33,094 nucleotides of DNA, from the IMG/VR virus record IMGVR_UViG_3300043411_001180, positions 1-33,094 of that record. One strand, 5' to 3'. The stretch is from a virus. The notes below the pieces were generated by a model. The model saw only the letters and a program-made list of their open reading frames with translations. It searched no databases and was not told the DNA's origin. The translations under genes and the position numbers were made by a program. This document shows, piece after piece, positions 1 to 33,094 of this stretch. Numbering within the stretch: the stretch's first letter is position 1; each line of letters opens with the position of its first letter.

Positions 1-94
1 TGGTCTTTTTCTGTGTGTAGCATATTTTATGTGGCGTAATGCCCTGATTATGTTGCTCTAATTATCAGATCTAAGCGTCTGATTGCACAAGTCT

Positions 95-108
95 ACCATA
101 GCTATGGT
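95..108. promoter_or_regulatory. Palindromic operator ACCATAGCTATGGT, copy 1
   Basis: This is a perfect 14-bp palindrome. The identical 14-mer occurs once more in the window, at 5939-5952, inside the spacer of a strong promoter. Two identical copies, both outside genes, are best explained as binding sites of one dimeric repressor. This copy lies just upstream of a weak leftward promoter candidate (61-90). Confidence 0.6.
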
Positions 109-118
109 TATCTGCAAC

Positions 119-127
119 TGTGGATAA
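119..127 (-). promoter_or_regulatory. DnaA-box-like 9-mer TTATCCACA
   Basis: The plus strand reads TGTGGATAA, the exact reverse complement of the bacterial consensus DnaA box TTATCCACA. It lies just downstream of the HNH gene. One-mismatch relatives occur in the intergenic regions at 5964, 9374, 9386 and 11328. DnaA binding itself is inferred. Confidence 0.4.
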
Positions 128-418
128 TTAGTGGATATCGTTTTCTCTATGCCAGTTGCGGTGATGTTTTTCACACAAGAATAAAATTTCAGCCGGGTAC
201 TCATAGTCAAGATGATGCACTTGCGTTTTCTTACTGCCACACACTTCACATGGCATCACTTGAATCTCGCCAGCCTTGATCAATTTCCTTGTTTCATAAC
301 GACATTTATCCTTCTTTATAGACGAAATAGACAGCTTTTGTTGTCTTTCCATCACACGGTTACGAACACGCCAGTACAGGTCATTTTGGGCTTCTAGGCG
401 CTCGATTAAGTCACTCAT
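128..418 (-). CDS. HNH endonuclease family protein
   Basis: This 96-residue protein carries a C-terminal zinc-bound HNH/beta-beta-alpha motif: CEVC at 57-60, VHHLDY with His68/His69, and C82-x2-H85, H86, H90. Small phage HNH proteins of this type act as nicking or homing-like endonucleases, or help packaging terminases. The position at the distal end of a leftward nuclease/helicase operon, far from the terminase genes, favours a DNA-metabolism or free-standing nuclease role. I chose the ATG at 418 rather than the GTG six bases upstream, because TATAAT sits exactly 8 bases before it and AGGTGG also precedes it. The N-terminal half is basic and helical with no recognised domain. The family call is firm and the biological role is not known. 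Confidence 0.8.
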   Translation of the reverse strand: MSDLIERLEAQNDLYWRVRNRVMERQQKLSISSIKKDKCRYETRKLIKAGEIQVMPCEVCGSKKTQVHHLDYEYPAEILFLCEKHHRNWHRENDIH

Positions 419-426
419 TACCACCT

Positions 427-432
427 ATTATA
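427..432 (-). promoter_or_regulatory. -10 box of a possible leaderless promoter for the HNH gene
   Basis: On the minus strand TATAAT is followed by 8 bases (AGGTGGTA) and then the ATG at 418. This is the same box-to-start distance seen at other unit starts in this window. No TGn extension is present, and AGGTGG could also be a ribosome binding site, so the call is tentative. Confidence 0.4.
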
Positions 433-435
433 TTC

Positions 436-1209
436 CTATAAGTGCTTACTGGAAATCAGCGCAATGGCTTTTTTGAAATCATTCCCTTCAAGCGAATACT
501 TTTTCCAACCGTCACACCAATTGAATATGTCAATACCTTCCACTTTCCAGCCGGATAGTTCGAGTAAGAATGCATAGAACGATAGCTGAAGAAAGTTTTT
601 TGCCAGCTTGTTAGATCCTAAGAATGCGAATGGCGCTTTCAGTTCTTTATTTTCAACCAAGATATCAAACGTGATTTTATAGTCACGAATGCGACACGTT
701 TTCTTCTTACGGTCCAAGATTAAGAGATCATCTATCTGACCAGCCAGACCTTTCTTGTGACACGACACACATGCTTCCTGAAAGCTTTCGCCACTTTGCC
801 TGATCACATTCAGTGAGGTGATCAGTTCTTGCAAGAATGGGTGATTCGGCATGGCGGCATTCTTATCTTTGCCAGCCGCCTTTTGGATTTTTGCACCTAG
901 CTTTTCATTTTTGTAGTAGTGTTCCAGCACAGCGTGAATAGCAGTTCCAAAGCCTGAAGCCGCCAAACCGTTACTGTCCCATAGGTTCAAAATATCGTCT
1001 TGATCAATGCCCCACTTTCGACTGCATGTGCCACTCATACGAGCGCTATCAAATTCGATTTCGTATTCTTTGACGAATGGTGATGCTGATTTCAATATCT
1101 TTCCTTTGTAGTTATACACGTGTTCAACCACATCAAATTCAATTTCAATACCTTCATTGAAAGACTTCAGCAATTCAACATTTGGCGGTAGTTCTTTATG
1201 TACGCCCAT
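436..1209 (-). CDS. PD-(D/E)XK nuclease (RecB/Cas4-like exonuclease fold)
   Basis: The 257-residue product shows the ordered signature of RecB-type PD-(D/E)XK nucleases: GTAIHAVLEHYY with His92, Glu145 ahead of a GQIDDLL strand (Asp160), IRDYKI giving the Asp176-x-Lys178 pair, and a QLSFYAFLLE helix (the QxxxY motif, Q208/Y212). In phages these enzymes process DNA ends for recombination or degrade host DNA. It overlaps the upstream DnaQ-like exonuclease gene by 14 bases, so the two are probably translationally coupled. Three cysteines (147, 150, 172) recall Cas4-type iron-sulphur clusters, but the pattern is incomplete and I do not claim a cluster. No single-strand annealing partner was recognised nearby. 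Confidence 0.82.
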   Translation of the reverse strand: MGVHKELPPNVELLKSFNEGIEIEFDVVEHVYNYKGKILKSASPFVKEYEIEFDSARMSGTCSRKWGIDQDDILNLWDSNGLAASGFGTAIHAVLEHYYKNEKLGAKIQKAAGKDKNAAMPNHPFLQELITSLNVIRQSGESFQEACVSCHKKGLAGQIDDLLILDRKKKTCRIRDYKITFDILVENKELKAPFAFLGSNKLAKNFLQLSFYAFLLELSGWKVEGIDIFNWCDGWKKYSLEGNDFKKAIALISSKHL

Positions 1210-1732
1210 AGATGAATTTATTTAGAATGTCAGCGTTACAGTGTGCGCCAGTAAGTGCATTGTGTGGTTTTGGTTCCTTTGGCAAACCAAAGTATTCAAG
1301 ACATTGGTTCAGTCCAAGTTTTGACGGTACGTCTACCCTAGCCTGAAGCATGTGGGCTTGCGTGATCGAGTGAATATCAATGATGCGATAGTTGAATGGG
1401 TTCTTCAGATCTGCACGCTTTGCCGCCGCATCAATAAAGCCCCAATCGAAGTAGCCGTTGTGTGCCACCATCAAAGGTGATTCACCTAGCCACTGAAAGA
1501 ATTTGGCGATGATCTGCGCTTCATTCTTCTTTTGCTTGGCAAATCCTTCTTTGGTGAATCCATTGATCTTCAGTGCTGTTTCGCTGATGTAGGCACCATC
1601 CCACGGCTTACATTCTTCATAGAATTTTGCGCCGCTATCCATAGCCACAGCACCAATAGAAAGGATCGAACTTTCTTTCGGGTCCAGTCCGCTGGTTTCA
1701 ACGTCTACTGCATAGTAATTACTTATTTTCAT
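1196..1732 (-). CDS. DnaQ-like 3'-5' exonuclease (DEDDh)
   Basis: This is a 178-residue RNase T/DnaQ superfamily protein. All motifs are present: ExoI AVDVETSGL (Asp10, Glu12), ExoII MVAHNGYFDWGF (Asn92, Asp96), and ExoIII HNALTGAHCNADI with the catalytic His157 and Asp168, making it the DEDDh type. Stand-alone phage enzymes of this class proofread or trim 3' ends of DNA or RNA. It is a single-domain protein without a polymerase. It sits in a nuclease/helicase block and overlaps both neighbours by 14 bases. The substrate cannot be decided from sequence. Confidence 0.88.
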   Translation of the reverse strand: MKISNYYAVDVETSGLDPKESSILSIGAVAMDSGAKFYEECKPWDGAYISETALKINGFTKEGFAKQKKNEAQIIAKFFQWLGESPLMVAHNGYFDWGFIDAAAKRADLKNPFNYRIIDIHSITQAHMLQARVDVPSKLGLNQCLEYFGLPKEPKPHNALTGAHCNADILNKFIYGRT

Positions 1733-1883
1733 TTTTCTTAGGAAGTGACTTCACTTTGATTGATAAGTTCTTTTTTATTGCCGGGCAAAAGTAGCACTTG
1801 TCATACCATGGGTCCATCGTGGGTGCAAAGTGGTGTGCGCCATGTGTACACTTTTTAGGCTTGTCTTCTTTTTCTTTCTTCAT
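1719..1883 (-). CDS. Small cysteine/histidine-rich protein (zinc-ribbon-like)
   Basis: Direct reading gives a 54-codon frame, ATG at 1883 to TAA at 1719. The product is lysine-rich with a plausible metal site: Cys12-x-His14, further histidines at 17-18, then Cys30-x2-Cys33. It fills a gap otherwise empty of genes. It overlaps the exonuclease start by 14 bases, the same overlap as the next junction, and the upstream gene end by 29 bases. Two other tiny Cys-rich genes lie nearby. Function unknown; probably a small zinc-binding protein. Confidence 0.6.
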   Translation of the reverse strand: MKKEKEDKPKKCTHGAHHFAPTMDPWYDKCYFCPAIKKNLSIKVKSLPKKNENK

Positions 1884-2271
1884 GGTAGATATCAAGGGCT
1901 TCTTTCAAGCCAACATAATGAGCTAATAATTTATAGCCAGCGTCACACGGTTCATCGTGATCAATCTGCTTAAAGATCTCTTTCCACCGATCTGAACGCC
2001 TACCACGTGCCGTCTTGTGCTGGTTATCAACCATGAAGTCAGCGTGTATATCAATGTATTCAGCTCGATCAAAATCTATATGAACCAATGCGTGCATCTG
2101 AACTGGCGCACCTTTGGTTTGCTTCTTTCTTAATAGGACATAGCCACGGTTTACATTAGGATCAAACCCAAGTGTTAAAAGGATCTCTTTTGCTGTTTTG
2201 TGTTTGACTTTGTAACCACGGAACATCCTAATATTGTACTTTGGTTTTTCTCTTACAGTGGCAACATTCAT
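1855..2271 (-). CDS. Hypothetical protein
   Basis: This 138-residue basic protein resembles no family I can name. Its C-terminal half carries a charged stretch (HADFMVDNQHKTARGRRSD) followed by a helical segment ending in RKRRQA. Two starts are possible. ATG 2271 overlaps the upstream 49-codon gene by 44 bases. ATG 2226 (residue 16) lies one base after that gene's stop and would match the tight junctions elsewhere in the operon. The overall basic charge would fit nucleic-acid contact, but that is only inference. Confidence 0.65.
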   Translation of the reverse strand: MNVATVREKPKYNIRMFRGYKVKHKTAKEILLTLGFDPNVNRGYVLLRKKQTKGAPVQMHALVHIDFDRAEYIDIHADFMVDNQHKTARGRRSDRWKEIFKQIDHDEPCDAGYKLLAHYVGLKEALDIYHEERKRRQA

Positions 2272-2377
2272 GTATATCTGTGGGTTGTTTCTGACTAATG
2301 GTCGTACAGTTTTCTGTTAGGCACGTTTTGTATGGACAGGTCCAAAACAATTCAGTGAATCCGATTACTGTTTTCAT
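2228..2377 (-). CDS. Small six-cysteine protein (zinc-ribbon-like)
   Basis: This 49-codon frame runs from ATG 2377 to TAG 2228. Its start overlaps the stop of the metallophosphoesterase gene in an ATGA junction, a strong sign of translational coupling. Cysteines at 14, 19, 24, 38, 39 and 41 (TCPYKTC then ECCHC) suggest a compact zinc-binding fold. It fills the gap before the next gene. Function unknown. Confidence 0.6.
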   Translation of the reverse strand: MKTVIGFTELFWTCPYKTCLTENCTTISQKQPTDIHECCHCKRKTKVQY

Positions 2378-2898
2378 TGCAATATCTTTTCGAGATCCAC
2401 TGGCATGAACCTGTGTGTTTCAGGCGCACAATCGTAGTGGTAGCCAGCCTTGTAGCCTTCAACAGCCCTGTGTGAGTAGTTACCACCGCCATGCAAGTGA
2501 CCATGGATATTCATTACAGGATGGTAGTACAAAGTTGTGTTGGTATCTTCAGGCAAAATTGGCATGTGGCTGAACATAAGTTCACGACCAAATAACCGCA
2601 TCTGTGCGAATTCCATGACGGAATCCCAGCCGTGGTCCAAGTACCAGTTGTAGCTTTTATTATCGTGATTGCCACGAATCAGGATCTTCTTTTTGAAGCG
2701 ATCACCAAGCGTTTTCATCAGGATGCCATGCCAGTATTCATCCTTGCCAATACAAATATCGCCAAGATGGATGAACATATCACCTTTAATCTTTGACAGT
2801 CCTTCAAGGATCTTGGTTTCAAATCCATCAGGTCTGTGATTGTTATTCACCAACATTTCGTGTCCGAAATGGGTATCTGCTGTGAGGTATATTTTCAT
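2374..2898 (-). CDS. Calcineurin-like metallophosphoesterase
   Basis: The 174-residue protein has every motif of the two-metal phosphoesterase core: TADTHFGH (Asp8, His10), LGDICIG (Asp47), RGNHDN (Asn77, His78), SHMP (His111) and NIHGHLHGG (His132, His134, His136). Small phage members of this family hydrolyse phosphoesters such as 2',3'-cyclic phosphates or nucleotides and may act in nucleic-acid repair or counter-defence. It is a bare catalytic domain of typical minimal length. It lies between two tiny cysteine-rich genes in the leftward operon, and its stop overlaps the next start (ATGA). The actual substrate is unknown. Confidence 0.88.
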   Translation of the reverse strand: MKIYLTADTHFGHEMLVNNNHRPDGFETKILEGLSKIKGDMFIHLGDICIGKDEYWHGILMKTLGDRFKKKILIRGNHDNKSYNWYLDHGWDSVMEFAQMRLFGRELMFSHMPILPEDTNTTLYYHPVMNIHGHLHGGGNYSHRAVEGYKAGYHYDCAPETHRFMPVDLEKILQ

Positions 2899-2907
2899 AT
2901 CTATATT

Positions 2908-3036
2908 CTAATCATTAGCTTCAAAGAAAGTGTCTTCAGAACAAGCGCCGCAACCTTCATCAAAGCCACGTAAGCCACCACAAACCTTACAAGTATTATC
3001 TTCAATCTCTTTTTTTGTGAGTTCTCGATTGCTCAT
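2908..3036 (-). CDS. Small double-CxxC zinc-ribbon protein
   Basis: This is a 42-codon frame, ATG 3036 to TAG 2908. The ATG overlaps the stop of the upstream gene as ATGA. The protein has a charged N-terminus and then Cys16-x2-Cys19 and Cys29-x2-Cys32, spaced like a four-cysteine zinc ribbon. The metal-binding pattern plus the coupled junction make it a probable real gene. Function unknown; such mini-proteins in phages are often regulators or inhibitors of host proteins. Confidence 0.65.
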   Translation of the reverse strand: MSNRELTKKEIEDNTCKVCGGLRGFDEGCGACSEDTFFEAND

Positions 3037-3260
3037 AGCCACGTTTCAACAATTACAGGATCATCCTTTTTGTCAGCCGGAACACAAACTAATCCTGAAG
3101 GCACATAATCACGTGCTTGGGTAAGTGTTTCAGCCAAATGAAATCCATCATCGAATTCATGGCTTGGCAACACTGACCCATCACCTTGCATGGTGAACAT
3201 TCGGACCACGTAGTAATCAGGGTAATCCTTTGGGTACTTATAAATGACGTAATACTTCAT
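3033..3260 (-). CDS. Hypothetical small protein
   Basis: This 75-residue protein starts with a tyrosine-rich strand (MKYYVIYKYPKDYPDYYVV) and ends in PVIVETWL. It begins one base after the stop of the Pif1-like helicase gene and shares an ATGA junction with the following 42-codon gene, so it is firmly embedded in the operon. The composition suggests a small alpha/beta fold. No membrane segment or metal site is visible and I do not recognise a family. Confidence 0.7.
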   Translation of the reverse strand: MKYYVIYKYPKDYPDYYVVRMFTMQGDGSVLPSHEFDDGFHLAETLTQARDYVPSGLVCVPADKKDDPVIVETWL

Positions 3261-3261
3261 A

Positions 3262-4497
3262 TTACATTCCTTCCTTTAGAAACTTCTTATCAATTTCCAA
3301 TACATCTTCATCCACATTCAAGAAACCTTTGGTAAGGCGACCTTGGAAGTGAACACCTTCAATTGAGCGAACACGACTGATAGCAACGTAGGCGTGACCA
3401 CATGCAAACACGTGTGACACATCAATCACCGCTTCATCAAGCGTCATGCCCTGTGACTTATGAATGGTGATGGCATACGCAAGCTTCAATGGGATCTGGC
3501 TGATCATGGCAATGACGTTCTTGTTCTTGCCGTAGCCTTCACAGTATTCCCAATCTTGAATGCCCACATCTATAGTGGCACCGTTGCGAAGTTTCACCTT
3601 TACGAATACGTCACCAAGCATCACAATTTCACCTTGCGTACCGTTCACATACGCTTTATTAAGAGCGTCATTTTTCGTGAACATCACTTTGGCACCCACT
3701 TTGAGAATCAACCGTTCAGGTGAAAGGCAATTTCCCTTCAGCATTTTTACGATTTTTTCATTACCACGTTCATCCATGACGTAGGTTTGCGGTTGTCCTT
3801 CAAGACGTTCCAGTTTTGATTCATTGATCTTGTCTACCTTAGCATTGTGCGTATCAAGACGAATGGCACCATCAAGTTCTGAAGCATCTTCAACTACCCG
3901 ACCACGGATAATTTCTTTCTGATCAGCCGTAAGCTTGCCAGCACGAATGTTTGTCAGAATGTCATTGAATACCTTTTCTGACTGGCGGTGTTGCTCATGT
4001 AAGTAACACACTTGGAAGTTCGCTTGTTCCCATGCTTCAGATGTGAAAGCAAATTCACCCTTCACTGGCGGTAGCTGAAAGAAGTCACCTACAACTACCA
4101 CCTTGATTCCACCAAACGGCTTATCGTTATTGCGTGCCGTCATAGCGAGTACTGAAACCACGTTCAGTAACTTCTTGCTTACCATTGAAATTTCATCAAT
4201 GATCAGCACTTCCGTTTTGCATAGCCGATCACGTACCCACGGATTGCTCAAAATATCTTCGACATCCTGTGCTGTGAGCGCATTATCGTCACGCACACCA
4301 GCCCATGAATGGATGGTGCTACCGCCCACGTGGACTGCGGCAATGCCTGTTGAAGCCGTCACCGCTGGTAGTATGCCGTTATCTAGGCACCATTCAATAT
4401 ACTTATTGATGGTGTACGTCTTGCCTGTTCCCGGCTGACCTGTAAGGAATACGTTTGCATCGCCCTTCAGGTATTCAAGTGCTTTGTCTTGGGTCAT
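3262..4497 (-). CDS. Pif1/RecD-like superfamily 1B DNA helicase
   Basis: The 411-residue ATPase opens directly with the helicase core. Walker A GQPGTGKT is at 20-27, and ASTGIAA and GGSTIHSWAG match Pif1 motif Ia. Walker B is LIIDEIS (Asp101, Glu102), VVGDFFQLPPV is motif III, and near the C-terminus TIHKSQGMTLD and AYVAISRV are motifs V and VI. Members unwind DNA 5' to 3' in replication and recombination. I chose the second ATG (4497) over the one at 4503. Both lie inside the end of the upstream gene. The neighbouring nucleases suggest a recombination or replication-fork role. Confidence 0.92.
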   Translation of the reverse strand: MTQDKALEYLKGDANVFLTGQPGTGKTYTINKYIEWCLDNGILPAVTASTGIAAVHVGGSTIHSWAGVRDDNALTAQDVEDILSNPWVRDRLCKTEVLIIDEISMVSKKLLNVVSVLAMTARNNDKPFGGIKVVVVGDFFQLPPVKGEFAFTSEAWEQANFQVCYLHEQHRQSEKVFNDILTNIRAGKLTADQKEIIRGRVVEDASELDGAIRLDTHNAKVDKINESKLERLEGQPQTYVMDERGNEKIVKMLKGNCLSPERLILKVGAKVMFTKNDALNKAYVNGTQGEIVMLGDVFVKVKLRNGATIDVGIQDWEYCEGYGKNKNVIAMISQIPLKLAYAITIHKSQGMTLDEAVIDVSHVFACGHAYVAISRVRSIEGVHFQGRLTKGFLNVDEDVLEIDKKFLKEGM

Positions 4498-4756
4498 GAT
4501 CAATGATAATTTTAGGTGCTTTAACCAAAATTTTGGTTGTACTAATAATTTTCACCAGCTTGAAAGTGTGCAAATAGGAACCATCCATTTCTTGCATATC
4601 GCTACTGATTTCTAAATTTCTTTCTTTCAAAAAGTTGGTGATCCCATCTAATGTTCTTGGAAGCGAATAGCCTTCTTTCTCAAGCCAATTAAACAAGAAT
4701 TCATCTAGTTTTGCTTTCTGTTCTTCTGCAATTTTTCTTTGAAGATCATCAAACAT
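4475..4756 (-). CDS. Hypothetical protein
   Basis: This 93-residue protein, taken from the ATG at 4756, overlaps the upstream gene's stop by 8 bases. A frame extending back to 4807 exists but would overlap that gene by 59 bases. The N-terminal 40 residues form a charged, probably coiled-coil helix (DLQRKIAEEQKAKLDEFL). The rest alternates hydrophobic strands, ending in a basic/acidic tail. The gene runs 23-29 bases into the helicase gene. I recognise no family. The coupling suggests a helicase-associated factor, which is only inference. Confidence 0.6.
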   Translation of the reverse strand: MFDDLQRKIAEEQKAKLDEFLFNWLEKEGYSLPRTLDGITNFLKERNLEISSDMQEMDGSYLHTFKLVKIISTTKILVKAPKIIIDHDPRQST

Positions 4757-5036
4757 ATCCCAATTTCTCGTTAGCAATTTCAACCGCCTTTTCAAGCGCT
4801 TCACCATTCATGGTAGAAAAGCCCGGAAAGATTTGAGCATCAGAATAGTTAGGCATTTTCGTGCAAGTCTTTTCACCTTCAACAAATCCCATCTGATCGT
4901 AAATGCCTACACAGTAGCCTTCCATACACGCTTCAAGACATACTTCACGACCATCTTCAGTAACGTGACTGAAGTAGTGTTGGAAAGATCCTTTTTCACC
5001 TTCACGCTTGAATGATCCGATTGTGAGTTTTTTCAT
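4749..5036 (-). CDS. Hypothetical cysteine-containing protein
   Basis: This 95-residue protein starts at ATG 5036, which shares an ATGA junction with the upstream stop; the longer open frame to 5066 would add ten residues. It carries CLEACMEGYC in the middle and a later single cysteine, but no clear zinc pattern. The order of short strands followed by a C-terminal helix (EALEKAVEIANEKLG) suggests a small alpha+beta fold. Function unknown. Confidence 0.65.
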   Translation of the reverse strand: MKKLTIGSFKREGEKGSFQHYFSHVTEDGREVCLEACMEGYCVGIYDQMGFVEGEKTCTKMPNYSDAQIFPGFSTMNGEALEKAVEIANEKLGYV

Positions 5037-5518
5037 ATGACATCGACTAATTCTGATCCATTCCAATAAATAGGTTTTAGCCCTTTACTTCTTACGTGTT
5101 CAACAGCACGTTTGAATGCTGGAATTGAAGTATCAACAGCATTGTATTTTGCACCATCGGCAAGTTCTTCTTTGGTGTAATATCTTTGATTGCGACCTGA
5201 AAGTAAGTGAGTGATTTTGAAAAAATCATCACCACACCCACCTTCAGTATTGTCACCGGCTGTAGTATCACGAAACCCTGAAAGCCGATATCCACCCAAA
5301 TGACTATCACCGCTTCTAAAGTTTTTGTGTGGCGCTTCCTTATTCCAAAACCAATCAACCGTGAAACACATTTCATTTGGATTGCTTAGGGCGATGATTG
5401 TGCCAACTGGCAATACTTGTGGATATGAACCTTTGTCAAAACAAGATTCAGCTTCTTCAATAGTTTTGTATGCTTCAAAGCACAAGGCACAATGGTAGCG
5501 GTTAATAACCTTTTCCAT
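5033..5518 (-). CDS. Hypothetical protein with N-terminal zinc-finger-like motif
   Basis: This 161-residue protein begins with a finger-like segment: YHCALC (Cys10-x2-Cys13), a helix (TIEEAE), then Cys26. It resembles the short zinc modules found at the front of many phage hypothetical proteins. The rest, including a glycine-rich GDNTEGGCGDDFF stretch, is not recognised. It lies 2 bases downstream of the first gene of this unit and shares an ATGA junction with the next. Binding of nucleic acid or protein through the finger is a guess. Confidence 0.65.
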   Translation of the reverse strand: MEKVINRYHCALCFEAYKTIEEAESCFDKGSYPQVLPVGTIIALSNPNEMCFTVDWFWNKEAPHKNFRSGDSHLGGYRLSGFRDTTAGDNTEGGCGDDFFKITHLLSGRNQRYYTKEELADGAKYNAVDTSIPAFKRAVEHVRSKGLKPIYWNGSELVDVI

Positions 5519-5520
5519 TT

Positions 5521-5883
5521 TTAGTACACTTCACCATTACTGATAAAACGATCTGGCTTCTCTACTGGCTTTGTACCAGTCACTTTGTAGTTGATGGTTT
5601 TGTGCATCCATGGTGCCTTGGTCGCTTCATTACTATTCTTGAAGTAGATGAATAGACCTTTGATCGTGTTGGCATCAAATCCACTTTCCTTCAGCTCGCT
5701 GAAGTCATAGTAAGGAACACCATCAAGTGCGCCAATACCAATCATGGAAAGAATACCTTTATCAAAGAGAATGCTTTGACCTAAGATCACCCCATTTTCA
5801 AGCACATCAAGTTCAGTAAAATCTTGAAGCTTGTCTTCAATAGTGATTGTTGCAATCACTTTCTGTTCTAAACGATAATCCAT
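5521..5883 (-). CDS. Hypothetical protein, first gene of leftward unit
   Basis: This 120-residue acidic protein (DYRLEQKVIATITIEDKL at the N-terminus) has no recognised family and no membrane or metal motifs. It is the first gene behind the strong promoter at 5932-5960. It has a leader of about 40 bases without a clear Shine-Dalgarno sequence, unlike the leaderless units elsewhere. As the promoter-proximal gene under a palindromic operator it is probably expressed early, but its role cannot be read from sequence. Confidence 0.7.
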   Translation of the reverse strand: MDYRLEQKVIATITIEDKLQDFTELDVLENGVILGQSILFDKGILSMIGIGALDGVPYYDFSELKESGFDANTIKGLFIYFKNSNEATKAPWMHKTINYKVTGTKPVEKPDRFISNGEVY

Positions 5884-5931
5884 TGTTTTTGGTCTTAATT
5901 TTATAATGAGTAACGTTCCTGTTACCTATAT

Positions 5932-5960
5932 ATTATATACCATAGCTATGGTTTTGACAA
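5932..5960 (-). promoter_or_regulatory. Sigma70-type promoter for the leftward nuclease/helicase unit
   Basis: On the minus strand TTGTCA (5955-5960), a 17-base spacer and TATAAT (5932-5937) form a near-consensus promoter directed at the gene starting at 5883. The spacer contains the palindrome ACCATAGCTATGGT (5939-5952). The -35 box overlaps the motif TTGACAACCGTTGTC (plus strand 5954-5968), which recurs at two other promoters. Strong but apparently repressible expression is the natural reading. Confidence 0.8.
5939..5952. promoter_or_regulatory. Palindromic operator ACCATAGCTATGGT, copy 2
   Basis: This perfect 14-bp palindrome lies exactly between the -35 and -10 boxes of the leftward promoter, the classic position for a repressor that blocks RNA polymerase. 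An identical copy lies at 95-108. The cognate repressor is not identified in this window; the small HTH protein at 9148-9339 is one candidate. Confidence 0.7.
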
Positions 5961-5968
5961 CCGTTGTC
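5954..5968 (+). promoter_or_regulatory. Shared motif TTGNCAACCGTTGTS, copy 1
   Basis: The 15-mer TTGACAACCGTTGTC overlaps the -35 element of the leftward promoter. Copies are present at 27917-27931 and, inverted, at 28495-28509, each at a promoter -35 region. The inner part GACAAC-C-GTTGTC is itself an inverted repeat. It is probably a binding site of a phage or host regulator; the protein is unknown. Confidence 0.55.
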
Positions 5969-5971
5969 CAC

Positions 5972-5987
5972 ACCTACAATTGTAGGT
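5972..5987. promoter_or_regulatory. 16-bp palindrome ACCTACAATTGTAGGT
   Basis: This perfect 16-bp palindrome sits upstream of the -35 box of the leftward promoter and overlaps the last codons of the gene ending at 5974. It could be an additional operator or activator site. It occurs once in the window as far as I can see. Confidence 0.45.
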
Positions 5988-6186
5988 ACAAATAGTTGGT
6001 TATTACCTTCAGATCTTTAGCATTGAATTCGTCATGCCCATATATATGCCTATCGCCACGTGACTTCATTTGCTTCACCATTTCTGTTGCCGCTTTCTTG
6101 GTAGAAAAGATAACGAATTCACCATCAACTGACTTCAGTGGTTTATTGTTCTGACAGACGATGTACTGAAAAATCATTTTAGCCAT
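5974..6186 (-). CDS. Hypothetical small protein
   Basis: This 70-residue protein starts at ATG 6186, one base after the upstream stop (TGATATG junction). An open extension to 6222 adds a hydrophobic stretch that is better explained as read-in of the neighbouring gene's bases. It is basic, with a strand-rich start (MIFQYIVCQNN) and a helix (TKKAATEMVKQMKSRG). It is the last gene of its unit, immediately before the next leftward promoter. Function unknown. Confidence 0.65.
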   Translation of the reverse strand: MAKMIFQYIVCQNNKPLKSVDGEFVIFSTKKAATEMVKQMKSRGDRHIYGHDEFNAKDLKVITNYLYLQL

Positions 6187-6187
6187 A

Positions 6188-6367
6188 TCAATCTTTACGA
6201 TCAGCAAAAGGACTATCAGCAAAGTCTTCAGTCACTTCCTTTCGCCCAAAATTATTAAGTTCACCATCACGGTTCTGTTGTGTTTCAGCCGATTCACGAT
6301 TGAACGCACCAGTCTTTTTTGGCGGTGTGTAAAGTGGCTTTGGATCTTCGAAATCAAGCAAACCCAT
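6188..6367 (-). CDS. Small hydrophilic hypothetical protein
   Basis: This 59-codon frame (ATG 6367 to TGA 6188) fills the gap between two genes with one-base TGATATG junctions on both sides. The product begins MGLLDFEDPKPLYTPPKKTG and is rich in Asp, Glu, Asn and Lys, with no fold signature, so it is probably largely disordered. The symmetric junctions make it a real gene in all likelihood. Function unknown. Confidence 0.7.
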   Translation of the reverse strand: MGLLDFEDPKPLYTPPKKTGAFNRESAETQQNRDGELNNFGRKEVTEDFADSPFADRKD

Positions 6368-6368
6368 A

Positions 6369-6782
6369 TCAGAAATTTATTTGTCTTGGATTAACTTCAA
6401 ATGCACATGCTTTAATAGCCTTTGCATATTTACCATCAAGCTTTTGCACTTCTTCAGATAACTGGTCAAAAGGAATCAATGAAGGATGTCCAACATCTGT
6501 ATTGCTTTGCCAGATTGACCAAGCGTCATGAACATCTTCATAAGTCACATGACCGCCACGAACCATCACCAACAACGCATACAGATCTAGTAATTCAGAA
6601 TCAAGATTTTCATCAGCGAGCGCTTTTGACAAGTGTTTTTTGACTGCATCCACATAATTTTCAGCCACTTCAACCATTTCAAAACAGCCATCATTGTAAT
6701 GATGATAAGAGCAAATACTACCTGAATTCATGCAACGGCAATGAGGTTTTTTACACTTTAATTGACCACGTACTTTTGGCAT
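6369..6782 (-). CDS. RyR-like domain protein with Cys/His-rich N-terminus
   Basis: This 137-residue protein has a cysteine/histidine cluster at the front (Cys10, Cys15, Cys17, Cys24, His27, His28, Cys33), probably metal-binding. A C-terminal segment (DVHDAWSIWQ, then HPSLIPFDQLSEEVQKLD) resembles the RyR-type domain found in phages and bacteria, whose hallmark is His-Pro-x-Leu-x-Pro-(F/Y)-x-x-Leu followed by a conserved LD. Phage RyR-like proteins are common in early operons, with unknown or nucleotide-related functions. The family call rests on this motif alone. Confidence 0.6.
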   Translation of the reverse strand: MPKVRGQLKCKKPHCRCMNSGSICSYHHYNDGCFEMVEVAENYVDAVKKHLSKALADENLDSELLDLYALLVMVRGGHVTYEDVHDAWSIWQSNTDVGHPSLIPFDQLSEEVQKLDGKYAKAIKACAFEVNPRQINF

Positions 6783-6785
6783 AAT

Positions 6786-7427
6786 TTATTCAATGAATAA
6801 CACTGGTAAAGCGACCACCATTCCTTGTGCCGGGTAGTCAATCAGCTTCAGCGAACGCAAACGACCAAGATTGTTACTGAAGGCACTACTGGTAAGTGAT
6901 GCCCCTGTGATCTCTGAAATTTCTTCCTTACTGACGGCATTTGGATAGCTTTGAATCAGCACCTGAAGCATAGCCACCTGTGGCTTTGGTAGCTTGTTGA
7001 ACAACATACTGTGCAATTCAGTATCAGTAGTTGGACCGTCACCAACCTGTGCCACCTTTCGCCCTTCATCAGTGAATGTCACCAAACCTTTGCTTGGGTA
7101 CGCTACCCATCCTGAAGTACGCAAGGCACCAAGGTTATTACTGAAGGCACTACTTTTAGGGCTTTGATCACTGAACAGCGCCAATTGGGTTTTATCCATT
7201 TGCGTTATACCTACCGATTCAGCCCATGCCAGCGCATTCACCATCCGTTGCTGTGGTCCGTTCATCAGTGCGGTATCAAACCCCATTGCTGGCGGTGTGT
7301 TTTGTTTTGGTGGTACAACCTGAATATGCTTCGTATCAAAGAAAGGTACTTCACCATTGATCACTTTCTTCTTGGCTGTGATCTTTGTCTTCAGTGCTTC
7401 TTCAGATATCTTTGCTACTTGTCCCAT
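6786..7427 (-). pseudogene. C-terminal winged-helix half of a broken HerA-like ATPase
   Basis: The frame gives about 214 residues from ATG 7427, and is open to 7469. It contains two similar winged-helix-like units. One has AFSNNLGALRTSGWVAYPSKG and the other AFSNNLGRLRSLKLIDYPAQG, matching the C-terminal tail typical of phage/bacterial HerA/DUF87-type ATP-binding proteins. The ATPase part with Walker B is missing; only the Walker A segment survives in another frame at 7402-7623. Either this is a decayed gene with an internal deletion of several hundred bases plus a +1 shift, or the tail has become a free DNA-binding protein. GGCAAGG directly before ATG 7427 could allow independent translation. 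Confidence 0.55.
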
Positions 7428-7623
7428 CCTTGCCAATACGCAAGCCGTACCAGTTCCCGATAGGATCAAGTACCACTACCTGTGCTTTGGCATCAAGCAT
7501 CTGTTCAGCAATCATTGAAGCCAGATACGTTTTACCAGCCCCTTTGCGCCCGATGGCGGCAATGGTCTGTGTCACCGCATCAATAGGAAGCGTGATTTCT
7601 TTTGAAATTTTAAGGTCTTTCAT
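7402..7623 (-). pseudogene. N-terminal Walker A fragment of a HerA-like ATPase
   Basis: Seventy-three residues start MKDLKISKEITLP and include IGRKGAGKTYLASMIAEQ (Walker A/P-loop) and VVVLDPIGNWYGLR, the beginning of HerA/FtsK-like DUF87 ATPases. Family members run to several hundred residues with a Walker B and arginine finger. Here the frame stops 13 codons later and overlaps the winged-helix frame by 26 bases. The ATP hydrolysis machinery is therefore incomplete. ATG 7623 lies 7 bases after the previous stop. An assembly deletion cannot be excluded. Confidence 0.6.
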
Positions 7624-7630
7624 AGTGTGT

Positions 7631-7810
7631 TTAATAATTATTGAGGTCTGTTGGATCTGCAAGATCCGCTTCAGCTCTTTTGAATGTGCCTAGATTCCGT
7701 TCACGAAACAGCTTTTCTTTTTCAAGCTTTGACATTGGCGGTTTCTTTTCATACGGTACTTCAACCGTAAGTGGTAGCCAACTTGCTGGGCTACGATCTT
7801 CGATTTGCAT
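7631..7810 (-). CDS. Small hypothetical protein
   Basis: This 59-codon frame runs from ATG 7810 to TAA 7631. It begins 4 bases after the primase-finger gene and ends 7 bases before the ATPase fragment, filling the gap exactly. The product is charged and helical in its second half (KLEKEKLFRERNLGTFKRAEADL). No family is recognised. The position suggests a partner of the replication proteins, but that is only inference. Confidence 0.65.
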   Translation of the reverse strand: MQIEDRSPASWLPLTVEVPYEKKPPMSKLEKEKLFRERNLGTFKRAEADLADPTDLNNY

Positions 7811-7814
7811 ACGC

Positions 7815-8447
7815 TTATATGCGATTTAATGTCTTTACTGCCTGAATAAATTTCACGTTGTCACGTTGCATCACAAATGCAATCGAATCACCGTGACCAT
7901 GACACCCAAAACATTTGTAATGGTTTTGCTTGTCTATGTAGAATGATGGCGTTTTTTCACCCTCATGCCCAACCAGTGGACAGTGACAGTTGCCACGCCA
8001 TTTACCTGTAGCCTTGAAGACCTTCATTCCTACTAGATCTTCAAGTGGTACTTCCCTTGCACGTTCGATTTCAACTTCTGTCACGCCACCTTGCTTCTTG
8101 CCCGGATTCAACATCTGCTGTTGGATCTGAATGATGCGCTTCATCACTCGCTTAGGGTATTCAGTTGCCTGTTCGATCATGATCACTTGTAGGTCCCCAC
8201 GAACTTCCATGAAGGCGATAAAGTGACTTTCTTCCATAGGCTTGTGGGCATAGCCAAATTCTTCTTTGAACCACTTCATGAATTCGTCTTGGGTGCCACA
8301 GATCTTATGGTCCCTTTTGATTTGCTCGATAGTACTACTCATGTTCTCAATTAGTGCTTGCTTCAGTTCTTCCAATGCTTCATAGGTAGGGCAAAAGAGT
8401 TCCAAGGCTTCGGATAATGATAATTTATTTTCTCTGGTGTGTAGCAT
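7815..8447 (-). CDS. CHC2 zinc-finger (DnaG-type primase zinc-binding domain) protein
   Basis: Of 210 residues, the last ~80 match the DnaG zinc-binding domain. They read VPLEDLVGMKVFKATGKWRG, then the CHCC metal set (Cys156, His161, Cys179, Cys182 within CPLVGHEGEKTPSF and YKCFGCHGHGDS), and an amphipathic helix after it. The domain recognises template DNA during priming. The N-terminal 120 residues are helical and unrecognised. No TOPRIM/RNA-polymerase domain follows: the protein ends right after the finger, so it needs a separate catalytic subunit, or acts as a DNA-binding or regulatory protein. Confidence 0.8.
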   Translation of the reverse strand: MLHTRENKLSLSEALELFCPTYEALEELKQALIENMSSTIEQIKRDHKICGTQDEFMKWFKEEFGYAHKPMEESHFIAFMEVRGDLQVIMIEQATEYPKRVMKRIIQIQQQMLNPGKKQGGVTEVEIERAREVPLEDLVGMKVFKATGKWRGNCHCPLVGHEGEKTPSFYIDKQNHYKCFGCHGHGDSIAFVMQRDNVKFIQAVKTLNRI

Positions 8448-8853
8448 GTGACTGTTTTGCCTTCATCTGCTTTCGCTTCTTTCGGCTGTAATGTACACGC
8501 TTTGGTGGTGCGACCTTTTCACGTGGTGGCATCGCCGCACGTTCCGCAAGTCCCTTTGCACGACATGATTCACAATACTGTGAATCTCGTAACCGCTGGT
8601 TCTTACAGTGCTGATCGCTGAAAATAATATCGCCCGGATAAATGGTAGTCGTACCATAATCGTAGCTTGGTTCCTTTGCACTAATGACAGCATTCTTACA
8701 GGCGAACTTACGCATGTCTTTGATGTATGCATTCAATCGTGCGGTAAGCAATTGCACCGCCCGATCTGGTGACATGCCATCTGGCAACGGCATCTTGTTC
8801 AGTATTGGCGCTTCTTCTTTCTCTTTAAGAGCTTTCTTACCTAGTCCAAACAT
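8425..8853 (-). CDS. Basic cysteine-containing hypothetical protein
   Basis: This 142-residue strongly basic protein carries Cys52, then Cys83 and the pair Cys93-x2-Cys96 (SQYCESC), possibly a zinc site. It ends in a long Lys/Arg-rich tail (KKRKQMKAKQSHATHQRK), suggestive of nucleic-acid binding. It overlaps the primase-finger gene by 23 bases and begins 3 bases after the small membrane protein. The family is not recognised. An accessory replication role is plausible from context only. Confidence 0.6.
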   Translation of the reverse strand: MFGLGKKALKEKEEAPILNKMPLPDGMSPDRAVQLLTARLNAYIKDMRKFACKNAVISAKEPSYDYGTTTIYPGDIIFSDQHCKNQRLRDSQYCESCRAKGLAERAAMPPREKVAPPKRVHYSRKKRKQMKAKQSHATHQRK

Positions 8854-8856
8854 AGA

Positions 8857-9114
8857 CTAATCTTCATCGTCATTATCGCCATCGAATGCATCTTGAAAGC
8901 CTTCATAGTCATAGCCAATCATTGCTACTGCCAATACACCAGCAATAATGATTGATGCACGCAAGGTGAAGAATGTTGCTTCAACTGAATACAACGGTTC
9001 CCATACCAAGAATGATGCGATGGTAAGAATGATGTTCCCTACAACAAATAGCGCAATAGTAAGGATCATGGTAACTAATACCCATCCTAGAATTGCTGTT
9101 GCCATTTCTTTCAT
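8857..9114 (-). CDS. Small two-helix membrane protein
   Basis: This 85-residue protein has a hydrophobic segment at about residues 6-38, long enough for one or two spans, another at about 52-67, and a very acidic tail (DAFDGDNDDED). AGGA precedes the ATG at 9114 with good spacing, one of the few Shine-Dalgarno-like sites in the window. It sits among early genes next to the divergent promoter, so superinfection exclusion or membrane anchoring is as likely as a holin role. The fold resembles small holins, but no endolysin was recognised nearby. Confidence 0.65.
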   Translation of the reverse strand: MKEMATAILGWVLVTMILTIALFVVGNIILTIASFLVWEPLYSVEATFFTLRASIIIAGVLAVAMIGYDYEGFQDAFDGDNDDED

Positions 9115-9147
9115 ATGTTCCTAATAGTTATGTATGAAACTAATAAA

Positions 9148-9339
9148 TTACTTCTTTTTAGCCCATGGACTAACCCAACCTTTTGGCATCGCTTGAACAA
9201 TCACATGGATGCGTGACCGACTAAGATTAAAAATACTGCCTATTTCAGTATAGTTATATTCTTGTTTCGACAACGCCCAAATGAGTTCATTGCGCTTGGC
9301 TTTTAAGTGAGGTTTAATCTGTGAACCTGAATTTTTCAT
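9148..9339 (-). CDS. Small helix-turn-helix DNA-binding protein
   Basis: This 63-residue basic protein consists mainly of a helix-turn-helix (NYTEIGSIFNLSRSRIHVIV), similar to sigma-factor region 4/HTH modules. I start it at ATG 9339 rather than the upstream ATG 9381. A TGCTATGCT extended -10 box lies exactly 8 bases before 9339, mirroring the leaderless starts elsewhere. It is the first gene of the leftward arm beside a divergent promoter region, so autoregulation and control of the early/late switch are plausible. It is a candidate repressor for the palindromes at 95 and 5939. Confidence 0.7.
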   Translation of the reverse strand: MKNSGSQIKPHLKAKRNELIWALSKQEYNYTEIGSIFNLSRSRIHVIVQAMPKGWVSPWAKKK

Positions 9340-9347
9340 ACCTAGAA

Positions 9348-9356
9348 AGCATAGCA
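9348..9356 (-). promoter_or_regulatory. Extended -10 promoter, leaderless start of the HTH gene
   Basis: On the minus strand TG-C-TATGCT is followed by 8 bases and the ATG at 9339. Transcription would start on or next to the start codon. No good -35 box is seen. It is arranged back to back with the rightward box at 9413-9421. Confidence 0.6.
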
Positions 9357-9373
9357 TATGAAGTAAGGACACA

Positions 9374-9394
9374 TTGTCCACAGTGTGTGCATAA
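9374..9394. promoter_or_regulatory. Inverted pair of DnaA-box-like 9-mers
   Basis: TTGTCCACA (9374-9382) and, inverted, TGTGCATAA (9386-9394) each differ from the consensus DnaA box at one base and face each other across three bases, in the middle of the divergent promoter region. TTGTCCACA recurs at 5964-5972 and, inverted, at 11328-11336, always between genes. Binding by host DnaA or a phage protein would link replication to both transcription directions. Confidence 0.45.
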
Positions 9395-9412
9395 CTGGTC
9401 CGGCATCTGCTG

Positions 9413-9421
9413 TGCTATCAT
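9413..9421 (+). promoter_or_regulatory. Extended -10 promoter, leaderless start of the helicase gene
   Basis: TG-C-TATCAT is followed by 8 bases and the ATG at 9430. The position fixes the start of the helicase gene, although the frame stays open upstream to 9385. No clear -35 hexamer is seen at the usual distance. Confidence 0.65.
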
Positions 9422-9429
9422 TCCTTTGT

Positions 9430-11001
9430 ATGGCAAATGAAAAGAGCATTAAGAAAGTGACCAAAAAGAAGGCGACCCCTAAAAAGGTGGCTAAGAATAA
9501 GAGCAATCTTGATGCGCTTAATGCTGAACTAGAAGCCCTTGGGCTAGATGGTATTGAAGATGTTGATAATACCCCTGAACGTAATGCTTACTTTGCACAC
9601 CTTGAAGAAGCAGACTATAACGACAAGGAATGGATCAAGGTAGCCAAAGCCTTGCGAATCCAACATAAGCTGGCATTTCATAAGTATGTAGCCGTGGCGT
9701 ACCCATTCCTGAAGTACGAAATTGGTGAAGACAAGACCTATTGGAACTACAATGAAGAAACAGGGATCTATGATGAAGTGAATTTCACTACGGTCCGTGG
9801 CTTCATTATCAAGCTACTCATTGAAGATGGTCTTGAAGATGTGGCTACTGAAGCAACATCAAAAACTATTCTGTCAAAGTTTCGTGCCATGTTCACGACC
9901 CGAGCAACACTCTATAAAGATTTTGATGCTGAACAAGACTGGTTCCACGTGAAGAACGGCTGGATCAATGTGAATACCAAAGAGTTTGAAGACCACACGC
10001 CACACCGTATCAGTAGGCGTGTTAGTGCTGTGCTGTATGACAAAACCGCTACATGTCCTAACTATGACAAGTTCCTTGATGAACAGATGCAATTAAAGCC
10101 AGACCAAGTGCGTGCTATTGATCAATTCAGTGGCTTGCTTTTGACACCTGATATCAGCAAACAAAAGATGCTGGTACTTATTGGTAAGCCCGGTAGCGGT
10201 AAATCTACCTTGCTTGATATCTGGTCTGACGTTCTTGGTGATGTCGCTACACAAAAAGGATTGACTGAAATCACTGGTGAATCATTTCGCTTTGGTGGAT
10301 CTTCTTTGGTAGGCAAGCGCCTGTGCTGGTTTGATGAAGTGGAAGTGACCCGAGCAAATATGGGTAACGCCTTGATTCAGCTAATCACTGGACAGCATAT
10401 TAAAGTTGAACGTAAGGGTATCAATGGATTTGTTGATGCTGATAACCAACTGAAGTGTGTGCTAACCGCTAACACCTTGCCACGGTCCGCTGAAATGGGT
10501 ATCTACCGCCGTATGATCCTCATCTATTTGGAATACTCTTTCTATGATTCTATGACGGCGAATCAGAACATCCGAAACATCCTGAAAGCTGAATCATCTG
10601 GTGTACTCAACCGTATGCTTCGTGGGCTGGCTGATCTACAGAAGAATAAAGGCTTCACACAGATTGAGGGTCACAGTGAATTGATTGAAGAATACAAGTC
10701 GAGTAGTAACACTGTCGCTGAATTTTTGGATGAATACTTTGAGTTCCAATATGATGCTGACCCAATCCCGACCAAGGTATTGCTTGAAGCCTACAAAGAG
10801 TTTACGAATGATAAGTATTCCGAATCACTGACCCCACAACGCTTTGGTATGGTGATGAAGCATCACGGGCTGACCAAATTCGATAAGATCTTCAATAAGC
10901 AAAACAGTGATGGCCAGAAGGTTTGGTGTGGCTTGAAATTGAAGCCTCTCTATATGTTCAATACGGCTGGGTATATCCGTGAAAACGAGGGCAATTTCTA
11001 A
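9430..11001 (+). CDS. SF3 (D5/P4-type) replicative helicase
   Basis: This 523-residue protein has a lysine-rich N-terminus, a D5_N-like middle region and a superfamily 3 ATPase. Walker A GKPGSGKST is at 252-260, Walker B LCWFDEVEV has Asp302/Glu303, motif C CVLTANTLPR is at 343-352, and RR at 360-361 is the arginine finger. A winged-helix-type end follows. In P4 alpha-like proteins this helicase is fused to a primase. Here the N-terminal 200 residues lack recognisable primase motifs, which fits a separate CHC2 finger protein in the left arm. It forms its own transcription unit between a leaderless promoter and a strong terminator. Confidence 0.88.
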   Translation: MANEKSIKKVTKKKATPKKVAKNKSNLDALNAELEALGLDGIEDVDNTPERNAYFAHLEEADYNDKEWIKVAKALRIQHKLAFHKYVAVAYPFLKYEIGEDKTYWNYNEETGIYDEVNFTTVRGFIIKLLIEDGLEDVATEATSKTILSKFRAMFTTRATLYKDFDAEQDWFHVKNGWINVNTKEFEDHTPHRISRRVSAVLYDKTATCPNYDKFLDEQMQLKPDQVRAIDQFSGLLLTPDISKQKMLVLIGKPGSGKSTLLDIWSDVLGDVATQKGLTEITGESFRFGGSSLVGKRLCWFDEVEVTRANMGNALIQLITGQHIKVERKGINGFVDADNQLKCVLTANTLPRSAEMGIYRRMILIYLEYSFYDSMTANQNIRNILKAESSGVLNRMLRGLADLQKNKGFTQIEGHSELIEEYKSSSNTVAEFLDEYFEFQYDADPIPTKVLLEAYKEFTNDKYSESLTPQRFGMVMKHHGLTKFDKIFNKQNSDGQKVWCGLKLKPLYMFNTAGYIRENEGNF

Positions 11002-11017
11002 CAACTAAGGACAACTG

Positions 11018-11059
11018 AAAAGCACAGACACTAGAATCATCTAGTGTCTGTGCTTTTTT
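11018..11059 (+). terminator. Rho-independent terminator after the SF3 helicase gene
   Basis: A perfect 18-bp stem (11018-11035 with 11040-11057) encloses the 4-base loop ATCA. The left arm starts with A-run bases and the right arm ends in six T. It lies 16 bases after the helicase stop. The stem contains CAGACACTAG, a sequence repeated in the following non-coding region. Confidence 0.92.
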
Positions 11060-11395
11060 ATAGCGTAACTCATTTGAGGTTATGTCAATTTGACCTATTC
11101 TATATTAGATGGTCTTATGTGTGGTTTACAGATACTAAGACAGACAGTTACAGAGACTAGTGTCTGTAACTTTTACGGCTTAGAATAAGGCTGATTTACT
11201 GATTACAGACACCTAGATACTTATTCTAAGTTATGTAGAAATATTTTTTTAATACGTAAATATATAATAATACGGGTGAGATATTTTTAAGTGTCTGGTG
11301 TCTGTAGAATGGATTTTTTTAAGGAAGTGTGGACAAACCAATATGCGCGGACCATCGCTTCTTTTCTTGGCTGTTGCTTAATTAGGATTTTGTCG
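11060..11395. other. Non-coding repeat and AT-rich region, candidate replication origin
   Basis: I see no credible gene here. The segment holds several copies of a GTGTCTG/CAGACAC motif: 11156-11162 within a 9-bp inverted repeat (AGTTACAGA / TCTGTAACT), around 11205-11212, and twice at about 11291-11305, besides the two in the terminator stem. An A/T-rich stretch covers about 11228-11290. A TTGTCCACA box lies inverted at 11328-11336. Repeats plus an AT-rich stretch beside a helicase gene are the usual layout of an origin, but regulatory RNA or terminator functions could explain part of it. Confidence 0.45.
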
Positions 11396-11404
11396 TGCTA
11401 TACT
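11396..11404 (+). promoter_or_regulatory. Extended -10 promoter, leaderless start of the small terminase gene
   Basis: TG-C-TATACT is followed by 8 bases and the ATG at 11413. It therefore places the gene start at 11413 rather than at the upstream in-frame codon at 11395. A weak TTGCTT lies at 11374-11379 with a long 19-base spacer. Confidence 0.7.
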
Positions 11405-11412
11405 TTTGGCAT

Positions 11413-11958
11413 ATGAAAGAAACAAAGACCGGAACTCGGTCTAGTGGTTCTCAAAGAACAACTAAGACGAAGCCGAAAGTAAAAAGAGAAAAAGGGCGAC
11501 CAACAAAATACACAGAGATTTTGGCTGATAAGATTTGCGAACGCATTTCTAATGGGGAATCGTTGCTTCAAATATGTCGTGATGAAAAGATGCCGGGGCG
11601 TTCGACTATTCATAAGTGGCTTATTGAATCGAAGGCTGACGGTACACCAAAACGCCCAAATTTTATAGACAACTACGCGCGTGCAACAGAGCTTCGCGCC
11701 GATGTTGCGTTCGATGAGATCAACGAAATTGCTGATCAAACACCTGAAATGATCAAGAAGACAGCAGAAAAAAAGTCTTCAGCAATGGCACAGGCACAGC
11801 GTTTGCGTGTTGATTCCCGCAAATGGACCGCGGCGCGTATGTTCCCTAAGAAATATAGTGAACGCCATGTGGTCACATCTGAAGACGCTGAAGGGAATAC
11901 CGTTCCAATTGCTGGTAACACCATAACTTTTGTCACTTCAGATGGTAGTAGCAAATAA
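11413..11958 (+). CDS. terS: Terminase small subunit
   Basis: This 181-residue protein has a basic N-terminal tail and then the pattern of Sf6-type small terminases. This comprises GRPTKYTEILADKICERI, a helix-turn-helix (SLLQICRDEKMPGRSTIHKWL), and the later AQAQRLRVDSRKWTAARMFP followed by KKYSER. The subunit binds the packaging site on phage DNA and recruits the large subunit. Its end overlaps the large subunit gene by 17 bases. It opens the late operon with a leaderless start. Confidence is high because both the motif order and the neighbour agree. Confidence 0.9.
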   Translation: MKETKTGTRSSGSQRTTKTKPKVKREKGRPTKYTEILADKICERISNGESLLQICRDEKMPGRSTIHKWLIESKADGTPKRPNFIDNYARATELRADVAFDEINEIADQTPEMIKKTAEKKSSAMAQAQRLRVDSRKWTAARMFPKKYSERHVVTSEDAEGNTVPIAGNTITFVTSDGSSK

Positions 11959-13330
11959 GCCTAAAATCGTAAACCAAAAGGTGAACATTGGTTGGAAGCC
12001 ACTGTTTGTTAAACGTAATGGTGTCCGCTACATCATCATGATGGGTGGTCGTGGTGCTGGCCGTTCATACGCCGCAAGCCAATACGCTACCGCACGCTTG
12101 ATTGAGCCGAACTATTTCCGTTGTGCCATCATGCGCTTGGTCCATGAAGACATTCGCAATTCGATCTGGCAAGAAATTGTGGACCGCGCTGAAGACCAGA
12201 ACATCAGCGACAACATTTCAATATCTGATTCGAACATGCGTATGCGGTTTACCGTGAAGCATAAAGACGGATCTACTCATGTGAACAGCATCAATGCGCT
12301 TGGTTTTACTGCATCAGGTAAGCGATCTGCAAAGCTGAAGTCACTAGCAAGCTACAACACGATCATCATTGAAGAAGCTGAAGAAATTGGTGAAGCGGAA
12401 TTCATGCAACTAGACGATTCATTGCGAACCGTCAAAGACAGCGTGGATATCACGGTCATTTTGTGTATGAACACACCGCCACGCAATCATTGGATTGTGC
12501 AAAAGTGGTTCAACCTAGAACCTATTGAAACACCGGGCGCAACTATTGGATTCACAACGCCAACACTGAAGCCTGAATGTGTTGTTGATACAGAATTCCT
12601 ATACTTCAACTTCAGATCGAACGTCAACAATCTCGATGCTCACACAGTGAAGCGCTATTTGGCATATCGTGACACGAAACCAGACTACTACTATCACAAG
12701 ATCGAGGGGCTATGCCCTGACATTGTGCGTGGTCGCATCTATTCTGGTTGGCAACTCATTGATGGCGTACCACATGAAGCAAAGTTGGTTGGTCGTGGAC
12801 TGGACTTCGGATGGTGGCCAGACCCGCTTCACTTGTGCAATGTGTATTTCTACAATGGCGGTTACATTCTCGATCAGCTTTTGCATGGTCACAAGATCTC
12901 AAATGACATTGTGGCACTCACAGCCAAGAAAGATGATGCGGTTCAAAGCGCCATCATCTTTGCTGATAGTGCTGAACCAAAATCTATTCAGGATATCGCT
13001 GATGCGGGTGCAAATATTGTGGGTGTGGAAAAAGGCAAGGGGTCTGTTGAACACCGCATCAAGGTAGTTTCAGGTTTGCGTATTTCAGTCACACGAAGAA
13101 GCAAGGATCTTTGGCTAGGCTATGAAACGTATGCTTGGAAGGAAGACAAAGACGGCAATCCCCTTGGTGTGCCAGCTCACCCCGGTTCAGATCCTATGGA
13201 TGCATCAGGCTACTGTCTGGTTTCAGTTGTTGATTATCTTGACCCTGAAGAAGAACAGAAACAGGCGGCGCAACAGATGGTGGCACATCAACAGTTCGTG
13301 GAACAGTCAACAAATCGCTATGGACTATAG
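11942..13330 (+). CDS. terL: Terminase large subunit
   Basis: This 462-residue packaging motor has ATPase motifs GGRGAGRSYAAS (35-46), IIIEEAEE (141-148, Walker B with the catalytic Glu) and CMNTPP (coupling motif). The nuclease domain has GRGLDFGW (Asp288), IIFADSAEPKSI (Asp342) and GSDPMDASGY (Asp417/Asp420). The protein cleaves and pumps DNA through the portal. The usual lysine of the P-loop is arginine here (GAGRS). I chose ATG 11942 over a TTG four codons upstream. It overlaps the small subunit gene, implying coupled synthesis. Confidence 0.94.
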   Translation: MVVANKPKIVNQKVNIGWKPLFVKRNGVRYIIMMGGRGAGRSYAASQYATARLIEPNYFRCAIMRLVHEDIRNSIWQEIVDRAEDQNISDNISISDSNMRMRFTVKHKDGSTHVNSINALGFTASGKRSAKLKSLASYNTIIIEEAEEIGEAEFMQLDDSLRTVKDSVDITVILCMNTPPRNHWIVQKWFNLEPIETPGATIGFTTPTLKPECVVDTEFLYFNFRSNVNNLDAHTVKRYLAYRDTKPDYYYHKIEGLCPDIVRGRIYSGWQLIDGVPHEAKLVGRGLDFGWWPDPLHLCNVYFYNGGYILDQLLHGHKISNDIVALTAKKDDAVQSAIIFADSAEPKSIQDIADAGANIVGVEKGKGSVEHRIKVVSGLRISVTRRSKDLWLGYETYAWKEDKDGNPLGVPAHPGSDPMDASGYCLVSVVDYLDPEEEQKQAAQQMVAHQQFVEQSTNRYGL

Positions 13331-13337
13331 TTGGCCA

Positions 13338-13346
13338 TGCTATACT
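13338..13346 (+). promoter_or_regulatory. Extended -10 promoter before the portal gene
   Basis: TG-C-TATACT is followed by 10 bases and the ATG at 13357. It lies in the 26-base gap behind the large terminase gene. A transcript would have a leader of at most about 3 bases. Confidence 0.65.
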
Positions 13347-13356
13347 TTTTGTAACT

Positions 13357-15120
13357 ATGAAAGTATGCGACATCACAACTGGTGAGATACACGAATACAT
13401 CTTTGGTGTCACTCACATCAACGAAAACATTCCCTACTCTGAATACAAGCTGAAGCGCCGCATTCAGATGTTCAAGAACAAGCACTATCCAACTGGTAAG
13501 ATCACCAAAGATGGTGACTATGAACACTGGTTCGACATCATTCACCCATCTGTGAATGCTGAAATAAAGAATATTGACTTCGATACGAAGCACTTCTTGA
13601 TATTCTCAACCGCGCCAATCCAAGACTTTTCAGCCGTGTACGTGGTCAATCTTGGTGTTGACGAATTCATGTGGGAAAGCGGGACCGCAGAAGAATTGAA
13701 CACCACTGTTGAAGACTATTCTTCAGACGGCAATATTCTTTTCCGCAAGACCGCTGATGGTTATGAGCTTTGTGACATGGTGAACACATTCATCATCAAC
13801 CAAACAGCGAAGACTATTGATGAGACTGATGTGATCGAGCGATTTTATATGTCGCAATCGGATCTACGTTCGATGGGTAGCACATACAAGAACGTTGATG
13901 AGGTGATCAAGAACTGTGGTGATGTCCGATTTTCTACAACTGAAAAGGGCGTGGGTGAAATTCGTAGTAAGAAACTCTATGAGGTCTATCGCCGAACTGG
14001 TGAGATCAGCGAACGTGACCTTTTTGAAGCACAAGGCAAGAAAGGTGGTGATGAAAACAAGTACATCCTTGCACGTGTCGTGATGGCTGGACTGAAGAAG
14101 GGTCGATCATCAAACCGTTACATTCTTTTCGCTGAAAAGATGGATGGCAAGATGTCTGACTACTTCATCGAAGCACACCGTGGTCCATACAAGGGTAAGT
14201 GGTGGCGTGAAGGTTTGTATGAACTTGGCTTTGATCATCAGGTTCGCTACAACGATATTTCAAATCAGATTGCACGCGGTCTTGATTGGGCTTCGAAGAT
14301 CCTCTTTTCACATTCTGACAAGCAAACACTTCAGAACCTACGTACACAGTTGAAGAATGGTGCGCTTATCAAGTCTGTTGATATCAAGCAAATCGAAGTG
14401 CGCTTGCAAGGCTTTGACCAGCTTGTAAATGATCGCAATGCTATCTTGCAACAGTGGGCTGACATCGCTAATTCATTCGAAGTAGTGCAAGGCAAGAACC
14501 TTCCAGCACAGACAGCCTTCCGTACTGTGGCTACCATTGATGTGAACGCAACAAAGCTGTTTGCGTTCTTGCGTCAAAAGCTTGCGTTGGCATACAAGCA
14601 AGTCTTCAATAAGTTCGTCATGCCAAATCTGGTTATGGAAATGTCTATGAAGGACATTATCCGTGTTACTGGCGATCCGATGTTCATTGATCGTTTCCGA
14701 AGGATGGCTGTAGATGCTTGGTACATCAATAATTTGGTCGATATCGGACCGCATGATGCTCAAATGGCGCAGTTCATGAAAGATGCGAAGTATCAGGAAA
14801 TGACGCAGAGCGAACCGATGATCAAGAACGTCAAAGATATTTGGAAAGGTGTGTTGCCACGCTTGCGTGTCACAATCACTGGTGAAAACTATCTTGTTGA
14901 AGAAGTGCAGACGATCTCTGAACTCATTGGTTATGAACAAGATCCAATGCGCCGTGCATACTTGCTCGATCTTATTTATGCGGCGAAGGGTATTGCTGTA
15001 CCGCCCGCTGTTTCAATGGAAGCACTTCAGGCTGGCGGTTCACCGGGCAATGGTCCACTGAAGGGGGATAAGTCGCAGATGGATATCCCACAACGTGAGA
15101 CAGAGCCAGTCGCCGCTTAA
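13357..15120 (+). CDS. Portal protein (by position and size)
   Basis: The 587-residue protein follows the large terminase directly and precedes the scaffold and capsid genes, where a portal belongs. Its length suits the podovirus portal class. The region from about 300 on contains long helices of the kind that line portal stems (DIKQIEVRLQGFDQLVNDRN), and the C-terminus is a flexible, Gly/Pro-rich tail. No single diagnostic motif is visible, so the call is mainly from gene order. The portal forms the twelve-membered ring through which DNA is packaged and ejected. Confidence 0.7.
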   Translation: MKVCDITTGEIHEYIFGVTHINENIPYSEYKLKRRIQMFKNKHYPTGKITKDGDYEHWFDIIHPSVNAEIKNIDFDTKHFLIFSTAPIQDFSAVYVVNLGVDEFMWESGTAEELNTTVEDYSSDGNILFRKTADGYELCDMVNTFIINQTAKTIDETDVIERFYMSQSDLRSMGSTYKNVDEVIKNCGDVRFSTTEKGVGEIRSKKLYEVYRRTGEISERDLFEAQGKKGGDENKYILARVVMAGLKKGRSSNRYILFAEKMDGKMSDYFIEAHRGPYKGKWWREGLYELGFDHQVRYNDISNQIARGLDWASKILFSHSDKQTLQNLRTQLKNGALIKSVDIKQIEVRLQGFDQLVNDRNAILQQWADIANSFEVVQGKNLPAQTAFRTVATIDVNATKLFAFLRQKLALAYKQVFNKFVMPNLVMEMSMKDIIRVTGDPMFIDRFRRMAVDAWYINNLVDIGPHDAQMAQFMKDAKYQEMTQSEPMIKNVKDIWKGVLPRLRVTITGENYLVEEVQTISELIGYEQDPMRRAYLLDLIYAAKGIAVPPAVSMEALQAGGSPGNGPLKGDKSQMDIPQRETEPVAA

Positions 15121-15125
15121 TTGCT

Positions 15126-15284
15126 ATGGCTGATAAATTCAACAGCACTCATCAGCAAATCAATAAAGAGCTTGATGATATGTATAAGAGTATGCGTGAT
15201 CCTGAACATCAGGACCAACGTGAATTAGAAGCTAATCATAAGAAAAATGCCGAAATCACAGCCAAGCGATACGGACTTGATTAA
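15126..15284 (+). CDS. Small helical hypothetical protein
   Basis: This 52-codon frame starts 5 bases after the portal stop and ends 38 bases inside the next gene. The product is hydrophilic and helical (QQINKELDDMYKSMRDPEHQD), ending in KRYGLD. It fills the only gap between portal and the next gene. Function unknown; small virion or assembly factors are common at this position. Confidence 0.6.
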   Translation: MADKFNSTHQQINKELDDMYKSMRDPEHQDQRELEANHKKNAEITAKRYGLD

Positions 15285-15510
15285 AGAAATGGTTGCCAGC
15301 TTTGGCAAGAACCAGCAAACTCTTCATGAATTAGTTGGTGAAGTCGAAAAGCAATCACGTACAAATCTCGATCCTATCGCTCAATCGAAGCTTAAATTGC
15401 TTCGCCGTTCCATCTTGGTCGAAGATGTGAAGGGGCAAGATTATAAGATTAAGATGATCAGCGATGTGCTGAAAGAAATATGCTCACCAGTAATATTGCC
15501 CGGCGGTTAG
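15247..15510 (+). CDS. Hypothetical small helical protein
   Basis: This 87-residue protein is predicted to be mostly helical (DLIKEMVASFGKNQQTLHELVGEVEKQ, then SKLKLLRRSILVED). It overlaps the preceding 52-codon gene by 38 bases and the next by 31 bases. No family is recognised. In this position, between portal and scaffold, it may be a minor head or assembly protein; this is context only. Confidence 0.6.
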   Translation: MPKSQPSDTDLIKEMVASFGKNQQTLHELVGEVEKQSRTNLDPIAQSKLKLLRRSILVEDVKGQDYKIKMISDVLKEICSPVILPGG

Positions 15511-15740
15511 AAACCGATTCTGACTTTCAAGAATTGAAAAATCACATTGATGAAAAAATCAGTGAGCTTAATACTCTTGATGGTATCAACTTCGAAGATG
15601 AGAAGTCCGCGGCGATTGAAGGTCGAGCGCGTGAGCTTGCGCGCAAAACATTAATAGCGATTCTTGATCCGTTTTTTGAACCGGAGGAATCAACAGAAGA
15701 TAAGAAACAGCACGTTGCAGAGAAAACGGGCGTGCTATAA
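15480..15740 (+). CDS. Hypothetical small protein
   Basis: This 86-residue helical, charged protein (DFQELKNHIDEKISELNTL) overlaps the previous gene by 31 bases. Its last codons run through the extended -10 box of the following gene. No recognised domain. Function unknown; probably a head-assembly accessory protein, judged from the block it sits in. Confidence 0.6.
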   Translation: MLTSNIARRLETDSDFQELKNHIDEKISELNTLDGINFEDEKSAAIEGRARELARKTLIAILDPFFEPEESTEDKKQHVAEKTGVL

Positions 15741-15741
15741 T
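15733..15741 (+). promoter_or_regulatory. Extended -10 promoter TGCTATAAT, leaderless start at 15748
   Basis: A perfect TG-C-TATAAT is followed by 6 bases and the ATG at 15748. It overlaps the end of the preceding gene and decides the start, although the frame remains open to 15664. Confidence 0.75.
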
Positions 15742-15747
15742 TTTTCT

Positions 15748-16314
15748 ATGGCAAATAAAAACACTAAAGGCAAGGGAGGTAAAGGGGCAAAGAAAGTTGC
15801 ACCAAATAAAGTTATTCCTAAGAAGGAAGATGAGGTAGCTGAAGAGACTGAAACTGAAGAAACCGAAACTGAAGAAACTACTGAAGACACCACTACTGAA
15901 GAAGGTGAAGGTGGGTCTGAAGAAGGGTCTGAAGAAGAAGGTGAGGAAGAAGATGAGGATGAGGAAGATGAGTTTGCTGATGCTTCAGCAAAAAGTACGA
16001 AGTGCGGTGTCTATCAAGGGGGTCGCTTGGTCAAGCTTTTCAATTCAGTCACACATGGTGCTGACTACAAGAAGATTGCGAAGGACCTTGCGAAGCGTTT
16101 GACCGAAAAGAACCCATCATCACCAGCGGAAGCAAAGGACTACTTTGATCCGAAGACTGATGAGCCTTCGAAAGAAGCTGTCCGTGTCGTCAATGCGAGT
16201 AACAGCCTGATCCGTGAATTTTCACTTGCGACACATGGCAAGGGATATCGGGATCTTGCGGATGCTTTCATTGAAAAGCATGGCTCGAAGCGAGGATATC
16301 GTATCGCGGTATAA
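15748..16314 (+). CDS. Acidic protein with a duplicated C-terminal motif
   Basis: This 188-residue protein has three parts: a Lys/Gly-rich N-terminus, a Glu/Thr/Asp-rich disordered stretch (about 28-77, with repeats of ETE and EEG), and two similar ~35-residue units. The first unit has LVKLFNSVTHGADYKKIAKD. The second has LIREFSLATHGKGYRDLADA. The shared pattern is F-S-x-A/V-T-H-G-x-x-Y-x-x-x-A. The duplicated THG unit may bind DNA or a partner. It is placed between head genes with its own leaderless promoter and is possibly a virion or DNA-condensing protein; no family is recognised. Confidence 0.65.
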   Translation: MANKNTKGKGGKGAKKVAPNKVIPKKEDEVAEETETEETETEETTEDTTTEEGEGGSEEGSEEEGEEEDEDEEDEFADASAKSTKCGVYQGGRLVKLFNSVTHGADYKKIAKDLAKRLTEKNPSSPAEAKDYFDPKTDEPSKEAVRVVNASNSLIREFSLATHGKGYRDLADAFIEKHGSKRGYRIAV

Positions 16315-16330
16315 AGATCTTCGTTTGCGT

Positions 16331-16368
16331 CACTGTAGGGTATTCAATTCATGAATACCCGATCAGTG
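16331..16368 (+). ncRNA. Stem-loop upstream of the scaffold gene
   Basis: A perfect 9-bp stem (GGGTATTCA 16338-16346 with TGAATACCC 16352-16360, loop ATTCA) sits inside an outer CACTG/CAGTG stem (16331-16335 with 16364-16368). No T-run follows, so it is not a standard terminator. It separates the gene ending at 16314 from the scaffold gene. It shares the GTA/ATTCAAT theme with the longer stem-loop after the capsid gene, so it may tune mRNA stability or processing. Confidence 0.6.
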
Positions 16369-16433
16369 CCACAAACACTGGATTCTTTTTAAAAGGAAAA
16401 TACGGCCAACGGCCAATAAAAAAAATACATCCT

Positions 16434-17054
16434 ATGGATATCGAAGACATCAAGGTTTCTGATGAAGAAATTCAGGAAGAAACCGAAGCGCAGGCACAAC
16501 TTGAAGAAAGTAAGATCCGTGAAGCTGTCGTTGCCGATTTAGGCATCGAGGACAATGACGCTAATAAGGGTCTTATTGATAAGCTGGTAGAACGCGAGAC
16601 TGATCATCGAACCAAACTGTCTAAGGCGGTTGGCCAGAAGATTAAGTACCGTGAACTAGCTGGTGGTAAAAAGCCAGTAGTACCAGATAAGTCTAAGAAG
16701 ACTGAACAAGTTGATCCTGCAAAACTTGTTGAAGAAAGGTTGATGCAACGCGATCTCGAAGATTTGACCCATTCCGATAAGGTAAAGGAACAGATCAAGC
16801 GAATTGCAACATTGCAAGACATTTCAATCCGCAAGGCCGAACAAGATCCGTATATTCAGCACTTGATTGCGGAAGAAGCTAGGCAAAAATCAGTAGATGA
16901 TGCCGCAAAGGGTGGAAAGAAGCGTACTACATCAGGTGTCACAATTGACGTTAGCAAACCTTTGGATGTTACCCAATTCGATCTGTCTACACCGGAAGGT
17001 CGGGCAGAATGGGAAGATGCAAAGAAGGCTAAGCGTGAAGCCGCGAAGTCGTAA
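16434..17054 (+). CDS. Scaffold-like capsid assembly protein
   Basis: This 206-residue, highly charged protein lies immediately before the major capsid candidate, where podoviruses keep their scaffolding gene. Predicted helices and coiled coils dominate (IDKLVERETDHRTKLSKAVG; DKVKEQIKRIATLQDISIRK). The C-terminus is charged and flexible (EWEDAKKAKREAAKS), as scaffolds use to contact coat protein. The acidic N-terminus contains EEIQEETEAQAQLEE. No enzymatic motif. The assignment is by composition and gene order. Confidence 0.7.
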   Translation: MDIEDIKVSDEEIQEETEAQAQLEESKIREAVVADLGIEDNDANKGLIDKLVERETDHRTKLSKAVGQKIKYRELAGGKKPVVPDKSKKTEQVDPAKLVEERLMQRDLEDLTHSDKVKEQIKRIATLQDISIRKAEQDPYIQHLIAEEARQKSVDDAAKGGKKRTTSGVTIDVSKPLDVTQFDLSTPEGRAEWEDAKKAKREAAKS

Positions 17055-17085
17055 GCATTCGCCATCATAACTTTCACCATATTGT

Positions 17086-18258
17086 ATGGATGATGTAAAA
17101 GCAGAATTTTGGGGGGATCTTCAAGCTGACTATTACACTCAAACATCAGCCCTTTATCTGGCAAACCAGACATTGGAAACTGTATTGAGTACCAATGGTC
17201 GCAAGGCTCACAAGCCGATCCTCTCAAATCCAACGATCCGTGATTACACCCCTCATCAGGACATCACGTTTGATCAGAAGAAGGCAGAGAAGCAGACCCT
17301 TGAAGTGGACACGTTCCCTTCAGCGGCTGAAGTGATTGACATCACTGAAAAGAATCAGTCCCCATACGATCTTCTTGGGCATAGCTCAAAGGCGATTCGT
17401 GAAGGATTGATCAACCGTACTGAACAGATCTTCATTTCGAAGATTGCAGATGCAGAACACGTGGTAAATGGCGGAACTTATTTTGCTCTTGACACGACAA
17501 ACATCTATGATGTTTTCGAGGAAGCTGACGGTACACTTGGTGCATTCGATATTCCAACGAATACTGATGCACGTGTAGCGGTACTTGGTCCACGAACTGT
17601 TGCCCTTCTTCGAAAGGCACGTTCACAGCGTGAAACACCGCTTGGTGATCAGGTGTCTAGCAACGGTGTGATTGGCCCATGGAAAGGCTGGACAATCGTT
17701 CAGAACAACAACCTTCCTTGGACAGCTACGCTTGCGATGGCTACACAGCCAACGGCTGGTGACGATTGGACTATCCTTGGTCGCAAGATCGAGTTCGTAG
17801 CTTCACTCACTGGTGCAAATCCGGGTTCAGTGCTTCGCGGTGCTGATGCGGCGGCGGCTCAGGCGAACTTTGTAGCGCTCATCAATGGTGCGGCTGGTGC
17901 GGGTACTACTTACGTAGAATTCGATGCAGTTGCGGCGTTCATGATCCGAAACAAGCGAAAGATCACCGCGGCTTCTGACTCAACGAACGTTGTCCTTTCA
18001 GGATTCGGCGATATCGTTGTGAAGGAAAACATGACAGCGGCTGGAAACGTTGTTTCAGTACAACGACAGGATTCCGTCTTCATGATGCGAGGTGCTATCG
18101 ACCTTGTGATGCAGTTCATGGATCTAAAGATCGGTGACAAGGAAAAGGGATTCGCAGATCTTCCAAAGGGTATCATCGGCGTGGGTGCGCGAGCATTCCA
18201 AGATGGTGCGCTTGCGATGGTGCGAACACCACAAGACGTTCTCGGTTGGTCTTACTAA
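17086..18258 (+). CDS. Major capsid protein
   Basis: This 390-residue protein directly follows the scaffold gene. Its N-terminal part, with SPYDLLGHSSKAIREGLINRTEQIF, is the type of segment seen in HK97-fold coat proteins of phages with separate scaffolds. Glycine- and alanine-rich strands follow (GAAGAGTTYVEFDAVAAFMI), with a C-terminus GARAFQDGALAMV typical of capsid-like sequences. The length suits a coat protein of a short-tailed phage. It forms the icosahedral shell. A large stem-loop follows its stop. Confidence 0.82.
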   Translation: MDDVKAEFWGDLQADYYTQTSALYLANQTLETVLSTNGRKAHKPILSNPTIRDYTPHQDITFDQKKAEKQTLEVDTFPSAAEVIDITEKNQSPYDLLGHSSKAIREGLINRTEQIFISKIADAEHVVNGGTYFALDTTNIYDVFEEADGTLGAFDIPTNTDARVAVLGPRTVALLRKARSQRETPLGDQVSSNGVIGPWKGWTIVQNNNLPWTATLAMATQPTAGDDWTILGRKIEFVASLTGANPGSVLRGADAAAAQANFVALINGAAGAGTTYVEFDAVAAFMIRNKRKITAASDSTNVVLSGFGDIVVKENMTAAGNVVSVQRQDSVFMMRGAIDLVMQFMDLKIGDKEKGFADLPKGIIGVGARAFQDGALAMVRTPQDVLGWSY

Positions 18259-18278
18259 AGACTATCCACCCTACTTTC

Positions 18279-18348
18279 AAGTGGGGTACAGCATTCAATC
18301 AGGTCGATAACGTGACGCTCGTCACATATTGAATGCTCTACCCCGCTT
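18279..18348 (+). ncRNA. Large stem-loop after the capsid gene
   Basis: Two 21-base arms (18279-18299 and 18328-18348) pair with 19 matches, and the loop contains a second perfect GTGAC/GTCAC hairpin (18312-18325). It lies 21 bases after the capsid stop. No T-run follows, so it may be a 3'-end stabiliser or processing element rather than a simple terminator. The outer arms resemble those of the stem-loop at 16331. Confidence 0.75.
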
Positions 18349-18397
18349 AAAATTAAAACGGTAAGCGGTTTAGCAACCCTCTTAGCAATAAGACAAT

Positions 18398-18685
18398 ATG
18401 CCACCTAAAACATACGTGAAGCCGATAGGCTATCGCCAAGTGACGGTAAGCACAACCGCTGTTGCTATCCCTACGATTCCAGCGGGCGCAAGTCGCGCAG
18501 TAGTCGTGGTTGAAGCACAGCCATTGCGCTATCGTGATGATGGCACAGACCCAACAGCTTCTGTTGGAATGTTGTGTGTTGCCGCCACACGTTTTGAACT
18601 TGAATCGCGGGCTTCAATTTTGGCCTTCAAAGCGATTCGTTCAGGCGGTACAGATTCAGTGTTATCCGTAAGTTTCTACAAATAA
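18398..18685 (+). CDS. Capsid decoration/structural protein
   Basis: The 95-residue protein follows the coat gene and has the pattern of small phage head proteins: IGYRQVTVSTTAVAIPTIPAG, then VVVEAQPLRYRDDGTDPTAS and an ending LSVSFYK. The alternating strands indicate a small beta sandwich that sits on the capsid surface or at a vertex. The family link is from recalled sequence similarity and the location; whether it decorates the head or forms part of the tail is not decided. Confidence 0.65.
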   Translation: MPPKTYVKPIGYRQVTVSTTAVAIPTIPAGASRAVVVVEAQPLRYRDDGTDPTASVGMLCVAATRFELESRASILAFKAIRSGGTDSVLSVSFYK

Positions 18686-18689
18686 TCCT

Positions 18690-19055
18690 ATGAAAGTATT
18701 CAATCGAGCAGTAGCAATTCTTCTTGGTCTTTTTGTCCAAGTGAAGACAGTCACCGCCGCGGCTGGTGCGGCAACGCTTAGTGCGTTTGCTGGCAAGGTC
18801 ACGACTGAAGGACTTACAACAGCCCAAAATGCGATCTATACACTCACTTTGACCAACGATAAGATCAAGGCCGATTCCATCGTACTTGTGTCTATCTGTG
18901 ATGGTACAAACACACAGGGAACGCCAATGCTTGGTTATGTAAAACCAGCCAATGGGTCTGTAGCCATAGAAGTAATCAACAAACACGCAACCGCTGAAGC
19001 CCTAAACGGTACTTTGGTGATCAGCTTCTTTGTGATCAGCAACACAACTAGCTAA
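18690..19055 (+). CDS. Head decoration/fibre-like protein
   Basis: This 121-residue beta-rich protein carries a hydrophobic N-terminus (AVAILLGLFVQVKTVTAAAG) and the string GTPMLGYVKPANGSVAIEVINKHATAEALNGTL... typical of small phage capsid-attached proteins. The second half is Thr/Asn/Ser-rich. The N-terminus is mildly signal-like but could also be a hydrophobic capsid-contact region. It ends 22 bases before the terminator and closes the head operon. Confidence 0.6.
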   Translation: MKVFNRAVAILLGLFVQVKTVTAAAGAATLSAFAGKVTTEGLTTAQNAIYTLTLTNDKIKADSIVLVSICDGTNTQGTPMLGYVKPANGSVAIEVINKHATAEALNGTLVISFFVISNTTS

Positions 19056-19077
19056 AAACTCTAGTTTTTGAACAGGT

Positions 19078-19114
19078 AAAAGGCATATGTTCACCGCATG
19101 TGCCTTTTCTTGTG
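19078..19114 (+). terminator. Terminator closing the head operon
   Basis: A 12-bp stem with one G-T pair (19078-19089 and 19097-19108), a 7-base loop and a T-rich end (TTTTCTTGTG) follow the last head gene by about 20 bases. A weaker AT hairpin (AAAAACT/AGTTTTT) precedes it. The next promoter begins immediately, at 19115. Confidence 0.8.
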
Positions 19115-19123
19115 TGTTATGAT
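19115..19123 (+). promoter_or_regulatory. Extended -10 promoter, leaderless start at 19132
   Basis: TG-T-TATGAT is followed by 8 bases and the ATG at 19132. It begins right after the terminator at 19078-19114, so a new transcription unit starts here. Confidence 0.65.
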
Positions 19124-19131
19124 ATTTACAT

Positions 19132-19842
19132 ATGGTATTCAATGGTGATGTCAATGAAATAGATGCTGTTCACGACATTGATTTTTGGTGTTCTACTAAC
19201 AGCACTACATATCCGATTGAAGACAAGGTTCGAAATTACATCTTTGGTCTTGCTCGCGCATCTACAAAGATCATGAAAGCGGACCGCACATGGAAGCACG
19301 TGAGCAATAATGCCACCACCATTCCTATTGCTGTGAAGACTGTTGTAGCCGGACAAGATAACTACACACTTGCTAGTAAGCACGTGAAGATTTTGCGCGT
19401 TCGCATTAAGGGTAAGGATGGAAAGTTCAAGACGCTTACAGGTATTGATCGCAAGCGTCTTTCTGATGATGTACTCAATGCATCGGGCGAACCAGAGTAT
19501 TGTGACAAGGTTGGCGCTTCACTGATCTTGGTCCCTGCACCAGATTACGGATCTACTGACGGACTTGAAATCGAATATCAGCCTTCTTCAGCCGAAGATG
19601 TCCCAACAATAGATAGTACCGATTGGGAACCGGGCTTCAATTCAGATTTTCATCGTTTGCCTAACCTCTACGCATCAGAAGATTATTGCGCCCTTTTCAA
19701 TCGAGAACGTTTGCCGTTGGTTCGTGAAAAGATTTTGGAAATGGAAGCGGATATCGAAGACTACTTTGAGAATCGTGACATTGATGATGAACCGTATCTT
19801 GATGTGGAACGCACATCGAACGGACCTAGCTTGTTAGGATAA
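19132..19842 (+). CDS. Head-to-tail connector-like protein
   Basis: The 236-residue protein opens the unit behind the terminator. Its C-terminal half carries the WEPGFNSDFHRLPNLYASEDYC pattern common in phage connector/adaptor proteins, followed by an acidic helix (KILEMEADIEDYFENRDID). Such proteins form the ring under the portal that joins head and tail. The call rests on gene order (between head and tail genes) and that motif. It is separated from the next gene by 2 bases. Confidence 0.55.
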   Translation: MVFNGDVNEIDAVHDIDFWCSTNSTTYPIEDKVRNYIFGLARASTKIMKADRTWKHVSNNATTIPIAVKTVVAGQDNYTLASKHVKILRVRIKGKDGKFKTLTGIDRKRLSDDVLNASGEPEYCDKVGASLILVPAPDYGSTDGLEIEYQPSSAEDVPTIDSTDWEPGFNSDFHRLPNLYASEDYCALFNRERLPLVREKILEMEADIEDYFENRDIDDEPYLDVERTSNGPSLLG

Positions 19843-19844
19843 CT

Positions 19845-22109
19845 ATGATTTTATTTCCCACTGGCGTTCAAGGACTAGCTGACACACGATGGCAAGGCGC
19901 ACAAGGGCAAGCGCATCGCCTTGTTGGTATTGATCACCGTTCTGAACCCGGACTAATTAAGGTCCAACAGAAACTGACTAAAGATAGTGGCGATACCATT
20001 GATGAATTGTGCAAGGTCGCGCTTCCTGTTTCTGATGGTTCCACGCTTTGGTTTTCAAGCGTATCTGGCAAGATCTGGCGTGAGGTCGATGGCGTGTATA
20101 CGCTCATTCACACACTCACGATTCCGGGCTGGGATTTGAGTACCGCAACAACTTCAGGAAAGGATGTTAATGTGTCCGCGGAAATAAGTTCGCCAACAGG
20201 GGCATGGATGAATGCCGATGGTTTGAAGTTCTATCTGATGGATGCTGGTGTTATCTATGAATACGATCTTGAAACAGCATTCGATATTGCAACAGCCACT
20301 TATAGTACAAATTTTTTCGACACTACAGGACAAACATCGAGTGCGGCGGGCATCTTTCTTCGCGCTGATGGTATAAAGCTTTTTGTTACTGATGGTAATG
20401 ATATCTATCGCTATACACTTAGTACGCCATACGATATTTCTACAGCTACATACGATACGCACACTTCAGCGTTTGCAGAAGACACCGACCTTGTAGGAAT
20501 GGCCTTCAAGTCTGATGGCACAGCGCTATTCGTGAGTGGTCGTCAAAATGACAAGGTGTATTCATACACCCTTGGTACACCTTGGGATCTCACCACAAAG
20601 TCGTTTGTGGATGATTTTAGTATCGTTACTGAAGTTGGTGACTATCATATGGGCTTTTATATGAAGCCAGATGGAACGCGCTTCTTTATGCTTGATAACA
20701 CAAGTTCAGAGCGTGTGACACAGTTTAGTCTAGGGACCGCATGGGACCTTACTACCGCGACATACGATAACCTGTTCTTTAAGCCTGAAGTCGGTAGCAT
20801 TCTTGGTATCGGTGGTGGCTTCATGTTTGCAGATGATGGCCGACATTTCTATATCACTGGTTCGAACGCACCTGAAACAGTACATCAATTCGATCTCGCC
20901 GCAGAAGACCTTAACGTTACGGTACTTGGCGCTGAAGAATATGGCGTATTCGATGGCACAGATGGTGACGATGAAGATGAAGACGATGATGAATTAGCAC
21001 AGTATATTTACTTCGCTACCAGATATTGGTTTTTCCGCATTGCTGTGGCCGATATCGGGTTCACTGATTGGTTTGATACTACGTCAAAAGTAGACTATCT
21101 AACGTTGTTTAAAAATGGTGATGATACGTATCACCCAATGAAGAAACAGAACAATCGCCTATTCGTTGGTGATCGGTACTGTCTTCTTGAAGTGAATGAG
21201 TTTGGTGTGATTACACTTGAAACAGATTTCAATGTAATGGAACCTGAACGAATCACAGCGCTTGGTCGCATTGATGTGGATCTTCTTGTTGGGACCAAAG
21301 AGCGCGATAAGGCATGGGTGAAGCGATGGGACACTGAAGCGCTGTCATGGTATGCCGAAGATTCAGTGAAAGAGACTGAAATTTATGCCTTTTTGGAAGA
21401 CGATAACTTTGTGTATGTAATCGCTGGTGACTTTGGGCGAATGTACTTTTACGATGGTGAAAAGATGCTTCCTGATGTGCGTGTTCCCGGTCAATATAGC
21501 AAGACCGCCCGCGGAAAGGTAAATCACAATGCTGTTGCAAGCTTCATGGGTATTCCAGTATTTGGATTTTCAAATATTGTAGGCAATCCAGCGTGGCAGG
21601 GCGTGTATGCATATGGGCGCTACTCAAAAGACTACAATGTAACCATGGATCTTTCTTTCCCGCTTTCGTGCAATATGTTTTCTGATATTGAGATTGGCGC
21701 AATCATTGTGAATGGCTTTGACCTGATGATTTCATTCAAATCAGAAACAGGGGGCATTGGTGTAGATCGTATTGATTGGACAGCAAAGTATGAATCAGCA
21801 TTCATTGAATCAATGGTGCTTCTTGGTGCGGCTGACCGAAGACGTTTCAAGAGTATTGATGAGGTATTGGCTGATTACTTTACTTTACCTGAAGGCACAG
21901 GGCTTGAATTCTCGATTAGCAACAATTACAAGGGATATCAAGATCTTGAACTTGAAACGAAAGACAACGTGAAGCTCAATCAGATTTTGGCAAAAGCTAC
22001 TTTGAAAGAACTTGGCGCAGTTGAAGCTTTGATTGAATTCAATGTTGACGGCAACGTTGGGCCTGAAGTGGAAAACTTTCACGTGCGATTCGTAGGTGAA
22101 GAATCATAA
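19845..22109 (+). CDS. Large tail protein with a nested beta-propeller
   Basis: This 754-residue protein contains, between about residues 95 and 355, five ~50-residue repeats of the type F-x-x-DG-x-K-x-F...Y-x-L-x-T-(P/A)-(Y/W)-D-(I/L)-(S/T)-T-A-T. These are blades of a beta-propeller. The repeat block appears to interrupt another strand-rich sequence: GKIWREVDGVYTLIHT before it, and VTVLGAEEYGVF and QYIYFATRYWFFRI after it. A DGDDEDEDDDE acidic stretch sits at the return point. Its size and place suggest a tail hub, tube or adsorption protein of a short tail. AGGA precedes the ATG. Confidence 0.7.
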   Translation: MILFPTGVQGLADTRWQGAQGQAHRLVGIDHRSEPGLIKVQQKLTKDSGDTIDELCKVALPVSDGSTLWFSSVSGKIWREVDGVYTLIHTLTIPGWDLSTATTSGKDVNVSAEISSPTGAWMNADGLKFYLMDAGVIYEYDLETAFDIATATYSTNFFDTTGQTSSAAGIFLRADGIKLFVTDGNDIYRYTLSTPYDISTATYDTHTSAFAEDTDLVGMAFKSDGTALFVSGRQNDKVYSYTLGTPWDLTTKSFVDDFSIVTEVGDYHMGFYMKPDGTRFFMLDNTSSERVTQFSLGTAWDLTTATYDNLFFKPEVGSILGIGGGFMFADDGRHFYITGSNAPETVHQFDLAAEDLNVTVLGAEEYGVFDGTDGDDEDEDDDELAQYIYFATRYWFFRIAVADIGFTDWFDTTSKVDYLTLFKNGDDTYHPMKKQNNRLFVGDRYCLLEVNEFGVITLETDFNVMEPERITALGRIDVDLLVGTKERDKAWVKRWDTEALSWYAEDSVKETEIYAFLEDDNFVYVIAGDFGRMYFYDGEKMLPDVRVPGQYSKTARGKVNHNAVASFMGIPVFGFSNIVGNPAWQGVYAYGRYSKDYNVTMDLSFPLSCNMFSDIEIGAIIVNGFDLMISFKSETGGIGVDRIDWTAKYESAFIESMVLLGAADRRRFKSIDEVLADYFTLPEGTGLEFSISNNYKGYQDLELETKDNVKLNQILAKATLKELGAVEALIEFNVDGNVGPEVENFHVRFVGEES

Positions 22110-22113
22110 GTGT

Positions 22114-22923
22114 ATGGCACTCGATAAAGAAATCAAAAAACACGATCCAAACAAACGCCAGATGAGATCTGGTGGTTTGCTATCTACACGCGAACGTAAG
22201 GTGATTCCGGGTCCGCGCTATCCTACTAGCGGTAATGTCACGATGGCGCAGAATGGCGCAACGTACAAATTTCCAAATCCCTATGGCGCAACAAAGCTTG
22301 AATTCCTAGGTGTGGCAATTCGTGAAAACCAAAGTGGCTACGTGCTGACCGTAGACCCACTTACTCGTATTCCTGTTGCTGGAAAGGTCTACTATTTAGA
22401 TGGCAATGAGGACCACACTATTGTGATCACAGGTTCTTCTAGTAGCACTTCGATTCAGGCACAGCCAACAAATCCTGATTACCCATCCGTTCCTACGGGC
22501 TTGTGGTTGGAAGACGAATCAATGGATGATGTCTTTGGTAACAGCCGTATTACGGTAACGGCAGTATCTGTGCCAACAGTCAATATTCGTGTTGCCCTTG
22601 ATGGCGTGGCGCACTTACGACCAGCTTATTACTTTGCCCCACAGTCTTCAACGTCTTTGTCGGTAGCTCAAAAATTTAAAGATCCTGATGGCAACAAAAT
22701 CATTGTGCAATGTGGCCGTTACTTGCTTATTGTGGATGAAAACGCTTCAGCATCTACCCCTGAATATGCGGCTTCCGCGGGTGAAACACATATCGTGAAC
22801 GTGGTGTGGAATGGCACAATTGTCGCCAGAGCAACGGTCACAGCATACGGACCAGACTTCTTTGAGGTCAAAGTTACATTGGCAAGTAATTGGTATATTG
22901 CTGGTAATTTTATCTGTACGTAG
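22114..22923 (+). CDS. Beta-rich structural protein
   Basis: The 269-residue protein starts at the ATG at 22114, 4 bases after the previous stop; an open frame back to 22096 would overlap that gene. It is basic at the N-terminus and strand-rich after it, with many Val, Thr, Ser and Gly (SGNVTMAQNGATYKFPNPYG). Such proteins in this position are tail or head-tail joining components. No family is recognised and no catalytic motif is seen. Confidence 0.6.
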   Translation: MALDKEIKKHDPNKRQMRSGGLLSTRERKVIPGPRYPTSGNVTMAQNGATYKFPNPYGATKLEFLGVAIRENQSGYVLTVDPLTRIPVAGKVYYLDGNEDHTIVITGSSSSTSIQAQPTNPDYPSVPTGLWLEDESMDDVFGNSRITVTAVSVPTVNIRVALDGVAHLRPAYYFAPQSSTSLSVAQKFKDPDGNKIIVQCGRYLLIVDENASASTPEYAASAGETHIVNVVWNGTIVARATVTAYGPDFFEVKVTLASNWYIAGNFICT

Positions 22924-22932
22924 TGCTATAAT
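22924..22932 (+). promoter_or_regulatory. Extended -10 promoter TGCTATAAT before the ejection-protein genes
   Basis: A perfect TG-C-TATAAT is followed by 11 bases and the ATG at 22944, so the leader is at most about 4 bases. It lies in the gap directly behind the preceding stop at 22923. Confidence 0.7.
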
Positions 22933-22943
22933 AATTCCAATAT

Positions 22944-24881
22944 ATGGCAACATACACTACAAAAGATGGTCGCCGTGTGACATCCTCAACAAATAAGGAT
23001 GGAACCAAGACAAAGAATATTGTGAATACCGATGGTTCACGATCTAGCGCTATATACGATCCCAAGACACGAATTAGCACGCCTACAGGAAGCCAGTTAC
23101 CGGCGGCTACTTCGAACCCTATTGAATCACCAACGCCTGTTACACAGATTACGCCAGCGCCTACGCTGTCTTTGCCTGAACCTACCGCAGTTGATACCGC
23201 GGCTTCAAACCTTAATACGGTACAGGGGACCGTTGATCGAGCAAAAGAGAATTTGAATACAGTTGTTGGAAATCAGAAGACAGAAGTTGATACTGAAATC
23301 AGCAAGCTTGAAAAAGAACAGGAAAGGATCTTGAAAGATGCACAACCACTAACACAGCCCTTCCGTGAAAAGCTTGAAACTAAAGAGCGTGAGCGTCTAC
23401 ACATCAATGAGAACTTTGAAGCAAATCAGAAGCTGACAAATGAGCTTGAAGGTCTTCTTACTGAAGGGAATGAACTGATCAATATGGCGATGGGTCGGCA
23501 AGTATCTGGTAAGGTGCTTGATAAATCACTTTCAAAGACCATTGCTGATGTGAATGCACGTGCTGGTGTGATCGAGGCGGTGATGAATGCCCGCAACGGC
23601 CAGATTGCACAGGCTGAACGTACTATTGACCGCACTGTTGCGGCGATTGTTGCTGATCGTACTGATGAAATCAACTACTACAACACGCTTCTTTCAATGA
23701 ATGACAAGAAGCTTGTCACTTTGACCGATGAGAAATACAAGCTTGCTGAAACTTTGCGAAATCAGGCGCAGAAAGAAGTCGATAATGCACAGGAAACGGC
23801 TGACTACATCAAGAATTTGATGATCAATCCTGAAACGGCATCCTTTATGGCTGATGCGGGTGTGTCACTTGCTGATTCTATTGATGGAATCAAAACAAAG
23901 ATGGCAAAGCAATCGAAGATCCAAGAAGTTGTAGATATGCGAAACTCGCTTGTGGCTGAAGGCTACGAACTTTCACCTGTTCCAGTACCGGGTGGTATCG
24001 AAGTTGAAGCTGGTGGGCAGACATTATATGCAAAAGTTCGCCCGGGGTCTGAATTGGCGCTGAAACTTGAAGCCTCACGCGCAAGCGCCGCGGCAAGCTG
24101 GGCTTCAGCACGTTCTACAGAAACAAGTCGGCTATTGGACCTTGCCGCGGCGGGTGATCCAGCGGCTATTAAAGCGCTCAATCTCACTATGCCAAATGGC
24201 AATGAGCCTTCAGATGAACTTCTTGCATATGCGGCTGAATACGCGGCTAGTGGAAAGGTTGCGACCTTGCCAAAACACATCAACCTTGGACAGGTTGCTG
24301 AACTTGCAAAGACTTTGCCGAAACCAAATGGCGCTATCGTGAGTACCAACACGGGTGTTATGTCTACCACTTTGGGTGAGACACAAAAGGCTGGTGTTGT
24401 AGCAATGAATGAGATCGTAAACGATACATTGCCGTTCATGATGCAGAAGTGGGAAGAAGCACAGCGTACAAATCTTGGCGGTACAGGTGTTGTTGGTGGT
24501 ATTGCATCAAAACTCATTCCGTCACGTGCAATGACCGAATACAAACAGGCGCGCGATGAATTTCTTAATAAGCTCTTGGTTGCTCGATCAGGTGCGGCAG
24601 TTACTGAACAGGAATATGCGCGCTATTCAGCGCTCGTACCAGATGCCTTCAACAGTCCTTTCTACTTGGGATCTTCAGGTGAGACTAAGTTGAACAATCT
24701 TAGCAATCTCATGACTTCGAACTTTGATAATTTCCTTAACTCAAATCAATTGAGTGTTTACGGATATTCACAGGTCCCGCTTGGTGATGAAGATTATACT
24801 GTTGGTGAAGTAATCACGAACGAATATGGCCAATCGGCAATCGTTCAGCCAGATGGAAGTCTAGTATTAGTTGATTTATAA
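22944..24881 (+). CDS. Internal virion/ejection-type coiled-coil protein
   Basis: This 645-residue protein has a flexible Thr/Ser/Pro-rich N-terminus (about 1-85), a long coiled coil (about 85-290, e.g. EISKLEKEQERILKDAQ), Ala-rich helices, and a C-terminal block with YKQARDEFLNKLLVARSGAA and TEQEYARYSALVPDAF. The latter resembles the tail of phage DNA-injection or internal virion proteins. Such proteins are packaged in the head or tail and extruded into the host envelope with the DNA. A perfect extended -10 box precedes it. The role is inferred. Confidence 0.65.
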   Translation: MATYTTKDGRRVTSSTNKDGTKTKNIVNTDGSRSSAIYDPKTRISTPTGSQLPAATSNPIESPTPVTQITPAPTLSLPEPTAVDTAASNLNTVQGTVDRAKENLNTVVGNQKTEVDTEISKLEKEQERILKDAQPLTQPFREKLETKERERLHINENFEANQKLTNELEGLLTEGNELINMAMGRQVSGKVLDKSLSKTIADVNARAGVIEAVMNARNGQIAQAERTIDRTVAAIVADRTDEINYYNTLLSMNDKKLVTLTDEKYKLAETLRNQAQKEVDNAQETADYIKNLMINPETASFMADAGVSLADSIDGIKTKMAKQSKIQEVVDMRNSLVAEGYELSPVPVPGGIEVEAGGQTLYAKVRPGSELALKLEASRASAAASWASARSTETSRLLDLAAAGDPAAIKALNLTMPNGNEPSDELLAYAAEYAASGKVATLPKHINLGQVAELAKTLPKPNGAIVSTNTGVMSTTLGETQKAGVVAMNEIVNDTLPFMMQKWEEAQRTNLGGTGVVGGIASKLIPSRAMTEYKQARDEFLNKLLVARSGAAVTEQEYARYSALVPDAFNSPFYLGSSGETKLNNLSNLMTSNFDNFLNSNQLSVYGYSQVPLGDEDYTVGEVITNEYGQSAIVQPDGSLVLVDL

Positions 24882-24885
24882 AAAT

Positions 24886-27702
24886 ATGTCACGTGTATCA
24901 TTCAAAGAATTCAGTGCGGGGCTTCCGGTAACACGGCAAACACCAGCTCAACCAAAGCCACAGCTTGACGATAAAGGCAATGTGGTTGGTCGTGCTTTGT
25001 CTGATATTCCAAGTGATATTGTTGATACCTTCAAAGGCGTGATAGGTGCTGGTCGCCGTGGATCTGAAAAGTTTGCTGAAGCGTTTACTACGCCAGACCT
25101 TTCTATACCACAACGTGTCGCGGGTGCGGTGGTAGCACCATTGTCTGCATTGGTGAACGCTGGCGGTGAAGCAATCAAGGGTGGTGCGAAGCTTTTGACT
25201 ACTGAAGAATTTGAAGCAAGCCTTTCAGGGGCTATCGGACAGGTGGGTGAAAAAATCATGAGTACCGATGCGGCAAAGAAGGCTGTAGAACTCTATGATT
25301 CGCTTCCTGAAGATCAGAAGTACACACTTTCAAGTATTATTGCGCCAATGGCGAACGTTATGACCGCTGGTGTTGGTGGTATTGGGGCAAAACCAGTCCT
25401 AAATAGCTTAAAAGAGGGGCTAAAACAGGCTACAAAGGCCACAGTGAAGGAAACGGTCAAACGCACGCCACAGGAAGCCGCTGAAGCGGTTGTGAGGTCT
25501 GCTAACCCTACACCAAACCCTGTTGTAGACACTATTTCAGGTGCGGCAAAGCAAGTGACTGATTTTGCGAAGCGGACAGTCAATGAAGCACAAGATACCG
25601 CGGCTACAGCCCGCCGTCTTAATGAGATGCCAGAACCAAAGTCTAACTTGATTCGTAAAGGTGCCGATGAGCGCATTGTGAACGTGATGGAAGGTGCTAC
25701 CCCTGAAGAAATCAAGGTGTACCGTGAATTGATCGAGCAAGCGAAGGCAAAGGAAATAGATCCTACACCAAATACGCCACAGCCAAAGGCCACAGTGAAG
25801 GAAACGGTCAAACGCACGCCACAGGAAGCCGCTGAAGCGGTTGTGAGGTCTGCTAACCCTACACCAAACCCTGTTGTAGACACTATTTCAGGTGCGGCAA
25901 AGCAAGTGACTGATTTTGCGAAGCGGACAGTCAATGAAGCACAAGATACCGCGGCTACAGCCCGCCGTCTTAATGAGATGCCAGAACCAAAGTCTAACTT
26001 GATTCGTAAAGGTGCCGATGAGCGCATTGTGAACGTGATGGAAGGTGCTACCCCTGAAGAAATCAAGGTGTACCGTGAATTGATCGAGCAAGCGAAGGCA
26101 AAGGAAATAGATCCTACACCAAATACGCCACAGCCAAAGGCGGTTGCTGGTCGTGAGTTCCTAAAGCCAGTTGATTACATCATCACTGAACGCAAGTCCG
26201 TTGGTAAAGAGCTTGGTGAATATCGAAAGAATCTTAGTACTGTCAAAGACGTTGATACGAATCCAGCCTTCCAAAATTTCCACACATATCTGAAGGATAA
26301 CTTCAAAGTGAAGTTCGATAAGAAAGGTCAAATCATTCCCAATACTGGTACGCTTGCCGCTTCAGATGTGAAGCTTATTCAGAAGATCTATAACCAGCTT
26401 CGAAGCGACAAAAAGAATTCACAGGCTGAATTGGATCAGTGGCTTCAGCGAACCTATAAGGATTACGATCTTGTACAAGCGCGTGAGAAGACCTTTTCTG
26501 AAGAAGTCCCGCGTATCGCTGAAAAGGCACGATCTGAAGTGCGTGCGCTCATGCCAGAAGACTACAACAAGCTTGCGACAGACTATGCACAGCTATCACG
26601 CCCACTTAATGAGTTTGTGAAGCTTCTTGGCTACAAGGGCAATCTTGATGATCTTACAGCGAAGGAATTGAAGACTGGTGAGATCGCACTACGTGTGCTT
26701 GGGAACGCCGCAGATCGCCCACAATCAGTTATTGACGATATCCTTGAAACAGCAACAGATCGTGGTTTCCAGTCGAACGTGGACCTTAATCGCTTGATCT
26801 ACATCACGGACCAGCTTGAAGATCTATATGACATCACGCCAAGTCGTGGCTTCAGCGGAAGCGCTACACGTGGTATTAACAAATCAGATGCCGCTGGTGT
26901 TATTGGTGATGCGGCTACCATGAATATTGGTGGTTTGTTCAATCGTGCGATGGGTTCACGGGCTACACAGAAAGAGATCCAAGCCGCATTCGAAGAATAC
27001 GTGAAATACCTTGATGAAGGTGGTGAAGTTAAACCTAAACCGGGGTCTTTTAAGAAGGGCGAAATCCCTGAATCTACACCCGCAGAAACAGTCGCCAAGA
27101 CCATTGAAGAAATGATCACAAAAGCGCCTGAAGCGAAGTCTTTCATTGATGGTATTGCTGATAGCGCTATCGCTGGTCTTCCTGATGTAAAGGTTGCGAA
27201 AGCACCAATCAAGTCAAAGGATCGTGCCATTGAAAAGATTATGAATGAAGAAGGTGGCGATGCTACGCAGTTGCGGGATCTTGCACGTAACTCTATCGTG
27301 CCAATGACCCCTGAAGGATTGACGGCATCACTCGCTAAGATGGATGAAGTGCTTGCGAAAGCTGAAGCTGATGGCTTATATACAAAAAAGAAGATCCAAA
27401 CACCTGAAAAGTTTTCTGGTTATGGTGGCGTGATTTACAACATCGAAACACCAAATGGATTGATTGCTGAAATTCAAGTGGTTGAACCACGTATGATCTT
27501 TGGAAAGATGTTACCTGAAGATGCTGAAGCAATTCTTGGTAAGGATCTCTTTGAGCAGATAAAGAAAGAAACAGGTGTGGAACCCGGTTATGGCCACAAG
27601 CTGTATGAACAGCTTCGAGATCTTTCCATCAAGGACCTTGAAGGTGAGAAAGGCCAGACACTAATTAAAGAATCAGTTGACTACTATAATAAGCTAAGGT
27701 AA
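24886..27702 (+). CDS. Large ejection-type protein with C-terminal RelA/SpoT-like domain
   Basis: The 938-residue protein has a Pro/Ala/Lys-rich N-terminus, an exact 117-residue tandem duplication (about 184-420), helical middle regions, and a C-terminal ~165 residues that resemble a RelA/SpoT alarmone synthetase. The motif order is IKSKDRAIEKIM (about 775), QLRDLARNSIV (796), GYGGVIYNI (845), AEIQVVEPRM (862) and GYGHKLYEQLR (901). In the family, the R-D motif, the GY stacking tyrosine, the EIQ glutamate and a late H-x-L-Y segment come in this order. Virion proteins with fused toxin domains are known. Catalytic activity is not proven from sequence. Confidence 0.62.
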   Translation: MSRVSFKEFSAGLPVTRQTPAQPKPQLDDKGNVVGRALSDIPSDIVDTFKGVIGAGRRGSEKFAEAFTTPDLSIPQRVAGAVVAPLSALVNAGGEAIKGGAKLLTTEEFEASLSGAIGQVGEKIMSTDAAKKAVELYDSLPEDQKYTLSSIIAPMANVMTAGVGGIGAKPVLNSLKEGLKQATKATVKETVKRTPQEAAEAVVRSANPTPNPVVDTISGAAKQVTDFAKRTVNEAQDTAATARRLNEMPEPKSNLIRKGADERIVNVMEGATPEEIKVYRELIEQAKAKEIDPTPNTPQPKATVKETVKRTPQEAAEAVVRSANPTPNPVVDTISGAAKQVTDFAKRTVNEAQDTAATARRLNEMPEPKSNLIRKGADERIVNVMEGATPEEIKVYRELIEQAKAKEIDPTPNTPQPKAVAGREFLKPVDYIITERKSVGKELGEYRKNLSTVKDVDTNPAFQNFHTYLKDNFKVKFDKKGQIIPNTGTLAASDVKLIQKIYNQLRSDKKNSQAELDQWLQRTYKDYDLVQAREKTFSEEVPRIAEKARSEVRALMPEDYNKLATDYAQLSRPLNEFVKLLGYKGNLDDLTAKELKTGEIALRVLGNAADRPQSVIDDILETATDRGFQSNVDLNRLIYITDQLEDLYDITPSRGFSGSATRGINKSDAAGVIGDAATMNIGGLFNRAMGSRATQKEIQAAFEEYVKYLDEGGEVKPKPGSFKKGEIPESTPAETVAKTIEEMITKAPEAKSFIDGIADSAIAGLPDVKVAKAPIKSKDRAIEKIMNEEGGDATQLRDLARNSIVPMTPEGLTASLAKMDEVLAKAEADGLYTKKKIQTPEKFSGYGGVIYNIETPNGLIAEIQVVEPRMIFGKMLPEDAEAILGKDLFEQIKKETGVEPGYGHKLYEQLRDLSIKDLEGEKGQTLIKESVDYYNKLR
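25433..26141 (+). repeat. Exact in-frame 351-bp tandem duplication
   Basis: Two copies with a 351-base shift (117 codons) are identical at every base I compared. They are bounded by the 7-base microhomology CAAAGGC, found at the start, middle and end of the array (25433, 25784, 26135). Each copy carries TPQEAAEAVVRSANP, a proline linker and ERIVNVMEGATPEEIK. Zero divergence means a very recent event, a copy kept uniform by recombination, or an assembly artefact. Confidence 0.95.
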
Positions 27703-27711
27703 GGTTTATAT

Positions 27712-27909
27712 ATGAAATACTACCGATCAGATCTACATGAAAAATTGGTTCGTACTGATGCCAGTACAGATGAAGCGTTTGCGAAACCGATTGAAGGTGG
27801 TGAAGAAATGGCATTACCGAAGGGTAGCCCAATTCTAATTGATGCAATCACTGAAAACAACGTGATCACTGAAGATGAGTACGAAGGCGAAATTGAAGAC
27901 AAGGACTAA
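27712..27909 (+). CDS. Small acidic hypothetical protein
   Basis: This 65-residue protein is encoded between the RelA/SpoT-like virion gene (gap 9 bases) and the HD hydrolase. It begins MKYYRSDLHEKLVRTD and ends in an acidic tail (EYEGEIEDKD). AAGG lies ahead of the ATG. Its place between the putative synthetase-like domain and hydrolase makes it a possible third component, but phage virion operons also hold small structural proteins of this kind. No family is recognised. Confidence 0.6.
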   Translation: MKYYRSDLHEKLVRTDASTDEAFAKPIEGGEEMALPKGSPILIDAITENNVITEDEYEGEIEDKD

Positions 27910-27938
27910 TTGACCGTTGGCAACCGTTGTGATAGTAT
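27910..27938 (+). promoter_or_regulatory. Promoter of the alarmone hydrolase gene
   Basis: TTGACC (27910-27915), a 17-base spacer and TAGTAT (27933-27938) form a promoter whose -10 box carries a TGA extension (27930-27932). The ATG at 27947 follows after 8 bases, so the transcript is leaderless. The spacer contains TTGGCAACCGTTGTG, a motif shared with the promoters at 5932 and 28493. Confidence 0.75.
27917..27931 (+). promoter_or_regulatory. Shared motif TTGNCAACCGTTGTS, copy 2
   Basis: TTGGCAACCGTTGTG lies between the -35 and -10 boxes of the hydrolase promoter. With flanks, 17 of 19 positions match the inverted copy at 28495-28509, so the two promoters should respond to the same factor. 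Confidence 0.55.
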
Positions 27939-27946
27939 ACAACTAT

Positions 27947-28480
27947 ATGAGCTATCACGATTCACTAAGAAAAGCATTGAAGTTCGCCGCGGCTAAACAC
28001 GCTGGGCAACTACGCAAGGGAACAACCCTTCCCTATTTAGTGCATCCTGTTGAAGTTGCGATGGTCCTTCAGTCTTTCCACTGTCAGGCTGATGTTGCGG
28101 TTGCTGGATATCTACACGATACGTTGGAAGACACAGACACGACTTATGATGAGATCGCAAATCTCTTTGGTGTGCGCGTGGCTGATATTGTGGCTGAAGT
28201 AACAGCCAAAGATAAGAAGGTTGCGCTGGCAAAGGCCACTACATATTCACCCTACGCAATGATGGTGAAGACGGCTGATTTGATGTGCAATATTGGCGAT
28301 ATCTGTGATGATTATGCCCTGTATGGGGATGTTGTTTTCGACAAATTCAAGCATGGGAAAGACACGTTGAAGCACTATGACAAGATGATCTGCATTCTTA
28401 TTGATCGAACATCAAACATATTGCCGGTATATCACAAGGCACTTGGGCTATTATTGACAAAGCTACGTTCTATTGCATAA
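27947..28480 (+). CDS. Small alarmone hydrolase (SpoT/MESH1-type HD domain)
   Basis: This 177-residue single HD-domain protein has the full set of the family: HAGQLRKGTTLPYLVHPVEVA (His33 and Arg23-Lys24), YLHDTLEDTDTTYDE (His57-Asp58, Glu61-Asp62), and VKTADLMCNI (Asp111, Asn115). These residues bind the metal and the substrate for removing pyrophosphate from (p)ppGpp-type nucleotides. The synthetase domain of long SpoT proteins is absent, so it is hydrolase-only. The start at ATG 27947 is fixed by the leaderless promoter; an in-frame codon lies at 27917. It sits 245 bases from a gene whose end resembles an alarmone synthetase. Confidence 0.87.
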   Translation: MSYHDSLRKALKFAAAKHAGQLRKGTTLPYLVHPVEVAMVLQSFHCQADVAVAGYLHDTLEDTDTTYDEIANLFGVRVADIVAEVTAKDKKVALAKATTYSPYAMMVKTADLMCNIGDICDDYALYGDVVFDKFKHGKDTLKHYDKMICILIDRTSNILPVYHKALGLLLTKLRSIA

Positions 28481-28492
28481 CACAGAATAGAG

Positions 28493-28521
28493 TTGACAAC
28501 GGTTGGCAACGGGTGTAATAT
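28493..28521 (+). promoter_or_regulatory. Consensus promoter of the three-gene cassette
   Basis: TTGACA (28493-28498), a 17-base spacer and TAATAT (28516-28521) make the closest match to a consensus sigma70 promoter on the rightward strand. It carries an inverted copy of the TTGNCAACCGTTGTS motif over the -35 region (28495-28509). Unlike the leaderless units it leaves a leader of about 45 bases. Confidence 0.8.
28495..28509 (-). promoter_or_regulatory. Shared motif TTGNCAACCGTTGTS, copy 3
   Basis: On the minus strand TTGCCAACCGTTGTC overlaps the -35 box of the cassette promoter. The motif position over or near the -35 element is shared with the promoters at 5932 and 27910. Confidence 0.55.
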
Positions 28522-28551
28522 AAGGGGGTAAGGTTAAGTCCTTGCCCCCTT
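28522..28551. promoter_or_regulatory. 12-bp inverted repeat at the transcription start
   Basis: Two 12-base arms (28522-28533 and 28540-28551) pair with one G-T pair around the loop TTAAGT. The repeat overlaps the expected transcription start of the promoter just upstream and has no T-run. It could be an operator or a 5' hairpin that stabilises the mRNA. It is followed by 21 bases and the ATG at 28573. Confidence 0.6.
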
Positions 28552-28572
28552 ATCACTTTAAGACCAACACCA

Positions 28573-29076
28573 ATGACAAACGCAACTATCACAAAGAAGT
28601 CACTCTACACACCTCACGGATGGGTAGGCGCACGCTACAGCCGCGACCTTTCGATGAATGACATCACAACAATCATCCGTGGGTATATGAAGGTACATTA
28701 TCCAAACTGCAAGTTTTCAGTTACTAAGCGTCATCATTCAAGTATCAGCATCAGCCTAATGACCGCGCCGTTCGATGTGTTTTCAACACCGGATGTAGAC
28801 AAGATCCCGATGAGCCGATGTGGTGACACAATCTCAATCATGGACCATTGGGCTTCACTTCCAACAAAAGGCAATCTTGGGGTCAACCACTACTACATTG
28901 CTGATTCATTCATGCTTACAGACAAAGCAAAAGATCTCTTTACAAACATTGTGAACTTTGTGAAGTCATTCAATTACGATGATTCAGATGCAATGACAGA
29001 CTACTTCGATACAAATTTCTACCTTGATGTGAGCATTGGAAAGTGGGACAAGCCATTTATTCGCACAACTAAATAA
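28573..29076 (+). CDS. Hypothetical protein, resembling large polyvalent-protein associated domain 29
   Basis: This 167-residue protein has an N-terminal segment (DITTIIRGYMKVHYPNCKFSVTKR) followed by strands (SSISISLMTAPFDVF) and ends in DYFDTNFYLDVSIGKWDKPF. The order of an amphipathic helix, KFSV and SISI resembles the LPD29 domain seen in phage and plasmid accessory proteins, but I recognise this only loosely. It is the first gene of a cassette with its own strong promoter. Function unknown; accessory genes of this sort often act on host defence or metabolism. Confidence 0.55.
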   Translation: MTNATITKKSLYTPHGWVGARYSRDLSMNDITTIIRGYMKVHYPNCKFSVTKRHHSSISISLMTAPFDVFSTPDVDKIPMSRCGDTISIMDHWASLPTKGNLGVNHYYIADSFMLTDKAKDLFTNIVNFVKSFNYDDSDAMTDYFDTNFYLDVSIGKWDKPFIRTTK

Positions 29077-29081
29077 ATAGT

Positions 29082-29456
29082 ATGTTAGATCCAAAAGACA
29101 TCAAAGCATTCAGTCACTTTTCAAAGAAGTGGCTGAATAAGGACACTGTAGAGTATGCTGTAGCCGCGGCATTGTTTATCAGTAAGTTGATTGAAAAACG
29201 TCACCGCTATTCTTGCGGTATTGAGCGCCTAGAGATCAATGAAAATGGTAAGGGGGTTGGATTCTTCAATTCACCAGATAGTCAGAATGGTGAATTCTAC
29301 TACGCACTGTGTGAATTGGTATTCCGCAATCATTTCAGGGTAGCGGAATATTATTGGGGCGTTCGATTGGGTAACACCAAGGTCTTACTTACATATACTG
29401 AAGGCGATATTGCGGTGTTCGTTGAACCTGAAGGTTATAAAGCACCTAAGCATTAA
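29082..29456 (+). CDS. Hypothetical protein
   Basis: This 124-residue protein is the second gene of the cassette, 5 bases after the first. It has a helical N-terminus (VEYAVAAALFISKLIEKRH) and a strand-rich second half (GEFYYALCELVFRNHFRVAEYYWGV). No motif or family is recognised. The cassette context suggests a function separate from virion assembly. Confidence 0.6.
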   Translation: MLDPKDIKAFSHFSKKWLNKDTVEYAVAAALFISKLIEKRHRYSCGIERLEINENGKGVGFFNSPDSQNGEFYYALCELVFRNHFRVAEYYWGVRLGNTKVLLTYTEGDIAVFVEPEGYKAPKH

Positions 29457-29459
29457 TTT

Positions 29460-29654
29460 ATGAAGGAATATACTATCGGTGAAGTGTTTCGGTTAGGACT
29501 TCTGAAGACGCAATCTGGCGAACCATACAAGGACAAGGCAAGCGTTTCAAATGTGCTGTCGCATTACCCGCACACGATACGCAAAACGCCACACGGACCA
29601 GCCAAAATCTATTCTGAAGCTACAATCAAGAAAGCGAACAAAAGGTGGGATTAA
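29460..29654 (+). CDS. Small basic protein, possibly DNA-binding
   Basis: This 64-residue basic protein starts 3 bases after the previous stop. It has the layout of small excisionase/MerR-like winged modules (YTIGEVFRLGLLKTQSGEPY, then KIYSEATIKKANKRW). Its final codons and stop form part of the terminator stem. As the last gene of a regulated cassette it might control the cassette promoter, but the evidence is limited to charge and pattern. Confidence 0.55.
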   Translation: MKEYTIGEVFRLGLLKTQSGEPYKDKASVSNVLSHYPHTIRKTPHGPAKIYSEATIKKANKRWD

Positions 29655-29673
29655 TCCCGCCTTTGTTGTTTTT
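29641..29673 (+). terminator. Rho-independent terminator of the three-gene cassette
   Basis: AAAGGTGGGATT pairs with AATCCCGCCTTT (29641-29664, one G-T pair), followed by a T-rich tract (TTTGTTGTTTTT) to 29673. The stem includes the last codons and stop of the preceding gene. It insulates the cassette from the fibre operon. Confidence 0.88.
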
Positions 29674-29679
29674 ACCACG

Positions 29680-29688
29680 TGCTATAAT
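29680..29688 (+). promoter_or_regulatory. Extended -10 promoter TGCTATAAT, leaderless start at 29696
   Basis: A perfect TG-C-TATAAT is followed by 7 bases and the ATG at 29696. It starts right after the terminator. This is one of three perfect copies of this 9-mer, all directly before gene starts. Confidence 0.75.
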
Positions 29689-29695
29689 TTGAGCA

Positions 29696-29899
29696 ATGAG
29701 CTTTATAGATAAAGTCAAAGAAATAGTTATAGGCTTTTTGGCTAGTCAAAGCAACAAGTACATCACCACTGAAGGCGGGCTGAAAATTCAGATCATGGAT
29801 CGCAACTTCCAAGACGGTAGTAAGGCTGGTGCTGGTGTGTGGTCTGAAAAAGCTGAAGCAAGTGCGGGGTCGTGGGATGATAAAATCAAAGTATCATGA
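29696..29899 (+). CDS. Small hypothetical protein ahead of the fibre gene
   Basis: This 67-residue protein has an amphipathic N-terminus (FIDKVKEIVIGFLASQ) and a polar rest. Its stop overlaps the start of the collagen-like gene as ATGA. Probably a small tail or fibre-associated protein. A holin-like role is not supported, because there is only a weak amphipathic segment and no clear membrane span. Confidence 0.6.
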   Translation: MSFIDKVKEIVIGFLASQSNKYITTEGGLKIQIMDRNFQDGSKAGAGVWSEKAEASAGSWDDKIKVS

Positions 29900-30885
29900 G
29901 TGACAAAATCAAAATCACTGAACTTGAAACACTTGAAGATATTGCCAATGGCGATTGGGTTCCGGTTGTTGATGTTGATGATGTCACTGATAGCCCGCAA
30001 GGTACTACTAAAAAGGTTCGCAAAGACAAGCTAAAGGGTTTGAACTGGCAAGGTCCATGGTCCGCTGGTGCTTATGAGACTGATGATGCTGTTGAGCATG
30101 ATGGTTCTGCATATGTGGCTATTGCTGATACGTCTGAAGAACCATCCGATTCAGCTACTGATTGGGATCTTCTCGCATCGAAAGGCGACCAAGGTGATCA
30201 AGGTATACAGGGTATTCAAGGTATACAGGGTATTCAAGGTATACAGGGTGAGAAAGGTTTGCAATGGCAAGGTCCATGGTCCGCTGGCACATACCAGATT
30301 GATGATGTTGTTGAGAATGATGGATCTGCGTACATCGCCACAGCCGTCACTACTGAAGAACCATCCGATTCAGCTACTGATTGGGATCTTTTGGCTTCAA
30401 AAGGTGATCAGGGTGATCAGGGTGATCAAGGCGATCCCGGGGTTGATGGTAATACTGTTTTGTATGGTACTGTCAGTCCCACCACTGAAGGTGTCGATGG
30501 TGACTTTTATATTGATACTGTCGCTAATGAAATCTTTGGACCGAAAGCCGGCGGCGTGTGGCCCGCGGGTGTGTCAATTGTTGGTCCTAGAGGTAACGCG
30601 CTCTTATACGGAACCTTGGCACCTACCACTGAAGGTGTCGATGGTGACTTTTATTTGCGTACCAGCACGTATTTCATTTATGGACCAAAAGCTGGCGGTA
30701 CATGGCCCGCTGGCGTTAGTGTTATTGGTCCACAGGGTGATCAGGGCGACCCCGGTATTTTGCAGTCAGTGGTAGCGGGGGCGAATATTACAGTGGATAA
30801 TACTGATCCAGCAAATCCTATTATTTCAGCGCCAACAGGTAGCATAACTGAAGAATCTGTTATCGCTTATGCGGTATCATTATAA
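29896..30885 (+). CDS. Collagen-like tail fibre protein with repeated binding-type modules
   Basis: This 329-residue protein has an N-terminal attachment-type segment, two nearly identical modules (WQGPWSAG...YETDDAVEHDGSAYVA and its repeat, reminiscent of carbohydrate-binding modules), each followed by collagen-type Gly-X-Y runs (GDQGDQGIQGIQG; GDQGDQGDQGDPG), and two copies of an LYGT-x-x-PTTEGVDGDFY module. Collagen-like runs make trimeric rods in phage fibres. The ATGA overlap with the small gene before it implies co-translation. A role in host or surface adhesion is plausible. Confidence 0.82.
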   Translation: MSDKIKITELETLEDIANGDWVPVVDVDDVTDSPQGTTKKVRKDKLKGLNWQGPWSAGAYETDDAVEHDGSAYVAIADTSEEPSDSATDWDLLASKGDQGDQGIQGIQGIQGIQGIQGEKGLQWQGPWSAGTYQIDDVVENDGSAYIATAVTTEEPSDSATDWDLLASKGDQGDQGDQGDPGVDGNTVLYGTVSPTTEGVDGDFYIDTVANEIFGPKAGGVWPAGVSIVGPRGNALLYGTLAPTTEGVDGDFYLRTSTYFIYGPKAGGTWPAGVSVIGPQGDQGDPGILQSVVAGANITVDNTDPANPIISAPTGSITEESVIAYAVSL

Positions 30886-30888
30886 TAT

Positions 30889-32568
30889 ATGAAAATAGTC
30901 CCCCTTACATACATCTTTGATGCATCAGCACAAACAATTCAGTGCGATGATTTTACCAATCTTGAAAGGATTGCAATCATCACCAACGTCACTGATGGCA
31001 TCATCATTTACAATTTTGCTGATTCTGTAAAAGGTGGCACGCTTGCTGGCGATGTTCTCACGCTTGAATATGATACTACCGCGATGGCTGATGCGGATAA
31101 GCTTCAGATTATTCTTCATCCTGAAATAATCTCAACCGCCACACCAAATGATGGTGATGAAGCGGTTCGTATCTCTTCAGTACCACAGCGAGTAGAACGT
31201 ATTGGCTTTACAAAAGCTGTTTCAAGCAATGTCGATAGTGACTTTTTGGAAATCATCGGTTCTATTGGTTCAGGTATGGGGGTAAACCAAACTGGTGGTA
31301 ACTTAGTCATTACAGCGGGTACTACAGCGCGATCCGAAACCATCATTCGGTCACTAGCGTCTTTTAAGGGTGGTGTTCGACTACGTTCACGATCAACCCT
31401 TTCACAACGTATCGCAAACAATAACTTTTTTGTTGAATTAGTTGATGTTATTGGTGATGGTCTTGCATATACAATCGGTTCAGCCACAGCCATTACCGTG
31501 ACGTTCCCTGCTGGTCATGGCTTTACTGCACAAAATGTTGGTCAATCAATGTATCTTGGCGGGTTCGCTGGAACAGGAACATTCCTTTCTGGTAGATATG
31601 TGATTGCTTCAGTATCAGGTGACGACATAACTTTTACTGTTTCTGGTTTTGCTGTTGGCACAGGAACTTGTTCAGCTTTTGGACACAGTTACTATCAGCT
31701 TCAATATCAAGGCACTACAGCAACACAGGTGGCTTTTGACACGCAACGTAAAGGATATGCATCAGGTGCTACTACCGCAACAATCAGTACAACAGCATCA
31801 CCGGGGCATGTTGCTGTAATCACGGGTAACGATGGTATTGCCACATTCGCTGATCAGCTAGTAGCTTCAGGCGCAACAATCAAGCAAACAGTACGTGCTA
31901 CACGTGATGAAATGGTCCCTGATGATATTGTGTTACGTCTTCAGATCCGTATTGCGAACGGATCAACAAACCCAGCTTCAGGAACTACTTGGACTATCGG
32001 ACAAATGTCTGTTTCTGAATTCGCCGCACAAGATATCGTTATTCAAGACATGCGCCCAATGGGTGTTGCTATGGCCTTGCCCGTTGAAATCATGCGAGCT
32101 TCAGGCACAGTAGCCACAACAATGGCCGCTAACGCCACTACAACACCAGCCAAGGCGCGTGATGGGGTCGCTGGCGGTACAGATACTGGTATTCCGTCAT
32201 TCCATGTGCGCCGTGATATTCCTACAGCGGTTACACCAATAGCTGGTGACTATGAAATGTCGCAAATTGATGATAAGGGTCGTCAATATGTCGTGACAAA
32301 AGCGCCTACTTCAGCCGTCACTTCAGTCTCTGGTAGCGCATCCAGCGTTTCACTATTGGCATCAAATAATGCCAGAGTGGGTGCGACTGTATACAATGAC
32401 AGTGCCGCCATTCTGTATATCAAATTAGGCGCTACCGCTAGTGCGACAAGCTTCACTGTGAAGGTACAGCCAGAAGAATACTTTGAAGTACCATTTGGCT
32501 ACACAGGTGCTATTGACGGCATCTGGGCTTCAGCCACTGGTAGCGCACGTATAACTGAACTTACATAA
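30889..32568 (+). CDS. Tail/receptor-binding-type protein
   Basis: This 559-residue protein is rich in Ser, Thr, Ala, Gly and Val with a strand-rich fold. A C-terminal block (SVSGSASSVSLLASNNARVGA, then YIKLGATAS and FEVPFGYTGAIDGIWASATG) recurs in tail and fibre proteins of many phages. The middle holds AGHGFTAQNVGQSMYLGG, typical of beta-helical modules. TATCAT lies 8 bases ahead of the ATG, which may be another leaderless start, although it coincides with the end of the fibre gene. The function is inferred from position and composition. Confidence 0.6.
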   Translation: MKIVPLTYIFDASAQTIQCDDFTNLERIAIITNVTDGIIIYNFADSVKGGTLAGDVLTLEYDTTAMADADKLQIILHPEIISTATPNDGDEAVRISSVPQRVERIGFTKAVSSNVDSDFLEIIGSIGSGMGVNQTGGNLVITAGTTARSETIIRSLASFKGGVRLRSRSTLSQRIANNNFFVELVDVIGDGLAYTIGSATAITVTFPAGHGFTAQNVGQSMYLGGFAGTGTFLSGRYVIASVSGDDITFTVSGFAVGTGTCSAFGHSYYQLQYQGTTATQVAFDTQRKGYASGATTATISTTASPGHVAVITGNDGIATFADQLVASGATIKQTVRATRDEMVPDDIVLRLQIRIANGSTNPASGTTWTIGQMSVSEFAAQDIVIQDMRPMGVAMALPVEIMRASGTVATTMAANATTTPAKARDGVAGGTDTGIPSFHVRRDIPTAVTPIAGDYEMSQIDDKGRQYVVTKAPTSAVTSVSGSASSVSLLASNNARVGATVYNDSAAILYIKLGATASATSFTVKVQPEEYFEVPFGYTGAIDGIWASATGSARITELT

Positions 32569-32569
32569 C

Positions 32570-33025
32570 ATGCCACTTCGATCACATACAGCCAGAAAAA
32601 TAAAAACAGCCACTGGTGCGGTAGATTTGTCTGCATCTGCGGCACCAACAGCCGGTCAGGTTCCTATTGCAACTGATGATGAAAATGCAGAATGGGGCGA
32701 TCTCCCCGGGGGTAGTCCCGCTGTCATTGAAGAAGCTGATAGTTCAGTTGATATTGTTCTTGATGGTAATACACAAATTGTTGTGTGGGCTAAAGGGAAT
32801 TACGTCAGTATCGGAAATGAAACGCAAAGTGCAAGCCTTAGACAAGATACTGTTGTAAAAGATAGTGTCAATGTGAACATGGGTTCTGGTGGTGACAGAT
32901 CAGCTTTTTCGCTCATGTATACCGAAGTACCCGCGGCTGATACGTACACGATTGATGTTGTAACTTCAGATGGTGAAGGAATTGAAAACGTGAAGATCAT
33001 GATAATGACCTTCCCTGCGCCATAG
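32570..33025 (+). CDS. Tail or fibre-associated protein
   Basis: The 151-residue protein begins one base after the previous stop. Its basic N-terminus (MPLRSHTARKIKTATG) is followed by Ala/Ser-rich and strand-rich regions, with an N-terminal ASAAPTAGQVPIATDDENAEWGDL segment common to phage fibre proteins. No enzymatic motif. Probably a fibre or base component encoded with the two preceding genes. Confidence 0.6.
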   Translation: MPLRSHTARKIKTATGAVDLSASAAPTAGQVPIATDDENAEWGDLPGGSPAVIEEADSSVDIVLDGNTQIVVWAKGNYVSIGNETQSASLRQDTVVKDSVNVNMGSGGDRSAFSLMYTEVPAADTYTIDVVTSDGEGIENVKIMIMTFPAP

Positions 33026-33078
33026 GTATTACACACCCTATATCGTTATTACATAATAAAATATTGTAAAATATAGGT

Positions 33079-33094
33079 ATGTTTAAGCCATCGC
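33079..33094 (+). CDS. Start of a gene cut by the right edge
   Basis: ATG at 33079 begins a frame (MFKPS) that runs off the window. A TAAAAT box with TG directly before it lies 6 bases upstream of the ATG, at 33067-33072, resembling the leaderless starts of this genome. Only five codons are visible, so this is tentative. Confidence 0.3.

Follow-up and report, generated by a model that had tools for sequence, protein, structure and literature searches.

A probable iteron-based replication origin beside its P4-family helicase gene in an uncultured phage, with repeat words that vary by lineage

Both P4 alpha and the primase of Lactobacillus phage A2 match the profile TIGR01613, and in each record the annotated replication elements immediately follow the corresponding gene. 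The ori of P4 (NC_001609) comprises sites at 29>, 39>, 50>, 70<, 115> and 125>, where the arrowheads give orientation; its second site, crr, immediately follows the terminator of the alpha gene and has sites at 285< and 330>, again 45 bp apart. In A2 (NC_004112), the annotated rep_origin directly follows the TIGR01613 gene, and ACGGGAGGAT sites, four one way and four opposite, flank an AT-rich stretch. SaPI Rep and SCCmec Cch2 recognise, through their C-terminal domain, iterons right downstream of their own gene, and for Cch2, which is of the D5 kind, the isolated C-terminal domain binds the repeats after its gene (PMC7581432, in excerpt). For the RepA iterons of PLE in Vibrio cholerae, the excerpted text of PMC8263062 describes origin and initiator that function only as cognate pairs, with iterons that diversify.

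The DNA analysed here (the window) is a complete IMG/VR virus record of 33,094 bases, whose genes run leftward from ~9.4 kb and rightward from a helicase gene at 9430. The genes and protein segments considered below are the following.

7815–8447: CHC2 zinc-ribbon protein of the DnaG type, encoded separately from the helicase
9430–11001, plus strand: P4-family D5/SF3 helicase, presumed initiator (523 aa; TIGR01613, D5_N, DUF5906, phrog_864)
10687–10998, plus strand: C-terminal winged-helix domain, presumed origin-binding (residues 420–523; predicted alone, mean pLDDT 85.7)
10819–10929, plus strand: recognition helix and wing, co-varying with the repeat word (residues 464–500; partial r 0.65, p 0.0007)
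start at 11413: terS, terminase small subunit (phrog_1482 match)

The helicase belongs to the P4 family by its TIGR01613 match (157.1 bits; cut-off, 108.7), carries Pfam D5_N and DUF5906 above cut-off, and matches phrog_864 with an E of 1.5e-52. Its matches are confined to D5_N/DUF5906 and to C-terminal parts of primase profiles, and it thus does not have the fused primase of P4 alpha. The latter is longer (777 aa) and has an N-terminal primase part which is absent from the window helicase; this limits the likeness to P4 alpha, not the membership in TIGR01613. Since the CHC2 gene stands apart from the helicase gene, a split primase module is possible. Past the helicase stop, 393 bases without any ORF of at least 60 aa precede terS, and the window gave no hit to Rfam or in a tRNA scan.

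An earlier note on this DNA had pointed, in the bases after the helicase gene, to GTGTCTG/CAGACAC repeats, some of them inverted within a terminator-like stem, and to an AT-rich stretch, and had suggested that the repeats are iterons of an origin served by the neighbouring helicase. All three sequence features proved real, and they are arranged as follows (> and <, orientation of the word).

11017–11058, plus strand: terminator-like hairpin with two copies of the word (−29.5 kcal/mol, z −7.15), followed by a T run
11127–11168, sites in both orientations: iteron block A (> at 11127, 11139 and 11149; < at 11159)
11204–11220, plus strand: iteron block B (> at 11204, 45 bp past the < of block A; then a degenerate half-site)
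11214–11289, no strand: AT-rich interval between blocks B and C, presumed unwinding element (82% A+T)
11290–11306, minus strand: iteron block C (< at 11290 and 11297)

GTGTCTG occurs six times in 11000–11400 (plus strand at 11044, 11160, 11291 and 11298; minus strand at 11025 and 11206), versus two single copies, at 27655 and 28134, in the other 32.7 kb. When the word was not preset, the top 7-mer in the 400 bases past the helicase stop had six copies, a count equalled by none of 200 dinucleotide shuffles. As a control with real sequence, 5 of 866 other 400-base segments of the examined contigs contained at least six copies of some 7-mer, one source of these being a cluster of CTGAAGA near 15.6 kb of the window. 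This word is found there up to seven times per 400 bases, within coding sequence at 15551–16250.

The arms of the hairpin are 11017–11035 and 11040–11058, and a word pair at the same place also occurs in three relatives (L001, L010 and MW202577). A consensus terminator scan did not return this hairpin, and the pattern GTGTCTGN{0,10}CAGACAC had zero matches in the window, because the two hairpin copies face the opposite way round. The hairpin, with its two extra copies of the word, probably ends the helicase transcript. The AT-rich interval amid the repeats is the most AT-rich of the window, its A+T content being equalled by 3 of the 33,018 stretches of that length. Two further elements recur in several relatives: a G-rich one left of block C (11270–11289), reading GGGTGAG in the window and GGGTGAGTT or GGGAGAGTT in relatives, and a TTCTTTTCTTGGCTGT-like one to its right (11350–11375).

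With site offsets scored in a common 10-base register, the window array reads 125>, 137>, 147>, 157<, 202>, AT-rich interval, 288<, 295<. Blocks A and B thus show the arrangement of the P4 ori, > > > <, 45 bp, > >, in the form > > > <, 45 bp, >, with both orientations present. P4 has two sites (ori and crr), whereas the window has a single array, which includes an AT-rich interval and the inverted block C; no second cis-acting site was found within the window, where only the two single distant GTGTCTG copies lie elsewhere. The P4 word, GGTGAACAGT, differs from that of the window. The A2 origin shares the position directly after the gene and differs in word, spacing and protein length, the proteins being distant (22% identity). 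Iterons directly 3' of the helicase gene are also the mark of the SaPI/Cch2 type as we defined it from the excerpted text of PMC7581432; compared by description, those are staphylococcal islands with other words, and Cch2 has only three 5-base repeats. PLE is less similar, with three semi-palindromic repeats of ~30 bp and a specificity attributed to an N-terminal RepA_N domain rather than in a C-terminal winged helix (PMC8263062, in excerpt).

Helicase-based scans gave 17 loci for comparison: the window, ten IMG/VR loci (L001–L010), L019, L025–L027, L035 and MW202577 (L011). Further viral scans yielded no new contig except three distant ones (L044–L046, 24–32% identity), which were left out of the analysis. 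In 17 of 17 loci, repeats stand right after the helicase stop, and in 16, including the window, no shuffle reached the repeat count (in L019, 3 of 200 did). The place is constant; the word varies by lineage, as listed here.

Window: ACAGACACT
L001, L010: ACGGACACT
L003–L006, L009: ACTGACACT
MW202577 (L011): ACGGATACT
L008: ACGGATAGT
L007: GGTGAATAGT (one base off the P4 word)
L002: GGTGGATAGT
L026: GGTGACATTA
L027: GGTGACATAC
L035: GGTGACGGCA
L025: GGGTACCGTT (palindromic)

L019, whose helicase is 53% identical, has tandem units of ~32 bases (L019:7513–7650) instead of dispersed short words, and is a candidate for another origin type or an intermediate. The sole match among bacterial and archaeal genomes, L035, comes from a 3-kb contig assigned to a Candidatus Kaiserbacteria bin; this binning gives a weak hint that the hosts of the phage group are Patescibacteria.

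The general layout (> > > <, 45–49 bp, >, AT-rich stretch, inverted sites) is kept where the word changes. Conservation among relatives therefore held for position and layout, and failed for the letters of the word. L001 and L010 repeat the block A pattern of the window at offsets lower by one base. Not every one of the three > sites of this block could be made out in L008 and a few more loci. Among the 11 loci of the 17 that were scored for distance, the < of block A and the > of block B are 45 bp apart in seven (window, L001, L010, MW202577, L008, L003 and L005), 46 bp in L007 and L002, and 49 bp in L026 and L027. For L003 and L005, the value was taken to the perfect site at 176 rather than to an imperfect site at 166. 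Six loci went unscored: L004, L006 and L009 as near copies, L019 for its different repeat type, L025 for its palindromic word, and L035 because its contig ends 207 bases past the stop. Where the spacer between blocks A and B has the same length (37 bases), the window agrees with L001, L008, L003 and MW202577 at just 38–54% of positions, meaning that length is conserved and not sequence. At least one inverted site is present on the block C side in all 11 loci listed. The interval between blocks B and C is 72–87% A+T in these loci, but ranks among the A+T extremes of its contig in just four of them (window, L003, L005 and L027).

Word similarity tracks helicase residues 460–508 when the rest of the protein is allowed for. 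We scanned the protein in 37-column segments, using the remainder minus the tested segment as covariate and permuting taxa, on 11 related lineages (one row each; words read by hand from the arrays). L004, L005, L006, L009 and L010, as near copies, and L019, for which no 10-base word could be defined, were not entered. Segments starting at residues 464–472 gave the peak (partial r 0.65, p 0.0003–0.0007). The partial r was 0.54 when words were free to shift by three bases, and 0.73 (p 0.003) in the eight lineages of the main clade. Outside the peak, two segments reached p 0.006–0.02, starting at residues 310 and 160, the better being that at 310 (partial r 0.35, p 0.006). The helicases of the window and MW202577, with different words, are 88% identical in the core and 73% in the C-terminal domain, as expected if this domain changed along with the word. 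At the level of single residues, Arg493 occurs in three lineages with ACGG words and Ser493 with ACAG and ACTG; we did not retain the idea that Arg493 reads the third base of the word, because seven columns of the whole protein show a comparable split, and treat it as a lead only.

The winged-helix model of the C-terminal domain was compared with 1000 chains, among which the P4 origin-binding domain (1ka8) ranked fifth (Z 7.0, 85 of 100 residues, rmsd 3.3), a Z that unrelated folds can also reach; listed beside it were RFX winged helices and the African swine fever virus PrimPol. Foldseek matched the model to 1ka8 with an E of 0.51. A C-terminal profile found no match among PDB sequences at E values up to 10, and the whole helicase sequence had no usable match in the PDB. 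The model of the whole helicase (mean pLDDT 65.5, ATPase part poor) was left out of the structure search.

Taken with the conserved place and layout, the likeness to P4 and A2 and the co-variation, the repeats are best read, in line with the earlier suggestion, as iterons of an origin beside its own helicase gene. Judging from sequence, 11127–11306 is very probably the iteron array of a P4/SaPI-type origin, bound and used by the 9430–11001 helicase; that this is an origin of ordinary kind in an unstudied phage group is well supported. The helicase would bind the word TACAGACAC(T) through its C-terminal winged helix, and several monomers would collect on the three blocks, whose fixed geometry would bring helicase rings next to the AT-rich interval. 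This interval would then melt, and the helicase would load itself and unwind outward. We infer this course, from initiator binding through ring assembly and melting to the start of synthesis, by analogy with SaPI Rep and Cch2 (PMC7581432) and P4 alpha (PMC4234260), as these sources describe them in excerpt. If the proposal is correct, the C-terminal domain would favour ACAGACAC over ACGGATAC or a scrambled word.

DnaA boxes and GC skew bear on where synthesis might start. The DnaA-like box at 11328 noted earlier does exist (TGTGGACAA, one mismatch) but is not a conserved part of the array: the window has 14 DnaA-like sites as good, and 12 of 13 other loci lack a counterpart, L027 having a one-mismatch box at a near-equal offset. 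The array thus lacks the conserved DnaA boxes of a DnaA-dependent origin. Such boxes do occur on the other side of the gene:

9374–9382, plus strand: DnaA-like box TTGTCCACA
9386–9394, minus strand: DnaA-like box TTATGCACA

In 11 of 11 loci, the helicase start is preceded, at a distance of 42–56 bases, by a DnaA box with at most one mismatch (background, 0.112 per 220 bases), which in seven of them is exact TTATCCACA. This count did not include L025, L026, L027 (cut off), L004, L006 and L009; in L026, where the gene is longer and fused, TTATACACA stands 75 bases ahead of it, and in L025 no box was found within the 72 bases available upstream. The upstream box is doubled in the window, MW202577, L001 and L010. 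Two roles suggest themselves: DnaA may modulate the helicase promoter, or the region may take part in initiation.

The latter option leads to the main rival explanation, namely that the array is an accessory site like the P4 crr and that synthesis starts at the divergent intergenic region, ~9340–9430. Besides the invariably present upstream box, it can draw on the separation of ori and crr in P4 and on GC skew, whose minima (9278 in the window; 11646 in MW202577, computed over 33.4 kb) both fall at the divergent region. The skew plot that the earlier note had proposed as a check has therefore been made, and with a minimum 1.7 kb from the repeats it neither confirms nor excludes the site: skew also tracks gene direction, which switches at both minima, so that it does not discriminate between the array and the divergent promoter region. 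Moreover, the iteron word is not repeated in the divergent region, the AT-rich interval sits within the array, the array layout is that of the P4 ori itself, and the upstream box may merely regulate the helicase promoter. We consider this explanation unlikely, though it is the strongest of the rivals.

Packaging, transcriptional control and chance all rank below an origin. Iteron binding frequently regulates transcription too, and the array lies between helicase and terS, ~100 bases 5' of the terS start, so the repeats could be operators through which a repressor or the helicase controls terS and late-gene transcription. Yet L007 and L019 keep the repeats although their next genes are on the opposite strand (for L007, as taken from the contig read as L016), and the word follows the DNA-reading segment of the helicase; an operator function, improbable as the main role, could be a second one. 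Packaging sites commonly adjoin terS, here the next gene, and a cos or pac site bound by the small terminase might be suspected. L001 and L010 argue otherwise: they have the same word, near-identical helicases and TerL proteins 99% identical, while their TerS proteins are alike over 50 residues only (54%), meaning that the word belongs with the helicase side and does not follow the small terminase. The array is also kept in L002, L007, L008, L026 and L027, which have no downstream ORF matching the L010 TerS (E 1e-4), making a packaging site very improbable. That the repeats are due to chance or are a plain terminator region is hardly credible: two of the six copies are indeed the arms of one hairpin, but the shuffles, the real-segment control and the layout conserved across loci all speak against it.

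An iteron origin bound by its helicase thus being preferred, its wider meaning can be put only tentatively. It may be that at least ten words on a near-fixed frame are each matched in the recognition segment (recognition helix plus wing), that this code is decipherable, and that selection against cross-initiation or against origin-targeting rivals, among phages with common hosts, drives the turnover of words; on balance we would sooner doubt than assert this. If it were true, the group would be a natural experiment in initiator specificity, with a reading code solvable residue by residue. The principle is not new, cognate pairing and iteron diversification being known in PLE from the excerpted account (PMC8263062); what lifts the case above routine is at least ten words on one frame. 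Origin and initiator are assigned in uncultured phages for which there is hardly a clue to the host. The matched protein–DNA pairs allow a test of how a winged-helix initiator shifts its target with function kept, and the turnover of words lets one test whether there is pressure on the origins of co-resident phages to differ.

The 37-base spacers between blocks A and B of L001 (3690–3744) and L008 (3233–3287) are 81% alike, despite helicases only 60–67% identical, so that an exchange of origin segments between the two lineages is possible from the sequences. Promoter-like −10 boxes were seen by eye at 9405–9432 and 11395–11415, ending only ~7–10 bases short of the helicase and terS start codons, with a similar placement in several relatives. 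Their closeness to the start codons makes leaderless helicase and terS transcripts possible.
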